Origin: a beta proteobacterium AAP51
GTDB taxonomy: Bacteria > Pseudomonadota > Gammaproteobacteria > Burkholderiales > Burkholderiaceae_C
Assembly (NCBI GenBank): GCA_001295905.1
Contig: LJHT01000016.1
Coordinates: 1 to 64,000 of the forward strand
Direction of reading: 5' to 3'
Length of the DNA stretch: 64,000 nucleotides
In this document: in pieces, positions 1-64,000 of the stretch
Layout of the letters: every line of letters starts with the position of its first letter
Numbering within the stretch: the stretch's first letter is position 1
Notes under the pieces: model-generated
What the model was told of the DNA's origin: nothing
What the model saw: only the letters and a program-made list of their open reading frames with translations
Databases searched by the model: none
Program-made: the position numbers and the translations under genes

Positions 1-1635
1 GGGCGGCGGGGCAGGCGGGGCCGGCTGGTCGGGCAGCACGCCCTTGATCAGCGGTTCCTGCTTGGCCTTGGCCTTTTCGTCGGTGCTGCGACGGCGCGTG
101 ATGCCCACCTCGTCGCTGGGCTCCTCGATCATCGTGTAGCTGGCCTGCAGGCTTTCCAGGCGCGGGTCGTCGTGGCGCAGGCGCTCCAGCTTGTAGTTCG
201 GCGTTTCCAGGTGCTTGTTGGGCACCAGCAGCACGGTCACACGCTGCTTGAGTTCGATCTTCGTGATCTCGCTGCGCTTCTCGTTGAGCAGGAAGCTGGT
301 CACTTCCACCGGCACCTGCACATGCACGGCCGCGGTGTTTTCCTTCAGCGCTTCTTCTTGAATGATGCGCAGGATCTGCAGCGCCGAGCTCTCGGTGTCG
401 CGGATGTGGCCGGTGCCGTTGCAGCGCGGGCAGGTGATGTGGTTGCCTTCGCTCAGCGCCGGGCGCAGGCGCTGGCGGCTCAGCTCCAGCAGGCCGAACT
501 TGCTGATGCTGCTGAACTGCACGCGGGCGCGGTCACTGCGCAGCGCGTCGCGCAGGCGCTGTTCGACCTCGCGGCGGTTCTTGCTCTCTTCCATGTCGAT
601 GAAGTCGACGACGATGAGCCCGCCCAGGTCGCGCAGGCGCATCTGGCGCGCCACCTCGTCGGCAGCCTCCAGGTTGGTGCGCGTGGCGGTTTCCTCGATG
701 TCGCTGCCGCGCGTGGCGCGCGCGCTGTTCACGTCCACGCTGACCAGCGCTTCGGTGTGGTCGATGACGATGGCCCCGCCCGACGGCAGGTTCACCGTGC
801 GGCTGAAGGCCGTCTCGATCTGGTGCTCGATCTGGAAGCGGGAAAACAGCGCCGCGTCGTCGCGGTAGCGCTTCACGCGGTGCGCCGTCTCGGGCATCAC
901 GTGGTTCATGAACTGCTGGGCCTGATCGAAGATGTCGTCGGTGTCGATCAGGATCTCGCCGATGTCCGCGGTGAAGTAGTCGCGGATGGCGCGGATGACC
1001 AGGCTGCTTTCCTGGTAGATCAGGTAGGCGCCCTTGCCGCCCTTGGCGGCGCCGTCGATGGCGTCCCAGAGCTTGAGCATGTAGTTCAGGTCCCACTGCA
1101 GCTCTTCGGCGCTGCGGCCGATGCCGGCGGTGCGCGCGATGAGGCTCATGCCCTTGGGGTACTCGAGCTGGTCGAGGTTTTCCTTCAGCTCTTCGCGCTG
1201 CTCGCCCTCGATGCGCCGGCTGACGCCGCCGCCGCGCGGGTTGTTGGGCATCAGCACGAGGTAGCGGCCGGCCAGGCTGACGAAGGTGGTGAGGGCGGCA
1301 CCCTTGTTGCCGCGCTCTTCCTTTTCCACCTGCACCAGCAGGCCGTCGCCTTCCTTCACCACGTCCTGGATGCGCGCGTTCTTGACGTCGGCGCCTTCAC
1401 GGAAGTAGTTGCGGCTGATTTCCTTGAAGGGCAGGAAGCCGTGGCGGTCTTCGCCGTAATCGACGAAACAGGCTTCCAGGCTGGGCTCCACGCGGGTGAT
1501 CACCGCCTTGTAGATGTTGCCCTTGCGCTGTTCGCGCCCCTCGATCTCGGTTTCGAAGTCGAGCAGTTTCTGCCCGTCGACGATGGCCAGGCGCCGCTCT
1601 TCCGGCTGCGTGGCATTGATCAGCATGCGTTTCAT
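1..1635 (-). CDS. rne: Ribonuclease E, N-terminal part (cut by window edge)
   Basis: Endoribonuclease that starts mRNA decay and processes rRNA and tRNA precursors; it is the core of the degradosome. About 545 residues are visible from the start, reading [20 protein letters not shown]. They cover the S1 domain (about residues 36-120) and the catalytic DNase-I-like domain, with the metal-binding aspartates in [11 protein letters not shown] and [11 protein letters not shown], and the zinc-link motif CPRCNGTG. This matches the N-terminal half of RNase E closely. The C-terminal scaffold lies outside the window, so the gene is cut and not broken. The start codon at 1635 has a GGAG about six bases upstream. 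It diverges from rluC, the usual proteobacterial order. Family and gene call are firm. Confidence 0.97.
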
Positions 1636-2254
1636 GTGCACTCCATGCGGGGCCTGCAGGCCCCGCTGCTACGGGACAAGGTGCGGCCCTTGCGGGGGCC
1701 CCACCCGTTCTCACATCGATGCACGAAAAACGCGGAAAAACCGGCGGCGCGAAATGCCCTGGACTGCGTTGCTGCCGCCGGGTAACGGCGGTCAGCGGCG
1801 CAGCGTTGGCGCGTGCGCTTGCGGTGCGGCGGCAGGGGCATGCACCGCCAGCCCGCGCCGCCGCGGATCGCGCGGCGGACCCCCCGCGCCTGTGCCGGCA
1901 GCGCAGGGCTGCGGCGCATCGGCGCGTGCTCGGGGGTGTTCGGGAGACGGAAACGGCATGGACTGCTGGGCGCACCGGGCGCGGGTGGCAGGGGCTGGAA
2001 CCAAGGGGACCAGCGCTCTGCCACCACGGATGTTCACGGGTGTCTTGCCTTCGGCGAGACGGGTTCTTCTACGTTTGTCTGCCACCTGCAGCTGCGGCCT
2101 GACGGGTACCTCTGGGGCCCCGACCCGAACGCCCGCTGCGGGCGTTGCATCACCTTTTGCGGCGGGCCGGATGAACCATCATCCGCCCAACCCTCCACGC
2201 CGCCGCTGCAGTGCCCGGGTAAACTCCGATAAATCAAGCACTTACAGCACAAAC
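1636..2254. other. rne/rluC divergent intergenic region, probable long rne leader
   Basis: A 619-base stretch separates the two start codons. I found no convincing protein in it: the open frames here on both strands have Arg/Pro/Ala-rich, shadow-like composition. It holds a perfect palindrome next to the rne start (1647-1666), a second perfect inverted repeat at 2128-2146 with nine-base arms, and a weaker GGATG/CATCC repeat at 2169-2184. In enterobacteria, RNase E controls its own message through a long structured 5' leader. The same logic here is inference from length and structure. Promoters for both genes should lie in it, but I could not place them securely. Confidence 0.6.
1647..1666 (-). 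promoter_or_regulatory. Perfect 20-bp palindrome just upstream of the rne ribosome site
   Basis: Two eight-base arms (GCGGGGCC and GGCCCCGC) around TGCA. In the rne message this folds into a very stable hairpin that ends 11 bases before the start codon and directly abuts the GGAG. A role in feedback control of rne translation or decay is inference. Confidence 0.55.
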
Positions 2255-3256
2255 GTGGAGCGGCAGATTATAGGGGGCAAAGCCGCCGCAACCCCAGGGC
2301 CCGCCCCGGCCCCCGGCGCGGCACCGGCCGTGCGCCACCTGCGGGTGGACGCTGAATCGGCCGGCCAGCGCCTGGACAACTTCCTGCTGCGGGTGCTGAA
2401 GGGCGTGCCCAAGACGCATGTGTACCGCGTCATCCGCTCGGGCGAGGTGCGTGTGAACAAGGGCCGTGCCAGCGCCGACAGCCGCGTGGCCGAAGGCGAC
2501 GATGTGCGCGTGCCCCCCATGCGCCTGCCCGAGCCCACGGCCGCGCCGCCGGCCCCGGCGCGCGAGTTTCCGGTGCTGCTGGAAGACGAACACCTGCTGG
2601 CCATCGCCAAGCCCGCTGGCGTGGCGGTGCACGGCGGCAGCGGTGTGAGCTCGGGCGTGATCGAGCAGCTGCGGTCCTCGCGGCCGGCGGCGCGTTTCCT
2701 GGAACTGGTGCACCGCCTCGACAAGGAAACCTCGGGCGTGCTGCTGCTGGCCAAGAAGCGCAGCGCGCTCACGGCCTTGCAAGACCAGTTCCGCACCCGA
2801 GACACCGGCAAGACCTACGCCGCGCTGGTGTTCGGCGCCTGGCCCGAGAAGCTGAAGGTCATCGACCAGGCGCTGCACAAGGGCCTGGACGCCCAGGGCG
2901 AACGCCATGTGCGCGTGGTGGCCGCCGACCACGCCGACGGCCGGCGCAGCATCACGCTGGTGAAGGTGGCACAGCGCCTGCAGGCCGGCGGCGAGACGCT
3001 GAGCCTGCTGGACGTGACGCTGAAGACCGGCCGCACGCACCAGATTCGCGTGCACCTGGCCAGCAACGGCTGCGCCATCGTCGGCGACCCCAAGTACGGC
3101 GATTTCGCGCGCAACAAGGCCTTCGCGCGCGCCACGCGCTTCGAGCGCATGTTCCTGCATGCGCGCCAGCTGGCTTTCGACCACCCGGCCAGCGGCGAGC
3201 GCATCACCTTGGTGGCGCCGCTGCCGGCCGACTGCGAGACACTTTTGCACCCATGA
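2255..3256 (+). CDS. rluC: 23S rRNA pseudouridine synthase (RluC/RluD family)
   Basis: Converts uridines in 23S rRNA to pseudouridine. An N-terminal S4 RNA-binding domain (about residues 28-90, with GQRLDNFLLRVLKG) is followed by the catalytic RluA-type domain. The signature HRLDKETSG carries the catalytic aspartate at about residue 156, and KTGRTHQIRVHL is the family's C-terminal motif. I chose the GTG at 2255, giving 333 residues. The frame is open further upstream but that part has no family similarity, and there is no ATG near the S4 domain. Its stop overlaps the next start by four bases. RluC rather than RluD is suggested by its position beside rne. Confidence 0.9.
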   Translation: MERQIIGGKAAATPGPAPAPGAAPAVRHLRVDAESAGQRLDNFLLRVLKGVPKTHVYRVIRSGEVRVNKGRASADSRVAEGDDVRVPPMRLPEPTAAPPAPAREFPVLLEDEHLLAIAKPAGVAVHGGSGVSSGVIEQLRSSRPAARFLELVHRLDKETSGVLLLAKKRSALTALQDQFRTRDTGKTYAALVFGAWPEKLKVIDQALHKGLDAQGERHVRVVAADHADGRRSITLVKVAQRLQAGGETLSLLDVTLKTGRTHQIRVHLASNGCAIVGDPKYGDFARNKAFARATRFERMFLHARQLAFDHPASGERITLVAPLPADCETLLHP

Positions 3257-3924
3257 ACACACCCGCCCGCCGCCGCCGCTTCGACCTCATCGCCTTCGAC
3301 TGGGACGGCACGCTCTTCGACAGCACCGGCCTCATCGTGCAGTGCATCCAGGGCGCCTGCCGCGACATCGGCGTGCCGGTGCCCAGCGACGAAGCCGCGG
3401 CCTACGTCATCGGCCTGGGCCTGCACGACGCGCTGCAGCACGCCGTGCCCGGCCTGCCCGCCGAGCGCTACCCCGAACTGGCCCAGCGCTACCGCCACCA
3501 CTACATGGCGCACCGCGACGACCTGGTGCTGTTCACCGGCACCGTGGAGATGCTGCACGCGCTGAAGGCCCGCCAGCACCTGCTGGCCGTGGCCACCGGC
3601 AAGAACCGCCGCGGTCTTGACGATGCGCTGCAGCACGCGCAGCTGCAGGGCCTGTTCGACGCCACGCGCACGGCGGACGAGACCGCCAGCAAGCCGCACC
3701 CGCTGATGCTGCAGGAGCTGATGGCCGAGCTGGGCGTGACCCCCGAACGCACGCTGATGATCGGCGACACCACGCACGACCTGCTGCTGGCCGCCAACGC
3801 CGGCGCGGCGCGCGTGGGGGTGAGCTTTGGCGCGCACGACCCTGCAGCCTTCGCCGCGCACGGCCCGCTCTTCGTGGCCCACAGCACGCACGAACTGCAC
3901 GCCTGGCTGCTGGAAAACGCCTGA
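3253..3924 (+). CDS. HAD-family hydrolase, phosphoglycolate phosphatase-like
   Basis: Haloacid dehalogenase superfamily phosphatase of 223 residues. Motif I is FDWDGTLFDST near residue 14, with nucleophile and acid/base aspartates spaced as DxDGT. An alpha-helical cap follows, then motif III (TASKPHP) and motif IV (MIGDTTHDLLLAANAG). It resembles the Gph/IA subfamily that dephosphorylates small phosphometabolites such as 2-phosphoglycolate, but the substrate cannot be read from the sequence. The start overlaps the rluC stop by four bases, which suggests translational coupling in one operon. Confidence 0.88.
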   Translation: MNTPARRRRFDLIAFDWDGTLFDSTGLIVQCIQGACRDIGVPVPSDEAAAYVIGLGLHDALQHAVPGLPAERYPELAQRYRHHYMAHRDDLVLFTGTVEMLHALKARQHLLAVATGKNRRGLDDALQHAQLQGLFDATRTADETASKPHPLMLQELMAELGVTPERTLMIGDTTHDLLLAANAGAARVGVSFGAHDPAAFAAHGPLFVAHSTHELHAWLLENA

Positions 3925-3949
3925 AGGCTTCCGGCTCGAAAACACCCGC

Positions 3950-4384
3950 GTGAACCCGTTCGACCCGCCCGGCCCCAGCCCCGACGCAGGCCCCGGCCTG
4001 CCGCTGTGCGCCAGCACCGAGGTGGCCGAAACCGGCCGCGCCTGGGTGTGGGACGTGCAGCAGCACGGCCGCCCGGAACGCGCCTTTGTCGTGCGCTTCG
4101 AAGGCCAGCTGCGCGCCTACCTCAACCGCTGCGTGCACGTGCCCACCGAGATGGACTGGCAGCCCGGCGAGTTCTTCGACATCGAAAAGCGCTTCATCCT
4201 GTGCAGCCTGCACGGCGCCACGTACGCCCCCGACAGCGGCCGCTGCGTGGGCGGCCCCTGCGGGCGCGGCCGCCTCACGCCAGTGGCCGTGGCCGAACAG
4301 GGTGGGCAGGTGTATTGGTATCCTTCTCGCGACATCACGCCGGTGCCTTTCGACGAACCGTCGCCACCCCCGGCCACCCCCTGA
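3950..4384 (+). CDS. Rieske [2Fe-2S] domain protein
   Basis: Small soluble Rieske protein of 144 residues. The iron-sulfur ligands are seen as CVH and, about 20 residues later, CSLHGATY, the CxH...CxxH pattern of Rieske clusters. The domain fills the protein, with no membrane anchor and no oxygenase catalytic domain. It may act as a small ferredoxin-like electron carrier; its partner is unknown. I used the GTG at 3950. An in-frame extension upstream overlaps the phosphatase gene and lacks similarity. It lies 25 bases after the phosphatase and 9 bases before the S49 peptidase, in one apparent operon. Confidence 0.85.
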   Translation: MNPFDPPGPSPDAGPGLPLCASTEVAETGRAWVWDVQQHGRPERAFVVRFEGQLRAYLNRCVHVPTEMDWQPGEFFDIEKRFILCSLHGATYAPDSGRCVGGPCGRGRLTPVAVAEQGGQVYWYPSRDITPVPFDEPSPPPATP

Positions 4385-4393
4385 AAGCCCCCC

Positions 4394-5425
4394 ATGAGCA
4401 GCCCTGAAGCCACCCCGCCCGGCGGGCCGGTGGCGCCTGAACCTGCCGCTTCGGCGGCCCCCGCCCCGTCCTCCCCGCCAGCTGCCGCCGCCATGCCTGC
4501 GCGCGCTGCGCTGGAAAGCAGCCTGGAGCGCGTGGCGCTGGAAATGCTGCGCCAGCAGCGGGCCGAGCGCCGCTGGCGCATCTTCTTCCGCCTGGCCTGG
4601 CTGGGCCTGGCGCTGGTGGTGCTGTGGTACACCTTCTTCAGCGGCGTCAGCACCACCACGCACAGCACGCCGCACACGGCGCTGGTGGAAGTGCGCGGCG
4701 AGATCGCGATGGACACCGAAGCCAGCGCCGACCTGCTGGTGGCCGCCCTCAAGAACGCCTTCGAAGACCCCGGCTCGCAGGCCATCGTGCTGCGCATCAA
4801 CTCCCCCGGCGGCAGCCCGGTGCAGAGCGGCATCGTCAACGACGAGATCCGGCGGCTGAAGGAAAAGCACGGCAAGAAGGTCTATGCCGTGGTGGAAGAG
4901 GTGTGTGCCTCGGGCGCGTACTACATCGCCGCCGCAGCCGATGAGATCTACGTCGACAAGGCCAGCATCGTGGGCAGCATCGGCGTGCTGATGGACGGTT
5001 TCGGCTTCACCGGCGCGATGGAGAAGCTGGGCGTCGAGCGCCGCCTGCTTACCGCCGGCCAGAACAAGGCCATGCTCGACCCCTTCAGCCCCGCCAACCC
5101 GGCGCAGACCGCGCTGGCGCAGGCCATGCTCGACCAGATCCACCAGCAGTTCATCGCGGTGGTGAAGCAAGGCCGCGGCGAGCGCCTGAAGGAGACGCCG
5201 GAAACCTTCTCGGGTCTGTTCTGGAACGGCGAAGAGGCCGTGAAGATGGGCCTGGCCGATGGCCTCGGCAACCTGGACTACGTGGCCCGCGAAGTGGTGA
5301 AGGCCGAAGAGGTGGTCGACTACACGCCGCAGGAAAACGTGGCCGAGCGCCTGGCCAAGCGCTTCGGCGCCAGCGTGGGCGCGGGTGCGGTGCGCGCGAT
5401 GCGCGAACTTTCGCCGCTGCGATGA
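4394..5425 (+). CDS. sppA: S49 family signal peptide peptidase, short SppA type
   Basis: Membrane serine peptidase that degrades signal peptides left after protein export. It has a Pro/Ala-rich cytoplasmic N-terminus (about residues 1-35), one transmembrane helix (about 60-80, LAWLGLALVVLWYTFF), and a single S49 peptidase domain. The nucleophile serine sits in CASGAYYIAAAADE and the likely general-base lysine in TAGQNKAMLDPFSP. At 343 residues it matches the short, one-domain form and not the 600-residue double-domain E. coli SppA. Its stop overlaps the psd start as ATGA. Confidence 0.88.
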   Translation: MSSPEATPPGGPVAPEPAASAAPAPSSPPAAAAMPARAALESSLERVALEMLRQQRAERRWRIFFRLAWLGLALVVLWYTFFSGVSTTTHSTPHTALVEVRGEIAMDTEASADLLVAALKNAFEDPGSQAIVLRINSPGGSPVQSGIVNDEIRRLKEKHGKKVYAVVEEVCASGAYYIAAAADEIYVDKASIVGSIGVLMDGFGFTGAMEKLGVERRLLTAGQNKAMLDPFSPANPAQTALAQAMLDQIHQQFIAVVKQGRGERLKETPETFSGLFWNGEEAVKMGLADGLGNLDYVAREVVKAEEVVDYTPQENVAERLAKRFGASVGAGAVRAMRELSPLR

Positions 5426-6342
5426 GCGCGCTGCAGACCACCACGCCGGAAGCCCGGCCCCTGGGTGAGCGCGTGGCCGTGGCCGCGCAGCACCTGCTGC
5501 CCAAGCAACTGCTCACGCAGGCCGCGGGCGCGGTGGCCGGCCTGCAGGGCGGCGCGCTCACCACGGCCGCCATCCGCTGGTTCATCGGTCGCTACGGCGT
5601 GAACATGGCCGAGGCCGCCAACCCCGACCCCGCCAGCTACGCCAGCTTCAACGAGTTCTTCACGCGCCCGCTGAAACCCGGCGCGCGCCCGCTGGCGGCC
5701 GCCGACCTGGTGTGCCCGGTGGACGGCGCCATCAGCCAGTTCGGTGCCATCGACGGCGACCAGATCTTCCAGGCCAAGGGCCACCGCTACAGCACCACCG
5801 CGCTGCTGGGCGGCGACAGCGCCTTGGCCGCGCATTTCCACGGCGGCCACTTCGCCACCATCTACCTCAGCCCCAAGGACTACCACCGCATCCACATGCC
5901 CTGCGCGGGGCGGCTGCTGCGCATGATCCACGTGCCGGGCGAGCTGTTCAGCGTGAACCCGGCCACCGCGCGCGGCGTGCATGGCCTGTTCGCGCGCAAC
6001 GAGCGCGTGGTGTGCGTGTTCGACGGCCCGCAGGGCCTGTGGGTGAATGTGCTGGTGGGCGCCACGATCGTGGGCAGCATGGCCACCACTTGGCACGGCG
6101 TGGTGAACCCGCCGCGGCCCGGCACCGTGCGTGACTGGCGTTATGCCGACCAAAGCATCCAGCTGGCGCAGGGCGCCGAGATGGGCCGCTTCCTGCTGGG
6201 CAGCACCGTGGTGCTGCTGTTCCCGAAAGCCGCCGGCCTGCGCTTCAACCCCACTTGGGCACCGGCCGCGCCGGTGCGCCTGGGCGAGGTGATGGCCACC
6301 CACATGGCCACCCACATGGCCACCTGCAGCCCCGGCGCCTGA
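5422..6342 (+). CDS. psd: Phosphatidylserine decarboxylase proenzyme
   Basis: Makes phosphatidylethanolamine from phosphatidylserine at the inner membrane. The proenzyme cleaves itself at LGST (visible as FLLGSTVVLLFP; serine about residue 261), and the serine becomes the pyruvoyl group. Other family stretches are FNEFFTRPLKPGARP near residue 75 and HFHGGHFATIYLSPKDYHRIHMP near 145, with His residues of the active site. At 306 residues it is close to normal size. The C-terminus carries an odd repeat, MATHMATHMAT, from a 12-bp tandem repeat at 6292-6327. It overlaps the upstream peptidase by four bases and the downstream EamA gene by one. Confidence 0.95.
   Translation: MSALQTTTPEARPLGERVAVAAQHLLPKQLLTQAAGAVAGLQGGALTTAAIRWFIGRYGVNMAEAANPDPASYASFNEFFTRPLKPGARPLAAADLVCPVDGAISQFGAIDGDQIFQAKGHRYSTTALLGGDSALAAHFHGGHFATIYLSPKDYHRIHMPCAGRLLRMIHVPGELFSVNPATARGVHGLFARNERVVCVFDGPQGLWVNVLVGATIVGSMATTWHGVVNPPRPGTVRDWRYADQSIQLAQGAEMGRFLLGSTVVLLFPKAAGLRFNPTWAPAAPVRLGEVMATHMATHMATCSPGA
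6292..6327 (+). repeat. 12-bp tandem repeat at the 3' end of psd
   Basis: Three consecutive units of ATGGCCACCCAC; the third ends TGC instead of CAC. They encode Met-Ala-Thr-His twice, then Met-Ala-Thr-Cys, after the conserved end of Psd. Unit length is a multiple of three, so copy-number change would lengthen the tail without a frameshift. Confidence 0.85.
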
Positions 6343-7316
6343 TGCCAGCGGCCCCGAGCCGCCGCGCCCAGTGGCTGCTGTGGACGGTGCCGGCGCTGTG
6401 GAGCAGCAACTACATCATCGCGCGTGCCGCCGAGGGCGTGATCGCGCCGCACGCGCTGGCCGCCGGGCGCTGGTTGCTGGCCGCGGCCGTGCTGCTGCCT
6501 TTCGTGGCCGCGGTGCTGTGGCAGCACCGCGCGGCGCTGCGGCGCGAGGCCGGCCAGCTGCTGGTGCTGGGTTTCTTCGGCATGTACATCTGCGGCGCCT
6601 GGGTCTACGAGGCCGGCCGCACCACCAGCAGCACCAACATCGCCCTCATCTACGCCGTCACGCCCATGGCCATAGCCGCCGCAGGCACCTGGATGCTGGG
6701 TGAACGCATGCGGCCGGCGCAGTGGCTGGGCGTGGCGCTGGCACTGGCCGGGCTGCTGTTCGTGATTGCGCGCGGCGAGCCGGCGCGGCTGCTGGGGGTG
6801 CAGTTCGTGGCGGGTGATGCGTGGATCACCGCGTGCGCGCTCAGCTGGACGGCCTATTCGGTGCTGCTCAAGCGCTGGCCTTCGACCTTGCCGCCCTTGG
6901 CGCGGCTGGTGGCCATCATCGGCGGCGGGCTGGTGGTGCTGCTGCCCGGCGCCCTTCTGGAAGCCGTGTTCGCGCCCGGCCCGGCCTGGAGCTGGGGCGC
7001 CACCGGCCTGGTGGTGGTGGCGGCCATGGTGCCGGGCGTGCTGTCCTACGGCGCCTATTCGCTGCTGCAGCGCGAGCTGGGTGCCGCGCGCACGGCCATG
7101 ATGCTCTACCTCTCGCCGCTGTACGCCGCCGGGCTGGCCTGGTGGCTGCTGGGCGAGACGCCGGGCTGGTACCACGCGGCGGGCGCTGCGCTCATCCTGC
7201 CCAGCATCTGGCTGGCCACGCGCGGCGGGCCGGCGCAGGAATCGCCAGCGCAGGCCGGGCCGGGCGATCAGCCGAAGAGCCCGGGCGCCGGCACCTCGTC
7301 GTCGTCTTCGGCGTAG
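6342..7316 (+). CDS. EamA/DMT-family membrane transporter
   Basis: Drug/metabolite transporter superfamily protein of 324 residues with two tandem EamA domains and about ten transmembrane helices. The first domain includes SSNYIIARAAEG and ends before residue 135; the second runs to about residue 295. A Ser/Ala-rich tail follows. Such proteins usually export amino acids or metabolites, but the substrate is unknown. I used the ATG at 6342, sharing one base with the psd stop. Its last 49 bases overlap the 3' end of the convergent thymidine kinase gene, so the two tails are coded on both strands. Confidence 0.88.
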   Translation: MPAAPSRRAQWLLWTVPALWSSNYIIARAAEGVIAPHALAAGRWLLAAAVLLPFVAAVLWQHRAALRREAGQLLVLGFFGMYICGAWVYEAGRTTSSTNIALIYAVTPMAIAAAGTWMLGERMRPAQWLGVALALAGLLFVIARGEPARLLGVQFVAGDAWITACALSWTAYSVLLKRWPSTLPPLARLVAIIGGGLVVLLPGALLEAVFAPGPAWSWGATGLVVVAAMVPGVLSYGAYSLLQRELGAARTAMMLYLSPLYAAGLAWWLLGETPGWYHAAGAALILPSIWLATRGGPAQESPAQAGPGDQPKSPGAGTSSSSSA

Positions 7317-7870
7317 AAGCAGCTCGGGCACACGGCGCGGTAGCGCTCGTTGCCGCCGATGACGACCTGCTCGCCTTCCTTCACGCGCCGGCCTTCGCCA
7401 TCCACGCGCAGGTTCATGCTGGCCTTGCGCGCGCAGGCGCAGATGGTCTTCATCTCTTCCAGGTCGTCGGCCAGGGTCAGCAGCGCGGCCGAGCCCGGGA
7501 AGGCGACGCCGCGGAAGTCGCTGCGCAGCCCGTAGCACAGGATGGGCGGCCCGCCGCGGTGGGCCAGGCGGTGCAACTGCTGCACCTGTTCGTGCGTGAG
7601 GAACTGCGCCTCGTCGATCAACACGCAGGCGATGCCAGCGCCCAGGCCCTCGAGGGTGAACTCGGTCTCAGGCCCGAAGGTCTCCACCTGGCGCTGCAGG
7701 CCCAGGCGCGAGCCGATGACGCCCACGCCGGTGCGGTTGTCCAGCGCCGCGGTGAACAGGCGCACGCGCATGCCGCGCTCTTCGTAGTTGTAGGCGGCCT
7801 GCAGCAAGTTGGTGCTCTTGCCGGCGTTCATGGCGGCGTAGCGAAAGTAGAGTTTGCTCACTGCAGTCAC
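7268..7870 (-). CDS. tdk: Thymidine kinase
   Basis: Phosphorylates thymidine to dTMP in the salvage pathway. The P-loop is AAMNAGKSTNLLQ near residue 15; VLIDEAQFL is the Walker-B-like segment with the catalytic Glu; EGEQVVIGGNERY is the thymidine-binding region. Zinc-binding cysteines appear in ICACARKAS and AVCPSCF, as in the E. coli-type enzyme. The start may be GTG 7870 or GTG 7861; the family N-terminus SKLYFRYA fits the second. Convergent with and overlapping the EamA gene. Confidence 0.93.
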   Translation of the reverse strand: MTAVSKLYFRYAAMNAGKSTNLLQAAYNYEERGMRVRLFTAALDNRTGVGVIGSRLGLQRQVETFGPETEFTLEGLGAGIACVLIDEAQFLTHEQVQQLHRLAHRGGPPILCYGLRSDFRGVAFPGSAALLTLADDLEEMKTICACARKASMNLRVDGEGRRVKEGEQVVIGGNERYRAVCPSCFYAEDDDEVPAPGLFG

Positions 7871-7892
7871 TCTACCCGGCTGCCGGGGGGCT

Positions 7893-8579
7893 TCATGCCA
7901 CCAGCAGCCCGCGCTTCTCGATGAACGCCACCACCTCAGCCAGGCCCTGCTGGGTGCGCAGGTTGGTCATCACATAGGGCCGCCGGCCCGCATGGTCGGG
8001 CCGCATGCGCTTCGTGTCGGCTTCCATCACGCCGAGGTCGGCGCCGACGTAGGGCGCGAGGTCGGTCTTGTTGATGACGAAGAGGTCGCTCTTGGTGATG
8101 CCCGGGCCGCCCTTGCGCGGAATCTTCTCTCCGGCGGCGACGTCGATGACGTAGATCGTCAGGTCGCTCAGCTCGGGGCTGAAAGTGGCCGCGAGGTTGT
8201 CGCCGCCGCTTTCGATGAAGACGATGTCGGCCTCGGGGAATTGCTCCAGCAGTCGGTCCACTGCTTCGAGGTTGATGGACGCGTCTTCGCGGATGGCGGT
8301 GTGCGGGCAGCCGCCCGTTTCGACGCCGACGATGCGCTCGGGCGCCAGCGCGCCGGCCACGGTGAGCAGACGCTGGTCTTCCTTGGTGTAGATGTCGTTG
8401 GTGACGACCACCAAGTCCCAGCGCTCACGCATGGCCTTGCACAGCATCTCGACCAGCGTCGTCTTGCCTGAGCCCACCGGCCCGCCCACGCCCACGCGCA
8501 AAGGGGGCAGTTTCTTGGTGCGGCCGGGAATGTGGTGCAGCTTCGTGTTCATGCCGGGCATGATGCACGAAGCGTGCAA
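7893..8579 (-). CDS. ureG: Urease accessory GTPase UreG
   Basis: SIMIBI-class GTPase that powers nickel delivery to apo-urease together with UreE, UreF and UreD. The P-loop [15 protein letters not shown] is near residue 32; [12 protein letters not shown], the [15 protein letters not shown] metal-site motif (CPH) and FVINKTDLA (guanine specificity) are all present. The body is the usual size of about 205-215 residues. The frame opens at 8579, but the Met at 8552 ([20 protein letters not shown]) is an equally good start. It is the last gene of the reverse-strand urease cluster. Confidence 0.96.
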
Positions 8580-8666
8580 GGCGGCGGTGGCGGGCGCCCC
8601 AGTGCCAGGCCGGCGGGCTTCAGCGTGTGAACGCCTGAACGCTCACTTCAAGGCTCGCCTCAGCGC

Positions 8667-9293
8667 TCACTTCATCGTGTACCCGCGCCCGTCCATGCAG
8701 GCTTCAACGGCGCGGTGGAAAACGCTGGCATCGGCCAGCGCCGCCGGCTGCGTGGTGGCCCAGCGGTTGCAATCCTGGCGGTCGGCCTCGGTCTGCTGGG
8801 CGCTCTGGCCGTTGCGGGGGTAGATCACGGGGTCGGGCCGGCTGGGCGGGGTGGGTAACGCTTCGGCCGCCGGTGCGGGCTCGGGGCGTTCGGCCTGCTG
8901 CAGCACCAGGGGTGCGGCCAGCACCACGGGCGGGGCCACGAGCACCCAACCGCTGCCCCAGGGCCGGTAGTGGTGGCTGCCGTGGCGCCAATAGCGGCCA
9001 CCGCCAATGACCACGCTCACCGCACCGCGGGGCAGGTGGCTGTAGTAGCCGCGGTGGCGGTGGCCGAAGCCGTGCGGCCCGTAGCCATGGCTGAAGAGCG
9101 GCAGTTCCAGGCCGATGGACACCCCGACGCCGGCGTGCGCGGGTGTGGCCGTCATGGCAGCAAGGGCCGTGACGGCCAGCCCCAGCATCACGGCGCTGAA
9201 GGCAGCGGCCCGTCTTGCGGCGGGCGTCGGGGCCTGTGGCGTGGGGCTTGCCGAGGGCATGGTGGCTGTGCGGGGTGTGGGTGCGGTGGCCAT
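8667..9293 (-). CDS. Exported His/Gly-rich protein inside the urease cluster
   Basis: Not a standard urease gene. A Pro/Thr/Ala-rich N-terminus leads to a clear signal peptide (FSAVMLGLAVTALAAM, cleavage likely after TPAHA). The mature protein opens with a His/Gly/Tyr-rich stretch (SHGYGPHGFGHRHRGYYSH), a hydrophobic Val/Ala/Leu segment, and a C-terminal module with two Cys (ADRQDCNRWATTQP ... VEACMDGRGY), a pattern common in small exported proteins of betaproteobacteria. It sits between ureF and ureG on the same strand. A role in periplasmic metal (nickel) binding is inference from the histidines and the context. The true start may be a later Met. Confidence 0.7.
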   Translation of the reverse strand: MATAPTPRTATMPSASPTPQAPTPAARRAAAFSAVMLGLAVTALAAMTATPAHAGVGVSIGLELPLFSHGYGPHGFGHRHRGYYSHLPRGAVSVVIGGGRYWRHGSHHYRPWGSGWVLVAPPVVLAAPLVLQQAERPEPAPAAEALPTPPSRPDPVIYPRNGQSAQQTEADRQDCNRWATTQPAALADASVFHRAVEACMDGRGYTMK

Positions 9294-9393
9294 GGTCAGA
9301 TGCCTTCCAGGTGCGCGCGGCAGGGCGGGACGCTCATCATGCCGCAGCCGCGCGTTTTCCGGGAGGCAAGTCGGAAGGCGGCTGGCGGCACGG

Positions 9394-10116
9394 TCAAGAG
9401 CGGAACAAGCGCGAGTACTGCGTCTCGTGCTGCGCGCTCAGGACGGCCAGCATCGGGCTGTAGGCTTGGCGTTCACCGGGCGGCAGGGCCAGGGCCTGCT
9501 CCACGGCACCGGGCAGCTCGGCCGCCAGGCGCTGCAGCAGGCGTTGTGCCGAGGCCTGGCCCAGGGGCACGGCTTTCATCGCCGCCTGCGCCATGTTCTC
9601 GGCCCAGCCCCAGCCGAAGGCCAGCAGGCTTTCGCGCGCCGGCGCGCCGGCCAGCACCGCAGCCAGCGCAAAGGCCGTGGGCCACAGGGGCGCGGGGCTC
9701 AGCGCGGCCAGCGTGGGCAGGCGGGGGTCGGCGGCGTGCGGGCTGTTCTTCAGCCACTCCAGCAGGCTGCGGCCCATCTGCTCCGCCTGGGCGCGGAACT
9801 CTGCGCTTTCGCGCGTGCTGCGCAGCCAGGTGTTGACGGCCTGCACCGCCGCCACGTCGTGCGTCTGCCAGGCGGTGTGGGCCTGGGCCAGGGCGGGCAG
9901 GTCGCTGCGCGCCAGCGCCAGCTGCAGCTGCTGCGACAGCCACTCGGCCGCCTGCGCTTCGCTGTGCACCAGGCCGGCTTCGACGGCGGCTTCAAGGCCT
10001 TCGGAATAGCTGAAGCCCCCCACCGGCAAGGCCGGCGAGGCCAACCACATCAGCTGCAGCAGGGTGGGGGCGGGGGGGTTCACCGGTGGCGTGTCAGTGC
10101 GAATGACCGTGGCCAT
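9394..10116 (-). CDS. ureF: Urease accessory protein UreF
   Basis: Part of the UreD-UreF-UreG chaperone complex that loads nickel into urease; UreF checks UreG's GTPase. Family motifs are [21 protein letters not shown] at the N-terminus and [21 protein letters not shown] near the C-terminus. I place the start at the Met at 10116 ([12 protein letters not shown]), giving 240 residues; other Met codons lie at 10128 and 10134. All of them fall inside the His-tail codons of ureE, so the two genes overlap by at least 23 bases and are probably translationally coupled. The open frame continues upstream only because it is the shifted reading of the ureE His repeats. Confidence 0.93.
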
Positions 10117-10759
10117 GGTCGTGCCCATGGTCATGGCCACAGCCGGGGCCGTGCACATGCGGTGCCGGGGCTGCGCTGACGGCAATGCCGATGGGCTTGC
10201 CGCGCGCCGGGGCGGGCGTGGGGGCGTGATCGTGGCCGTGGTCGTGGCTGTGATCATGGTCGTGGCCGTGGCCGTGGCCGTGGTCGTGTCCATGCGCGTG
10301 GCCTCCGGCCTGGTAGGCCCCGCCTTCGGGCTCGAAGCCGGCCTGTTCTTCCTTCACCGTCAGGTGCATGCGGCGCAGCATCTCGGCCAGCACGGGGTCG
10401 GGTTCGAACTGCAGGCGGTCGGCGCGCAGGTCCACCGGCACGTGGCGGTTGCCCAGGTGGTAGGCGGCGCGCAGCAGGTCTGAGGGCTGGCCGTGTTCGG
10501 CGCAGGGCCGCACCACCATCACGGGCTGCGGCGCGGCCTGGGCCAGCACCAGCGAGCCGTCTTCGGCCACCAGCACGTCGCCGCCGCGCACCACGCTGCC
10601 GCGGGGCAGGAAGACGGCCAGCGTGCGGCCCTGGCTGTCCTGCGCGTCGAAGCGGCTTTTCTGGCGCGTGTCCCAGTCCAGCGCCAGCGTGGCGGCGCGT
10701 TTCACGAGCACCGGGGCCAGGCCACGGCCCTGGGGAATGAGTTTGTTGACGGTCAGCAT
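10094..10759 (-). CDS. ureE: Urease nickel metallochaperone UreE with a double His-rich tail
   Basis: Binds and hands over nickel for urease assembly. The N-terminal peptide-binding domain and the central metal domain (HLGNRHVPV, with the conserved His) are normal. After residue 153 the protein carries two His-rich blocks: about residues 154-180 (repeats of HGHDHG type) and the last 15-20 residues, separated by a Pro/Ala linker. At 221 residues it is longer than tail-less UreE (about 150). The tail probably stores extra nickel. The start at 10759 is divergent from the toxin-antitoxin pair, 68 bases away. Confidence 0.95.
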
Positions 10760-10797
10760 GGGTGGCAGGCTTGCGGCAAGGGGGGTGGGGCGGTTAG

Positions 10798-10813
10798 TAT
10801 AACTTTCGTTATA
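10798..10813. promoter_or_regulatory. Inverted repeat upstream of the antitoxin gene, likely autorepressor site
   Basis: TATAAC and GTTATA arms separated by TTTC, unusually AT-rich for this genome. It lies directly before GGAGG (10816-10820) and the antitoxin start at 10828. AbrB-like antitoxins commonly repress their own operon by binding such palindromes. The site also sits in the ureE upstream region, so it might affect both genes; that is inference. Confidence 0.6.
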
Positions 10814-10827
10814 ACGGAGGTGGTGCC

Positions 10828-11052
10828 ATGACGGCTTTGAAACTCACGCAGATCGGCAACTCGGTGGGCGTCATCCTGCCCAAGGAAGTGCTGGCACGCT
10901 TGAAGCTGGAGAAGGGCGACACGGTGTTCGTCACCGAGGCCGCCAACGGTGTCACGCTGACGCCCTACGACCCCACGCTCGACGAAGAACTCAAGGCTGG
11001 GCGCGAGTTCATGCGCGAGTTCCGCGACACCTTCCATCAGCTGGCCAAGTGA
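10828..11052 (+). CDS. AbrB/MazE-type antitoxin
   Basis: A 74-residue swapped-hairpin (SpoVT/AbrB) DNA-binding protein: LTQIGNSVGVILPKEVLARL is the DNA-binding part, followed by a C-terminal tail (about residues 48-74) that would bind and neutralise the toxin. A strong GGAGG precedes the ATG. Its stop overlaps the toxin start by four bases (GTGA), which is typical of antitoxin-first modules. It would repress its own promoter via the inverted repeat just upstream. It lies inside the urease cluster on the opposite strand. Confidence 0.88.
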   Translation: MTALKLTQIGNSVGVILPKEVLARLKLEKGDTVFVTEAANGVTLTPYDPTLDEELKAGREFMREFRDTFHQLAK

Positions 11053-11435
11053 ACTGGCGCTGGGTGCGGCGGCAGGCGCTGGAACTGCTGCACGACGAGA
11101 GCATTGCCGAACACGGGGGCGCGCCCGGCCTGCGTGACGAGGGCTTGTTCGAATCGGCGCTGGCGCGGCCGCAGAACCTGGCGGTCTACGGTGAGCCTGA
11201 CTTCGCCGATCTCGCCGCAGCCTATGGCGTGGGCTTGGCCAAGAACCACCCTTTTGTCGATGGCAACAAGCGCACCGCCTTCCTGGCCGTGGGTTTGTTT
11301 CTGGCGCTGAACGGCCGCCGGCTCGTCGCCACGCAGGCGGAGGCCACGTTGACCATGCTGGCCGTGGCCGCGGGTTCGATGGACGAAACCACCTTCGCTG
11401 CCTGGCTGCGCACGCACAGCGCCCCCCGCGCCTGA
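11049..11435 (+). CDS. Doc-type (death-on-curing) Fic-fold toxin
   Basis: A 128-residue Doc family protein. The active motif HPFVDGNKRTAF is near residue 74 and agrees with the Doc/Fic pattern HxFx(D/N)GNKR; Doc enzymes phosphorylate EF-Tu and stop translation. The C-terminal helix region (TLTMLAVAAGSMDE) also fits the family. The start is the GTG at 11049, coupled to the antitoxin. Its stop lies only 7 bases from the end of the convergent ureC gene, so it is tightly packed into the urease locus. Toxicity itself is inferred from the family. Confidence 0.88.
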   Translation: MNWRWVRRQALELLHDESIAEHGGAPGLRDEGLFESALARPQNLAVYGEPDFADLAAAYGVGLAKNHPFVDGNKRTAFLAVGLFLALNGRRLVATQAEATLTMLAVAAGSMDETTFAAWLRTHSAPRA

Positions 11436-11442
11436 CCCGCTG

Positions 11443-13176
11443 CTAGAACAGAAAGTACTTCTGCGCCAGCGGCAGCACGCTGGCCGGCTGGCAACTCAGC
11501 AACTCGCCATCGGCGCGCACACGGTAGGTCTGTGCGTCGATCTCCATCTTCGGCAGCCAGCTGTTGTGCACCATGTCTTTCTTGGTGACGCGCCGGCAGC
11601 CCTGCACCGCGGCAAGGCGCTTTTTCAGGCCCAGCGCCTCACCCACCCCGGCCTTCAGCGCGGCCTGGCTCATGAAGGTGAGCGAGGTCGCCTGCAGCGT
11701 GCCCCCGAAGCTGCCGAACATCGGCCGGTAGTGCACCGGCTGCGGCGTGGGAATGCTGGCGTTGGCGTCGCCCATCAGCGCCGCGGCGATGAAGCCGCCC
11801 TTCAGGACAAGGCTGGGCTTCACGCCAAAGAAGGCCGGGCGCCACAGCACGAGGTCGGCCCACTTGCCCACCTCGACACTGCCCACCTCGTGCGATATGC
11901 CGTTGGCAATGGCCGGGTTCACCGTGTACTTGGCGACGTAGCGCTTGACGCGGAAGTTGTCGTTGCGCGCCGTGTCGGGGCCCAAGGCGCCGCGCTGTGC
12001 CTTCATCTTGTGCGCCGTCTGCCAGGTGCGGATGATGACCTCGCCCACGCGGCCCATGGCCTGGCTGTCGCTGCTCATCATGCTGATGGCGCCCAGGTCG
12101 TGCAGCACGTCTTCGGCGGCGATGGTTTCGCGGCGGATGCGGCTTTCGGCGAAGGCCAGGTCTTCGGCGATGCTGGCATCGAGGTGGTGGCACACCATCA
12201 GCATGTCCAGGTGCTCGTCCACCGTGTTCACGGTGTAGGGCATGGTGGGGTTGGTGCTGCTGGGCAGGAAGTTGGCCTCGCCCACCACGCGCAGGATGTC
12301 GGGCGCGTGGCCGCCGCCCGCGCCTTCGGTGTGGAAGGCGCAAAGGCTGCGGCCGCGCGTGGCGCCGATGGTGTCTTCGACGAAGCCGCTTTCGTTGAGC
12401 GTGTCGCTGTGCAGGCTGACCTGCGTGTCGGTGGCCTCGGCCACGTCCAGGCAGTTGCCGATGGCCGCCGGCGTGCTGCCCCAGTCTTCGTGCAGCTTCA
12501 TGCCGATGGCGCCGGCCGCAATCTGCTGGCTCAGTGCATCGGGCCGCGCGGCATTGCCCTTGCCCAGGAAGCCCAGGTTCATGGGGAAGGCCTCGGCCGC
12601 CATCAGCATGCGGTGCAGGTTCTCGGGCCCCGGCGTGCAGGTGGTGGCGAAGGTGCCGGTGGCGGGCCCGGTGCCGCCGCCCAGCATGGTGGTGACGCCG
12701 CTCATCAGCGCTTCTTCGATCTGCTGCGGGCAGATGAAGTGGATGTGGCTGTCGATGCCGCCGGCGGTGACGATCATGCCCTCGCCGGCAATGATTTCGG
12801 TGCCGGGGCCGATGACGATGTCCACCCCGCTCTGCACGTCGGGGTTGCCGGCCTTGCCGATGGCGGCGATGCGGCAGCCCTTGATGCCGATGTCGGCCTT
12901 CACGATGCCCCAGTGGTCGATGATGAGCGCGTTGGTGATGACGCAGTCGTGCGCTTCGTCGTGCCCCGGGCCGTTGACCGCCTGGCCCTGGCCCATGCCG
13001 TCGCGGATGGTCTTGCCGCCGCCGAACTTCACTTCTTCGCCGTAGCCGCCGGCGTTCAAGGTGAAGTCCTTTTCGACTTCGATGACCAGGCCGGTGTCGG
13101 CCAGGCGCAGGCGGTCGCCCACGGTGGGGCCGTACATCTCGGCGTAGGCGCGGCGGCCGATGCGGGCGCCGCTCAT
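11443..13176 (-). CDS. ureC: Urease alpha subunit (catalytic)
   Basis: Hydrolyses urea to ammonia and carbamate at a dinickel centre. Seen here: HIHFICPQQ (first Ni-binding His pair), the carbamylated lysine in [13 protein letters not shown] (about residue 227), [10 protein letters not shown], the flap region [15 protein letters not shown] with the active-site His, and the [11 protein letters not shown] segment with the nickel-binding Asp. With the start at 13176 the protein is 577 residues, close to the usual 567-570. The start overlaps the ureB stop by one base. Downstream, the cluster is interrupted by the opposite-strand toxin-antitoxin pair before ureE. Confidence 0.98.
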
Positions 13177-13481
13177 CACAGCGCCCCTTGCGTGAGGCCG
13201 CGGAAGCCCCACACCTGCCGGCGGCCGCCGAAATCCACCAGCGACACGGTGCGCTGCTGGCCGGGCTCGAAGCGGACGGCGGTGCCACTGGCGATGTTCA
13301 GGCGCTTGCCGCGCGCGGCCTGGCGGTCGAAGTGCAGGGCGGCGTTCGTTTCTGCGAAGTGGTAGTGGCTGCCCACCTGGATGGGCCGGTCGCCCGTGTT
13401 GGCCACCACCAGCACCAGGGGCGTGCGGCCGGGGTTGAGTTCGTGTTCGCCGTCGTCTATGAGCAGTTCGCCTGGGGTCAT
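13176..13481 (-). CDS. ureB: Urease beta subunit
   Basis: Structural subunit of the bacterial three-subunit urease. The conserved stretches [21 protein letters not shown] and [17 protein letters not shown] identify it. It has 101 residues, a normal length. AAGGAA lies about 11 bases before its start. One base overlaps ureC, consistent with coupled synthesis in equal amounts. Confidence 0.97.
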
Positions 13482-13508
13482 GGCAGCCGCGTTCCTTGTT
13501 TTATGTTG

Positions 13509-13697
13509 CTACTTGCGGCGGAAGAACCAGGCCACGCCCAGCGCCGCCACGGCCAGCGCCAGCCACAGCAGCGCGTCTTCGGCATGCCAGTGGTGGGTGC
13601 CGGGCAGGCCGTGTCCTTCGTGAGCCAGGGCCTGGGCCTGGGCCAAGACCAGGCCGGCGGCGGCCAGCAGGGGCCGGGTGTAAGGGGGTGGGTTCAT
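13509..13697 (-). CDS. Small His-containing membrane protein between ureA and ureB
   Basis: A 62-residue protein that is not a standard urease component. It has an N-terminal hydrophobic stretch with a signal-like end (LLAAAGLVLAQAQALA), a short His-rich segment (HEGHGLPGTHHWHAED, five His in 16 residues), one transmembrane helix (LLWLALAVAALGVAWFF) and a basic end (RRK). It lies 18 bases after ureA and 27 bases before ureB, all in one direction. The topology puts the His loop outside the membrane. It recalls the His-containing start of HupE/UreJ nickel permeases but is far too short to be one. A metal role is inference. Confidence 0.7.
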   Translation of the reverse strand: MNPPPYTRPLLAAAGLVLAQAQALAHEGHGLPGTHHWHAEDALLWLALAVAALGVAWFFRRK

Positions 13698-13715
13698 GGG
13701 GGCGCGCCTCCAGGC

Positions 13716-14018
13716 TTATGCGATAGGTTGGTGCACGGTCACCAATTTGGTGCCATCGGGGAAGGTGGCTTCCACCTGAATCTCACTGACGATCTCGGGC
13801 ACGCCGTCCATCACGTCGTCGCGGCCCAGCACGGTTTTGCCTTCGCTCATCAGCTGCGCCACGGTCTTGCCGTCGCGCGCGCCTTCCATGATGGCGGCGG
13901 TGATCATCGCAATGGCTTCCGGCACGTTCAGCTTCAAGCCACGCGCCTTGCGGCGTTCGGCCAGCAGCGCGGCGGTGAAGATCAGCAGCTTGTCTTTCTC
14001 GCGGGGGCTCAGGTCCAT
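13716..14018 (-). CDS. ureA: Urease gamma subunit
   Basis: Smallest urease subunit, 100 residues, starting [41 protein letters not shown] and the C-terminal VTVHQPI are typical of UreA. The Met at 14018 is the family start; upstream in-frame codons are not conserved. Only 80 bases separate it from the divergent permease-kinase fusion gene, so both promoters must sit in that gap. No ureD lies upstream, where many relatives keep it. Confidence 0.97.
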
Positions 14019-14098
14019 GGTCGACTCATCAGCACGATAGGTGCCAATGTAAGCCGAGCCCGCGGGCTGGCCCGCAACGTGCAAACCCGCAGGCCCTG

Positions 14099-17000
14099 AT
14101 GTCGAGCCCGCCGCAGCCCCCCCAGCCGCCCACGCCTGCCGCGCAGCAGCGGGTGATCAAGGTGCGGCGCGACTACAACGCCTGGGTGGCCAGCGAAACG
14201 CTGGAAGACTATGCGCTGCGTTTCACGCCGCGGTCTTTCCGCAAGTGGAGCCCCTGGCGCGTGGCGCACACGGCCTTCGGCGGTGCGGCCAGCTTCCTGG
14301 TGCTGGAGGCCCTGGGCGCCACGCTGCTGCTGCAGTTCGGCTTCGTGAATGCCTTCTGGGCCATCCTGGCCACGGCCGTCATCATCTTTGCCGCCGGGCT
14401 GCCCATCAGCGTGTATGCCGCGCGCTACGGGCTGGACATGGACCTGCTCACCCGGGGCGCCGGCTTCGGCTACATCGGCAGCACCATCACCAGCCTCATC
14501 TACGCCAGCTTCACCTTCATCTTCTTTGCGCTGGAAGCGGCCATCATGGCCTATGCGCTGGAGCTGGCCTTCGACATCCCGCCGGCCTGGGGCTACCTCA
14601 TCTGTTCGCTGGTGGTCATCCCGATGGTCACGCACGGCGTCACACGTGTCAGCCAGCTGCAGCTGTGGACGCTGCCGCTGTGGCTGGTGCTGCTGGTGCT
14701 GCCCTACGTCTACGTCTTCAACGCCCACCCCACGCTGGCCAGCGACCTGCGTGCCTACGCCGGGCTGGATGGCAGCGGTGGCAGCTTCAACCCGCTGCTC
14801 TTCGGCGGCGCGCTCACGGTGGGCGTGGCGCTCATCACGCAGATGGGCGAGCAGGTGGACTACCTGCGCTTCATGCCAGAGAAGACGCGCGCCAACCGCT
14901 GGCAATGGTGGGGCGCGGTGCTGCTGGGCGGGCCAGGCTGGGTGGTGCCGGGCGTGCTGAAGATGCTGGGCGGCGCGCTGCTGGCGCTGCTGGCGCTGAA
15001 GCTGGCGGTGCCGGCCGATCGCGCCGTCGACCCCAACCAGATGTACCTGGCCGCCTACGAGCTGGTGTTCAACCACTACGGCTGGGCGGTGGCGGCCACG
15101 GCGCTGTTCGTGGTGGTGAGCCAGCTGAAGATCAACGTCACCAACGCCTATGCGGGCAGCCTGGCCTGGAGCAACTTCTTCGCGCGTGTGACGCACAGCC
15201 ACCCCGGGCGCGTGGTGTGGATGGTGTTCAACACGCTGATCGCGCTGATGCTGATGGAGCTGGAGGTCTTCAAGGCCATCGGCGGCGTGCTGGGCCTGTA
15301 CAGCAACATCGCCATCAGCTGGATCATGGCCGTGGTGGCCGACCTGGTGGTGAACAAGCCGCTGGGCCTCAGCCCCAAGGGCATCGAGTTCAAGCGCGCC
15401 CATCTCTACGACATCAACCCCGTGGGCGTGGGCGCGATGGGCCTGGCCTCGGTGCTGTCTATGGCCGCCCACCTGGGCGCCTTCGGGCCCATGGCCGAAG
15501 CCTTCTCGGCCGTCATCGCGATGGCGGTGGCCTTCGTCACCGCACCGCTGATCGCCTGGGCCACGAAAGGCCGCTACTACATCGCCCGCCCCGGCGTGCC
15601 CGACAGCGCCTGCGCCCCGGCCGCCCCTGCGGACGAAGCCGGCCGCTACCTGGGCCTGGCCCGCGCCGCAGCGCCGGGCGCCATGGTCGGCCTCCCCGGT
15701 CTCGCCGGCCTGCAGGCGCTGCGCCGCTGCGTGATCTGCGAGCGCGCCTACGAAGGTGAAGACATGGCCGGCTGCCCGGCCTACGGCGGCCCCATCTGCA
15801 GCCTGTGCTGCAGCCTGGACGCGCGTTGCCACGACCTGTGCAAGCCCGAGGCCGCCCGCGCCGGCGTGCAGCTGCGCACGCTGCTGCGCCGCCTGACGCC
15901 CAGCCCCTGGTGGCCGCAGCTGGAAACCGGGCTGGGCCGCTACCTCCTGGTGATGGCCGTGGTGGCGCCCTCGCTGGCCGCGCTGCTGTACCTGCTGCAC
16001 GAGGCCGAGCTGCGTGCGCTCAGCGCCGCAGGCGCCGAGGTCGCGGCGGCCGCCGCACCCGCGCTGCGCATGGGTTTCATCAAGGCCTACTGTGCATTGC
16101 TGCTGGTGTCGGGCGTCATCGGCTGGTGGCTGGTGCTCACGCAGATCAGCCGCCGCGTGGCGCAGGAAGAAAGCAACCGCCAGACCGAAGCGCTGGTGAA
16201 GGAGATCGACAGCCACGCCCGCACCGACGAGGAACTGCAGCGCGCCCGTCTGGCCGCCGAGGCCGCGCGCCGCCAGGCCGAAGCCGCCAACCAGGCCAAG
16301 ACGCGCTACATCAGCGCCATCAGCCACGAACTGCGCACGCCGCTGAACAGCATCCTGGGCTATGCGCAGCTGCTGGACGAAGACCCCTCGCTGCCCGTGC
16401 ACCGCAAGCAGGCCGTGGGCGTCATCCGCCGCGGTGGCGAGCACCTGCTGGGGCTGATCGAAGGCACGCTGGACATCGCGCGCATCGAAGGCGGCAAGCT
16501 GGCGCTGGAGCCCAAGCCCATGCGGCTGCGCCAGAGCCTGCAGCAGATCGTGCAGATGTTCGAGCTGCAGGCCGCGGCCAAGGGCCTGCGCTTCGAGCAC
16601 GACGTGGAAGGCGCGCCGGAACTCGTGCGCGCTGATGAGCGGCGGCTGACGCAGATCCTCATCAACCTGCTGGGCAACGCCGTGAAGTTCACCCAGGGCG
16701 GGCGTGTGAGCCTGCGCGCCGCGCACGTGCGCGAGATGGCGGTGTTCGAAATCGAAGACACCGGCCCGGGCATCGCCCCCGGCGACCTGGAGCGCATCTT
16801 CGAGCCCTTCTCGCGCGGCGAACACACGCCCGCCGGCAGCACCTCCCCCGGCGGCACCGGCCTGGGCCTGACCATCGCGAAGATGCTCACCGACCTGATG
16901 GGCGGCGAGATGACGGTCAGCACCACGCTCGGCCAGGGTACCTTGTTCCGCGTGCGCCTCTTCCTGCCCGCGCTGCAGGGCATGCGCCTGCCGGCCGCCG

Positions 17001-17680
17001 CGCCGCCCCGCGGCGGCTATGCCGGGCCGCGCCGCCGCCTGCTGGTGGTGGACAACGAAGAGGTCGACCGCACGCTGCTCGCGCGCCGCCTGCAGGCGCT
17101 GGGTTTCGACGTGCTGGAGGCGGGCTCGGGCCAGGCCGCCCTGGACCTTCTGAAGGAACACCTGCTGAAGGAGGGCCAGATGAAGGACGGTCCCGCCGAC
17201 GCCATCCTGATGGACCTGGCCATGCCTGGCATCGACGGCTGGCAGACCATCCGCCTGTTGCGCGCCCAGGGCCTGAGCCAGGCGCCGGTGGCCATCGTCT
17301 CGGCCAACGCCTTCGACAAGGGCCTGGACAACGACGTGGGCATCACCCCGGCCGACTTCATCACCAAGCCCGTGCGCTTCGAAGAACTGCTCGACTGGCT
17401 GGGCAGCCGGCTGGCGCTGCAGTGGCATGCGGCTGCACCGCCGCCCCCGCCGCCGCCCGCGGACACCGGCCCGCCGCCACCGCGTGCACAGCTGCAGGCG
17501 CTGCAGGAGGTGGTGAACCTGGGTTACCCGCGCGGCGTGCAGCGTGTGCTGGAGCAGATCGAGGCCGAACACCCTGCCAGCGCTTCGTGGCTGGCGCCCC
17601 TGCGCACGCTGGCCCAGGGCTTCCAGTTCGACCGCATGACACCCCTGATCCAGAAGGCCCTCGCCGATGACCAGCCCTGA
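14099..17680 (+). CDS. Permease-histidine kinase-receiver fusion, probable urea-regulon sensor
   Basis: A 1,193-residue multidomain protein. Residues about 1-500 form an NCS1/purine-cytosine-permease-like membrane domain with roughly 12 helices. Residues 544-581 hold a Cys-rich module with eight Cys ([10 protein letters not shown] ... [15 protein letters not shown]) that looks metal-binding. Two more helices lie near 620-690. A coiled coil leads to the kinase: phospho-acceptor His at about 743 in [14 protein letters not shown], then the ATPase boxes ([33 protein letters not shown]). A receiver domain has its Asp near 1039 ([13 protein letters not shown]). It is divergent from ureA and followed by an overlapping response regulator, then urtA. 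Sensing urea or a related nitrogen compound through the permease domain is inference. Confidence 0.88.
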
Positions 17681-18725
17681 GGACAGCGATGTGAAAAAAG
17701 GTGCCTTGATCAAGGACTGGCGCGGAACCGGCTTCGCCGGGCCGCAGCCAGAGCCCCCTCGGGGGGCAGCGACCAGCGGGAGCCTGGGGGTCGTACTCAT
17801 CGTGGATGATGTGCCTGACAACCTGGCCTTGCTGCACGACGCGCTGGACGCCGCTGGCTACACCGTGCTGGTGGCCACCGACGGCGCCAGCGCGCTGCAG
17901 CGCGCGGCCCAGGCCGACCCCGACATCGTGCTGCTGGACGCGGTGATGCCCGGCATCGACGGCTTCGAGGTGGCGCGCCGGCTGAAGGCGGGGCCCGAGA
18001 CCGCGCACATCCCCATCGTCTTCATGACCGGCCTGACCGACACCGAACACGTGCTGGCGGCCTTCGAGGCCGGCGGCGTGGACTACGTCACCAAGCCCAT
18101 CCGCCCGCCCGAGGTGCTGGCGCGCATGGCTGCGCACATGCTGGCCGCGCGCCAGGCCCGGCAGGCTCGCAATGCGCTTGATGCCTACGGCCACGCCACC
18201 ATCGCCGTGCGCCTGCCCCTTGTTGCGGCCGCTGCGGCCGCCTCGGCCACCGCTGTTGCCCCACCGCGCCTGGTGTGGCAGACGCCGCTGGCGCGACGCT
18301 GGCTGCCCAGCTACTTCGACGTGGCGCCCGATGAGCTGCCCGCCGCCATGCTGCCCTGGCTGCAGGAGGCCGCCGCCGGGCGCGAGGCGCGGCCCTTGAG
18401 CACCGCGCGCGGCGCGCGCCAGCTGGTGTGCACGCTGCAGGGCAAGACCGTCGACGACGACTGGCTGGTTGTGCTGCGCGAGGTGAGCGACGCCGCCACC
18501 GTGGAAGCCACGATGCTGGCCTTCGGCCTGACGCTGCGCGAAAGCGAGGTGCTGTACTGGGTGGCCAAGGGCAAGACCAACCGCGACATCGGCGACATCC
18601 TGGGCAGCAGCCCGGCCACCGTGAAGAAGCACCTGGAGCGCATCTACGAAAAGCTGGGCGTCGAGACCCGCACCGCCGCTGCCGCGATGGCCTTGCAGCG
18701 CGTGCGCGAGCTGGCGCGCACCTGA
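17667..18725 (+). CDS. Response regulator with LuxR-type DNA-binding domain
   Basis: A 352-residue regulator. The receiver domain starts at about residue 41 (GVVLIVDDVPDN) with phospho-acceptor Asp at about 91 (VLLDAVMPGIDG). A linker of about 100 residues follows, then a C-terminal LuxR/FixJ helix-turn-helix (LTLRESEVLYWVAKGKTNRDI, SSPATVKKHLERIYEKLGV). The start overlaps the kinase gene by 14 bases, so the two are almost certainly partners. Residues about 15-41 are encoded by a dispersed repeat (17708-17790) and are probably not part of the original protein. Likely targets are ureA, urtA and its own operon; this is inference. Confidence 0.9.
   Translation: MTSPEDSDVKKGALIKDWRGTGFAGPQPEPPRGAATSGSLGVVLIVDDVPDNLALLHDALDAAGYTVLVATDGASALQRAAQADPDIVLLDAVMPGIDGFEVARRLKAGPETAHIPIVFMTGLTDTEHVLAAFEAGGVDYVTKPIRPPEVLARMAAHMLAARQARQARNALDAYGHATIAVRLPLVAAAAAASATAVAPPRLVWQTPLARRWLPSYFDVAPDELPAAMLPWLQEAAAGREARPLSTARGARQLVCTLQGKTVDDDWLVVLREVSDAATVEATMLAFGLTLRESEVLYWVAKGKTNRDIGDILGSSPATVKKHLERIYEKLGVETRTAAAAMALQRVRELART
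17708..17790 (-). repeat. Dispersed GC-rich repeat, copy in the response regulator coding sequence
   Basis: On the reverse strand this aligns with 24886-24971: shared blocks are CCCCCA, the CCCCCCGAGGGGGC hairpin core, CGGCCCGGC, AGCCGG and the end CTTGATC. It sits in frame inside the N-terminal codons of the response regulator. No transposase is present, so it resembles a short non-autonomous intergenic repeat. Boundaries are approximate. Confidence 0.65.
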
Positions 18726-18753
18726 GCCGCCGCCTCGGCGGGCCGCTGCCGGC

Positions 18754-19395
18754 TCAGGCGGGCTTGCCCGCCGGGGTGAGGGTGTCCATGGGAAAGCGAG
18801 ACACCGGCCAGCCCATCTCCAGCCCCTGCAGGCCTGTCACGAGCAGCAGCCGTACCGGCCGGTCGTAGTGCATCTGGCGGGCATGCAGCAGCGCACAGAT
18901 GGCACGCAGCGCAGGAATGGGCAGACCCAGCGCCACCATCAGCGTGGGGCGCCGCGGCTCGAAGCGGGCCAGCGCCTGCAGCGCGTCGGCCGTGCCCGGC
19001 AGCAGGCCGGCGTCCCAGGCGTCGGTGGGCAAGGGTTGCCGGCCGGGGGTGATGTCGTGCAGCTTGGTCTTCAGCCGCAAGGCCAGGCGCTCGGCGCGGC
19101 TGCGGCAGGCCAGCAGCTGCAGGCTGCCATCGCGTTCCAGGCACAGCGCCTGGGCCAGGGCGTGGGCCTGGGCGCGGTCGCGTGCCGCGTGTTCCAGCAC
19201 GGCCACGGCCAATGCGGCGCCAGGCTGGCCCCCCGTGCCCAGGCCGGCCAGGCACCACTGCCGCAGCGAACGCCAGGCCTCGCGCCGCTGCGCGCTGCGT
19301 GCGATGCGGGCGTAGGCAGCGTCGGGGGGCTGCAGCGCGGCCAGGTCGTAGCGGGCGCCCAGGCGCTGGAGTGCGCGCAGGGCAGGGGTGGTCAT
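18754..19395 (-). CDS. Hypothetical protein
   Basis: I do not recognise this 213-residue protein. Starting at the Met at 19395 (MTTPALRALQRLGARYDL) it is soluble, rich in Ala, Leu and Arg, with no signal peptide, membrane helix or clear enzymatic motif. Composition and codon use look like a real gene, unlike the frames overlapping it. It points toward the response regulator and ends 28 bases from that gene's stop, so they converge. It lies between two parts of the apparent urea locus, but nothing in it indicates a related role. Confidence 0.6.
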   Translation of the reverse strand: MTTPALRALQRLGARYDLAALQPPDAAYARIARSAQRREAWRSLRQWCLAGLGTGGQPGAALAVAVLEHAARDRAQAHALAQALCLERDGSLQLLACRSRAERLALRLKTKLHDITPGRQPLPTDAWDAGLLPGTADALQALARFEPRRPTLMVALGLPIPALRAICALLHARQMHYDRPVRLLLVTGLQGLEMGWPVSRFPMDTLTPAGKPA

Positions 19396-19517
19396 GGCGG
19401 GGCAGTTCCGGGGGTCAGGGGTGAAGGGGTGAAGGCGCGCGGCCCGCATTGTGCCCAGCGCCCACGCGCCGGCCGCGCCCTGGGCAGAATGCCAGTCACC
19501 GAAGCTGCCTGATCGCC

Positions 19518-19973
19518 ATGTCTGCCCTCACCTGGAACGAAGCCCTGGCTGTTGACCAGCCCCACATCGACGCCACGCACCGCGAGTTCGTGCAGCTGCT
19601 GGGCGGCGTGGAAGCCGCGCTCGAATCCGCGCTCGAAGGCGACACCGCCACGCTGGGCCGTGCGCTGGACGACTTCATCACCCACAGCGAAGCCCATTTC
19701 GCGCAGGAAGACGCCTGGATGCTGCGCGTGGGTTTCGGCGCCGGCCACTGCCACGGCACCGAGCACGCCCAGGTGCTGGAGCTGATGCACGAGGTGCGCC
19801 GCCGCCTGCAGGCGCAGGGCGATGTGCAGGTGGTGCGGCAGCTGGTGCCGGCGCTGGCGCAGTGGTTTCCCATCCACGCCGGCAGCTTGGACGCCGGCCT
19901 GGCCGAGGCGATGCGGGCGCGCGGCTTCGACCCCGACACGGGGCAGATGCTGAAGCCGCCTGAAGCCGACTGA
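19518..19973 (+). CDS. Bacteriohemerythrin
   Basis: Non-heme di-iron oxygen-binding protein of 151 residues. The iron ligand pattern is complete: H in ATHREFV, HSEAHFAQE (HxxxHxxxE-like), HCHGTEHAQ and HAGSLDAGL. It is a single four-helix-bundle domain with no fused signalling domain, so it may store or carry oxygen or detoxify it in the cytoplasm. The start ATG is at 19518. It stands alone between the hypothetical gene and urtA; a functional link to urea use is not evident. Confidence 0.92.
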   Translation: MSALTWNEALAVDQPHIDATHREFVQLLGGVEAALESALEGDTATLGRALDDFITHSEAHFAQEDAWMLRVGFGAGHCHGTEHAQVLELMHEVRRRLQAQGDVQVVRQLVPALAQWFPIHAGSLDAGLAEAMRARGFDPDTGQMLKPPEAD

Positions 19974-19982
19974 GCCAGCCTG

Positions 19983-19998
19983 TACGCCGTCTGGCGTA
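19983..19998. promoter_or_regulatory. Perfect 16-bp inverted repeat upstream of urtA
   Basis: TACGCC and GGCGTA arms around GTCT, 80 bases before the urtA start. The size and symmetry suit a LuxR/FixJ-type dimer, and such a regulator is coded 1.3 kb upstream. It could be the operator of the urea transporter operon. No second copy was found in the ureA-kinase gap, so the link is tentative. Confidence 0.45.
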
Positions 19999-20077
19999 TT
20001 GGTGGCCCTGGCTGCCGCCCCTAGCCTCGTGACAGCGCTGCAACCCAGCCTGCTGCACAACCAAGGAGCGAGAGACC

Positions 20078-21364
20078 ATGACCACCACCCGCCGCCACGT
20101 CGGCAAGACCCTCATCGCCTCGGCCCTGGCCGCGGCCAGCCTCGGCATCACCCCGCACGCCTTCGCGCAAGACACCATCAAGGTGGGCGTGCTGCACTCG
20201 CTGAGCGGGACCATGGCCATCAGCGAGACGGTGCTGAAGGACACCATCCTGATGGAGATCGAGGCCATCAACGCCAAGGGCGGGCTGCTGGGCAAGAAGC
20301 TCGAAGCCGTGGTGGTGGACCCGGCCTCGAACTGGCCGCTGTTCGCCGAGCGTGCGCGCCAGCTCCTCAGCAAGGACAAGGTGGCCGTCATCTTCGGCTG
20401 CTGGACCAGCGTGTCGCGCAAGAGCGTGCTGCCGGTCGTGGAAGAACTCAACGGCCTGCTGTTCTACCCCGTGCAGTACGAAGGCGAAGAGCTCAGCCGC
20501 AACGTGTTCTACACCGGCGCCGCGCCCAACCAGCAGGCCATTCCCGCGGTGGAATACCTGATGAGCAAGGACGGCGGCAGCGCCAAGCGCTTCGTGCTGC
20601 TGGGCACCGACTACGTGTACCCGCGCACCACCAACAAGATCCTGCGCGCCTTCCTGAAGAGCAAGGGCATCCCCGACAGCGACATCATGGAGGAGTACAC
20701 GCCCTTCGGCCACTCCGACTACCAGAGCATCATCGCCAAGATCAAGCGCTTCGCTGCCGAAGGCAAGAAGACCGCGGTGGTCAGCACCATCAACGGCGAC
20801 AGCAACGTGCCCTTCTACAAGGAACTGGGCAACCAGGGCCTGAAGGCCACCGACGTGCCCGTGGTCGCCTTCAGCGTGGGTGAAGAAGAGCTGCGCGGCG
20901 TGGACACCAAGCCGCTGGTGGGCCACCTGGCGGCCTGGAACTACTTCATGTCGCTGAAGAACCCGTCCAACGACGAGTTCATCAAGCAGTGGACGGCCTA
21001 CGCCAAGGCCAAGAACATCCCCGGCCACAAGGACCGGCCGCTGACCAACGACCCGATGGAGGCCAGCGTCATCGGCTTCCGCATGTGGGCGCAGGCCGTC
21101 ACCAAGGCCAAGAGCACCGACGTCGACAAGGTGCGCGTGGCCATGGCCGGCCAGACGGTGAAGGCGCCCTCGGGCATCGTCAGCAAGATGGACGAGAAGA
21201 ACCACCACCTGCACAAGAGCGTCTTCATCGGCGAGATCAAGGCCGACGGCCAGTTCAACGTGGTGTGGAAGACCAAGGGCCCGGTGCAGGCCGACCCCTG
21301 GAGCGACTTCATCCCCGAGAACAAGGGCAAGAAGAACGAGCCCGTGGCGGCAGCGAAGAAGTAA
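20078..21364 (+). CDS. urtA: Urea ABC transporter, substrate-binding protein UrtA
   Basis: Periplasmic urea receptor for the high-affinity transporter. The N-terminus has a signal peptide with two Arg (TTTRRHVGKTLIASALAAAS, cleavage after HAFAQ). The mature protein is a type I periplasmic-binding fold; FGCWTSVSRKSVLPVVEE, LLFYPVQYEGEE and LLGTDYVYPRTTNKI are hallmarks of the urea/short-amide (UrtA/FmdD) family. It has 428 residues, the usual length. AAGGAG lies about 13 bases upstream of the start. First gene of urtABCDE, preceded by a palindrome at 19983-19998. Confidence 0.96.
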   Translation: MTTTRRHVGKTLIASALAAASLGITPHAFAQDTIKVGVLHSLSGTMAISETVLKDTILMEIEAINAKGGLLGKKLEAVVVDPASNWPLFAERARQLLSKDKVAVIFGCWTSVSRKSVLPVVEELNGLLFYPVQYEGEELSRNVFYTGAAPNQQAIPAVEYLMSKDGGSAKRFVLLGTDYVYPRTTNKILRAFLKSKGIPDSDIMEEYTPFGHSDYQSIIAKIKRFAAEGKKTAVVSTINGDSNVPFYKELGNQGLKATDVPVVAFSVGEEELRGVDTKPLVGHLAAWNYFMSLKNPSNDEFIKQWTAYAKAKNIPGHKDRPLTNDPMEASVIGFRMWAQAVTKAKSTDVDKVRVAMAGQTVKAPSGIVSKMDEKNHHLHKSVFIGEIKADGQFNVVWKTKGPVQADPWSDFIPENKGKKNEPVAAAKK

Positions 21365-21368
21365 GCCC

Positions 21369-22949
21369 GTGAAGCTGCTGCGCACGCTGTGCGCAGCGCT
21401 GCTGGGCTGTCTTGTCTGGTCGGGCGCGGCGCTGGCGCTGAGCCCCGACCAGGCCTTGCGCATTGCGCAGGGCGACAGTGACGACCGCATCGCTGCGCTG
21501 AACGAAGTGGTGCTGGCCGCCGACCCCGCGCTGGCCGCCTATGTGCAGGCGCTGCTGGCCGACGAGGTGAAGATCGCTGGCGGCCGCGCCCTGGTGGTGC
21601 GTGGCGATGCCGTGACCGACGCTGCCACAGGCGCCGCAGCCACGCTGACCGAAGGCGCCGAAGACGTGGTCAACCCCAACCGCGTGCGCCGCGAGCTGCA
21701 GGCCGCATTGGCCGCACTGAAACTGTTTTCCCCCGAGCGTGCCGAACGCGCGCAGGCCGTGGCGGAACTGAAAGACCTGGCCGACGAAGGCAAGCTGGCC
21801 TTGTTCGAGAAGGCCGCGAAAACCGAAACCGACCCCGAGCTGCGTGCCGCGCTGGCCATGCTGAAGGCCACCGCGCTGATCGCCAGCAGCGACAAGGCGC
21901 AGCGCCTGGCCGCTGCCGAGCTGCTGGCCGGCAGCGACCAGCCTTCGGTGAAGGGCCTGCTCATCGAGCGCCTGTCCGCCGAGGAAGACGCCGAGGTGAA
22001 GGCCGCGCTGCAGCGCACGCTGGACACCGTGAACGCCCGCCTGGCCTGGGGCGAACGCCTGGGCGTGCTGTTCGCCGGCGTCAGCCTGGGCAGCATCCTG
22101 CTGCTGGCAGCCCTGGGCCTGGCCATCACCTACGGCCTGATGGGCGTCATCAACATGGCGCACGGCGAGCTCATCATGATCGGCGCCTACGCCACCTGGG
22201 CGGTGCAGAACGTCTTCCGGCAGTACCTGCCCGAGGCCTTCGATACCTACATCCTGGCCGCCATTCCGGCCAGCTTCCTGGCCAGCGCGCTGGTGGGCGC
22301 GGCCATGGAGCGCAGCGTCATCCGCTTCCTCTACGGCCGGCCGCTGGAAACGCTGCTGGCCACCTGGGGCATCAGCCTCATCCTCATGCAGACGGTGCGC
22401 ACGCTGTTCGGCGCGCAGAACGTGGGCGTTGAGAACCCCAGCTGGCTGTCGGGCGGCGTGCAGGTGCTGCCCAACCTGGTGCTGCCCTACAACCGCCTGG
22501 CCATCCTGGTGTTCGCCGCGCTGGTGCTGCTGGGCATGGCCTTGCTCATCAGCAAGACGCGGCTGGGGCTGTTCGTGCGTGGCGTTACGCAGAACCGGCG
22601 CATGGCCGCCTGCGTGGGTGTGAACACGGCGCGCGTGGACACCTACGCCTTCGCCCTGGGCGCCGGCATCGCCGGCCTGGCGGGCTGCGCGCTCAGCCAG
22701 GTGGGCAACGTGGGGCCCGACCTCGGCCAGGGCTACATCGTCGACAGCTTCATGGTGGTGGTGCTGGGCGGCGTGGGGCAGATTGCCGGCACGGTGTACG
22801 CCGGCCTGGGCCTGGGCCTGATGAACAAGCTGCTGGAAGGCTGGCAGGGCGCGGTGCTGGCCAAGATCATGGTGCTGGTGTTCATCGTCATCTTCATCCA
22901 GAAGCGGCCGCAGGGCATCTTCGCGCTGAAGGGGCGCAGCGCCGAATGA
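21369..22949 (+). CDS. urtB: Urea ABC transporter permease UrtB
   Basis: Inner-membrane subunit of the urea importer, 526 residues. A signal peptide is followed by a soluble Ala/Glu-rich periplasmic domain of about 200 residues, and then by a LivH-type permease domain with about eight helices (GLAITYGLMGVINMAHGELI, VVLGGVGQIAGTVYAGLGLG). The long N-terminal domain is normal for UrtB and separates it from branched-chain amino acid permeases. The start is GTG 21369, four bases after the urtA stop codon. Overlaps urtC by four bases. Confidence 0.95.
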   Translation: MKLLRTLCAALLGCLVWSGAALALSPDQALRIAQGDSDDRIAALNEVVLAADPALAAYVQALLADEVKIAGGRALVVRGDAVTDAATGAAATLTEGAEDVVNPNRVRRELQAALAALKLFSPERAERAQAVAELKDLADEGKLALFEKAAKTETDPELRAALAMLKATALIASSDKAQRLAAAELLAGSDQPSVKGLLIERLSAEEDAEVKAALQRTLDTVNARLAWGERLGVLFAGVSLGSILLLAALGLAITYGLMGVINMAHGELIMIGAYATWAVQNVFRQYLPEAFDTYILAAIPASFLASALVGAAMERSVIRFLYGRPLETLLATWGISLILMQTVRTLFGAQNVGVENPSWLSGGVQVLPNLVLPYNRLAILVFAALVLLGMALLISKTRLGLFVRGVTQNRRMAACVGVNTARVDTYAFALGAGIAGLAGCALSQVGNVGPDLGQGYIVDSFMVVVLGGVGQIAGTVYAGLGLGLMNKLLEGWQGAVLAKIMVLVFIVIFIQKRPQGIFALKGRSAE

Positions 22950-24036
22950 AGCCTTCCATCTTGAGCGCGCGCGGCTGGACGGCCGTGCTGGCGGCCATCC
23001 TCACCATCACCGTGCTGGTGCCGGTGCTGAACCTGCTGGTGCCGGCCGGCAGCAGCTTCCACCTTAGCGACTTCTACGTCACGCTGCTGGGCAAGATCCT
23101 CTGCTACGCCATCTGCGCGCTGGCGATGGATTTGATCTGGGGCTACACCGGCATCCTCAGCCTGGGCCACGGCCTCTTCTTCGCTTTGGGCGGCTACGCG
23201 ATGGGCATGTACCTCATGCGCCAGATCGGCACCGACGGCCAGTACAAGAGCGAGATGCCCGACTTCATGGTCTTCCTGAACTGGAAGGAATTCCCCTGGC
23301 ACTGGGCCGTGAGTGACAGCTTCATCGCGCAGATGCTGCTGGTGGTGCTGGTGCCGGGCCTGCTGGCCTTCGTGTTCGGCTACTTCGCCTTCCGCAGCCG
23401 TATCAAGGGCGTGTACTTCAGCATCATCACGCAGGCGCTCACCTTCGCGGCCATGCTGCTGTTCTTCCGCAACGAAACCGGCTTCGGCGGCAACAACGGT
23501 TTCACCGATTTCAAGCGCATTCTCGACGTGCCCATCAACACGCCCAGCATGCGCGTGGTGCTGTGCGTCATCACCGGGCTGGTGCTGATCGGCTTCTTCC
23601 TGATGGCGCGCTTCATCGTGCAAAGCAAGTACGGCCGCGTGCTGCAGGCTATCCGCGACGCCGAGACGCGCGTGATGTTCACCGGCTACAACCCCGTGGC
23701 CTACAAGCTGAGCATCTGGACACTGAGCGCCGTGATGTGCGGCGTGGCCGGCGCGCTGTACGTGCCGCAGGTGGGCATCATCAACCCTGGCGAGATGAGC
23801 CCGGCAGCCAGCATCGAGATGGCCATCTGGGCCGCCGTGGGCGGGCGCGCCACGCTCATCGGGCCCATCCTCGGCGCGTTTTTCGTCAACGGCGCGAAGA
23901 GCTGGTTCACGGTGGCGTTTCCGGAGTACTGGTTGTTCTTCCTGGGCGCGCTGTTCATCGCGGTGACGCTGTTCCTGCCGCAGGGCTTGATCGGCCTCTT
24001 CGCGAAGCTGCGCGGGCGCAAGACGGAGGACCGCGC

Positions 24037-24040
<4 letters not shown>
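22946..24040 (+). CDS. urtC: Urea ABC transporter permease UrtC
   Basis: Second permease subunit, 364 residues, LivM type, with about nine to ten membrane helices. DLIWGYTGILSLGHGLFFALG and NNGFTDFKRILDVPI are typical of UrtC, as is the EMSPAASIEMAIWAAVGGRA loop that contacts the ATPase. It overlaps urtB at the start and urtD at the end by four bases each, so the whole unit is translationally coupled. Confidence 0.95.
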
Positions 24041-24879
<839 letters not shown>

Positions 24880-24885
24880 CACCTG

Positions 24886-24971
24886 CCCCCAACCTCACTG
24901 CGTTCGGTACCCCCCGAGGGGGCCGCTCGCCGACGGCCCGGCAGAGCCGGATCCGTGGCTCCTGCTTGATC
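24886..24971 (+). repeat. Dispersed GC-rich repeat between urtD and urtE
   Basis: About 86 bases that fill most of the urtD-urtE gap. It contains the self-complementary core CCCCC-GA-GGGGG, followed by CGGCCCGGC and ending CTTGATC, and aligns with the reverse strand of 17708-17790. It may form a hairpin in the operon message and could alter urtE expression relative to urtABCD; that is inference. Confidence 0.65.
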
Positions 24972-24983
24972 GTGAGGCCCGCC

Positions 24984-25691
24984 ATGGCCGATGAGACCGT
25001 GCTCCAGGTCGAGGGCCTGAACCAGTACTACGGCGGCAGCCACATCCTGCGCAACCTCGGCTTCGAGGCGCGGTTGGGCGAGGTCACCGTCATCCTGGGC
25101 CGCAACGGCGTGGGCAAGACGACGCTGCTGAAAAGCCTGATGGGCGTGGTGCCCGTGAAGGCCGGTTCCGTGAAGCTGGCCGGTCACGACATCACCAAGG
25201 CGCCGAGCTACGAACGCGTGAAGCGCGGCATCGGCTACGTGCCGCAGGGCCGCGAGATCTTCGGCCGCCTGACGGTGGAAGAGAACCTGCGCATGGGCCT
25301 GGCGGTGAAGCCCGGTGGCACGGCGATACCGGCGGAGCTCTTCGAGCTGTTTCCCATCCTGAAGCAGTTCCTGCACCGCCGTGGCGGCGATCTTTCAGGC
25401 GGCCAGCAGCAGCAGCTGGCCATCGCCCGCGCGCTGGCCGCCGGCCCGCAGCTGCTGATGCTGGACGAGCCCACCGAAGGCATCCAGCCCAGCATCATCA
25501 AGGACATCGGCCGCGTCATCCGCATGCTGGCCGACCGCAAGACCATGGCCATCGTGCTGGTGGAGCAGTACTACGACTTCGCCGCCGAGCTGGCTGACCA
25601 GTACCTCGTGATGGAGCGCGGCGAGATCGTGCAGCGCGGCCGCGGCGCCGACATGGAAGCCGAGGGCGTGCGGCAGAAGATGTCGATCTGA
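24984..25691 (+). CDS. urtE: Urea ABC transporter ATP-binding protein UrtE
   Basis: LivF-type ATPase of 235 residues, starting MADETVLQVEGLNQYYGGSH. Walker A is GRNGVGKTTLLK, the signature LSGGQQQQLAIARAL, Walker B LLMLDEPTEGIQPS, and the switch His is replaced by Gln in VLVEQYYDF, as is normal for this family. It completes the transporter (UrtA, UrtBC, UrtDE). The stop lies 25 bases before the RNase P RNA. Confidence 0.96.
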   Translation: MADETVLQVEGLNQYYGGSHILRNLGFEARLGEVTVILGRNGVGKTTLLKSLMGVVPVKAGSVKLAGHDITKAPSYERVKRGIGYVPQGREIFGRLTVEENLRMGLAVKPGGTAIPAELFELFPILKQFLHRRGGDLSGGQQQQLAIARALAAGPQLLMLDEPTEGIQPSIIKDIGRVIRMLADRKTMAIVLVEQYYDFAAELADQYLVMERGEIVQRGRGADMEAEGVRQKMSI

Positions 25692-25716
25692 GCCCGGGGG
25701 CGATAATCCGCTCGGT

Positions 25717-26095
25717 GAAGCCAGCCAGACCGCCGCTGGTGCAAGCAGGGAAACCTGGCACTGGAGGAAGGTCCGGACTGCATAGAGTGGCGTAGCAGTT
25801 AACGGCTGCCCGGCGCGAGCCGAGGATCAGAGCAACAGAGACGAGTCAGTCCGGGGTTCCGTGAGGGTGTTCTGCCGCAAGGCAGCCACCCAATCCGGAG
25901 CAAGGCTCCGGATTGGGTGAAACGGGCAATCTCTACGCGCAGCAACACCAAGTAGGCCAGCGTTGACGTGACTCGCGGAGCTGGCGGGTAGGTGGCACCG
26001 AGCCGAAGGGCGACCTTCGGCCCAGAGGAATGGCGGTCACGGCGGGGCTTCGCAAGAAGCGCTGCCGCACAGAATCCGGCCTATCGGCTGACTTC
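25717..26095 (+). ncRNA. rnpB: RNase P RNA, bacterial class A
   Basis: Catalytic RNA that trims the 5' leader of precursor tRNAs, acting with the protein RnpA. The 5' end GAAGCCAGCC pairs with the 3' end GGCTGACTTC (helix P1, one mismatch). The conserved cores are GAGGAAGGTCCGGAC near the 5' end, AGAGCAACAGAGA, GAAACGGGCAATCTCTACGCG in the middle, and ACAGAATCCGGCCTATCGGCT at the 3' end. Length is about 379 bases. Ends were set by the P1 pairing. The upstream gene ends only 25 bases before it, so its promoter probably lies within urtE. Confidence 0.95.
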
Positions 26096-26138
26096 ACACT
26101 TTTCACGCGGGCAGCGCCTGCAGCGGCCCGCCGCGGGT

Positions 26139-26780
26139 TCAGGCCGGCACCACCAGCGTGTGGCGCGCCATCCAGCGCAGGCTGTCGTCGGGCAGGGCGG
26201 GCGTCAGCGCCATCGTCAGGCCGGCGCGGTCGGCCTCGGCCAGGCGGCGCCAGAGGAAATCACCTGCATTGCCGGGGTCGCCGGCCACGAAGAGCTGCGA
26301 GGTCAGCGTGCCGAAGCTGGCATGGCGCAGCGTGAAGTGGATGTGCGGCGTGCGCCCGGGGTAGGGCACGGGCTTGATGGTGCGCAGCCGCGCCTGCCCC
26401 TGCGGGCTGCTGCGCGTGGCGCCGAAGCCCTGGAAATGCGGGTCGAAGCGGCCTTCTCGTTCGGGCACGCGCGGGTGGCGGTAGTGCGCCAGCGCATCGC
26501 ACTGCCAGATCTCCAACTCGGCGTTGTCGATCAGCCGGCCTTGCGTGTCGGCCACCGTCAGCTCCAGCCCCAGGTGTTCACCGCGGGCCTGCAGCACCTC
26601 AGTGCCGCGGCGCACGCGCGAAAGGTCGGCGTCCTGGTCGGGCCAGCTCTCGCGCCAGCTGCGCGGCGGGTAGAAGGGCCCCTCGGTCATCGGCGCCAGC
26701 GCGCGGCGGCTGCTGGCCACGGCCGGCAGGGCCAGCAGCGCGGCGGTGCCCAGCACCAGGTTTCTGCGGATGAGCTTCAT
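26139..26780 (-). CDS. Intradiol ring-cleavage dioxygenase-like protein, exported
   Basis: Similar to the beta-sandwich protocatechuate/catechol dioxygenase family. A twin-arginine-like signal (MKLIRRNLVLGTAALLAL) opens the protein. The family stretches TEGPFYPP, LEIWQCDALAHYRHP and YPGRTPHIHFTLRH follow; the two Tyr and two His of the ferric iron site can be matched to these. At about 213 residues it is the size of stand-alone intradiol dioxygenases. The substrate is unknown, and secretion is unusual for classical aromatic degraders, although exported members of the family are common. A start at 26789 is also possible. It converges with rnpB. Confidence 0.82.
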   Translation of the reverse strand: MKLIRRNLVLGTAALLALPAVASSRRALAPMTEGPFYPPRSWRESWPDQDADLSRVRRGTEVLQARGEHLGLELTVADTQGRLIDNAELEIWQCDALAHYRHPRVPEREGRFDPHFQGFGATRSSPQGQARLRTIKPVPYPGRTPHIHFTLRHASFGTLTSQLFVAGDPGNAGDFLWRRLAEADRAGLTMALTPALPDDSLRWMARHTLVVPA

Positions 26781-26841
26781 GCGCGGCATTGAAGCACCGA
26801 AGTTCGCACCCCACTAGACTTCAGGGTTTGCACCTATCCCC

Positions 26842-28059
26842 ATGAACCCCGACGCCAAGACGCTGTGGCCCGGCCCGCGCTGGAGCCTGGCGCTGCTGCT
26901 GGCCTGCCTGGGCATGATCGGGCCCTTCTCGATCGACACCTACCTGCCGGCCTTCTCGGGCATTGCGGCCACGCTCGGCGCCACGCCGGTGCAGATGCAG
27001 CAGACGCTGTCCAGCTACCTGCTGGGCTTTGCGGTGATGAACCTCTTCCACGGCGCGCTGTCCGACAGCCTGGGCCGCCGCCCCGTGGTGCTGGCCGGGG
27101 TGGCGCTGTTCACCCTGGCTTCGCTGGGCTGCGCCTTGAGCGAAACCATCGGCCAGCTCGTGTTCTTCCGCGCGCTGCAGGGCATGAGCGCCGGTGCGGG
27201 CATGGTGGTGTCGCGCGCCATCATCCGCGACATGTTCCCGCCGGCCGACGCGCAGCGCGTGATGTCGCAGGTGACCATCTACTTCGGCATCGCCCCGGCC
27301 GTGGCGCCACTGATCGGCGGCTTCCTCTACGCCCACACCGACTGGCACGCCATCTTCTGGCTGCTGGTGCTGCTGGGCGCGGTGCTGTGGTTCAGCATGT
27401 GGCGCTGGCTGCCCGAGACCCTGCACGTGCAGGCGCGCCAGCCCATCGAGGTGCGCCACCTTCTGCGCGGCTACTGGCAGATGGCCAGGAGCCCGCGCTT
27501 CATGGCGCTGGTGCTGGCCAGTGGCATCCCGTTCAACGGCATGTTCCTCTACGTGCTGGCCGCGCCCGTGTTCCTGGGCGAACACCTGCAGCTCGGGCCG
27601 ACGCAGTTCTTCTGGTTCTTCGTGCTCACCATCGGCGGCATCATGGGCGGGGCCTACCTTTCGGGCCGGCTGGCCGGGCGCATCAAGCCGCAGCACCAGA
27701 TCCGCCACGGCCTGCTCATCATGCTGGTGGTGGCGGTGCTGAACGTCGTGCTGAACCTGCTGTTCACGCCGCACTGGGCCTGGGCGATGCTGCCGGTGGC
27801 GGTGTTTTCCTTCGGCTGGTCGCTGATGGTGCCGGTGGTGACGCTGCTGACGCTGGACCAGGTGCCCGAACGCCGCGGCATGGCTTCTTCGGTGCAGTCT
27901 TGCATCGGCAGCCTGGCCAATGCGGCGGTGGCGGGCATCGTCGTGCCGCTGGTGATGCACTCCCCAGTGGCGCTGGCGCTCACCTCGCTGGCCTTCCTGG
28001 GCGTGGGCGTGCTGGCCTGGGTGTGGGTGAAGCCTCGGCTGGCGCCTTCAAGTAGCTGA
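26842..28059 (+). CDS. Bcr/CflA-type MFS multidrug exporter
   Basis: Major facilitator protein of 405 residues with 12 predicted helices. The signatures are GPFSIDTYLPAF in helix 1, GALSDSLGRRPVVLAG (loop 2-3 motif A) and RALQGMSAGAGMVVSRAIIRD (the Bcr/CflA motif in helices 4-5). These identify the drug/H+ antiporter subfamily related to Bcr. It diverges from the intradiol dioxygenase gene with about 60 bases between starts. A hairpin at 28076-28099 follows. Confidence 0.9.
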   Translation: MNPDAKTLWPGPRWSLALLLACLGMIGPFSIDTYLPAFSGIAATLGATPVQMQQTLSSYLLGFAVMNLFHGALSDSLGRRPVVLAGVALFTLASLGCALSETIGQLVFFRALQGMSAGAGMVVSRAIIRDMFPPADAQRVMSQVTIYFGIAPAVAPLIGGFLYAHTDWHAIFWLLVLLGAVLWFSMWRWLPETLHVQARQPIEVRHLLRGYWQMARSPRFMALVLASGIPFNGMFLYVLAAPVFLGEHLQLGPTQFFWFFVLTIGGIMGGAYLSGRLAGRIKPQHQIRHGLLIMLVVAVLNVVLNLLFTPHWAWAMLPVAVFSFGWSLMVPVVTLLTLDQVPERRGMASSVQSCIGSLANAAVAGIVVPLVMHSPVALALTSLAFLGVGVLAWVWVKPRLAPSSS

Positions 28060-28075
28060 AGCAGGCTGAAAACAA

Positions 28076-28099
28076 CGAACCCGGCCGAGGCCGGGTTCG
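28076..28099. terminator. Strong inverted repeat between convergent genes
   Basis: Eleven-base perfect arms (CGAACCCGGCC / GGCCGGGTTCG) around GA, between the stop of the MFS gene and the stop of the convergent PEP-CTERM gene. A short A-rich stretch precedes it, which would be a U-run for the reverse transcript. It is likely a bidirectional terminator, weak in T-run on the forward side. Confidence 0.6.
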
Positions 28100-28117
28100 C
28101 TGCAGGAGCGAAGGGTT

Positions 28118-28699
28118 TCAGGCCGGCATGCGGCGCCGCACCAGCCCACCCACGGCCGCCAGGCCCAGACCGAACATCAGCCAGGTGCCGGGCTCGGGGA
28201 TGACGGACACCGTGATGCCTTGCGTCTGCGCCGGGATGTCGAGCAGGGCGGAATCGAGCAGCACCACATCGGCCAGCTGAAGCACGCTGCTGCCCACGGA
28301 CGTGGCGTTGAAGTTCAGGCTGGCCAGCACGCCGTTGCCGTTGACACCCGGCAGCACGCCCAGCAGCGAACCCACGGTGAGATTCACCCGGCCCAGGGTG
28401 TTGTTCACGCTGCCGGGCACGAAGAAGGTGGTGCCACCCGCGCCAAGGAACGCGCCTTCTGTGGGCGCGCTGGCCTGCAGCACGGCCGGGTTGAAGAGCA
28501 AGGAGAACTGGTAGGCGTAGAGATCGATGGCACCGCTGATGAGCACGTTGACCTGCACATTGCCGCCAGGCACCACCGGGTTCGGGCTCGCGGCCAGCGA
28601 CACCACCGGCACGGCCTGCGCCGTACCGGCGCCAAGGACACCCAGAACGCCCAGAACCGCCGCTGCGACGGCCTGCCTGCAAAACTGCCCGTGCTTCAT
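28118..28699 (-). CDS. PEP-CTERM surface protein with a cohesin-like domain
   Basis: A 193-residue exported protein. The signal peptide (QAVAAAVLGVLGVLGAGTAQA) is followed by one beta-sandwich domain with cohesin features: VVPGGNVQVNVLISG, YAYQFSLLFNPAVLQ, EGAFLGAGG, GNGVLASLNFNATSVG and LQLADVVLLDS. This matches the order of the type I cohesin fold that binds dockerins. The C-terminus is a textbook PEP-CTERM sorting signal (VIPEPGTWLMFGLGLAAVGG, then RRR), recognised by an exosortase and linked to outer-surface display. I started at the Met at 28699. A gene 1 kb away codes a dockerin-bearing protease. Confidence 0.85.
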   Translation of the reverse strand: MKHGQFCRQAVAAAVLGVLGVLGAGTAQAVPVVSLAASPNPVVPGGNVQVNVLISGAIDLYAYQFSLLFNPAVLQASAPTEGAFLGAGGTTFFVPGSVNNTLGRVNLTVGSLLGVLPGVNGNGVLASLNFNATSVGSSVLQLADVVLLDSALLDIPAQTQGITVSVIPEPGTWLMFGLGLAAVGGLVRRRMPA

Positions 28700-28843
28700 C
28701 TTGTATGGCTCCATGGTGGATAAGGGCGCGCGCGCCACGCTGGGTGCTGCCCCTGGCTGTTGCGATGGTGTCATCTTCGGCTGCGGCTGCGGCAGCCGCC
28801 GTGCCGCCACCCCCCGCATTCAAGGGAGGGGCCTGACGCGCAC

Positions 28844-29392
28844 CTAACGCTTATCAGGTACGAAGCGCAGTAGAGCCTGTTGGGCCGCCACCGCGTCCAG
28901 CAACTGCTGCAGCGCGGCCGGGCCGGCCTCTTCTCGGCGGAACACCGCGTGCTGCTGCGCGCCCCGCACGGCCGCCAGCGTCGCCCAGCTGCCATCCTGC
29001 AGGCCCGCCTCCTGGTAGCTGGGCGCCATCTCGAAGAAGCCGCTGGCCAGCAGCTGGCGCGCCAGTTCGTCGAAGGCCGGCTGCGGCAGGCTGGCGCGCG
29101 CCACGCTGTCGGCCTGGCCCAGCTTGGCATTGCCGGTGGTGCTGAGCACGGCCGTGCCATCACGCCGCAGCTCCAGCCGCGTGGTGCCGGGGCAGCCGAA
29201 GCAGCTGCGCTCCAGCGTGATCAGGCTGATGTCGTGCGCCGGGCGCCCAGGCGCTGCAGCGCCCGTCACGGTCGCGGGCGCTTGTGCGCAGGCCGGCAGC
29301 AAGAGCGCGGCGCCCAGGGCAGCCAGCCACTGCCGACACCCCCGCCAAGGACGGACTTTGCAGCCCCTGAATGAGGGGGTGAAAACGGGCAT
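28844..29392 (-). CDS. DUF6438-like lipoprotein
   Basis: A 182-residue predicted lipoprotein. LAALGAALLLPACAQ is the signal with lipobox LPAC, so the mature Cys would be lipidated. The following segment ISLITLERSCFGCPGTTRLELRRDGTA has the CFGxCP-type start seen in DUF6438 proteins, whose function is unknown. I used the Met at 29392, which has GGAGAG just upstream. It lies between the cohesin-like protein and the dockerin-bearing peptidase, on the same strand as the former. Confidence 0.7.
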   Translation of the reverse strand: MPVFTPSFRGCKVRPWRGCRQWLAALGAALLLPACAQAPATVTGAAAPGRPAHDISLITLERSCFGCPGTTRLELRRDGTAVLSTTGNAKLGQADSVARASLPQPAFDELARQLLASGFFEMAPSYQEAGLQDGSWATLAAVRGAQQHAVFRREEAGPAALQQLLDAVAAQQALLRFVPDKR

Positions 29393-29650
29393 GGGGCTCT
29401 CCGAAGACTGACCACGTTCATAGCAGAACCTCCACAATTTGTGCGGCTGTCTGCGCGCCGGCTCCAGCATTACCCTGATATGTGATGGTGCCTGCTGCAG
29501 CGCATGATTCTTGCCTATGCAAGGTCATGAAGGCCTGAGGTCCCTGCGGTTTGCCATTTCCGCCGGGGCTCGATGGCCGTCTCGTTGTTCACCCGCCCCG
29601 CCCGCCTCGGCCCTCCGACGGCAGACGTCAGGCTTCGAAGAGGATCCTCG

Positions 29651-32600
29651 ATGAAGATGTTCCGTCCGTCCCCCCTGCCGCAGCTGTCGCGCGGCACTCT
29701 GGCCGCGGCCGCCGTGCTGTCCGCTGTGCTGACCGGTGTGGCCTTGTGGCCCGCCGAAGCTCAAGCGCAGGCGCGTGCGGTTGCCGGCAGTGCGAACGCC
29801 CGTGTGGCCCCGGCGGCGGTGGATGCCGCCCGCCACCCCACGCGTGCCTTCTGGCAAGACCAGCGCGGCGCGCCGGCGGCGCGGTCGGCGGCGGGGGCCG
29901 AGCCCTCGGTGCGTGCCGCGCGCGTGCGCGCCGTCACGCTGGACAAGCTCAGCCTGGCCGGCCTGCTGCAGGCCGCACCGGCCGAGCGCAGCAGCGCCGC
30001 CCGCCTGAGCCCGGTGGTGATGGTGCTGCCTGACCCCGCTGGTGGCTACCAGCGCTTCTCGGTGGTTGATTCCCCCATCATGGAACCCGGCCTGGCCGCA
30101 CGCCACCCCGGCATCAAGACCTACGCCGGCCGCGGCATCGACGACCCCACCGCCTCGCTGCGCATGAGCGTCACGCCGCTGGGCGTGCAGGCCTCGGTGC
30201 GCGCGGCCAAGGGCTCGTGGTACGTGGAACCCTACTACCAGCTCGACCAGAGCCTCTACGCCAGCTACTACCGCGCCGACGTGCCGCGCCGCGTCACCAG
30301 CTTCAGCGAAGGCCTGATGCGCCAGGCGCAGGTGTCGCTCTCGCGCGGGCGCTACCACGCCGCCAACGAGGTGCTGGTGGAAGGCCTGGGCTTCGTGCCC
30401 AACGGCGCCGTCACCATCACCGTGCGCCAGGGCGGCCAGGCCGTGGTGCGCCAGACCCTCTACGCCACCGCCAGCGAAGACGGCACCCTCAGCGCCAGCT
30501 TCAAGGCCGAGCCCTACCGTGGCCTGGGCAGCTACGAAGTGACCGTGAGCGACGGCCGCAGCAGCGCCACCACCACCTACGAGGTGGTGGCCGACAGCGC
30601 ACCGCTGATGGCCTCGGTGGGCAACCAGCTGCGCACCTACCGCCTGGCCCTGTTGACCGACCCCGCCTATGCCAACTTCTTCGGCGTGGCCAACGTCACC
30701 GCGGCCAAGGTTCAGCTGATGAACCGCGTCAACCAGGTCTATGAAGACGAGCTCTCGGTGCGCATGGTGCTGGTGGCCAACAACGACCTGCTGAACCTGA
30801 ATACCGCAGCGCAGTTCTCGCAGCCCAACGGCCCTTGCGGCGGCACGGCCTGCTACCCCACGGCCTCGGTCACCTGCTCGGGCACCACGCTGACGCGCAC
30901 GCGCACGGTCATCGGCCTGCTCATCGGTGCCAGCAACTTCGACGTCGGCCACATCGCCGTGGGCGCTGGCGGCGGCGGCATTGCCAGCCTGGGCGTGGTG
31001 GGCCTGGCCGGCAAGGCCCAGGGCTGCACCGGGCTGCCCTCGCCCGATGGCGACGTGTTCGCCATCGACTACGTGGCCCACGAACTCGGCCACCAGTTCG
31101 CCGGCAACCACACCTTCAACGGCGTGGTGGGCAGCTGCTCGGGCGGCAACCGCAGTGCCAACAACTCGGTGGAACCGGGCAGCGGCACCTCGGTGATGGC
31201 CTACGCCGGCATCTGCGGCGCCGACAACACCCAGAGCAACAGCGACCCGTATTTCTCGCAGCGCAGCTTCGACGAGATCACCACGCACATCAACGCCGCC
31301 GAAGTGAACCTCACCGAGGTGCAGCAGGCCGCGCTGACGGCCTTCACCACCAACGGCCAGCAGTTCGTGCTGCGCTACAACGGCGCCGATTCGGCACCCA
31401 TCGTGCGTGGCACCAACTTCACCACGGCCGGCATCCAGGCGGCGGTGCAGGGCATTGCCGGGTGGCCGGCGGGGGGCACGGTGAGCATCTCCTCGCTCAC
31501 CGATACCGGCTTCACCATCGGCTTTGGCGGCGCCCTGGCGGGCCAGAACGCGGCCGAGCTGCAACTGGTGAACTGCACCGGCGGCTGCACGGGTTTCATC
31601 GGCGAGATCACCAAGGGCGGCATCAGCACCCGCGGCGGTCTGGCCACGGCCACCGGCAACACCGCGCCTGCGGTGGTGACGCCTGCAGCCTTCACCATCC
31701 CGCTGCGCACGCCTTTCGCGCTGACCGGCAGCGGCACCGATGCCGAAGGCGACGCCCTCACCTACATGTGGGAACAGACCGACCGCGGCGGCGCGGCGGG
31801 CACCGCCCTCACGAACAACACCAAGGTCGACGGCCCGCTGTTCCGCCAGTTCGGCACGCGTGCGGTGTTCAACGCGAACATCTACGCACCGCCGGGCCAG
31901 AACCAGACCACCGGCAACCCGACGCGCGTGTTCCCTGACCTCCCGCAGATCCTCATCAACAACACCAACGCGGAAACCGGCAGCTGCCCTGCCGTCGTCG
32001 GCACCCCCACCGCGGCGCAGATCGACTGCTACTCGGAGTTCCTGCCCAACGCCAGCTACGCGGGCTTTGCGGGTGTGAACGCGAGCCCGGCGCGTCTGAA
32101 CTTCCGCCTCACGGTGCGCGACGGCCGTGGTGGCGTGAACAGCGGCAACACCGTGCTGACGCTGGCCCCGGGCACCGGCCCCTTCCTGGTGACGGCGCCC
32201 AACACCGCCACCACGCTGGAGGCCGGTTCGCCGGTGACGGTGACCTGGGACGTGGCCGGCACGAACGCCGCGCCGATCGGCACGACGCAGGTGAGGATCA
32301 GCATGTCCGGCGACGGCGGCCTGACCTATCCCTTCGTGATGGCCGCCGCCACGCCCAACGACGGCAGCCAGGTGGTGACGGTGCCGCTGATCAACTCGAC
32401 CACGGCGCGCATCAAGGTCGAGGCGGTGGACAACGTGTTCTTCGACGTCTCCAACGCCGACCTGACGGTGGTGCTGCGCGCCGACCTCACCGGCGACGGA
32501 CAGGTGGGCTGTGCCGACCTGGCGGTGGTGCGCGGCCTGCTGGGCCTGCGTGTGGGCGACCCGGGCTTCGACCCCCGCGCCGACTTCAACGCCGATGGCG

Positions 32601-32668
32601 TGATCGACGTGCGCGACTTGGCCTACGTGACGCTGCGCGTCACGATCGGTGTGCGCTGCCCCGCATGA
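29651..32668 (+). CDS. Secreted zinc metallopeptidase with C-terminal dockerin-like domain
   Basis: A 1,005-residue exported protease. The order is: signal peptide (ending near AEAQAQA), a propeptide-like region (about 80-240), an Ig-like segment (about 240-320), a reprolysin-like peptidase domain with zinc motif HELGHQFAGNH (His 477, 481 and 487, Glu 478) and a Met-turn at SVMAYAG, then PKD/Ig-like repeats. Finally, residues 945-1005 carry two calcium-loop repeats, DLTGDGQVGCAD (945-956) and DFNADGVIDVRD (978-989), the pattern of a dockerin. I used the Met at 29651, which has AGAGG upstream; another Met lies at 29573. Dockerins bind cohesins, and a cohesin-like PEP-CTERM protein lies nearby. 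A strong terminator follows at 32781. Confidence 0.88.
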   Translation: MKMFRPSPLPQLSRGTLAAAAVLSAVLTGVALWPAEAQAQARAVAGSANARVAPAAVDAARHPTRAFWQDQRGAPAARSAAGAEPSVRAARVRAVTLDKLSLAGLLQAAPAERSSAARLSPVVMVLPDPAGGYQRFSVVDSPIMEPGLAARHPGIKTYAGRGIDDPTASLRMSVTPLGVQASVRAAKGSWYVEPYYQLDQSLYASYYRADVPRRVTSFSEGLMRQAQVSLSRGRYHAANEVLVEGLGFVPNGAVTITVRQGGQAVVRQTLYATASEDGTLSASFKAEPYRGLGSYEVTVSDGRSSATTTYEVVADSAPLMASVGNQLRTYRLALLTDPAYANFFGVANVTAAKVQLMNRVNQVYEDELSVRMVLVANNDLLNLNTAAQFSQPNGPCGGTACYPTASVTCSGTTLTRTRTVIGLLIGASNFDVGHIAVGAGGGGIASLGVVGLAGKAQGCTGLPSPDGDVFAIDYVAHELGHQFAGNHTFNGVVGSCSGGNRSANNSVEPGSGTSVMAYAGICGADNTQSNSDPYFSQRSFDEITTHINAAEVNLTEVQQAALTAFTTNGQQFVLRYNGADSAPIVRGTNFTTAGIQAAVQGIAGWPAGGTVSISSLTDTGFTIGFGGALAGQNAAELQLVNCTGGCTGFIGEITKGGISTRGGLATATGNTAPAVVTPAAFTIPLRTPFALTGSGTDAEGDALTYMWEQTDRGGAAGTALTNNTKVDGPLFRQFGTRAVFNANIYAPPGQNQTTGNPTRVFPDLPQILINNTNAETGSCPAVVGTPTAAQIDCYSEFLPNASYAGFAGVNASPARLNFRLTVRDGRGGVNSGNTVLTLAPGTGPFLVTAPNTATTLEAGSPVTVTWDVAGTNAAPIGTTQVRISMSGDGGLTYPFVMAAATPNDGSQVVTVPLINSTTARIKVEAVDNVFFDVSNADLTVVLRADLTGDGQVGCADLAVVRGLLGLRVGDPGFDPRADFNADGVIDVRDLAYVTLRVTIGVRCPA

Positions 32669-32780
32669 GGGCGAGGGCCCGCAGCCAGCCGCCTGAGCGC
32701 CGGGAGCGCCCACGCTGAGGCGCTGGCAGCCGAAGCAGGGCGGGCGGCTCAGGCCGCCTGAGGCCCGCCGGCGCTGAGAG

Positions 32781-32813
32781 ACCCCTGTTCCGCAAGGCGG
32801 ACAGGGGTTTTTT
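32781..32813 (+). terminator. Rho-independent terminator after the metallopeptidase gene
   Basis: A GC-rich hairpin, ACCCCTGTTCCGC / GCGGACAGGGGT with one bulged T and an AAG loop, followed by a run of T's. It has the classic intrinsic-terminator form. Confidence 0.9.
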
Positions 32814-32908
32814 CTTGCTCGGCCTGCGCTGGCGGGGCCTGGCTCGGCGGGGGGCAGGCATCAAGTTCGGGGCAGTGGCGGCCGATATTCCACCGAGGAG
32901 CCCGCTTC

Positions 32909-33925
32909 ATGACCCAACCACCCACCCTGCCGCGCCTGCTTCGCCTGCGGTATGCCGGCCGCGCCCGCGCCCCGGCGAAGGCCGCGATGGCTTGCCTGGC
33001 GCTGCTGCTGGTCCTGCCTGCCCTGGCCAGCGAGCCGGCGCCGAGCCCGACCCCCGCAGACCCGCTGGACCTGCTGCGCCAGCGCCTGGCCGACCGCCTG
33101 TCCACGGTGCCGGCCTCGGCCGGTGGCGGGCCCTTCGATGTGCGCATCAGCACACGCAGCACCTTGCCAGCGGCCGGGCCGGCGCGTCCCGGCACGCGCC
33201 CTGCCGGCAGCAGCCGCCCGTCGCGCGTGACCCAGGGCCCCGGTTCCGGGGCCGTGCGCTGGGGCTACGAAGGCGAGGTCGGGCCCATGGCCTGGGGCAG
33301 CCTGAAGCCCGAATACGCGCTGTGCAAGAGCGGTGAACGCCAGAGCCCCATCGACATCCGCGGTGGCCTGGCGGTGGACCTCGACCCCGTGCGCTTCGAT
33401 TACCAGCCCACGCAGTTCGCGGTGCTCGACAACGGGCACACCGTGCAAGTGAACGTGGTGCCAGGCAACAGCATCGAGGTCAGCGGGCGCCGCTTCGAAC
33501 TGCAGCAGTTCCATTTCCACCGGCCTTCGGAAGAGCGCATCGACGGCCGGCAGTTCGAGATGTCGCTGCACCTCGTGCACCGCGACGCGCAGGGCCGCCT
33601 GGCCGTGGTGGCGCTGCTGTTCGACGAAGGCCCACCCCATGCCGTGGTGCAGGAGGTGTGGAACAACCTGCCGCTCGAACGTGGTGAAGCCCTGCAGGCG
33701 CGTGAACCGCTGGACCTGGGGGCCCTGCTGCCCAACGACCGCCGCTACTACACCTACATGGGCTCGCTGACCACGCCACCTTGTTCGGAAGGCGTGCAGT
33801 GGATCGTGATGCGCGCGCCGCAGTCGCTGGCGGCCGAGCAGATCAACCTCTTCTCGCGCATCTACCCGATGAATGCGCGCCCGGTGCAGGCGGCGGCGGG
33901 GCGGCGCATCCTGCAGTCCGAGTGA
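32909..33925 (+). CDS. Alpha-class carbonic anhydrase, exported
   Basis: Interconverts CO2 and bicarbonate, probably in the periplasm. After a signal peptide (AMACLALLLVLPALAS) comes a Pro/Ser/Arg-rich linker of about 80 residues, then the catalytic domain from about residue 120. Zinc ligands are His 202 and 204 in QFHFHRPSEE and His 221 in EMSLHLVH; LTTPPCSEGVQWIVM is the conserved active-site loop. At 338 residues it is longer than the usual 240-250 because of the linker. It may work with the urease-derived carbon dioxide, but the two loci are far apart. Confidence 0.95.
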   Translation: MTQPPTLPRLLRLRYAGRARAPAKAAMACLALLLVLPALASEPAPSPTPADPLDLLRQRLADRLSTVPASAGGGPFDVRISTRSTLPAAGPARPGTRPAGSSRPSRVTQGPGSGAVRWGYEGEVGPMAWGSLKPEYALCKSGERQSPIDIRGGLAVDLDPVRFDYQPTQFAVLDNGHTVQVNVVPGNSIEVSGRRFELQQFHFHRPSEERIDGRQFEMSLHLVHRDAQGRLAVVALLFDEGPPHAVVQEVWNNLPLERGEALQAREPLDLGALLPNDRRYYTYMGSLTTPPCSEGVQWIVMRAPQSLAAEQINLFSRIYPMNARPVQAAAGRRILQSE

Positions 33926-33938
33926 GCCGGCTGCGCCG

Positions 33939-34259
33939 TCAGGGCGCGCCCGCGTCGGGCGGGCGGCGGCGGGCCAGCAGCAGCGGCCACAGCCAGAGGC
34001 TGGCGAACCACAGCCCCACGCGGCCGGGCGACAGCGGGCGCTTTTCGTGCTGCGCCACCTTGGCGAACAGCACGCCGGCGCCCACCACCACGTAGAGCAG
34101 CAGCGCGCTGTAGAAGGCCACGCGCGCGCCGTAGGTGCCGGCCACCACATCGCCCAGCAGGCTGCCCAGCAGCGCCGCCACCAGCACGGCCAGCACCAGG
34201 GCCAGCGCCACGCCGGCCAGCGCGTGGCGCAGTTTCCACAAGGGGTCTTCGTAGGACAT
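33939..34259 (-). CDS. Small membrane protein, function unknown
   Basis: A 106-residue protein with about three transmembrane helices (ALAGVALALVLAVLVAALLG, AFYSALLLYVVVGAGVLF and WFASLWLWPLLLA), starting MSYEDPLWKLRHALAG. I recognise no named family. Its 3' end is 13 bases from the carbonic anhydrase stop (convergent), and it diverges from the TonB receptor gene. The Met at 34259 has a GGGG-type stretch near it but no strong ribosome site. Confidence 0.65.
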   Translation of the reverse strand: MSYEDPLWKLRHALAGVALALVLAVLVAALLGSLLGDVVAGTYGARVAFYSALLLYVVVGAGVLFAKVAQHEKRPLSPGRVGLWFASLWLWPLLLARRRPPDAGAP

Positions 34260-34399
34260 GGGCGGGGCCGTGCTGGAGCAAAGGCGCTGATTGTTCCCGA
34301 GCCCGGCTGAGCCTTGCCCGGCGTGCGGCTGCGGCCCGCGCATCCGGCCAGGGCGGTTTGGCGTACAACCTCGCACCGCGACGACTCCTTCTGTGCCCG

Positions 34400-36508
34400 A
34401 TGCCCTCGACCTGTTTCCACCCGCTGGCCCGTGCCGCACGCGCCCTCGGGGCTGCGGCCACTGGCGCCACGCTGGCGCTGCCCGCAGCGGCCAACCACGG
34501 CGGCCCCGTCACCGGCGCGCCGCAGACCATCATCATCCGCGGCGGCCACTACGACAACGCCGTGGGCACGCAAGACGCCGCCTCGGCCGGCACCATCCGC
34601 CGCGAGCTGCTTCAAAGCCGGCCGGCGCAGCGCCCCGGGGAGGTGCTGGAGTTCGTGCCCGGCGTCATCGTCACGCAGCATTCGGGCGACGGCAAGGCCA
34701 ACCAGTACTTCCTGCGCGGCTTCAACCTCGACCACGGCACCGACTTCGCCACCCGCATCAACGGCATGCCGGTGAACATGCCCACGCACGGCCATGGCCA
34801 GGGCTACAGCGACATGAACTTCCTGCTGCCCGAACTGGTGGACCGCGTGGAATACCGCAAGGGCCCCTACTTCGCGACCGTGGGCGACTTCGCTGCCGCC
34901 GGCTCGGCCGACATCCAGTACGTGAACAGCGTGGCCGCGCCCTTCGCGCAGGTGACGCTGGGCGAAAACGGCTACCGCCGCGGCGTGGCGGGGGGCTCGG
35001 GCCTGGTGGCGCCGGGCGTCACCGCGCTGGGCGCGCTGGAGCTGATGAACACCGACGGCCCCTGGACCGTGCCCGAGCGCGTGCGCAAGCTCAACGGCGT
35101 GTTCACGCTCAGCGGCGGCACGCGGGCGCAGGGCTGGCATGTCTCGGCCCAGGCCTACCGCTCGCGCTGGACGGCCACCGACCAGGTGCCGCAGCGCCTG
35201 ATCGACGCCGGCAGCTTCAACGGCCGGCCTTTCGGTCGCTTCGACAGCCTGGACCCCACCACCGGCGGCGAAAGCCACCGCACCAGCCTCTCGGGCGACT
35301 GGCACACCGATGGCGCAGCCGGCCGCACGCAGGTTGCGGGCTACCTCATCCGCTACGACCTCGACCTCAATTCCAACTTCACCTATGCGCTGGAGCGCCC
35401 GGCCGACGGCGACCAGTTCAAGCAGACCGACCGCCGCACCGTTGCCGGCCTGGACGCCGAGCACACCGTCAGCCACGACGTGGGCAGCTTCCCCGCGCGT
35501 ACCGTGGCCGGCGTGCAGCTGCGCCACGACCGCATCCGCGTGGGCCTGTACGACAGCGTGGCGCGGCGCATCACGAACACCGTGCGTGAAGACCAGGTGC
35601 GCCAGACGCAGCTGGGCCTGTTTGCGCAGACGGCGCTGGAATTCACGCCCGAGTGGCGCGCCGTGCTGGGCCTGCGCGCCGACCGCCTGCAGGCGCGCGT
35701 GAACGCGCTCACGCTGCCGGCCAACGGCGGCAGTGCCAGCGACACGCAGCTTTCGCCCAAGCTCACGCTGGTGTGGGCGGCCACGCCCAAGACCGAGCTC
35801 TTCTTCAACACCGGCCGCGGCTTCCACAGCAACGACGCGCGCGGCATGACGGCGCGCGTCGACCCCAAGAGCGGCGACCCCGTCGACCCCGTGCCCGCGC
35901 TGGTGCCGCTGACGGGCGCCGAGATCGGCCTGCGCACCGAGGCCATCGCCGGGCTGCAGAGTTCGGTGTCGCTGTGGAGCCTGCGTTCGGCCAGCGAGCT
36001 GGTCTACATCGGCGACGCCGGGGCCACCGAAGCCAGCCTGGGCAGCCGCCGCCGCGGCATCGAGTTCAGCAACCGCTGGCAGCCGGTGCCGTGGTTCCTG
36101 TTCGATGCCGACCTGGCCTTCAGCCACGCGCGCCTGAACGATGGCAGCCGCATCCCCAACGCCATCGACCGCGTGGCCAGCGTGGCTGGCACCGTGAAAG
36201 ACCTGCAGGGATGGACCGCCAGCCTGCAATGGCGCTACCTGGGCCCCGGCGCGCTGGCCGAAGACAACAGCGTGCGCGCCTTCCCTTCGTCCACCTTCAA
36301 CCTTCGCGTTACCAAGGCCCTGGGCATGGTGTTCGGCAGCCGCGCCAGCGTCACGCTGGACGTCTTCAACCTCTTCGACCGGAAGGTGAACGACATCCAG
36401 TACTTCTACGAATCGCAGCTGCCCGGCGAAGCCGCCCCGGTGGCCGACCGCCATGTGCACCCGGCCGAACCCCGCAACCTGCGGCTGACGCTGCAGGCCA
36501 GCTTCTGA
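34400..36508 (+). CDS. TonB-dependent outer membrane receptor
   Basis: A 702-residue receptor with a signal peptide (LGAAATGATLALPAAA) and plug domain (about 60-200, with LEFVPGVIVTQHSGDGKANQ, YFLRGFNLDHGTDF and RVEYRKGPYF), followed by a 22-strand barrel ending in Phe (RLTLQASF), as expected for outer membrane insertion. Plug loops are rich in His and Gly (THGHGQGYSD). Uptake is powered by TonB in the inner membrane. Its stop overlaps the next gene, a DUF4198 periplasmic protein, by one base. That pairing suggests transport of a metal or metal complex; nickel or cobalt is a guess from the neighbour and from the urease. The start is the ATG at 34400. Confidence 0.9.
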   Translation: MPSTCFHPLARAARALGAAATGATLALPAAANHGGPVTGAPQTIIIRGGHYDNAVGTQDAASAGTIRRELLQSRPAQRPGEVLEFVPGVIVTQHSGDGKANQYFLRGFNLDHGTDFATRINGMPVNMPTHGHGQGYSDMNFLLPELVDRVEYRKGPYFATVGDFAAAGSADIQYVNSVAAPFAQVTLGENGYRRGVAGGSGLVAPGVTALGALELMNTDGPWTVPERVRKLNGVFTLSGGTRAQGWHVSAQAYRSRWTATDQVPQRLIDAGSFNGRPFGRFDSLDPTTGGESHRTSLSGDWHTDGAAGRTQVAGYLIRYDLDLNSNFTYALERPADGDQFKQTDRRTVAGLDAEHTVSHDVGSFPARTVAGVQLRHDRIRVGLYDSVARRITNTVREDQVRQTQLGLFAQTALEFTPEWRAVLGLRADRLQARVNALTLPANGGSASDTQLSPKLTLVWAATPKTELFFNTGRGFHSNDARGMTARVDPKSGDPVDPVPALVPLTGAEIGLRTEAIAGLQSSVSLWSLRSASELVYIGDAGATEASLGSRRRGIEFSNRWQPVPWFLFDADLAFSHARLNDGSRIPNAIDRVASVAGTVKDLQGWTASLQWRYLGPGALAEDNSVRAFPSSTFNLRVTKALGMVFGSRASVTLDVFNLFDRKVNDIQYFYESQLPGEAAPVADRHVHPAEPRNLRLTLQASF

Positions 36509-37365
36509 TGGGCGCCGGCAAGCTCAACCGGCCCCGGGGCGCAACCCGGGCTGTGGCGCTGGCCACGCTGCTGCTGTGCGGCACCGCCCCGGCCTGGGCC
36601 CACGACAGCTGGTTCGCCCCGCTGCCGCGCACCGACCGCGGCGAGGCCGTGTTCGCCTTCGGCACGGGCAACCAGTTTCCGGTGCAGGAAGTGACCATCC
36701 CGCTGACGCAACTGCAGCGCAGCGGTTGCCAGGGCCCGGGGCAGCGCGTGGCGCCCATGCGCTGGGTGGCCGACCGGCCGGTGGCCCTGGTGCTGCGCTC
36801 GGCGCGCCCGGTGCCCGCCACGGCGGCGCTGACTTGCTGGGCACAGCTGCACCCCATTCCTATCGAGATCGACGACGCCACGGTCGAGGTCTATCTGAAC
36901 GAGATCAGCGCCTTGCCCGCCGTGCGTGAGCGCTGGGCGGCACTGCGCGCGCGGGGCGTGCGCTTCCAGGAAACCTACACCAAGGTGGCGCGCGTGGAGC
37001 TGAACGCGCTGGAGCCCGGCGCTGCCGCCGCCGCCCCTTCCAGCGGTGGCCCAGAAGCCGTGCCCGGCCTGGCGCTGGACCTGCGCGTGGAAAGCCCGTT
37101 GCCGCTGCGCGCCGGCGACACGCTGCGCGCCCAGCTGCTGCGTGACGGCCAACCCCTGGCAGGCCTGCCGCTGGAACTGCGCAGCGACCTCAGCCCGCTG
37201 GGCATCTGGCGGCAGACCGATGCCGAAGGCCGCATCAGCGTGCCCGTGCCGCTGGCGGCGAACTGGCTGCTGCGCGGCGTGGACCTGCGTCCCGCCGAAG
37301 GCCGCCCCGACGCCTGGGACAGCCGCTTCATCACCCTGGCCTTCGAGGCCTTGCCCCGACGCTGA
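36508..37365 (+). CDS. DUF4198 (NikM-like) periplasmic protein
   Basis: A 285-residue exported protein with a signal peptide ending APAWA, immediately followed by HDSWFAPLPR. This His-Asp-x-Trp start after cleavage is typical of DUF4198/NikM-type proteins, some of which help nickel or cobalt uptake. The rest is beta-rich, with a C-terminal Ig-like module (LPLELRSDLSPLGIWRQTDAE). Two Cys (SGCQGPG and LTCWAQL) may form a disulfide. It is coupled to the TonB receptor gene by a one-base overlap. Metal transport is inferred from family and neighbour. Confidence 0.78.
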   Translation: MGAGKLNRPRGATRAVALATLLLCGTAPAWAHDSWFAPLPRTDRGEAVFAFGTGNQFPVQEVTIPLTQLQRSGCQGPGQRVAPMRWVADRPVALVLRSARPVPATAALTCWAQLHPIPIEIDDATVEVYLNEISALPAVRERWAALRARGVRFQETYTKVARVELNALEPGAAAAAPSSGGPEAVPGLALDLRVESPLPLRAGDTLRAQLLRDGQPLAGLPLELRSDLSPLGIWRQTDAEGRISVPVPLAANWLLRGVDLRPAEGRPDAWDSRFITLAFEALPRR

Positions 37366-37478
37366 AACCCCCCGCGGCGGCAGATCTCCCCCCGATGTGC
37401 GGGGTGACCGTTCGGTGTGAACTTCTTCACCATCGGTCAGCGCATGTGCGCCTTCAACCCTTCAGAACGGATGCCGTC

Positions 37479-38084
37479 ATGAGATTTGCCCACTTCGCTT
37501 TCTCCGCCCTGGCGCTGGCTGCTTCGGCGGCTGCTTCCGCCCAGACCACCACCTACGTGAGCCCGGCGGCCTTCTTCGCCAACGTGGCGCCCGGCTCCTA
37601 CACCGAGGGCTTCGCCGACCCCTTCTTCAGCGGAGACCCTTCGGCCAGCTTCTCGGGGGGCCTGTTTTCGTACACCGTGTCTGCGCCGGGCGGCCTGTAC
37701 GGCAACGGCGTGTTGATCGGCACCAACCTGCCGACCGAGGCCCTGACCATCACCTTCACGGGCGCGCCCGTCACGGCGCTGGGGGGCAACTTCTGGGCCA
37801 CGAACATCTCCGACGTGTTCCAGCCCGTGCCGGTCACGCTGACGCTCAGCAACGGGACTGTGACCACCTTCACCCCGGCCAGCGAAACCGTGGGCAGCTT
37901 CCGTGGCTTCACGACGGCGGTGCCGATTCTTTCCCTGCAGATCACCTCGACCACCGGTGTCTACGCCGGCATGGACAACTTCACCGTCGGCAGCGTCGTC
38001 CCGGAACCCGGCACTTGGCTGCTGATGGGCCTGGGCCTGGGCGCCTTGCTGCTGCGCCAGTCGCGCCGCGCGGCATCCGTCTGA
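37479..38084 (+). CDS. PEP-CTERM surface protein
   Basis: A 201-residue secreted protein: signal peptide (FSALALAASAAASA), a Thr/Ser/Gly-rich all-beta middle (about residues 25-170), and a PEP-CTERM tail (VVPEPGTWLLMGLGLGALLL, then RQSRR). Such proteins are sorted by an exosortase and often appear with exopolysaccharide. No exosortase or polysaccharide gene lies in this window. I started at the Met at 37479, where the signal peptide begins. The function of the beta domain is unknown. Confidence 0.88.
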   Translation: MRFAHFAFSALALAASAAASAQTTTYVSPAAFFANVAPGSYTEGFADPFFSGDPSASFSGGLFSYTVSAPGGLYGNGVLIGTNLPTEALTITFTGAPVTALGGNFWATNISDVFQPVPVTLTLSNGTVTTFTPASETVGSFRGFTTAVPILSLQITSTTGVYAGMDNFTVGSVVPEPGTWLLMGLGLGALLLRQSRRAASV

Positions 38085-38150
38085 TTCACCCCGTCTGATC
38101 CACCCCGCCTGCCGCGCCGCGCTGGCGCGGCACCCAGCGCTCACTCTCCG

Positions 38151-38173
38151 AGGCCCGGGCCAGACCCGGGCCT
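38151..38173 (+). terminator. Inverted repeat after the PEP-CTERM gene, possible terminator
   Basis: AGGCCCGGG / CCCGGGCCT arms around CCAGA, followed by a short TTGTCGTTT. It is GC-rich and stable but has only a weak T-run, so termination is likely and not certain. Confidence 0.55.
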
Positions 38174-38374
38174 TGTCGTTTCTGCTGCGCCTTCAGGCGC
38201 CTGACCGGCGGCTCGGGCGGGGCTCCTGTCCCGCCCGCGCTGCGCCGCTCTCGACCTTAGAAACGACTTTCAGTGAGCGCGCCAAGTCATTCATTCACAA
38301 AGGTTTTCTCTGCAGACCTGGTGCAAAAACGCCTTGTAAGTTGTTGATTTGATTGATTTTTCTGCCGCGCGGCA

Positions 38375-38404
38375 TTGACCCTGGCATCCCAGCTCAGTTA
38401 AAGT
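38375..38404 (+). promoter_or_regulatory. Putative sigma-70 promoter of the cell division cluster
   Basis: TTGACC (38375-38380) and TAAAGT (38399-38404), separated by 18 bases, in an AT-rich stretch just upstream of the MraZ boxes. From 38174 to here there is no gene. The placement matches the main promoter of the mra/dcw operon in other bacteria. The match to consensus is moderate. Confidence 0.5.
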
Positions 38405-38428
38405 GGAGTTTGGTGGTGTTTAGTGGGG
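38404..38428 (+). promoter_or_regulatory. Three MraZ-binding boxes
   Basis: TGGAG, TGGTG and TGGGG spaced exactly ten bases apart (38404, 38414 and 38424). MraZ is known to bind TGGNN-type direct repeats with this period in front of its own operon and repress it. They end five bases before the mraZ start. Confidence 0.82.
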
Positions 38429-38432
38429 AAAA

Positions 38433-38876
38433 GTGTCAGTCATGGTTTTTCGCGGCGGTCCGGTACTGACGTTGGACGGGAAGGGTCGCCTCGGCGTGCC
38501 CACCCGCTGGCGTGAGGTGCTGATGGCCACCGTGCAGGGCCAGATGGTCGTGGCCAAGAACCCCGACGGCTGCCTGTCGCTGTACCCGCTGCCGGTGTGG
38601 GAGAACTTCGAGAACAGCGTGCTGTCTCTGGCCACCGAGAACGACGCCTGGCGTCGCTTCTTCATCGGCAGCGCCACCGAGGTCGAGCTCGACGGCGCCG
38701 GCCGCGTGCTGATTCCGCCCGAGCTGCGCGACTGGGCGGGGCTGGTGGAAAAGGTGAAGTTCATGGGCGTGGGCTCGCATTTTGAGCTCTGGGACAGCGC
38801 CCGTCACGACGCCCGCGAAGCCGAGGCGCTGGCGCTGGGCCGCCCCGAAGCGCTGCGCAACCTGGTCATTCGGTGA
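38433..38876 (+). CDS. mraZ: Transcriptional regulator MraZ
   Basis: First gene of the division and cell wall cluster; a ring-forming DNA-binding protein with two AbrB-like repeats, each containing the DxxGR signature: [15 protein letters not shown] near residue 14 and [15 protein letters not shown] near 88. It has 147 residues, normal size. The start could be GTG 38433 or ATG 38442 ([14 protein letters not shown]). It should repress its own operon via the three boxes upstream. Overlaps rsmH by four bases. Confidence 0.95.
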
Positions 38877-39805
38877 ACACCGCCCCCGCATGGCGCCACA
38901 CCACCGTGTTGTTGACCGAGGCCGTGCAGGCCCTCGTGACGCAACCGGACGGTGTCTACGTCGACGGCACCTTCGGCCGTGGCGGGCACAGCCGCGCGGT
39001 GCTGGCTTTGCTGGGGCCGGCCGGCCGCCTGCTGGCCTTCGACAAAGACCCCGAGGCCATCGCCGCGGCGCAAGACATTGCCGACCCGCGCTTTGCCATC
39101 TGCCACGCCAGCTTCGACCGCATGGCCGAAGAGCTGGCGGCGCGCGGCATCACGCAGGTGCAGGGCGTGCTGCTCGACCTGGGCATCAGCTCGCCGCAGA
39201 TCGACAACGGCGAACGCGGCTTCAGCTTTCGGTTTGACGCCCCGCTGGACATGCGCATGGACACCACGCGCGGCGAGACGGCGGCTGAATTCCTGGCACG
39301 GGCCGACGTGCGTGAAATCACGGAGGTGATACGTGACTATGGCGAAGAACGGTTTGCTTCTCCGATTGCAAAGGCGCTTGTCGCTCGCCGCGAAAGCGGC
39401 CATCCCGTCTTGCGCACCAGCGAGCTTTCCGCGCTCGTGGCTCGCACCGTCAAGACCCGCGAGCAAGGCCAGGACCCTGCAACGCGCACGTTTCAAGCTC
39501 TACGGATTCACGTCAACGCCGAGCTTGAGGCGCTGCAACAAGGCCTGAAGGCGGCGCTGGCGCTGCTGGCGCCGGGCGGGCGGCTCGTGGTCATCAGCTT
39601 CCATTCGCTGGAAGACCGCATCGTGAAGACCTTCATCGCCAGTGAAAGCCGCGAGGTGGTGGACCGCCGCGCGCCTTTCGCCCCGGCCAAGGCCATGCGC
39701 CTGAACGCCCTGGCGCGTGTGAAGCCTTCGGCCGAAGAGGTGCGAGCCAACCCGCGCGCGCGCTCGGCGGTGATGCGCGTGGCCGAGCGCAGCCTGGCGG
39801 CCTGA
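38873..39805 (+). CDS. rsmH: 16S rRNA m4C1402 methyltransferase RsmH
   Basis: Methylates N4 of C1402 in 16S rRNA (formerly MraW). The start is GTG. SAM binding is at [15 protein letters not shown] (about residue 30); [13 protein letters not shown] and [12 protein letters not shown] are the family motifs. It has 310 residues. A patch of about 190 bases (about 39325-39520) uses codons rare elsewhere here (ATA, CTA, CTT, GCT, GCA, TCT, TTT), although the protein remains conserved. Overlaps mraZ by four bases. Confidence 0.96.
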
Positions 39806-39830
39806 AGCGGCAGAGACCGGCGCACCGCCC

Positions 39831-40157
39831 ATGAAGCTGAACTTGCTGCTCATACCCGTGCTGGTGCTGGCCTTGCTGGCCAGCTGCCTGCTGCTGGTGA
39901 AGACCAGCTATGAATCGCGCCAGGTCTTCGCGCAGCTCGACGCCGCGCGGGCCGAGCAGCGCCAGCTGGATGCCGAGTTCCGCCGCCTGGATGCCGAGGC
40001 CCAGGCCCAGGGTACGCACCTGCGCGTGGAACGCACGGCGCGTGAAAAGCTGCAGATGCGCACCGCCACCCCGGCCGTCACGGCTTATGTGGTGGATGCC
40101 CAGGCTTCGGGCGCTGCCCCGGCCGCCGGGGCCCGCGCGACAGGGAGCGTGCGATGA
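39831..40157 (+). CDS. ftsL: Cell division protein FtsL
   Basis: Small bitopic divisome protein of 108 residues. It has one N-terminal membrane helix (LLLIPVLVLALLASCLLLV) and a periplasmic coiled-coil/leucine-zipper (about residues 35-75, QLDAARAEQRQLDAEFRRLD). It forms a complex with FtsB and FtsQ. Identification rests on size, topology and position between rsmH and ftsI. Overlaps ftsI by four bases. Confidence 0.92.
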   Translation: MKLNLLLIPVLVLALLASCLLLVKTSYESRQVFAQLDAARAEQRQLDAEFRRLDAEAQAQGTHLRVERTAREKLQMRTATPAVTAYVVDAQASGAAPAAGARATGSVR

Positions 40158-41923
40158 ACGCCCCCAACAGCGTGCGCAGCGTCAACTACGCCACCAGCCC
40201 CCTGCTGGCCAGCAAGACGCCGCCCTGGCGTTCGCGCTTCGTCGTGCTGCTGGTCGGCGTGGCCTTCCTGGTGCTGCTGGGGCGTGCCGTCTACCTGCAG
40301 ATCATCGCGACCGATTTCTACCAGGCCGAAGGCGAGAAGCGCTTCGTGCACAAGCAGCCGCTGCCGGCCAGCCGCGGGCGCATCCTCGACCGCAACGGCC
40401 TCGTGCTGGCCACCAGCGTGGCCCTGCCTTCCGTGCAGGTGGAGACGCGCAGCTTCAACGCCGACGTGGCCCAGCGCAAGCTGCTGGCGCAGAAGCTGCG
40501 CATGCCCCTGGCCGAGTTCAATGACCGCCTGGAAGCCGGCGGCACCGTGGTGCTGCGCCGGCACCTGGAAGAAGCCGTCTGGCAGGACATCAAGACCCTG
40601 GGCCTGCGCGGCGTGCAGGAAGTGCGCGAGTACCAGCGCCGCTACCCCGAAGGCGAGGCCGCCGCGCACGTGGTGGGCTTCACCAACATCGACGGCAAGG
40701 GGCAGGAAGGCATCGAGCTCGGCTTCCAGAAAGAGCTGGTGGGCCGGGCCGGCCAGCGCCAGGTGGTGCGCGACCGCCTGGGCCGCGTGGTCGAAGACAT
40801 CGGCGACGCCGCGCTGCCGGTGCATGGCCGCGACATCACGCTCAGCATCGACAGCAAGGTGCAGTTCTTCGCCTACCAGCGCGTGCGCGACGCCGTGCTC
40901 GAACACAAGGCCAAGGCCGGCAGCGTGGTGGTGCTCGATGTGCAAACGGGCGAGGTGCTGGCCCTGGCCAACTACCCCAGCTACGACCCCGCCAACCGCC
41001 GCAACCTCAGCGGCGCGCAGCTGCGCAACCGCGCGCTCACCGACATCTTCGAGCCCGGCTCGACGATGAAGCCCTTCGTCGCTGCGCTGGCGCTGGAGAC
41101 GGGCCGCGTCACGCCCGCCACGCCCATCAACACCGCGCCGGGCCGCATCACCATCACCGGCAGCACCATCAACGACGCCCACCCGCACGGCGTGCTGACG
41201 GTGGCCGAGGTCATCCAGAAAAGCAGCAACGTGGGCACCGTGAAGCTGGCGCTGGCGATGCCGGCGCGCGAGCTGTGGGAAACCTACACCGCCATCGGCC
41301 TGGGCCAGAAGCCGCGCATCGATTTCCCCGGCGCCGTGACCGGCCGCCTGCGCCCCTACAAGACCTGGCGCCCCATCGAACACGCCACCATGAGCTACGG
41401 CTACGGCCTCTCGGCCAGCCTTTTCCAGCTGGCGCGCGCCTACACCGTGTTCGCGCGCGATGGCGAGCTGATTCCGGTGACCATCCAGCACCAGCCCGTG
41501 GAAGAAGGTGCCGCCGTGGTGCCCGTGGCCGGCCAGCGCGTGATGAGTGCGAGGACGGCGCAGCAGGTGCGCGAGATGCTGCAGATGGCCACCGGCCCCG
41601 GCGGCACGGGCACGCTGGCGCAGGCCATCGGCTATTCGGTGGGCGGCAAGAGTGGCACCGCGCGCAAGCAGGAAGGCAAGGGCTACGGCAACAAGTACCG
41701 CGCCTGGTTCGTGGGGCTGGCGCCGGTGGCCAACCCGCGCATCGTGGTGGCGGTGATGGTGGACGAGCCCGGCAAGGGCGTCTTCTACGGCGGCCAGGTG
41801 GCCGCGCCGGTGTTCAGCCAGGTGGTGCAGCAGACGCTGCGCATGATGAACGTGGCGCCCGACATCGACGTGAAGGCGCAGATCAGCACCAAGCCCGTGG
41901 CCGGCGAGACCGAGAGCTTCTGA
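40154..41923 (+). CDS. ftsI: Penicillin-binding protein 3, peptidoglycan transpeptidase FtsI
   Basis: Septal transpeptidase. It has a membrane anchor (about residues 30-50), a pedestal domain, and the class B PBP catalytic domain. Active-site motifs: SxxK at Ser 303 (EPGSTMKPF), SxN at Ser 357 (KSSNVG) and KSGT at Lys 499 (GGKSGTARK). With 589 residues it is the usual length. It cross-links peptides at the septum with FtsW as the polymerase partner. Two bases separate it from murE. Confidence 0.97.
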   Translation: MNAPNSVRSVNYATSPLLASKTPPWRSRFVVLLVGVAFLVLLGRAVYLQIIATDFYQAEGEKRFVHKQPLPASRGRILDRNGLVLATSVALPSVQVETRSFNADVAQRKLLAQKLRMPLAEFNDRLEAGGTVVLRRHLEEAVWQDIKTLGLRGVQEVREYQRRYPEGEAAAHVVGFTNIDGKGQEGIELGFQKELVGRAGQRQVVRDRLGRVVEDIGDAALPVHGRDITLSIDSKVQFFAYQRVRDAVLEHKAKAGSVVVLDVQTGEVLALANYPSYDPANRRNLSGAQLRNRALTDIFEPGSTMKPFVAALALETGRVTPATPINTAPGRITITGSTINDAHPHGVLTVAEVIQKSSNVGTVKLALAMPARELWETYTAIGLGQKPRIDFPGAVTGRLRPYKTWRPIEHATMSYGYGLSASLFQLARAYTVFARDGELIPVTIQHQPVEEGAAVVPVAGQRVMSARTAQQVREMLQMATGPGGTGTLAQAIGYSVGGKSGTARKQEGKGYGNKYRAWFVGLAPVANPRIVVAVMVDEPGKGVFYGGQVAAPVFSQVVQQTLRMMNVAPDIDVKAQISTKPVAGETESF

Positions 41924-41925
41924 CC

Positions 41926-43506
41926 GTGGCCACGCTGCTGCACACCCCCCAAGACGCCGCCGCCTGGCTGGCCGCGCGCGTGGCGCTGCAGGCCGGCAGC
42001 CGGCTGCGCTGCGACAGCCGCCAGCTGCAGCCGGGTGATGCCTTCATCGCCTGGCCCGGCCAGGCGACCGACGGCCGGCGTTTCGTGCCCGCCGCGCTGG
42101 CGGCCGGCGCTGCGGCCTGCCTGGTGGAAGCGCAAGGCGCCGAGGCCTTTGCCTTCGACGACGAACGCATTGCCGCGCTGCCTGACCTGAAGGCGGCCAC
42201 GGGCGCCATCGCCGACCTCTGCCTCGCCCAGCCCAGCGCCGTGCTGGACGTGGTGGCCACCACCGGCACGAACGGCAAGACCAGCACCGCCTGGTGGACG
42301 GCGCAGGCGCTCACGCGGCTGGGCCGGCGCTGCGGCGTCATCGGCACGCTGGGCATCGGCGAGCCGCCGCAGGCCGGCCCGGGTGCAGGGCCCGAGGCCG
42401 GCAGCGTGGCCGCCACCGGCCTGACCACGCCCGACCCCGTGACGCTGCACCAGGCCTTCCGCGGCTTCGTCGACCTGGGCTTTGCCGCCTGCGCGCTCGA
42501 AGCTTCCAGCATCGGCCTGGTCGAGCAACGCCTGAATGCGGCGCGCATCGACGTGGCGCTGTTCACCAACCTCACGCGCGACCATCTTGATTACCACGGC
42601 AGCATGGCCGCCTATGGCGCTGCCAAGCGCCAGCTCTTCGGCTGGCCGGGGCTGCGCGCGGCGGTGCTGAACATCGACGACGCCACCGGCGCGCAGTGGG
42701 CGCAAGAGCTGCAGGGCGGCACGCTCGACGTGTGGACGGTCTCGCTGCACGGCCCCGCCCGGCTGCAGGCGCAAGACCTGCACTACGAAGCCCAGGGCCT
42801 GGCCTTCACGGTGCACGAGGGCAGCGCGCAGGCCCTGGTGCGCAGCACCCTGGTGGGCGAGTTCAATGCCAGCAACCTGCTGGTGGTGCTGGGCGGCTTG
42901 CGTGCCCTGGGCGTGCCGCTGACCGATGCCGCGGCCGTGGCCGCGCAGCTCACGCCCGTGCCCGGCCGTCTGCAGCGCGTGCCGGCCGAGCCGGCGCCGC
43001 ACGAAGCCGGCCCGGGTGTGGAAGTGGTGGTGGACTACGCCCACACCCCCGACGCCCTCGCCCAGGTGCTGCGCGCGCTGCGCCCGCTGGCCAGCGCCCG
43101 CCATGGCCGGCTGTGGTGCGTTTTCGGCTGCGGCGGCAACCGTGACGCCACCAAGCGCCCGCTGATGGGCGGCATTGCCGCCGCGGCGGCCGACCGCGTG
43201 GTGGTGACCAGCGACAACCCGCGCGACGAAGACCCGCAGGCCATCCTGGCGCAGGTGGTGGCCGGCATCGATGCCGCAAGCCGCGACGAAGTGGCCGTCA
43301 TCGAAGACCGCCGTGCCGCCATCGCCCACGCCGTGCAAGGCGCTGCACCGGGCGACGTGGTGCTGCTCGCCGGCAAGGGGCACGAGGACTACCAGGAGGT
43401 GGCCGGCGTCAGGCGCCCTTTCTCCGACCTTCAGGAAGCCCGCGCCGCGCTGCGCGCCCGTACGTCAGGGATGGTGCCCGGGGTGGCGCGAGGGGTGGTG
43501 GCATGA
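41926..43506 (+). CDS. murE: UDP-MurNAc-tripeptide ligase MurE
   Basis: Adds meso-diaminopimelate to UDP-MurNAc-L-Ala-D-Glu. The ATP-binding motif is VVATTGTNGKTSTAWW; the central motif has the carbamylated-lysine region ([20 protein letters not shown]). DNPR at about residue 429 (VVVTSDNPRDEDP) is the DAP-specificity motif, so this cell wall is meso-DAP type. At 526 residues it is a little longer than E. coli MurE (495). The start GTG lies two bases after ftsI. Confidence 0.96.
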   Translation: MATLLHTPQDAAAWLAARVALQAGSRLRCDSRQLQPGDAFIAWPGQATDGRRFVPAALAAGAAACLVEAQGAEAFAFDDERIAALPDLKAATGAIADLCLAQPSAVLDVVATTGTNGKTSTAWWTAQALTRLGRRCGVIGTLGIGEPPQAGPGAGPEAGSVAATGLTTPDPVTLHQAFRGFVDLGFAACALEASSIGLVEQRLNAARIDVALFTNLTRDHLDYHGSMAAYGAAKRQLFGWPGLRAAVLNIDDATGAQWAQELQGGTLDVWTVSLHGPARLQAQDLHYEAQGLAFTVHEGSAQALVRSTLVGEFNASNLLVVLGGLRALGVPLTDAAAVAAQLTPVPGRLQRVPAEPAPHEAGPGVEVVVDYAHTPDALAQVLRALRPLASARHGRLWCVFGCGGNRDATKRPLMGGIAAAAADRVVVTSDNPRDEDPQAILAQVVAGIDAASRDEVAVIEDRRAAIAHAVQGAAPGDVVLLAGKGHEDYQEVAGVRRPFSDLQEARAALRARTSGMVPGVARGVVA

Positions 43507-44921
43507 CGGCCCCGCTGATGACGCTGGCCCAGGCCCAGGCGCTGTTGCCGGGCAGCGTGCTCCTGGGCGATGGGCAGCGGGCCTTCACCCGCGTGCACAG
43601 CGACACCCGCAGCACCCAGCCCGGCGACCTGTTCGTGGCGCTGCGCGGTGAACGTTTCGACGGCCACGACCACCTGGCCGCCGCGCGTGCCGCCGGTGCC
43701 GTGGCTGCGCTGGCCGAGCACGGCGTGGCCGAAGCCGGCCTCGCCGGCCTGCAGGTGCCCGACACCCTGGCCGCGCTGCAGCAGCTGGCGCGCGGCTGGC
43801 GCGCGCAACATGCGCTGCCCGTGGTGGCCGTGACGGGCAGCAACGGCAAGACCACCGTCACGCAGATGGTGGCGGCGATGATGCGCAGCGCCCACGGCGA
43901 AGCCGCGCTGGCCACCGCCGGTAACCTGAACAACCACATCGGCGTGCCGCTGACGCTGCTGCACCTGCGGAACAGCCACCGCGCCGCAGTGGTGGAGCTG
44001 GGCATGAACCACCCGGGCGAGATCGCGCTGCTGGCCGCGCTGGCGCAGCCCACGGTGGCGCTGGTGAACAACGCGCAGCGCGAGCACCAGGAATTCATGG
44101 CCACGGTGGAAGCGGTGGCGCGCGAGAACGGCAGCGTCATCGCCGCGCTGCCGGCCGAGGGCACGGTGGTCATCCCCGCCGACGATGCCTATACGCCGCT
44201 GTGGCGCGAGATGGCCGCAGCCACGGGCCGGCGCCGCGTCATCACCTTCGGCCTTCAAGCAGGCGTGGGGCCCGCGTCCGATCCCTCCCATCACGTGTGG
44301 GCGCGCGCCACCTGGCAGGCGGGCAGCGGCGTGGCTGGCGAATGGCACCTGCAGCTGCACACGCCCGTGGGCGGTGCCGACACCACGCTGGCCCTGGCCG
44401 GCCGCCACAACGTGGCCAACGCGGCGGCTGCCACGGCTTGCGCGCTGGCTGCGGGCCTGCCGCTGGCGGCGGTGGCGCGCGGGCTGGCGGGTTTCCAGGC
44501 CGTGGGCGGGCGCTCGCAGCTGCTGCGCCTGGCCCTGGGCGGGCAGGCCGTCACGCTGGTCAACGACAGCTACAACGCCAACCCCGATTCGGTGCTGGCC
44601 GCCATCCGCGTGCTGGCCGAACTGCCCGGCCCGCGCTGGCTGGTGCTGGGCGACATGGGCGAGGTGGGCGAAGAAGGCCCGCGCTTCCACGCCGAGGTGG
44701 GTGCCGCGGCACGCGCCGCCGGCATCGAGTTTTTCTGGGCTGCCGGCAGCGCCTGCGCGCATGCCGGGGCTGATCGTCATTTCGACACCGTGGCTGAACT
44801 GCTGAGCGCGCTGCCTGCGTCGCGCCCTGCTGCGGCTTCGGTGCTGGTGAAGGGTTCACGCTTCATGAAGATGGAACAGGTGGTGCAGGCACTGCAGCAG
44901 GAGGCCGGCACATGCTCCTGA
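43503..44921 (+). CDS. murF: UDP-MurNAc-pentapeptide synthetase MurF
   Basis: Adds D-Ala-D-Ala to complete the pentapeptide precursor. The ATP motif is [19 protein letters not shown]; the central region is [20 protein letters not shown]; the C-terminal domain has [15 protein letters not shown]. It has 472 residues. It overlaps murE by four bases and mraY by ten. Confidence 0.96.
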
Positions 44922-46093
44922 GCCTGACCCAATGGCTGCTGCACCTCTACCCGGAAGAGCTGGGTTTCCTGCGCGTCTTCCAGTACCTCACCTTCCGTGC
45001 GGTGCTGGCGGCCATGACCTCGCTGCTCATCGGCCTGGCCTTCGGCCCTTGGGTCATCCGCAAGCTCACCGAGATGAAGATCGGCCAGCCCATCCGCGAG
45101 TACGGCGTGCAGGCCCACCTGGGCAAGAAGGGCACGCCCACCATGGGCGGCGTGCTGGTGCTCATCGGCATCGGCGTCAGCACGCTGCTGTGGTTCGACT
45201 GGAGCAACCGCTTCGTCTGGGTGGTGATGCTGGTCACCTTCGGCTTCGGCGCCATCGGCTGGGTGGACGACTACCGCAAGGTCGTCAACAAAGACCCGGA
45301 AGGCATGCGCAGCCGCGAGAAGTTCTTCTGGCAAAGCCTGATCGGGCTCATCGCCGCGCTCTACCTCGCTTTCAGCGTCAGCGAGACGAACGCGCTGCGC
45401 ACGGTGCAGCTCTTCTTCGACTGGGTGGCCAGCGGCTTCAGCGCCACGCTGCCGCCCAAGGCCGACCTGATGGTGCCCTTCTTCAAGACCGTGAGCTACC
45501 CGCTGGGCGTGTTTGGCTTCATCTTCCTGAGCTGGTTCGTCATCGTGGGCTGCAGCAACGCGGTGAACTTCACCGACGGGCTGGACGGCCTGGCCATCAT
45601 GCCGGTGGTGATGGTGGGCAGCGCCCTGGGCGTGTTCGCCTACGTGGTGGGCAACATCAACTTCAGCCGCTACCTGCTCTTCCCCTACATCCCCGGCGCG
45701 GGCGAACTGCTGATCTTCTGCGCTGCCATGGCCGGCGCGGGCCTGGCCTTCCTGTGGTTCAACACCAGCCCGGCCCAGGTGTTCATGGGCGACGTGGGCG
45801 CGCTGGCGCTGGGCGGCGCCCTGGGCACCATCGCCGTCATCACGCGGCAGGAAATCGTGCTGGCCATCATGGGCGGCATCTTCGTGGCCGAAGCGCTGAG
45901 CGTGATGCTGCAGGTGGGCTGGTTCAAGTACACGAAGAAGAAGTACGGCACGGGCCGGCGCATCTTCCTCATGGCGCCGCTGCACCACCACTTCGAGAAA
46001 AAGGGCTGGGCCGAGACGCAGGTGGTGGTGCGCTTCTGGATCATCACCATGCTGCTGTGCCTGATCGGCCTGGCCAGCCTGAAGCTCAGGTGA
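44912..46093 (+). CDS. mraY: Phospho-MurNAc-pentapeptide transferase MraY
   Basis: Makes lipid I by moving phospho-MurNAc-pentapeptide to undecaprenyl phosphate. About ten membrane helices. Conserved cytoplasmic residues: [22 protein letters not shown] (catalytic Asp pair) and [10 protein letters not shown]; the C-terminal cytoplasmic loop has [13 protein letters not shown] with the HHH motif. It has 393 residues, slightly longer than E. coli MraY (360). It lies 10 bases before murD. Confidence 0.96.
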
Positions 46094-46103
46094 ACACCTA
46101 GAC

Positions 46104-47912
46104 ATGTTCTTCCTGAAAGACCTCCCCGTCCTCGTGCTGGGCCTCGGCGACAGCGGCCTGGCCATGGTGCGCTGGTGCGTGCGCCTGGGCGCGCAGGTGC
46201 GGGTGTGGGATTCCCGCGAGCACACCGCGGGCGACGCCGCGCTGGCCAGCGAAGGCCTGGCCGTGCAGCGCCTGCGCGGTGAGCTGCTGCCCGCCGAACT
46301 GAGTGGCATGCAGCTGGTGCTGAAGAGCCCGGGCCTGGCGCCCACCGACCCGCGCGTGGCGCCGCTGCTGGATGAAGCGCGTGCCATCGGCATTGCGGTG
46401 CTGGGCGAGCTGGACCTCTTTGCCCGCGCGCTGGCCGACCTGAAGGCCGCCTGGGGCTATGCGCCGCAGGTGCTGGCCATCACCGGCACCAACGGCAAGA
46501 CCACCACCACGGCCATGACCGCGCTGCTGGTGGCCCGCGCCGGCCGCCGCGTGGCCACGGCCGGCAACATCGGCCCGACGCTGCTGGACACGCTGAGTGC
46601 GCAGATCGCGGTGCTGCCTGAGCCGCCGCAGCTGCTTGCAGCCGATGCTGAGGAAGCCCCGCTGCCGGCCGCCGAGGCAGAGCCCGTGCAGGCCGCTGAG
46701 CCCGAGGCAGAACCACCGCTCGCGGCCCAAGCTGAAGCCGAACCTGATGCTTCAAGCGAGCCCGCCGCTGCACCCGAGCCCCAGCCAGAGCCCGAGACCG
46801 AACCCAAACCCGCACCCGCACCCGAACCCGGCCCGGCCGACAGCCTGCCGCAGGTCTGGGTGCTGGAACTCAGCAGCTTCCAGCTCGAAGGCGGCGGCAC
46901 CGGCGTGCGCGGCTTCGAGCCCGCCGCCGCCACGGTGCTGAACCTCACGCAAGACCACCTGGACTGGCACGGCAGCATGGCCGCCTACGGCGCGGCCAAG
47001 GCGCGCATCTTCGGCCAGCAGGCGGTGATGGTCATCAACCGCGACGACGCGCTGGTAGAAGCCCTGGTGCCGCAGCCCGTGGCCCCGGTGAAGGCCAAGG
47101 GCGCCAAGGCCGCCCCCAAGGCCAAGCCCGTGCTGCGCGACGTGCGGCGTTTCGGCCTGGGCGCGCCGCAGCGGCCGGGTGATTTCGGCGTGGTGGAAGA
47201 AAACGGCATGGCTTGGCTGGTGCGGGCCTTGCCAGCCGACGAAACCGTCAAGCGCAAGAAGGGCGAGGAAGAGGAAATCCACCTGCAGCGCCTGATGCCG
47301 GCCGACGCGCTGCGCGTGCGCGGCCGCCACAACGCCGCCAACGCCTTGGCCGCGCTGGCGCTGGCCACGGCCATCGGCTGCCCGCTGGCGCCCATGCTGC
47401 ACGGCCTGCGTGAATACACCGGCGAGCCGCACCGCGTGGCCTTCGTCGCGCGTGTGCCCGTGCAGGGCCCGAACGGAAGCTTCGATGTCGAAGCCTTCGA
47501 CGACAGCAAGGGCACCAACGTCGGCGCCACCGTGGCCGCGCTGAACGGCCTGGGCGCCGACCAGGCGCCGGGCCGGCTGGTGGTCATCCTCGGCGGCGAC
47601 GGCAAGGGGCAGGACTTCACGCCGCTGCGCCAGCCCTTGGCGCAGCACGCCCGCGCCGTGGCCATGCTGGGCCGCGATGCGGCGGCCATCGAGGCTGCGC
47701 TCATCGGCCACCTGGGCCCCGTGCCCTGGCAGCGCCACGACAGCCTGGAAGCCGCCGTGGCCTGGTGCTTCGCGCAGGCCGAGCCGGGTGATGCCGTGCT
47801 GCTGAGCCCGGCCTGCGCCAGCCTGGACATGTTCCGCAACTACGTGCACCGCGCCGAGGTCTTCGTCGCCGCGGTGCAGGCGCAGGCGGCCGAACGCGGG
47901 GTGATGGTGTGA
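46104..47912 (+). CDS. murD: UDP-MurNAc-L-Ala-D-Glu ligase MurD with unusual Pro/Glu-rich insertion
   Basis: Adds D-glutamate to UDP-MurNAc-L-Ala. ATP motif [17 protein letters not shown] (about residue 130), [21 protein letters not shown], the ring [17 protein letters not shown], and the C-terminal [11 protein letters not shown] are present, so the enzyme looks active. At 602 residues it is well above the usual 440-500. The extra length is mainly residues about 173-247, almost only Pro, Glu and Ala, inserted between the central-domain strand ending in the LSAQIAV region and the [10 protein letters not shown] motif. Smaller Lys/Ala and Lys/Glu-rich insertions follow (about 322-345 and 380-395). 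Overlaps ftsW by four bases. Confidence 0.95.
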
Positions 47913-49198
47913 CCGCCTCCACCACCCGCTTCGTCACCAGCTTCGGCCAGAGGCTGGGTGCCTGGCCGCGCCGGCTGCGCGGCTGGTTCGCCCCGCGCGA
48001 GGCCGGCGCGGGCGCCTTGCCCGTGCGCGACCACATCCACATCGGCGGCAGCCGCCCGGTGCGCCTGATGGCCTTCGACCAGACCCTCGTGGCCGTGGTG
48101 GCTGCGCTCATCGCCCTGGGCGTGGTGATGGTCTATTCGGCCAGCGTGGCGCTGCCCGACAACCCCAAGTTCGCGAACTACACGCAAACCTTCTTCCTGC
48201 GCCGCCACCTGCTGGCGCTGTGCATCGCCTTCGTGGCCGCACTGGCGGTGGTGCAGGTACCCATGCGCGTGTGGGAAAAGCAGGCGCCGGTGATCTTCCT
48301 CATCGCGCTCATCCTGCTGGTGATCGTGCTCGTGCCCTTCATCGGCAAGGTGGTGAACTTCTCGCGCCGCTGGATCCCGCTGGGCTTCATGAACTTCCAG
48401 CCCAGTGAACTGGGCAAGCTGGCCATCGCGCTGTACGCCGCCAACTACATGGTGCGGCGCATGGACGCGCGCGAGAACTTCTTCCGCGCCGTCTCGCCCA
48501 TGGTGGTGGCGGTGGCCTTCGTGGGCGTGCTGCTGATGCGCCAGCCCGACCTGGGCGCCTTCATCGTCATCGCCACCATCGCCCTGGGCATCCTGTTCCT
48601 GGGCGGCGTGAACGCGCGCATGTTCTTCCTGATGTCGGCGGTGATCATCGCCACCGTCTCGCTGTACCTGTACTTCGACGACCTGCGGCGCGAGCGCATC
48701 CTGGCCTACCTCGACCCCTGGAACCCCATCTACGCGCAGGGCAAGGGCTACCAGCTCACGCACAGCCTCATCGCCCTGGGCCGGGGCGAGATCTTCGGCC
48801 AGGGCCTGGGCGCCAGCGTCGAGAAGCTGCACTACCTGCCCGAGGCGCACACCGACTTCCTGCTCGCCGTCATCGGTGAGGAACTGGGCTTCGTGGGCGT
48901 GGCCACCGTCATCGTCAGCTTCTTCTGGATGACGCGGCGCATCTTCCACATCGGCCGCCAGGCCATCGCGCTGGACCGCGTGTTCGCCGGCCTGCTGTGC
49001 CAGGGCATCGGCATCTGGATCGGCTTCCAGGCCTTCATCAACATGGGCGTGAACCTGGGCGTGCTGCCCACCAAGGGCCTGACGCTGCCGCTGATGAGCT
49101 ATGGCGGCAGCGCCATCCTGATGAACCTGGTGGCGCTGGCGATGGTGCTGCGGGTGGACATCGAGAACCGTGCGCTGATGCGAGGTGGCCGCGCATGA
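47909..49198 (+). CDS. ftsW: Septal peptidoglycan glycosyltransferase FtsW
   Basis: SEDS-family polymerase that builds septal glycan with FtsI. About ten membrane helices. [20 protein letters not shown] contains the conserved catalytic-region Asp, and [17 protein letters not shown] is the family's signature. It has 429 residues, with a cytoplasmic N-terminus of about 45 residues rich in Arg. Overlaps murD and murG by four bases each. Confidence 0.96.
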
Positions 49199-50283
49199 GC
49201 CACCTGGTCGTCATGGCTGCGGGCACGGGCGGGCACATCATTCCGGGGCTGGCCATCGCGCGCGAGATGCAAAGCCGCGGCTGGACGGTCAGCTGGCTGG
49301 GCACCTCGCACGGCATGGAAAACAAGCTGGTCCCGCCGTCGGGTTTGGCGATGGACACCATCACCTTCAGCGGCCTGCGCGGCAAGGGCCTGCTGCACAC
49401 CGCCACGGGCGGGCTGCGGCTGATGAAGGCCTTCTGGGACTGCCTGGGCATCCTGCGCCGCCGCGGCGCCGATGCCGTGCTGGGCATGGGCGGCTATGTG
49501 TGTTTTCCGGGCGGTCTGATGGCCAGCCTGCTGAACAAGCCGCTGGTGCTGGTGAACGCCGATGCCGCGCTGCTGCTCAGCAACCGCAGCCTGCTGCCCG
49601 TGGCCGACCGCGTGGCCTTCGGCTTCAGCGGGCCCGCGGTGCAGGGCGTGAAGAACGCGGTGGTCACCGGCAATGCCGTACGCGCCGAGATCGAGGCGCT
49701 GCCCGCGCCGGCCGAACGCTGGGCGGGCCGCAGCGGCCCGCTGCGCCTGCTGGTGGTGGGCGGCAGTCTGGGTGCGCAGGTGCTGAACCGCACGCTGCCG
49801 GCGGCGCTGGCGCTGCTGCCTGCGGCGCAGCGGCCGGTGGTGGTGCATCAAACCGGCGCCCAGCAGTCTGACGAGGTGCGTGCCGCCTACGCGCAGCACG
49901 GCCTGCAGGCCGAGGTGCGGCCCTTCATCGACGACATGCCGGCGCAGCTGGCCGCCTGCGACCTGATGGTGTGCCGCGCGGGTGCCGTCACCGTCAGCGA
50001 ACTCTGCGCTGCTGGCGTGCCCGCCGTGCTGGTGCCCTTCATCGCCAGCACCACGGCCCACCAGCGCGACAACGCCGCCTGGATGGCCGGGCAGGGCGCG
50101 GCGCTGCACCTGCCGCAGGCCGAACTCACGCCGCAGGCCCTGGCCGATGCCCTGGCCGGGCAGACGCGCGAAGGCCTGCTGGCCATGGCCGAGAAGGCCC
50201 GCGCGCTGGCCCAGCCGCGCGCTGCGGCGCGCGTGGCCGACGAGATCGAGGCGCTGGTGAAGAAGCCGGGGCGTGCCGCATGA
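49195..50283 (+). CDS. murG: Lipid II synthase MurG (GlcNAc transferase)
   Basis: Adds GlcNAc to lipid I on the cytoplasmic face of the membrane. GT-B fold: [15 protein letters not shown] is the N-terminal glycine loop; [31 protein letters not shown] and [24 protein letters not shown] are the other family motifs. It has 362 residues. Starts at 49195 inside the ftsW stop and overlaps murC by four bases. Confidence 0.97.
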
Positions 50284-51662
50284 AACACGTGCTGAAGCAC
50301 ATCCACTTCGTCGGCGTGGGCGGCGCCGGCATGAGCGCCATCGCCGAGGTGCTGCAGCAGCAGGGCTACCGCGTCAGCGGCTCCGACCAGGCCGAAAGCC
50401 CCATCACGCGCCGCCTGGCCACGCTGGGCGTGCAGGTGCACATCGGCCATGCCGCGGCGCACATCGCCGGCGCGCAGGCCGTGGTCACCAGCACCGCGGT
50501 GAAGGCCGACAACCCCGAGGTGCTGGCCGCGCGCGAAGCCCGCGTGCCGGTGGTGCCGCGCGCCGTGCTGCTGGCCGAGCTGATGCGCCTGAAGCAGGGC
50601 ATCGCCATCGCCGGCACGCACGGCAAGACCACCACCACCTCGCTCACCGCCAGCGTGCTGGCCGAGGGCGGGCTGGACCCGACCTTCGTCATTGGCGGGC
50701 AGCTGCTGGCCGCGGGCTCGAACTCGAAACTCGGCACGGGCGATTTCATCGTCGTCGAGGCCGACGAGAGCGACGCCAGCTTCCTGTTCCTGACCCCCGT
50801 GATCAGCGTCGTCACCAACATCGACGCCGACCACATGGAGACCTACGGCCACAGCCTCGATCGGCTGCACACGGCCTTCGTCGACTTTCTGCACCGCCTG
50901 CCCTTCTACGGCCGCGCCGTGCTGTGCAGCGACGACGCCGGCGTGCGCAACATCCTGCCGCGCCTGCAGCGCCCGATGCTCACCTACGGCACCGACGACG
51001 GTGCAGAGCTGCGCGCCGTGAACGTGCAGGCCTTGGCCGGCGGCCAGATGGCCTTCACCGCGCAACAGGCCGGCCATGCCGACCTGGCCGTGACGCTGAA
51101 CCTCGCCGGCCTGCACAACGTGCGCAACGCGCTGGCGGCCATCGCCGTGGCGCGGGAACTGGAAGTGGCCGATGCGCCCATCGCTGCCGCGCTGGCGGCT
51201 TTCGCCGGCGTCGGCCGGCGTTTCCAGCGCCACGGCGAACTGGCCACGGCCGATGGCGGCCGCGCGCTGCTGATCGACGACTACGGCCACCACCCCGTGG
51301 AGATGGCCGCCGTGCTGGCCGCCGCACGCGGCGCCTTCCCGGGCCGCCGCCTGGTGCTGGCCTTCCAGCCGCACCGCCACACCCGCACGCGCGACTGCTT
51401 TGCAGATTTCGCCACCGTGCTGCAGGGCTTCGACGCCGTGCTGCTGGCTGACATCTATGCCGCGGGCGAGGCGCCCATCGCGGGCATCAGCAGCGCGGCG
51501 CTGGCGGCGGCGGTGCCGCGCGCGAAGCACGTGGGCGACCTCTCCGAACTGCCGGCCGCGCTGCACGCCACGCTGCGCGGCGGCGACGTGCTCATCACCA
51601 TGGGCGCCGGCTCCATCGGCGGCCTGCCGCGACAACTGATGCAAGAGGGGGCCGCTGCATGA
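50280..51662 (+). CDS. murC: UDP-MurNAc-L-alanine ligase MurC
   Basis: Joins L-Ala to UDP-MurNAc, the first amino acid of the stem peptide. The nucleotide-binding N-terminus is [17 protein letters not shown]; the ATP motif is [13 protein letters not shown]; the central motif [12 protein letters not shown] and the C-terminal [14 protein letters not shown] are typical. It has 460 residues. Overlaps ddl by four bases. Confidence 0.97.
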
Positions 51663-52654
51663 AGGCCGAGATCCCATCCCTGGGCAAGGTCGCTGTCTTG
51701 ATGGGCGGCCGCAGCGCCGAGCGCGAGGTCTCGCTGATGTCGGGCACCGGCGTGCTGGCCGCCCTGCGCAGCCAGGGCGTGGACGCGCACGCCTTCGACC
51801 CCGCCGCGCGCGACCTGTCGGAACTGAAGCGCGATGGTTTCCAGCGCGTCTTCATCGCCCTTCACGGCCGCCACGGCGAAGACGGCACGGTGCAGGGCGC
51901 GCTGGAACTGCTGGGCATCCCGTACACCGGCAGCGGCGTGATGGCCAGCGCCATCGCCATGGACAAGGTGATGACCAAGCGCGTGTGGGTGGCCGAAGGC
52001 CTGCCCACGCCGCGCTGGCAGTGGCTGGCGCCCGAACGCCAGGCGCGCGAAGACCTGATGGCCGTGCCCGATGCCATCGGCCTGCCGCTGATCGTGAAGC
52101 CGCCGCGCGAGGGCAGCAGCATCGGCATCACCAAGGTGGCCGGCTACAGCCAGATGCAGGATGCCGTGGCCCTGGCCGCGCAGTACGACCGCGACGTGCT
52201 CTGCGAAGAGTTCATCGAGGGCATCGAGCTCACCTGCCCGGTGCTGGGCGAAGGCACCAGCGCCCGCGCGCTGCCGGTCATCGCCATCGAGGCGCCCGAG
52301 GGCAAGTACGACTTCCAGAACAAGTACTACACCGACGTCGTGCAGTACCGCGTGCCCAGCGGCCTGGCGCCTGAAGAAGAAGCCGAGGTGCAGCGCCTCA
52401 CGCTGGCCGCCTACCGCACGCTGGGCTGCCGCGGCTGGGGCCGCGCCGACCTGATGCTGCGCGCGCGCGACCGCAAGCCCTTCCTGCTGGAGATGAACAC
52501 CAGCCCGGGCATGACCGGCCACTCGCTGGTGCCGATGTCGGCGCGTGCCGCCGGCATCAACTACGAAGCCCTGTGCGTGCAGTTGCTGCAGGCGGCGGCG
52601 CTGGACACGCCGCCGGCCGCGGCCGCGGCTGCCTCTGAAACCCCGGCCGTCTGA
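51659..52654 (+). CDS. ddl: D-alanine-D-alanine ligase
   Basis: Makes the D-Ala-D-Ala dipeptide for MurF. ATP-grasp fold: [17 protein letters not shown] at the N-terminus, [10 protein letters not shown] in the omega region, and [16 protein letters not shown] with the Mg-binding Glu and Asn at the C-terminus. It has 331 residues, with a small Ala/Pro-rich tail. Clustered ddl genes are often called ddlB. Eight bases before ftsQ. Confidence 0.96.
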
Positions 52655-52662
52655 ACCACCCC

Positions 52663-53508
52663 ATGCCGCGCAGCCCCGCCGCCCGCCCCGCCGCCAGCGC
52701 CCCGCCGCTGGTGCTGCCGGCCGACGTGCGCCTGATGAACGGCGTGGCCACCGTCGTCTTCGTGCTGGCGGCGCTGGGTGCGGCCGTGGCCAGCGTGCTG
52801 TGGCTGATGCGCAGCCCGCTGTTCCCCATCCGCGCCATCCAGGTGCAGGGCGATGTGGCGCGCAACAGCGTGCCCACCATCCGCGCCAACGCCGCGCCGC
52901 AGCTGGCCGGCAACTTCTTCAGCGTCAACCTGCAGGCCGGCCGTGCCGCCTTCGAGGCCGTGCCCTGGGTGCGCCGTGCCGTGGTGCGCCGCGTCTGGCC
53001 CGACGTGCTGGCGGTGCACCTGGAAGAGCACCGCGCCGCTGCGCTGTGGGAAGGGCCGGGCGGCGAAGAAGGCACGGGCGCCGAACGCCTGGTGAACAGC
53101 TTTGGCGAGGTTTTCGAAGCCAACGTGGGCGATGTGGAAGACGACAGCCTGCCCGTGCTGGCCGGCCCCGAGGGCAGCGCCGCGGCCATGCTGGCGCTGC
53201 TGCAGCGTGTGCAGCCCGCGCTGGCGCGGCTGGAGATGAATGTGGCCCGCGTGCAGCTCAGCGGCCGTGGGAGCTGGCGCGTGGAACTGGACAGCGGCGC
53301 CGCGCTGGAACTGGGCCGCGGCAGCGAAGAAGAACTGGTGGCGCGCAGCGAGCGTTTCGTGCGCACCTACACGCAGGTGGCGGCGCAGTGGCAGCAGCCG
53401 CTGGAATACGCCGACCTGCGCCACACCGACGGTTATGCCGTGCGCCTGCGCGGCGTGAGCACCACCTTGCCGACGGGCAGCGCACCCGCAGCGGCCAGAA
53501 ACAACTGA
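52663..53508 (+). CDS. ftsQ: Cell division protein FtsQ
   Basis: Bitopic divisome scaffold that binds FtsL and FtsB. A cytoplasmic Pro/Ala-rich start leads to a membrane helix (TVVFVLAALGAAVASVLWLM), then the periplasmic POTRA domain (FPIRAIQVQGDVARNSVPTI) and the beta domain with VRRVWPDVLAVHLEEHRAAALW, a family hallmark. It has 281 residues. Ten bases separate it from ftsA. Confidence 0.94.
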   Translation: MPRSPAARPAASAPPLVLPADVRLMNGVATVVFVLAALGAAVASVLWLMRSPLFPIRAIQVQGDVARNSVPTIRANAAPQLAGNFFSVNLQAGRAAFEAVPWVRRAVVRRVWPDVLAVHLEEHRAAALWEGPGGEEGTGAERLVNSFGEVFEANVGDVEDDSLPVLAGPEGSAAAMLALLQRVQPALARLEMNVARVQLSGRGSWRVELDSGAALELGRGSEEELVARSERFVRTYTQVAAQWQQPLEYADLRHTDGYAVRLRGVSTTLPTGSAPAAARNN

Positions 53509-53518
53509 AAGACAGCAC

Positions 53519-54751
53519 ATGGCCAAAGAATTCAAGGACATGGTGTTCGCGCTGGACATCGGCACCGCCAAGGTGATGGTGGTGGCCGCCGAGGTGCTGC
53601 CCAGTGGCGAGCTGCGCGTCGCCGGCCTGGGGGTGGCGCCCACGCACGGCCTGAAGCGCGGCGTGGTGGTGAACATCGACGCCACCGTGCAGAGCATCCA
53701 GCAGGCGCTGAAAGAGGCCGAGATGATGGCCGCCTGCAAGATCACCAGCGTCTACACCGGCATCACCGGCAGCCACATCCGCGGCCAGAACAGCACCGGC
53801 ATGGTCATCGTGCGCGACAACCGGGAGGTCACCACCACCGACGTGGGCCGCGTGGTGGAAACCGCCAAGGCCATCAGCATCCCGAACGACCAGCGCCTGC
53901 TGCTGGTGGAGCCGCAGGAGTTCGTCATCGACGGGCACGAGGTGAAAGAGCCCATCGGCATGAGCGGCAGCCGGCTCGAGGTGAAGGTGCACATCGTCAC
54001 TGGCGCGCAGAGCGCGGCCGAGAACATCCTCAAGTGCGTGCGCCGCTGCGGCCTGGAGGTGGAGCGCCTGGTGCTGAACCCCAGCGCCAGCGCCGCCGCG
54101 GTGCTGAGCGACGACGAAAAGTCGCTGGGCGTGGCCGTGGTCGACATCGGCGCCGGCACCACCGACGTGCAGATCTACACCGACGGCAGCGTGCGCCACA
54201 CCGCCGTGATTCCCATCGCTGGTGACCTGATCACCAGCGACATCGCGATGGCGCTGCGCACGCCCACGAAAGACGCGGAGGAGATCAAGGTCGAGCACGG
54301 CGTGGCCAAGCAGCTGCTGGCCGACCCCGGCGACCAGATCGAGGTGCCCGGCCTGGGCGACCGCGCGCCGCGGCTGCTGAGCCGCCAGGCGCTGGCCGGC
54401 GTGATCGAGCCGCGCGTGGAAGAGATCTTCAGCCTGGTGCACCAGGTCATCCGCGAAAGCGGCTTCGAGGAACTGCTCAGCAGCGGCGTCGTCATCACCG
54501 GCGGCAGCGCGGTGATGCCCGGCATGGTGGAGCTGGGCGAAGACATCTTCCTGAAGCCGGTGCGCAAGGGCCTGCCGCTCTACCACGGCGCGCTCTACGA
54601 CATGGTGGCCAACCCGCGCAGCGCCACCGTGATGGGTTTGCTGGAAGAAGCCCGCGTGGCACGCGCACGCGGTTTCAAGGCGGCGGCACAGGCAGGTTCG
54701 GTGAAGAACCTGGTGGGGCGCGCCAAAGACTGGTTCCTTGGGAATTTCTAG
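53519..54751 (+). CDS. ftsA: Cell division protein FtsA
   Basis: Actin-like protein that ties FtsZ filaments to the membrane. ATP-binding phosphate loops are FALDIGTAKVMVV and VVDIGAGTTDVQIY; VVITGGSAVMPGMVELGE is the adenosine motif. A C-terminal amphipathic helix (VGRAKDWFLGNF) serves as the membrane anchor. It has 410 residues, normal size. The 99-base gap after it, with two A/T-rich runs, leads to ftsZ. Confidence 0.97.
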   Translation: MAKEFKDMVFALDIGTAKVMVVAAEVLPSGELRVAGLGVAPTHGLKRGVVVNIDATVQSIQQALKEAEMMAACKITSVYTGITGSHIRGQNSTGMVIVRDNREVTTTDVGRVVETAKAISIPNDQRLLLVEPQEFVIDGHEVKEPIGMSGSRLEVKVHIVTGAQSAAENILKCVRRCGLEVERLVLNPSASAAAVLSDDEKSLGVAVVDIGAGTTDVQIYTDGSVRHTAVIPIAGDLITSDIAMALRTPTKDAEEIKVEHGVAKQLLADPGDQIEVPGLGDRAPRLLSRQALAGVIEPRVEEIFSLVHQVIRESGFEELLSSGVVITGGSAVMPGMVELGEDIFLKPVRKGLPLYHGALYDMVANPRSATVMGLLEEARVARARGFKAAAQAGSVKNLVGRAKDWFLGNF

Positions 54752-54850
54752 GAGGGGTGCATGCATGACACGGCATAGACCGGCGAAAAAAAGCCACCCC
54801 GTTTTTTCAACACACAGGCAACTGCAATTCAACGAAGCTAGGAGGCTCAC

Positions 54851-56092
54851 ATGCCCATCGAAATGATCGACGAGTTCGACGAAGGTACGCAGATCAAGGT
54901 GATCGGTGTCGGCGGCGGCGGCGGCAATGCCGTCGAACACATGATTTCCCAGGGCGTGCAGGGCGTGGAGTTCATCTGCGCCAACACCGACGCGCAGGCG
55001 CTGCACCGCAGCGCCGCCGGCACGCTGGTGCAACTGGGCAAGACGGGCCTGGGCGCGGGCAGCAAGCCCGAGATGGGCCGGCTGGCCGCCGAAGAGGCGG
55101 TGCAGAGCATCAAGCAGGCCATCGAAGGCGCGCACATGCTCTTCATCACCGCCGGCATGGGCGGCGGCACGGGCACGGGCGCGGCGCCGGTGATCGCGCG
55201 CGTGGCCAAGGAGATGGGCATCCTCACCGTGGGCGTGGTCACCAAGCCCTTCGAGTTCGAAGGCAAGCGCCGCGGCAAGCAGGCCGACGACGGCGTGGCC
55301 GAGCTCGAAGCCAATGTCGACAGCCTGATCGTGGTGCTGAACGAGAAGCTGCTCGAGGTGATGGGCGACGACGTCACGCAAGAGCAGGCCTTCGCGCACG
55401 CCAACGACGTGCTGAAGAACGCCGTGGGCGGCATCAGCGACATCATCCACATTCCCGGCCTCGTGAACGTCGACTTCGAAGACGTGAAGACGGTGATGAG
55501 CGAGCCCGGCAAGGCCATGATGGGCACGGCCGTGGCCGGCGGCCCGGACCGTGCCACCAAGGCGGCCGAAGCGGCCGTGGCCTGCCCGCTGCTGGAAGGC
55601 ATCGACCTGAGCGGCGCGCGCGGCGTGCTGGTGCTGATTGCGGCGAGCAAGCAGACCTTCAAGCTGGCCGAAAGCCGCAACGCGATGAACGCCATCAAGC
55701 GCTACGCGGCCGATGACGCGCACGTGATCTTCGGCACTGCCTACGACGAAAGCCTGGGCGACCAACTGCGCGTGACGGTGATCGCCACGGGTCTTTCCAG
55801 CGCGCGCAAGGCGCAGGCCCAGCCGCCGCTGACGGTGGTGCAGCAGCCGGCCATGCCCGCGCTGCGCACCGGCACCGACAACCTGCCCATCCTGAACACG
55901 GTGGCCCAGGTGGGCGGCGGCCAGCCGGTGGTGCAGGCGCACGCTCCGCAGCAGCACAGCTACGAAGCGATGAACACGCCCAGCGTGTGGCGCAGCGCGC
56001 GCAGTCAGGCCGCGGCCAAGGTGGACGCGCTGGCCAGCAACGGCATGGACGAGATCGAGATCCCGGCTTTCCTCAGGAAGCAAGCCGACTGA
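54851..56092 (+). CDS. ftsZ: Cell division protein FtsZ
   Basis: Tubulin-like GTPase that forms the division ring. The GTP motif is GGGTGTGAAPVIA (about residue 105); NTDAQAL and the T7 loop NVDFEDVKTVM are present. A variable linker of about 70 residues precedes the conserved C-terminal peptide DEIEIPAFLRKQAD, which binds FtsA. It has 413 residues. AGGAGG lies six bases before the ATG. It ends the dcw block; in many relatives lpxC follows directly, but here about 7.3 kb separate them. Confidence 0.98.
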   Translation: MPIEMIDEFDEGTQIKVIGVGGGGGNAVEHMISQGVQGVEFICANTDAQALHRSAAGTLVQLGKTGLGAGSKPEMGRLAAEEAVQSIKQAIEGAHMLFITAGMGGGTGTGAAPVIARVAKEMGILTVGVVTKPFEFEGKRRGKQADDGVAELEANVDSLIVVLNEKLLEVMGDDVTQEQAFAHANDVLKNAVGGISDIIHIPGLVNVDFEDVKTVMSEPGKAMMGTAVAGGPDRATKAAEAAVACPLLEGIDLSGARGVLVLIAASKQTFKLAESRNAMNAIKRYAADDAHVIFGTAYDESLGDQLRVTVIATGLSSARKAQAQPPLTVVQQPAMPALRTGTDNLPILNTVAQVGGGQPVVQAHAPQQHSYEAMNTPSVWRSARSQAAAKVDALASNGMDEIEIPAFLRKQAD

Positions 56093-56126
56093 AGTCGGCT
56101 CGCGTGCGCAAGCAGGCGCACCGACG

Positions 56127-56155
56127 AAAAAAAGCCCCCCGCAGTGCGGGGGGCT
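56127..56155 (-). terminator. Hairpin terminator between ftsZ and the convergent PEP-CTERM gene
   Basis: AGCCCCCCGC / GCGGGGGGCT arms around AGT, preceded on the plus strand by seven A's. Read on the minus strand this is hairpin plus T-run, a strong terminator of the PEP-CTERM gene; the same hairpin probably also slows ftsZ transcripts. Confidence 0.8.
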
Positions 56156-56179
56156 GCCGTTCAGACCGGGTGGCCTGGA

Positions 56180-56836
56180 TCAGGCTTCTTGCTTGCGGCG
56201 GCGCGCGGCCAGCAGCACGCCGGCAATGCCCAGACCCATCAGCGCGTAGGTGCCCGGCTCAGGCACCACGCCGGCCTGGATGGCCAGGCCCGGGGTGCTT
56301 TCGAAGGCGTACTCGACGACGGCGCGGCTCGGGTCGATGGTGCTGGCGCCCAGCCGCAGCCGTGCCCAGCCATAGTGCGTGGTACCGCCGCCCTCGTTGA
56401 TGAAGCGGAAGCCGATCACGTTGTTGCTGCTGTTCAGGTTGAACTGCGCCGTGTTGGCCGCAATGCCCGAACCGAAGGTGCTGCCCGCACCGATGGAGGA
56501 ACCCAACGCGAGGTTGGCCACCGTGGAGGTGGCCGAGATCACGTAGGCACCGCCCGACGGGGTGGCCGGGCTGAAGAAGGCCAGGCCCGTGGCGCTCCAG
56601 GGGTTGATGTCCCAACCCGGCACGGTGGTGCCCGTGCCGCCGGCCGGCAGGTTGGTGGCACCGTTCACGACGTTCAGGTACAGACCGTTGGTGGTGGTCG
56701 GGATGGTCAGGTTGACCGGGCCACTCCAGACGATCACGGCGGACGCTTGCGACGCCACCATCATGAGACCGGCACCGGCCGCCAGGGCAATGGCGGTGCG
56801 ACGCAGGCTAGAAGAATCCACTGAGAAAAGTTGCAT
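56180..56836 (-). CDS. PEP-CTERM surface protein
   Basis: A 218-residue secreted protein. The signal peptide (IALAAGAGLMMVASQASA) is followed by a beta-rich Gly/Ser/Thr domain with HYGWARLRLG, a segment common in PEP-CTERM proteins, then the sorting tail VVPEPGTYALMGLGIAGVLL with a basic end (ARRRK). The start at 56836 has GGGAG about nine bases upstream. It diverges from a second PEP-CTERM gene. Function is unknown; surface display is inferred from the tail. Confidence 0.9.
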   Translation of the reverse strand: MQLFSVDSSSLRRTAIALAAGAGLMMVASQASAVIVWSGPVNLTIPTTTNGLYLNVVNGATNLPAGGTGTTVPGWDINPWSATGLAFFSPATPSGGAYVISATSTVANLALGSSIGAGSTFGSGIAANTAQFNLNSSNNVIGFRFINEGGGTTHYGWARLRLGASTIDPSRAVVEYAFESTPGLAIQAGVVPEPGTYALMGLGIAGVLLAARRRKQEA

Positions 56837-57157
56837 CTCGACTCCCGTTGTTCTAACGATTGACGTTACGTGCTGGAGGAAGGCCCCAGCGCCTGAAACT
56901 ATCCCTCTCCTCTGCATTCAACCAGGGTTGAACCTGATCTGAGACCCCGGCACCGTCCCCTTGGCCACCGACAACGGCCTTGACGGCAGCGGTCGTTAAC
57001 CTGCAATAGATGTCTACCGAGTGACAGCGTGACGGTTACATCCGGCTGCCTCTCGGACAACCCCTCAAGCGCGGGGTTAGGCCCTCAGAAAAACCAGAAG
57101 CCGCCGGGCGGTGCCGTGGCCTAGGATGCAACGAGCCCCTTCTTCTGGAAAGCCCTC
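56837..57157. other. Intergenic region between two divergent PEP-CTERM genes
   Basis: A 321-base gap with no gene that I can support. It holds the palindrome TCAACC-AG-GGTTGA (56918-56931) and the repeat AACCCC...GGGGTT near 57060-57080. Both promoters must lie here. The palindrome is a possible operator for a shared regulator, but no consensus was matched. Confidence 0.5.
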
Positions 57158-57784
57158 ATGACCCGACTGCGTGTATTGCCACTCCTGCTTTGCGCTGCCT
57201 ATGCAAGCAGCGCCCTGGCCGCGGCCGATGAACGCGCCGGCACGGTCTGGAACGAAGAAGTGGCTGGCGACCTGGCCAACTCAGGCACCAGCCCCACGGT
57301 ACTGGCGCTGGGCCTGGGCAGCAACCTGCTCATCGGCCGCACCGGCCGCACGGCCGGTGTCGTCGACCGCGACTACTTCAGCTTCACGCTGCCCGAGGGC
57401 TGGCAGCTCGACACCTTGTCGGTGCTGCCCGGCACCACGGCGGTGGGCACCTCGGGCTTGTCCTTCATCGCCGTGCAGGCGGGCAGCCAGGTGACGGTGA
57501 GCCCCACCGGTGGCAGCGCCGCCGGCCTGCTGGGCTGGATGCACTATGGCGAGAACGACGTCGGCACCGACATCCTGCAGATCATGGGCTTCGGCGGCGG
57601 GGCCATCGGCTTCACCGGCTCGCTGCCGGCGGGGAGCTATGCCTTCTGGATCCAGGACACGGGCACCGGCGTGGCGAACTACCGGTTCGATTTCGGCGTT
57701 TCCGCGGTGCCCGAGCCCGCCGCCGGCTGGCTGATGCTGGCCGGTGCTGCCGGCCTGCTGGCCTGGCGGCGCCGCAGCGCGTGA
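57158..57784 (+). CDS. PEP-CTERM-type exported protein
   Basis: A 208-residue protein: signal peptide (LPLLLCAAYASSALA), a beta-rich domain with Asp/Gly stretches (TLPEGWQLDTLSVLPGT, GSYAFWIQDTGTGVANYRFD), and the sorting tail AVPEPAAGWLMLAGAAGLLA with a basic end (RRRS). The tail has VPEP but lacks the usual G-T-W step, so it is a looser example than the others. Function is unknown. About 155 bases after it comes the next forward gene. Confidence 0.82.
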   Translation: MTRLRVLPLLLCAAYASSALAAADERAGTVWNEEVAGDLANSGTSPTVLALGLGSNLLIGRTGRTAGVVDRDYFSFTLPEGWQLDTLSVLPGTTAVGTSGLSFIAVQAGSQVTVSPTGGSAAGLLGWMHYGENDVGTDILQIMGFGGGAIGFTGSLPAGSYAFWIQDTGTGVANYRFDFGVSAVPEPAAGWLMLAGAAGLLAWRRRSA

Positions 57785-57938
57785 AGCTGCCGACGGGCTG
57801 AGCCGCCCGGCCGTTCACGCCGCGGGCTTGCCAGCTGGCGCCCCGGCTGGCGCTTCGTCGCCGGCCGGCCGCCAGCGCCGGCCCCGCGCCCTAATCTGCG
57901 TGCCATTGCAGCCCCCTTTCTTTCCAAGGAGCCTGAAC

Positions 57939-58526
57939 ATGGAACGCAGCCTCGAAGAACAACGTCTCGAATACAGCCGCCGCCGCCTGCTGGCCATGCC
58001 GCTGGCGGGCCTGCTGGCCTGGCTGGCGGTGGCCGTCGCCGGGGCCACGCTGAACACCTTCGGTGCCGCCATGGCCTTGTTCGTGGCCACGGGCAGCATC
58101 GTCTACCTGGGCATCGGTCTGTCCAAGCTGACGGGCGAGAACTTCACCGACCGCTCGCGCCCCAAGAACGCCTTCGATGCGCTCTTCATGCACACGGTGG
58201 CCATGTCGCTGGGCGTGTATGCCATCGCCATCCCGTTCTTCATGCAGGACGCCACCTCCCTGCCGCTGAGCGTGGGCATCCTCACCGGGCTGATGTGGCT
58301 GCCGCTGTCGTGGGTGCTGCGGCATCCGGTGGGCCTGTGGCACGCCGGCTTGCGCGTGGGGGGTGTGCTGGTAGCCTGGCTGGCTTTCCCCGAGCACCGC
58401 TTCGTGGCCGTGCCGCTGGTCATCGTGGCGGTGTATGCCGGCACCCTGGTCGTGCTGGAACGCCGCTGGCGTAGCCTGCAGCCTTCGGCGGCTGCGCCGT
58501 CTGCAGCGGCCACCGTGACGGCTTGA
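57939..58526 (+). CDS. Six-helix membrane protein, DUF7010-like
   Basis: A 195-residue protein, starting MERSLEEQRLEYSRRRLLAM after a good AAGGAG. It has about five to six membrane helices and short Arg-rich ends. The EEQR...PLAGL start recalls DUF7010 family membrane proteins of unknown role, but that assignment is tentative. I do not know its function. It lies upstream of an ABC transporter operon on the same strand but about 130 bases away. Confidence 0.65.
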   Translation: MERSLEEQRLEYSRRRLLAMPLAGLLAWLAVAVAGATLNTFGAAMALFVATGSIVYLGIGLSKLTGENFTDRSRPKNAFDALFMHTVAMSLGVYAIAIPFFMQDATSLPLSVGILTGLMWLPLSWVLRHPVGLWHAGLRVGGVLVAWLAFPEHRFVAVPLVIVAVYAGTLVVLERRWRSLQPSAAAPSAAATVTA

Positions 58527-58659
58527 AGCCGAGGCACGGGGCTGCGGCCTGAGGCTGCGGCTGGAACCAGTGGCCGGAGGCTTCGGCCGGCCACGGCGGG
58601 TCTTCCTGAGCCTCGCTACCATCGGCGCCACCGCCCTCCAGCTTGGCCGAGGCCCCCGC

Positions 58660-59661
58660 ATGCGATCCATCTCGTGTCTTCCTGCCCTGCGCCGCGGCGC
58701 TGCACTGGCCCTGCTGGCCGCGGCGCTGCTGCCCGCCCAGGCCCAGCAGAAGTTCGTCTTCACGACCAACTGGTACGCCCAGGCCGAACACGGCGGCTTC
58801 TACGAGGCCCTGGCCTCGGGGCTGTACAAGCAGCAGGGCCTGGATGTCACGCTGAAGATGGGCGGCCCGCAGCTCAACATCATGCAGCTGCTGGCCGCCG
58901 GCCAGACCGACTGCGTGATGGGCTACGACATGCAGACCCTGGCCGCCTGGCAGCAGGGCGTGAACGCGGTGACGGTGGCCGCCACCTTCCAGAAAGACCC
59001 GCTGGTGCTCATCGGCCACCCCGAGAACTTCCGTCGCATGGAAGACCTGAAGGGCAAGACCATCCTCATCTCGCCGGCCGGCTTCACGGTGCAGTGGCCC
59101 TGGCTGAAGCAGAAGTACGGGCTGGACGACCGCCAGCGCCGTCCCTACAACTTCAGCATCCAGCCCTTCATCGCCGACAAGAACGTGGTGCAGCAGGGCT
59201 ACCTCAGCAGCGAGCCCTACGCCATCGAGAAGGAAGCCGGCTTCAAGCCCACGGCCATTCTGCTGGCCGACCACGGCTGGCCGCCCTACAGCCAGACCAT
59301 CGTCTGCATGGAAAAGACGGTGAAGGAACGCCCGCAGGCCGTGGCCGCCTTCGTGAAGGCCACGATGCTGGGCTACAAGCGCTACCTGCAGGGCGACCCG
59401 AGCGCCGGCAACGCGCTCATCAAAAAAGACAACCCCGCCATGACCGACGACCGCCTGGCCGAAGGCATACGCCTGATGAACCAGAGCGGCATGGTCTTCG
59501 GTGGTGACGCGGCCCGGCTGGGCGCCGGCATCATCACCGCGCAGCGCATGCAGCAGACCTTCGACCTGATGGTGCAGCTCAAGCAGGTCGACCCGCAGAA
59601 GGTGAACCTGCAGCGCACCTACACGACGCAGTTCGTGAAGGACCTGAAGGTCATGCCCTGA
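58660..59661 (+). CDS. ABC transporter substrate-binding protein, NMT1/THI5 type
   Basis: A 333-residue periplasmic protein with signal peptide (ALALLAAALLPAQA) and NMT1-like fold: FTTNWYAQAEHGGFYEALASGL, GGPQLNIMQLLAAGQTDCVMGYD and AAFVKATMLGYKRYL. This family binds thiamine pyrimidine precursors, aliphatic sulfonates or similar small molecules; the actual substrate here is unknown. It is followed by its ATPase and permease. The start is the Met at 58660. Confidence 0.88.
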   Translation: MRSISCLPALRRGAALALLAAALLPAQAQQKFVFTTNWYAQAEHGGFYEALASGLYKQQGLDVTLKMGGPQLNIMQLLAAGQTDCVMGYDMQTLAAWQQGVNAVTVAATFQKDPLVLIGHPENFRRMEDLKGKTILISPAGFTVQWPWLKQKYGLDDRQRRPYNFSIQPFIADKNVVQQGYLSSEPYAIEKEAGFKPTAILLADHGWPPYSQTIVCMEKTVKERPQAVAAFVKATMLGYKRYLQGDPSAGNALIKKDNPAMTDDRLAEGIRLMNQSGMVFGGDAARLGAGIITAQRMQQTFDLMVQLKQVDPQKVNLQRTYTTQFVKDLKVMP

Positions 59662-59671
59662 AGCGCGCGGC

Positions 59672-60451
59672 GTGAGCGCGGCCTCTGGCCCGGCCATCCA
59701 GCTGCTGGGCGTTGAAAAGACCTATGCCAACGGCACGCAGGCCCTGTTGCCCGTGCAGCTGGAGGTGGCGCGCGGCGAGTTCCTCACGCTGCTGGGCCCC
59801 AGCGGCTGCGGCAAGAGCACGCTGCTGAAGATGGTGGCCGGCCTGCTGGCGCCCACCGCCGGCACGGTGCAGCGCTGGGGGCAGCCCGTGGTTGCGGGCA
59901 CGGCGGCCGGAAGCGAACTGGGCTTCGTGTTCCAGGAGCCCACGCTGATGCCCTGGGCGTGTGTGGCCGACAACGTGCGCCTGCCGCTCGATCTGGCCGG
60001 CGTGCCGCGCGCCGAAGCCCAGGCGCGCGTGCTCGAGGCCCTGCAGCGCGTGGGCCTGGCCGGCTTCGAACAGAGCCTGCCGCGTGAACTGAGTGGCGGC
60101 ATGAAGATGCGCGTGTCCATCGCGCGCAGCCTGGTCACGCGCCCGCGCCTGCTGCTGATGGACGAACCCTTCGGCGCGCTGGACGAGATCACGCGCTACC
60201 GGCTCGACAGCGACCTGCTCCAGCTGTGGCAGCAGCAGGGGCTGACGGTGGTGTTCGTCACCCATTCCATCCACGAAGCGGTGTTCCTGAGCCAGCGAGT
60301 GCTGGTGATGGCCGCGCGCCCGGGGCGCGTGGTGGACGAGGTGTGCATCGACGAACCCTACCCACGCGAGGCGGCCTTCCGCGTGAGCACCGGCTTTGCG
60401 CAGCTGGCTGCGCGCTTGCAGGCCAGCCTGTTGGGGGCCAGCACGGCATGA
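59672..60451 (+). CDS. ABC transporter ATP-binding protein
   Basis: A 259-residue nitrate/sulfonate/taurine-type ATPase. Walker A LLGPSGCGKSTLLKMVAGLL, Q-loop VFQEPTLMPWACV, signature LSGGMKMRVSIARSL, Walker B LLLMDEPFGALDEIT and the switch His in VFVTHSIHEAVFLS are all present. The GTG start follows the binding-protein gene by ten bases and the end overlaps the permease by four, so the three form one transporter. Confidence 0.93.
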   Translation: MSAASGPAIQLLGVEKTYANGTQALLPVQLEVARGEFLTLLGPSGCGKSTLLKMVAGLLAPTAGTVQRWGQPVVAGTAAGSELGFVFQEPTLMPWACVADNVRLPLDLAGVPRAEAQARVLEALQRVGLAGFEQSLPRELSGGMKMRVSIARSLVTRPRLLLMDEPFGALDEITRYRLDSDLLQLWQQQGLTVVFVTHSIHEAVFLSQRVLVMAARPGRVVDEVCIDEPYPREAAFRVSTGFAQLAARLQASLLGASTA

Positions 60452-61230
60452 AAGAGGCGGCGCGCAAGGTGGTATGGCCGCTGGTCGTGGCCGTGGCGCT
60501 GCTGGCGCTGTGGCAGGGCGCGGTGGTGTTCTTCGAGGTGCGGCCCGTGCTGCTGCCCTCGCCGCTGCGCGTGGCGCAGGCCCTGGCGGAAGACGCGGGC
60601 CTCTTGTTCCCCGCCTTGCTGAACACGCTGTGGATCACGGCCCTGGCCTTCGTGCTGGCCGTGCTGCTGGGCACCGCCATCGCGTTTGCCTTCGTGCAAA
60701 GCCGCGCCATCGAGACGGCCTTCTTTCCCTATGCCGTGCTGCTGCAGGTGACGCCCATCGTGGCCATTGCGCCGCTCATCATCATCTGGGTGAAAGACCC
60801 CACGGCCTCGCTCGTGGTGTGTGCGGCGCTGGTGGCGCTGTTTCCCATCATCAGCAACACCACGCTGGGCCTGCGCAGCGTCGACCCCGGGCTGCTGGCC
60901 TACTTCCGCCTGCAGGGCGCCACGCGCTGGCAGACGCTGTGGCGGCTGCGCGTGCCTTCGGCGCTACCGTTTTTCTTTGGTGGGCTGCGCATCAGCAGCG
61001 GGCTGGCGCTCATCGGCGCGGTGGTGGCCGAGTTCGTGGCCGGTGGCGGTGGCACGGGCGTGGGGCTGGCCTTCCAGATCTTGTATGCCGGCTACCAGCT
61101 GAACATTCCGCGCATGTTCGCGGCGCTGTTCCTCATTGCCGTGGCTGGCGTGCTGCTGTTTGCGTTGATGGCCGGGCTGTCGCGCTGGGCGCTGGCCGGC
61201 TGGCACGAGAGCGAAGCGCCGGCGGAGTGA
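60448..61230 (+). CDS. ABC transporter permease
   Basis: A 260-residue BPD-type (SsuC/TauC-like) permease with about six membrane helices. The EAA loop is present (FRLQGATRWQTLWRLRVPSA). It overlaps the ATPase gene by four bases. Together with genes at 58660 and 59672 it makes a complete small-molecule importer. It ends 20 bases before the convergent FAD oxidoreductase. Confidence 0.92.
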   Translation: MKEAARKVVWPLVVAVALLALWQGAVVFFEVRPVLLPSPLRVAQALAEDAGLLFPALLNTLWITALAFVLAVLLGTAIAFAFVQSRAIETAFFPYAVLLQVTPIVAIAPLIIIWVKDPTASLVVCAALVALFPIISNTTLGLRSVDPGLLAYFRLQGATRWQTLWRLRVPSALPFFFGGLRISSGLALIGAVVAEFVAGGGGTGVGLAFQILYAGYQLNIPRMFAALFLIAVAGVLLFALMAGLSRWALAGWHESEAPAE

Positions 61231-61249
61231 GCGGTCTCGGCAAGCCGCC

Positions 61250-62974
61250 TCAGTGCGCGGCGCGGGCGGCCAGCTGCGCCAGCATCGAGCGGCCCACCGA
61301 TTCGGCCACCTCGATGCCATCCACCCCGGCCGACATGATGCCGCCGGCATAACCGGCGCCTTCCCCGGCCGGGTAGAGGCCGTGCGTATTCAGGCTTTGA
61401 TGGTCGCGCCCGCGCGTGATGCGCAGCGGCGAGCTGGTGCGCGTCTCCACGCCGGTGAGCACGGCGTCGGGCATGGAGAAGCCGGGAATCTGTTTCTCGA
61501 AGGCCGGCAGCGCTTCGCGGATGGCGTCCAGCGCGTAGGTGGGCAGGCTGGGCTGCTGCGGGTCGGCCAGGTCGGTGAGGTGCACGCCGGGCTTGTAGCT
61601 GGGCAGCACGTTGCCGAACACCGCGCTCTTCTGGCGCTTGATGAAATCGCCCACCAGCTGGCCCGGCGCCAGGTAGCCGCCGCCGCCCAGCTCGAAGGCG
61701 CGGCTTTCCCAGATGCGCTGGAAGGCCACGCCGTCCAGAGGGTTCACCGGTCCCTCAGTCTTGCCGTCCTGCCGGTAGTCCTGCGGGTTGATGCCCACCA
61801 CGATGCCGGCGTTGGCGTTGCGTTCGTTGCGGCTGTACTGGCTCATGCCGTTGGTGACCACGCGGTTCGGCTCGGAAGTGGCCGCCACCACGGTGCCGCC
61901 CGGGCACATGCAGAAGCTGTAGACGCCGCGGCCGTTGCTGGCGTGGTGCACGATCTTGTAGTCGGCCGCGCCCAGGATGGGGTGGCCGGCGCTGGGGCCG
62001 AAACGCGCACGGTCGATGACGCTTTGCGGGTGCTCGATGCGGAAGCCCACCGAGAAGGGCTTGGCTTCGAGGTAGACACCGCGCTGCTGCAGCATGGCGA
62101 AGGTGTCGCGCGCGCTGTGGCCCAGGGCCAGCACCACGTGGTCGGCTTCGATCTGCTCGCCGCTGGCCAGCACCACGCCGCGGATGCGCCGCTGGGGCTG
62201 TGCCTCGCCGCGCACGGTGGCTTCTTCCACCAGCACGTCCGTGACATGCTGCTGGAAGCGGATTTCGCCGCCCAGCGCCTCGATGTCGGCGCGCAGCTTC
62301 TCCACCATGCTCACCAGCCGGAAGGTGCCGATGTGGGGCTTGGCGACATACAGGATCTCTTCGGGCGCGCCGGCCTTCACGAACTCGGTCAGCACCTTGC
62401 GCGTGAGGTGGCGCGGGTCGGAGATCTGGCTCCAGAGCTTGCCGTCGCTGAAGGTGCCGGCGCCGCCTTCGCCGAACTGCACGTTCGATTCCGGGTTCAG
62501 CACGCTCTTGCGCCACAAGCCCCAGGTGTCCTTGGTGCGCTCGCGCACGGGCTTGCCACGCTCCAGCACCAGCGGCCGCAGGCCCATCTGCGCCAGGATC
62601 AGCGCCGCGAAGATGCCACAGGGCCCGAAGCCGATGACCAGCGGGCGCGGGGCCGCCGGGGCGGCGAAGTCGGCCGGCGCGTGCGTACGCAGGGTGTCCT
62701 GGGCGTGGCCGACGAGCTTGTAGCGGGTGTCGGGCGCCACGCGCACATGGGCGTCGCCCTGGAAGCGCGCCAGCACGGCAGCTTCGCCGTCGACTTCGCA
62801 GTCGACGGTGTAGCTCAGCACGATGGCGCTCTTCTTGCGCGCGTCCCAGGCGCGGCGGAACACCGTGAAGGCCTTCAGCGCGCTGCTGGCAATGCCCAGG
62901 CGCGACAAGACCGCCGCGCGAAGCTCGGCTTCCGCGTGGTTCAGAGGCAATCGAAGTTCGGTGATGCGCAGCAT
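61250..62974 (-). CDS. FAD-dependent oxidoreductase (COG2509-like)
   Basis: A 574-residue flavoprotein. About 100 N-terminal residues precede the nucleotide-binding fold VIGFGPCGIFAALILAQMG. Other family stretches are NVQFGEGGAGTFSDGKL, FSVGFRIEHPQS, FCMCPGGTVVAATSE and the C-terminal LYPAGEGAGYAGGIMSA. These match a broad group of uncharacterised NAD(P)/FAD-dependent dehydrogenases, with no clear substrate. The size is typical. The start ATG is at 62974. It is the only gene between the transporter and the small basic protein near lpxC. Confidence 0.88.
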   Translation of the reverse strand: MLRITELRLPLNHAEAELRAAVLSRLGIASSALKAFTVFRRAWDARKKSAIVLSYTVDCEVDGEAAVLARFQGDAHVRVAPDTRYKLVGHAQDTLRTHAPADFAAPAAPRPLVIGFGPCGIFAALILAQMGLRPLVLERGKPVRERTKDTWGLWRKSVLNPESNVQFGEGGAGTFSDGKLWSQISDPRHLTRKVLTEFVKAGAPEEILYVAKPHIGTFRLVSMVEKLRADIEALGGEIRFQQHVTDVLVEEATVRGEAQPQRRIRGVVLASGEQIEADHVVLALGHSARDTFAMLQQRGVYLEAKPFSVGFRIEHPQSVIDRARFGPSAGHPILGAADYKIVHHASNGRGVYSFCMCPGGTVVAATSEPNRVVTNGMSQYSRNERNANAGIVVGINPQDYRQDGKTEGPVNPLDGVAFQRIWESRAFELGGGGYLAPGQLVGDFIKRQKSAVFGNVLPSYKPGVHLTDLADPQQPSLPTYALDAIREALPAFEKQIPGFSMPDAVLTGVETRTSSPLRITRGRDHQSLNTHGLYPAGEGAGYAGGIMSAGVDGIEVAESVGRSMLAQLAARAAH

Positions 62975-63088
62975 GGCACTCAGCAGGGTGTCTGGTGCGC
63001 TGCACCCGGCCCTGTCGTCAGGCCCGACAGGGCTTCAGCCCGCCCCAGCCCCGGGCAGCGCAAGGCGCCGGGCTGGGTGCGGTGGGCT

Positions 63089-63256
63089 TCAGCCGCCCTT
63101 CTTGGGGCGCTTGCCGGGGTTCTTCTTGCTGCGCGTGTGCGAGCCGCGCTCGAGGCTGCTCTTCTGGCCGCGGTGCACCGTCACGGTCACGCCGGCGGGG
63201 GCAGGGGGGCGGGGCGTGGCGCGCTTGTCGGCTTCGGTACGGATCTTCTGGGCCAT
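63089..63256 (-). CDS. Small basic protein
   Basis: A 55-residue protein starting MAQKIRTEADKRATPRPPAP. It is strongly basic, with Lys/Arg clusters and a tail KNPGKRPKKGG, and has no membrane helix. It may bind nucleic acid. The reading frame is plain, ends in TGA at 63089, and has a clean Met. I do not recognise the family. It is located between the FAD oxidoreductase and lpxC, on the reverse strand. Confidence 0.65.
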   Translation of the reverse strand: MAQKIRTEADKRATPRPPAPAGVTVTVHRGQKSSLERGSHTRSKKNPGKRPKKGG

Positions 63257-63386
63257 GATTGGCTTTCAAGGAAATTGGGGTCGAACCCGCGATTAGGCCA
63301 CAGTTGGGCGGCTGCCGGCCAGAGGCGGGTTGTGGAAGATGCCTGGCGCCCAGCCGACCGAGGCGGCTTCGCGGACAATGCGGTCC

Positions 63387-64000
63387 ATGATCCAGCAGCG
63401 CACCCTCCAGTCGCTCACCCGCGCCGTGGGCGTGGGCGTGCACAGCGGCCAGAAGGTTGAGCTCACGCTGCGCCCGGCCCCGCCCGACACCGGCGTCGTC
63501 TTCCGCCGCGTCGACCTGCCCGAGCCCGTGGACATTCCCGTCAACGCCTATGCCGTGAGCGACACGCGCATGGCCAGCACCATCAGCCCCGGCGGCAACC
63601 CCGACGCACCCAAAGTGCAGACCATCGAACACCTGATGTCGGCCTGCGCCGGGCTGGGCCTGGACAACCTTTGCATCGACATCACCGCCGAAGAGGTGCC
63701 CATCCTCGATGGCAGCGCCGCCAGCTTCGTCTTCCTGTTGCAAAGCGCGGGCATCCAGCTGCAGAACGCGCCCAAGCGCTTCCTGAAGGTGCTCAAGCCC
63801 GTGGAAGTGCGCGAAGGCGAGGGCCGCAGCCTGAAGTGGGCGCGGTTGGAGCCCTTCCACGGCTACAAGCTCAGCTTCGAGATCGAGTTCAACCACCCGG
63901 CGGTCGATGCCACCGGCCGGCGCGTCGAATTCGATTTCGGCGGCGGCCAGTACAAGCGTGACATCGCGCGCGCCCGCACCTTCGGCTTCACGAAAGACGT
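63387..64000 (+). CDS. lpxC: UDP-3-O-acyl-GlcNAc deacetylase LpxC, N-terminal part
   Basis: Committed step of lipid A synthesis; a zinc deacetylase. About 204 residues are visible, starting [20 protein letters not shown], with the zinc-site motif [17 protein letters not shown] (His near residue 79) and [16 protein letters not shown]. The rest lies beyond the window edge. Its usual place directly after ftsZ has been shifted by the PEP-CTERM/transporter block. Confidence 0.96.

Follow-up and report, generated by a model that had tools for sequence, protein, structure and literature searches.

A PEP-CTERM cohesin encoded beside a dockerin-bearing metallopeptidase: a probable two-gene surface-capture cassette in a relative of Rubrivivax

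Does a cohesin that carries a PEP-CTERM sorting tail hold the secreted, dockerin-bearing metallopeptidase encoded next to it? The question was raised by the window, a stretch of 64,000 nucleotides from a Gram-negative relative of Rubrivivax, for which an initial annotation proposed that exosortase places the cohesin protein on the surface, where it recruits the protease. Both genes are open at the positions given there, the cohesin gene on the minus strand (28118..28699) and the peptidase gene on the plus strand (29651..32668), and the interpretation as a whole is supported. The locus is probably a two-gene surface-capture cassette, in which the PEP-CTERM cohesin would hold the dockerin peptidase of its neighbour.

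The product of the minus-strand gene is a cohesin with a PEP-CTERM tail, as had been read from the sequence. Its 193 aa begin with a signal peptide, recognized by eye, and contain a single cohesin domain (28229..28570, minus strand) that matches PF00963 with E 6e-7 and 30.2 bits, above the curated cut-off of 24.1, and with 30.8 bits in a six-frame search. The sorting tail (28133..28201, minus strand) shows the PEP motif, the hydrophobic stretch and the basic end, and is matched by PF07589 (26.0 bits, cut-off 20.7) and TIGR02595 (22.6 bits), each above cut-off. An AF2 model of the cohesin reached a pLDDT of 96.1; among the 50 Foldseek PDB rows listed for this model, every match was a cohesin or a cohesin-containing structure, and the predicted fold is the cohesin jelly roll, with 2y3n_A at TM 0.82 and rmsd 2.4. 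Furthermore, profile A4, made of 27 rows of cohesins of the window type, matches solved cohesins, 3l8q being the top one at 1.4e-15.

The plus-strand gene encodes 1005 aa, also with a signal peptide recognized by eye, and its product is, as judged from the sequence, a secreted M12B reprolysin-like metallopeptidase with a catalytic domain at 30689..31228 (PF13574, Reprolysin_2, E 4.7e-31) and the metzincin zinc motif HExxHxxGxxH, read by eye as HELGHQFAGNH at 31079..31111. It ends, as the annotation had it, in a two-loop dockerin, of type I, at 32480..32632 (plus strand), with the calcium loops DLTGDGQVGCAD and DFNADGVIDVRD. A type I dockerin was taken to have a pair of calcium loops of 12 residues each, whose ligands stand at positions 1, 3, 5 and 12; the window dockerin has D1, T3, D5 and D12 in loop 1, with T rather than N or D at position 3, and D1, N3, D5 and D12 in loop 2, and position 12 is D in both loops of 37/37 dockerins. 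PF00404 gave 22.4 bits for the whole protein at a cut-off of 22.9, and 27.7 bits in the six-frame search. Profile A2, made of 13 rows of dockerins of the window type including four from the same genome, gave 98.9 bits, the window row being part of its training; its top solved dockerin is 2y3n_B at 6.9e-16. The two profiles match opposite partners of solved complexes, for example 2y3n, 1ohz and 5nrk. By Pfam, for the dockerin in the six-frame search, and by these profiles against solved structures, the cohesin and dockerin matches are real. Weak dockerin matches mean little by themselves: calmodulins, too, are matched by A2, at about 1e-5 and less strongly than dockerins, and with E allowed up to 10, PF00404 finds matches in 9 of 14 control genomes, in two of them above cut-off. 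Weak false dockerin matches are present in the window's own genome.

Between the two genes lies a minus-strand lipoprotein gene (28844..29470) with a lipobox LPAC, read by eye, and a DUF6438-like domain with a predicted Mago nashi-like fold. Translation may begin not at its first ATG but at an internal one at 29392, which looks likelier by eye. The initial annotation suggested that this gene may be part of the arrangement; it does sit between the two and is conserved there as a third gene in Rubrivivax/Paucibacter-type loci, but in those only. Its match to Emfourin-type protease inhibitors stayed below the curated cut-off, at 16.3 against 27 bits; Emfourin matches at E up to 1 were found in 3 of 11 lipoprotein members, the best at 4.3e-4.

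The pairing recurs within the genome, in which the initial annotation had advised looking for further cohesin and dockerin proteins. All four PEP-CTERM cohesins adjoin a dockerin gene, and all four A2 matches, which are themselves among the 13 rows of A2, adjoin a cohesin. In a six-frame search the five cohesin matches of the genome sit in five distinct frames, and no multi-cohesin scaffoldin was found by it. Three exosortases (PF09721) were matched, one of them on the window's contig (C53:97601-98365); based on these and on the PEP-CTERM tail, placement of the cohesin by exosortase is suggested.

Among 27 homologues of the peptidase, a dockerin tail was found in 13, with a cohesin neighbour in 11 of these and in none of the 14 without a tail (Fisher 3e-6, window included). 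Two tailed homologues, both from MAGs, belong to genomes with no cohesin detectable genome-wide, and in 4/5 scanned Bacteroidota homologues a T9SS sorting tail stands at the dockerin's end. The link between cohesin and peptidase outlasts rearrangement, as the cohesin gene is divergent in loci of the Rubrivivax/Paucibacter type and lies downstream in those of the Massilia type. In 79 other genomes of the family the Pfam cohesin model, which is independent of our profiles, found eight cohesins in frames of up to 600 aa, seven of which adjoin an A2 dockerin gene, where random placement would give 0.02. Two of 16 adjacent family cohesins match weakly within the fetched loci (L065, E 4e-6; L066, 3e-4). 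In the family sample outside the window's genome no cohesin neighbour was found for 8/26 dockerin matches, and one genome has a cohesin without a dockerin match. Exosortase is present in 14 of 15 dockerin-bearing genomes of the family sample, own included, the exception having three dockerins and no cohesin match. Two related cassettes, L045 and L050, carry a GH10 protein as cargo. When scanned with Pfam, three of 10 partner cohesins passed the cut-off and three were unmatched at E 0.1, and eight of 19 dockerin proteins passed and 10 were unmatched at E 0.001; many modules therefore depend on our own profiles, not on Pfam.

The class and order samples lie outside the training loci of the profiles. 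In the class sample both modules occur together in 10 of 273 genomes (17 x 17 / 273 = 1.06 expected; Fisher 5.9e-10), and they are adjacent in 10/10, with 0.05 given by random placement. In the order sample a short-frame cohesin and a dockerin occur in 7/249 genomes, adjacent in all seven. The dockerin was unmatched at the search threshold in 7 of the 17 cohesin-bearing class genomes; at local sensitivity two neighbouring dockerins came up for G292, a dockerin in the cohesin's frame for G256 and a weak one for G285 (E 0.0016). No dockerin match was found in the order sample for the G600 cohesin or for two of the three G411 cohesins, both at contig ends. A literal PEP tail is present in 3/10 class-sample pairs, looser hydrophobic-plus-basic ends in 6/10, and no such end in 1/10. 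The pairing of cohesin and dockerin genes is not chance, and the expected co-occurrence in relatives was borne out from the homologues to the order sample, the genes remaining neighbours.

The two modules also diverge together. Cohesin and dockerin distances correlate with r 0.77 over 37 pairs; when each of 11 unrelated cargo groups is represented by a single pair, the mean r is 0.58, with p <=0.005 in 60 draws, and among Burkholderiales loci alone (8 groups) the mean r is 0.63, with p median 0.002 and maximum 0.027 in 100 draws. Correlated divergence is also compatible with co-inheritance without binding.

The following sequence of events is proposed. The cohesin protein would be exported by Sec and sorted by exosortase, via its PEP-CTERM tail, to the cell surface or the exopolysaccharide layer, while the metallopeptidase would be secreted on its own; its dockerin would then bind the cohesin in a calcium-dependent manner and the peptidase would be retained there. 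Binding, its dependence on calcium, the surface or matrix location and the route across the outer membrane are what we infer. The design of one cohesin beside one cargo recurs with other secreted proteins, and most likely each cassette provides, at the surface or in the matrix, a receptor with a single cohesin that serves the secreted partner encoded with it. A broader reading, to which we give an even chance, is that PEP-CTERM cohesins of exosortase bacteria serve as single-slot sockets for plug-in display at the surface or in exopolysaccharide, each encoded beside one cargo, with socket and plug co-diversifying as specific pairs and the pairs changing cargo. The cargos counted in this broader reading are the metallopeptidase, gingipain-type and subtilisin-type peptidases, a GH10 glycosidase, a phospholipase-C-type phosphoesterase, a nuclease, a metallo-beta-lactamase-fold hydrolase, and propeller and RHS/PKD proteins. 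On this reading a receptor would stand in for a sorting tag fused onto the enzyme, and public-good enzymes could be kept private.

Of the other explanations, an unlikely one keeps the shared locus and a matrix function without binding: the cohesin fold would have polysaccharide or some other molecule as its ligand, with the dockerin as a calcium-stabilised end cap. It agrees with the ties of PEP-CTERM proteins to exopolysaccharide and floc formation described in the parts of PMC9850573 consulted, and with certain cohesins and certain dockerins found alone, but against it speak the divergence correlated across unrelated cargos, the joint presence or absence of tail and cohesin at the peptidase loci, and the match of A2 and A4 to the two partners of solved complexes. 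Less likely still, the dockerin may be an export tag read by the C-terminal cohesin of a type II secretin of the window's genome, the PEP-CTERM cohesin being secondary. Contig C134 encodes a GspD-type secretin with such a cohesin (36.6 bits); one cohesin/dockerin pair lies no more than about 10 kb away, as do genes resembling GspE and GspG, the latter two recognized by eye. Cohesins in secretin-sized frames, however, mostly occur without dockerins: three genomes with them gave no dockerin match, and in the order sample 19 genomes have a cohesin match in frames of 750-955 aa, candidate secretins by their size, and two of these genomes gave a dockerin match. That chance or artefact made an Ig-like sandwich and EF-hand-like repeats pass for the two modules is barely credible; the slightly sub-threshold whole-protein dockerin score, the weak false matches in the genome and the reach of A2 to calmodulins would allow it, but the fold search, the solved-structure profiles and the gene adjacency all argue against it.

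If the surface-capture reading is true, cohesin–dockerin assembly would no longer be confined to scaffolds that gather several enzymes but would include, in Proteobacteria, the one-to-one capture of a protein at the surface. It would explain how large secreted enzymes are retained at the cell or matrix. The recurrence of the pairing in many relatives with other enzymes suggests a little-noticed surface retention of secreted enzymes in Gram-negatives, and the cassettes may be a source of new, perhaps orthogonal, cohesin–dockerin pairs with which to display proteins on Gram-negative cells. Of the many PEP-CTERM proteins, few have, to our knowledge, an assigned task; one subset would gain a concrete job, the catching of a named neighbour. 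No paper connecting cohesin or dockerin with PEP-CTERM was found in the literature searched.

With the clostridial cellulosome (type I/II) the window shares the cohesin and the two-loop dockerin, and its best solved matches are cellulosomal. Here, in contrast, each protein has one cohesin and is encoded next to its own cargo, anchoring would be by PEP-CTERM instead of SLH or sortase, the bacterium is Gram-negative, and the cargo in the window, a peptidase, is not a dockerin enzyme that degrades plant cell wall. As there is no multi-cohesin scaffoldin, the window system is not a cellulosome, and the description of a version of the cellulosome was too strong for one cohesin per protein and a peptidase cargo. 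Another likeness is the genome-inferred, T9SS-anchored scaffoldin of Cloacimonadota, in which, in the parts of PMC8542988 consulted, dockerin peptidases would be captured by a cohesin protein whose tail sorts it to the surface; that protein is a multi-cohesin scaffoldin of 3,755 aa with a conserved C-terminal attachment domain, whereas single cohesins with PEP-CTERM tails are found here. Non-cellulosomal cohesins and dockerins, with archaeosortase/exosortase genes in some of the organisms, are also known from ANME archaea, whose cohesins are not described as sorting-tagged with neighbouring cargo genes in the portions of PMC5244752 and PMC9012536 consulted. The locus shares its tail and the exosortases of its genome with the PEP-CTERM/exosortase system of PMC1569441 and PMC9850573, and differs from that system in that the tailed protein is likely a receptor domain for another secreted protein.

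The window carries a cohesin gene (28118-28699, minus strand) with matches to PF00963 and PF07589, in which Pfam Cohesin scored 30.2 bits against a cut-off of 24.1 and Pfam PEP-CTERM 26.0 bits against 20.7. A lipoprotein gene (28844-29470, minus strand) separates it from a peptidase gene (29651-32668, plus strand), which matches Pfam Reprolysin_2 (E 4.7e-31) and Dockerin_1, the latter at 22.4 bits over the whole protein (cut-off 22.9) and at 27.7 bits in a six-frame search. The nearest named peptidase homologues found were those of Rubrivivax rivuli (78% identity; Sphaerotilaceae, Burkholderiales) and Beta proteobacterium AAP65 (77%). A second PEP-CTERM protein, not a cohesin, is encoded at 37419-38084 and is conserved in the two nearest relatives (loci L016 and L017). 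The structure predicted for the window cohesin from a 27-row alignment has a mean pLDDT of 96.1 and a pTM of 0.89, and all among the 50 Foldseek matches listed were cohesins, or scaffoldin fragments or complexes containing one, with 2y3n_A at TM 0.82 and rmsd 2.4. Two profiles were built from loci in which a PEP-CTERM cohesin gene lies beside a gene for a secreted dockerin protein, here called cassettes. Among solved structures the cohesin profile (A4) picks out cohesins (3l8q, 1.4e-15) and the dockerin profile (A2) dockerins (2y3n_B, 6.9e-16); in complexes such as 2y3n, 1ohz, 2ccl, 5nrk and 5lxv one partner is matched by A4 and the other by A2; A2 also matched calmodulins at about 1e-5, an expected possibility for EF-hand proteins. 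Of the 37 paired dockerins, 36 have two full calcium loops that conform to the pattern; D occupies position 1 in 37 (loop 1) and 36 (loop 2) of them, and position 12 in all 37 for both loops.

A search of the own genome with PF00963 at E up to 10 gave five matches, one at the C-terminus of a GspD-type secretin and the others in four short proteins whose ends resemble PEP-CTERM. Two of the four short proteins pass the cohesin cut-off (the window protein at 30.2 and L012:958-1566 at 27.0) and two fall below it (20.6 and 14.6); likewise two exceed the PEP-CTERM cut-off of 20.7 and two lie slightly below (19.2 and 19.0). Each of the four adjoins a gene for a dockerin-bearing secreted protein: the window peptidase, with the one lipoprotein gene intervening; an RHS/PKD protein that has its dockerin at the N-terminus; a 653-aa protein that has it at the C-terminus; and a protein of the order VWA-dockerin-PKD-PASTA-RHS, in which Pfam did not detect the dockerin. 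A2 at E up to 0.001 found the same four dockerins, which are among its 13 training rows, and no further one. Of the three exosortases encoded in this genome, one shares the contig with the window but lies beyond it. The secretin (L011:12295-14787, contig C134) offers another possible dockerin partner through its C-terminal cohesin domain. Other Burkholderiales, too, have cohesin matches in secretin-sized frames, for the most part in genomes that lack a dockerin match, and because such cohesins usually occur without dockerins, the secretin is a less likely partner than the short PEP-CTERM cohesins.

Among 27 peptidase homologues, 13 bear a dockerin tail and 14 lack it. A cohesin reading frame adjoins 11 of the 13 tailed homologues, each with a PEP-CTERM end, and none of the 14 tailless ones; with the window included the counts are 12/14 versus 0/14 (Fisher 3e-6), and with the window and the near-duplicate L019 removed the association holds at 1.2e-5. 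All 13 genomes with a dockerin-tailed peptidase have exosortase matches. The two tailed exceptions (loci L018 and L020) gave no A4 cohesin match anywhere in the genome. The cohesin is divergent from the peptidase at Rubrivivax/Paucibacter-type loci, and lies downstream on the same strand at Rugamonas, Massilia, Pseudoduganella and Herbaspirillum loci. In Duganella, two homologues break off immediately ahead of the dockerin; neither has an adjoining cohesin, although exosortases are present in their genomes. Since Bacteroidota homologues bear T9SS sorting tails (4 of 5 scanned), the peptidase end looks like a site where surface-sorting modules are exchanged.

The family sample comprised 79 genomes besides the own one. 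The Pfam cohesin model, which is independent of the cassette profiles, gave 15 matches outside the own genome, 8 of them in frames up to 600 aa, and 7 of these 8 adjoin a dockerin gene (exception G056) where random placement expects 0.02. From the dockerin side, 16 of 26 matches have a cohesin in the adjoining gene, with 15 literal PEP tails and one AEP; two of these cohesins (L065, L066) are weak matches. Two more dockerins have the cohesin two genes upstream (L056, L063), and those cohesins continue past their PEP-like segment with another hydrophobic segment and additional C-terminal sequence. No neighbouring cohesin was found for the remaining eight: three in G053, the sole dockerin genome of the sample without an exosortase match, three in giant frames, L067, and L057, whose neighbour is a non-cohesin PEP-CTERM protein. 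Exosortases were found in 42 of 80 family genomes versus 14 of the 15 bearing dockerins, own genome included (Fisher 3.2e-4). Outside the own genome, and with secretin-sized frames set aside, A4 gave 17 cohesins; the pairs already counted account for 16 of these, a circular count as the profile was built from these very loci. Pfam models are less sensitive than the cassette profiles for these modules: among 10 partner cohesins, 3 pass the Pfam cohesin cut-off, 4 match below it and 3 are unmatched at E 0.1 (6 of 10 pass for PEP-CTERM), and among 19 dockerin proteins 8 pass, one lies below and 10 are unmatched at E 0.001.

Adjacency recurs outside the training loci. In the class sample (273 other genomes) cohesins occur in 17 genomes, dockerins in 17 and both in 10, with 1.06 expected (Fisher 5.9e-10), and the two are adjacent in all ten; the cohesin ends are three literal PEP, six looser hydrophobic-plus-basic and one without either. 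Seven genomes had only a cohesin at the search threshold, among which local sensitivity revealed two dockerin neighbours in G292, an in-frame dockerin in G256 and a weak upstream one in G285. In the order sample (249 other genomes) short-frame cohesins, in frames up to 320 aa, occur in 8 genomes (10 matches), dockerins in 13 and both in 7; all seven have them adjacent (7 of 10 cohesin matches), five with literal PEP tails, counting G408, where a giant dockerin frame begins about 640 bases past a PEP-CTERM cohesin. The three matches left over are one in G600, which lacks a dockerin match, and two in G411, both located where a contig ends. Dockerin-like modules were also seen in giant open frames of about 9,600 to 14,300 aa (L054, L064, L068, L094, L098, L099, L100); for L054 and L064, the stretches that were read look RHS-like by eye. 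Loci L082 and L086 hold cohesin and dockerin modules within a single reading frame, and their proteins could possibly self-assemble or form chains.

A Pfam scan of the 19 dockerin proteins showed varied cargo. Enzymes of other cassettes include GH10 (two), peptidase C25, a subtilase, the metallo-beta-lactamase fold (two), a phospholipase-C-type phosphoesterase and an endonuclease I that also has an exo/endonuclease-phosphatase domain, and further cargo includes RHS/PASTA/PKD and propeller repeats; several had no Pfam match except the dockerin, or none whatever. Distances between cohesins track those between dockerins, with r 0.771 across 37 pairs and 0.696 when only the 25 non-peptidase pairs are taken. 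With one pair drawn from each of 11 BLAST-unrelated cargo groups the mean r was 0.58 (p <=0.005 in 60 draws), and for Burkholderiales loci only (8 groups) 0.63 (p median 0.002, maximum 0.027, 100 draws); therefore, the two modules diverge together even with differing cargo. Such correlated divergence supports a specific cohesin-dockerin pairing, and it would also follow from co-inheritance. On the likeliest reading, the cohesin protein would be sorted to the surface or matrix, and the peptidase, exported perhaps via type II secretion, would be captured there through its dockerin. PEP-CTERM tails are taken as exosortase-processed and have been tied to floc formation and exopolysaccharide (PMC9850573, PMC11980579).

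In the protein database, 105 homologues of the window cohesin turned up among 8,000 scored candidates. Of these homologues 65 combine PF00963 and PF07589 (own count), and some have been named by machine, for instance 'cohesin domain-containing protein' or 'Cohesin domain/PEP-CTERM motif'; the architecture is therefore already machine-annotated. No discussion of it in print, and no paper joining cohesin and/or dockerin with PEP-CTERM, was found in the open-access literature searched, where one paper, on ANME archaea, brings dockerin together with exosortase. The closest described design found is that of Cloacimonadota (PMC8542988), whose scaffoldin has multiple cohesins and an attachment domain at its C-terminus and is accompanied by dockerin peptidases.
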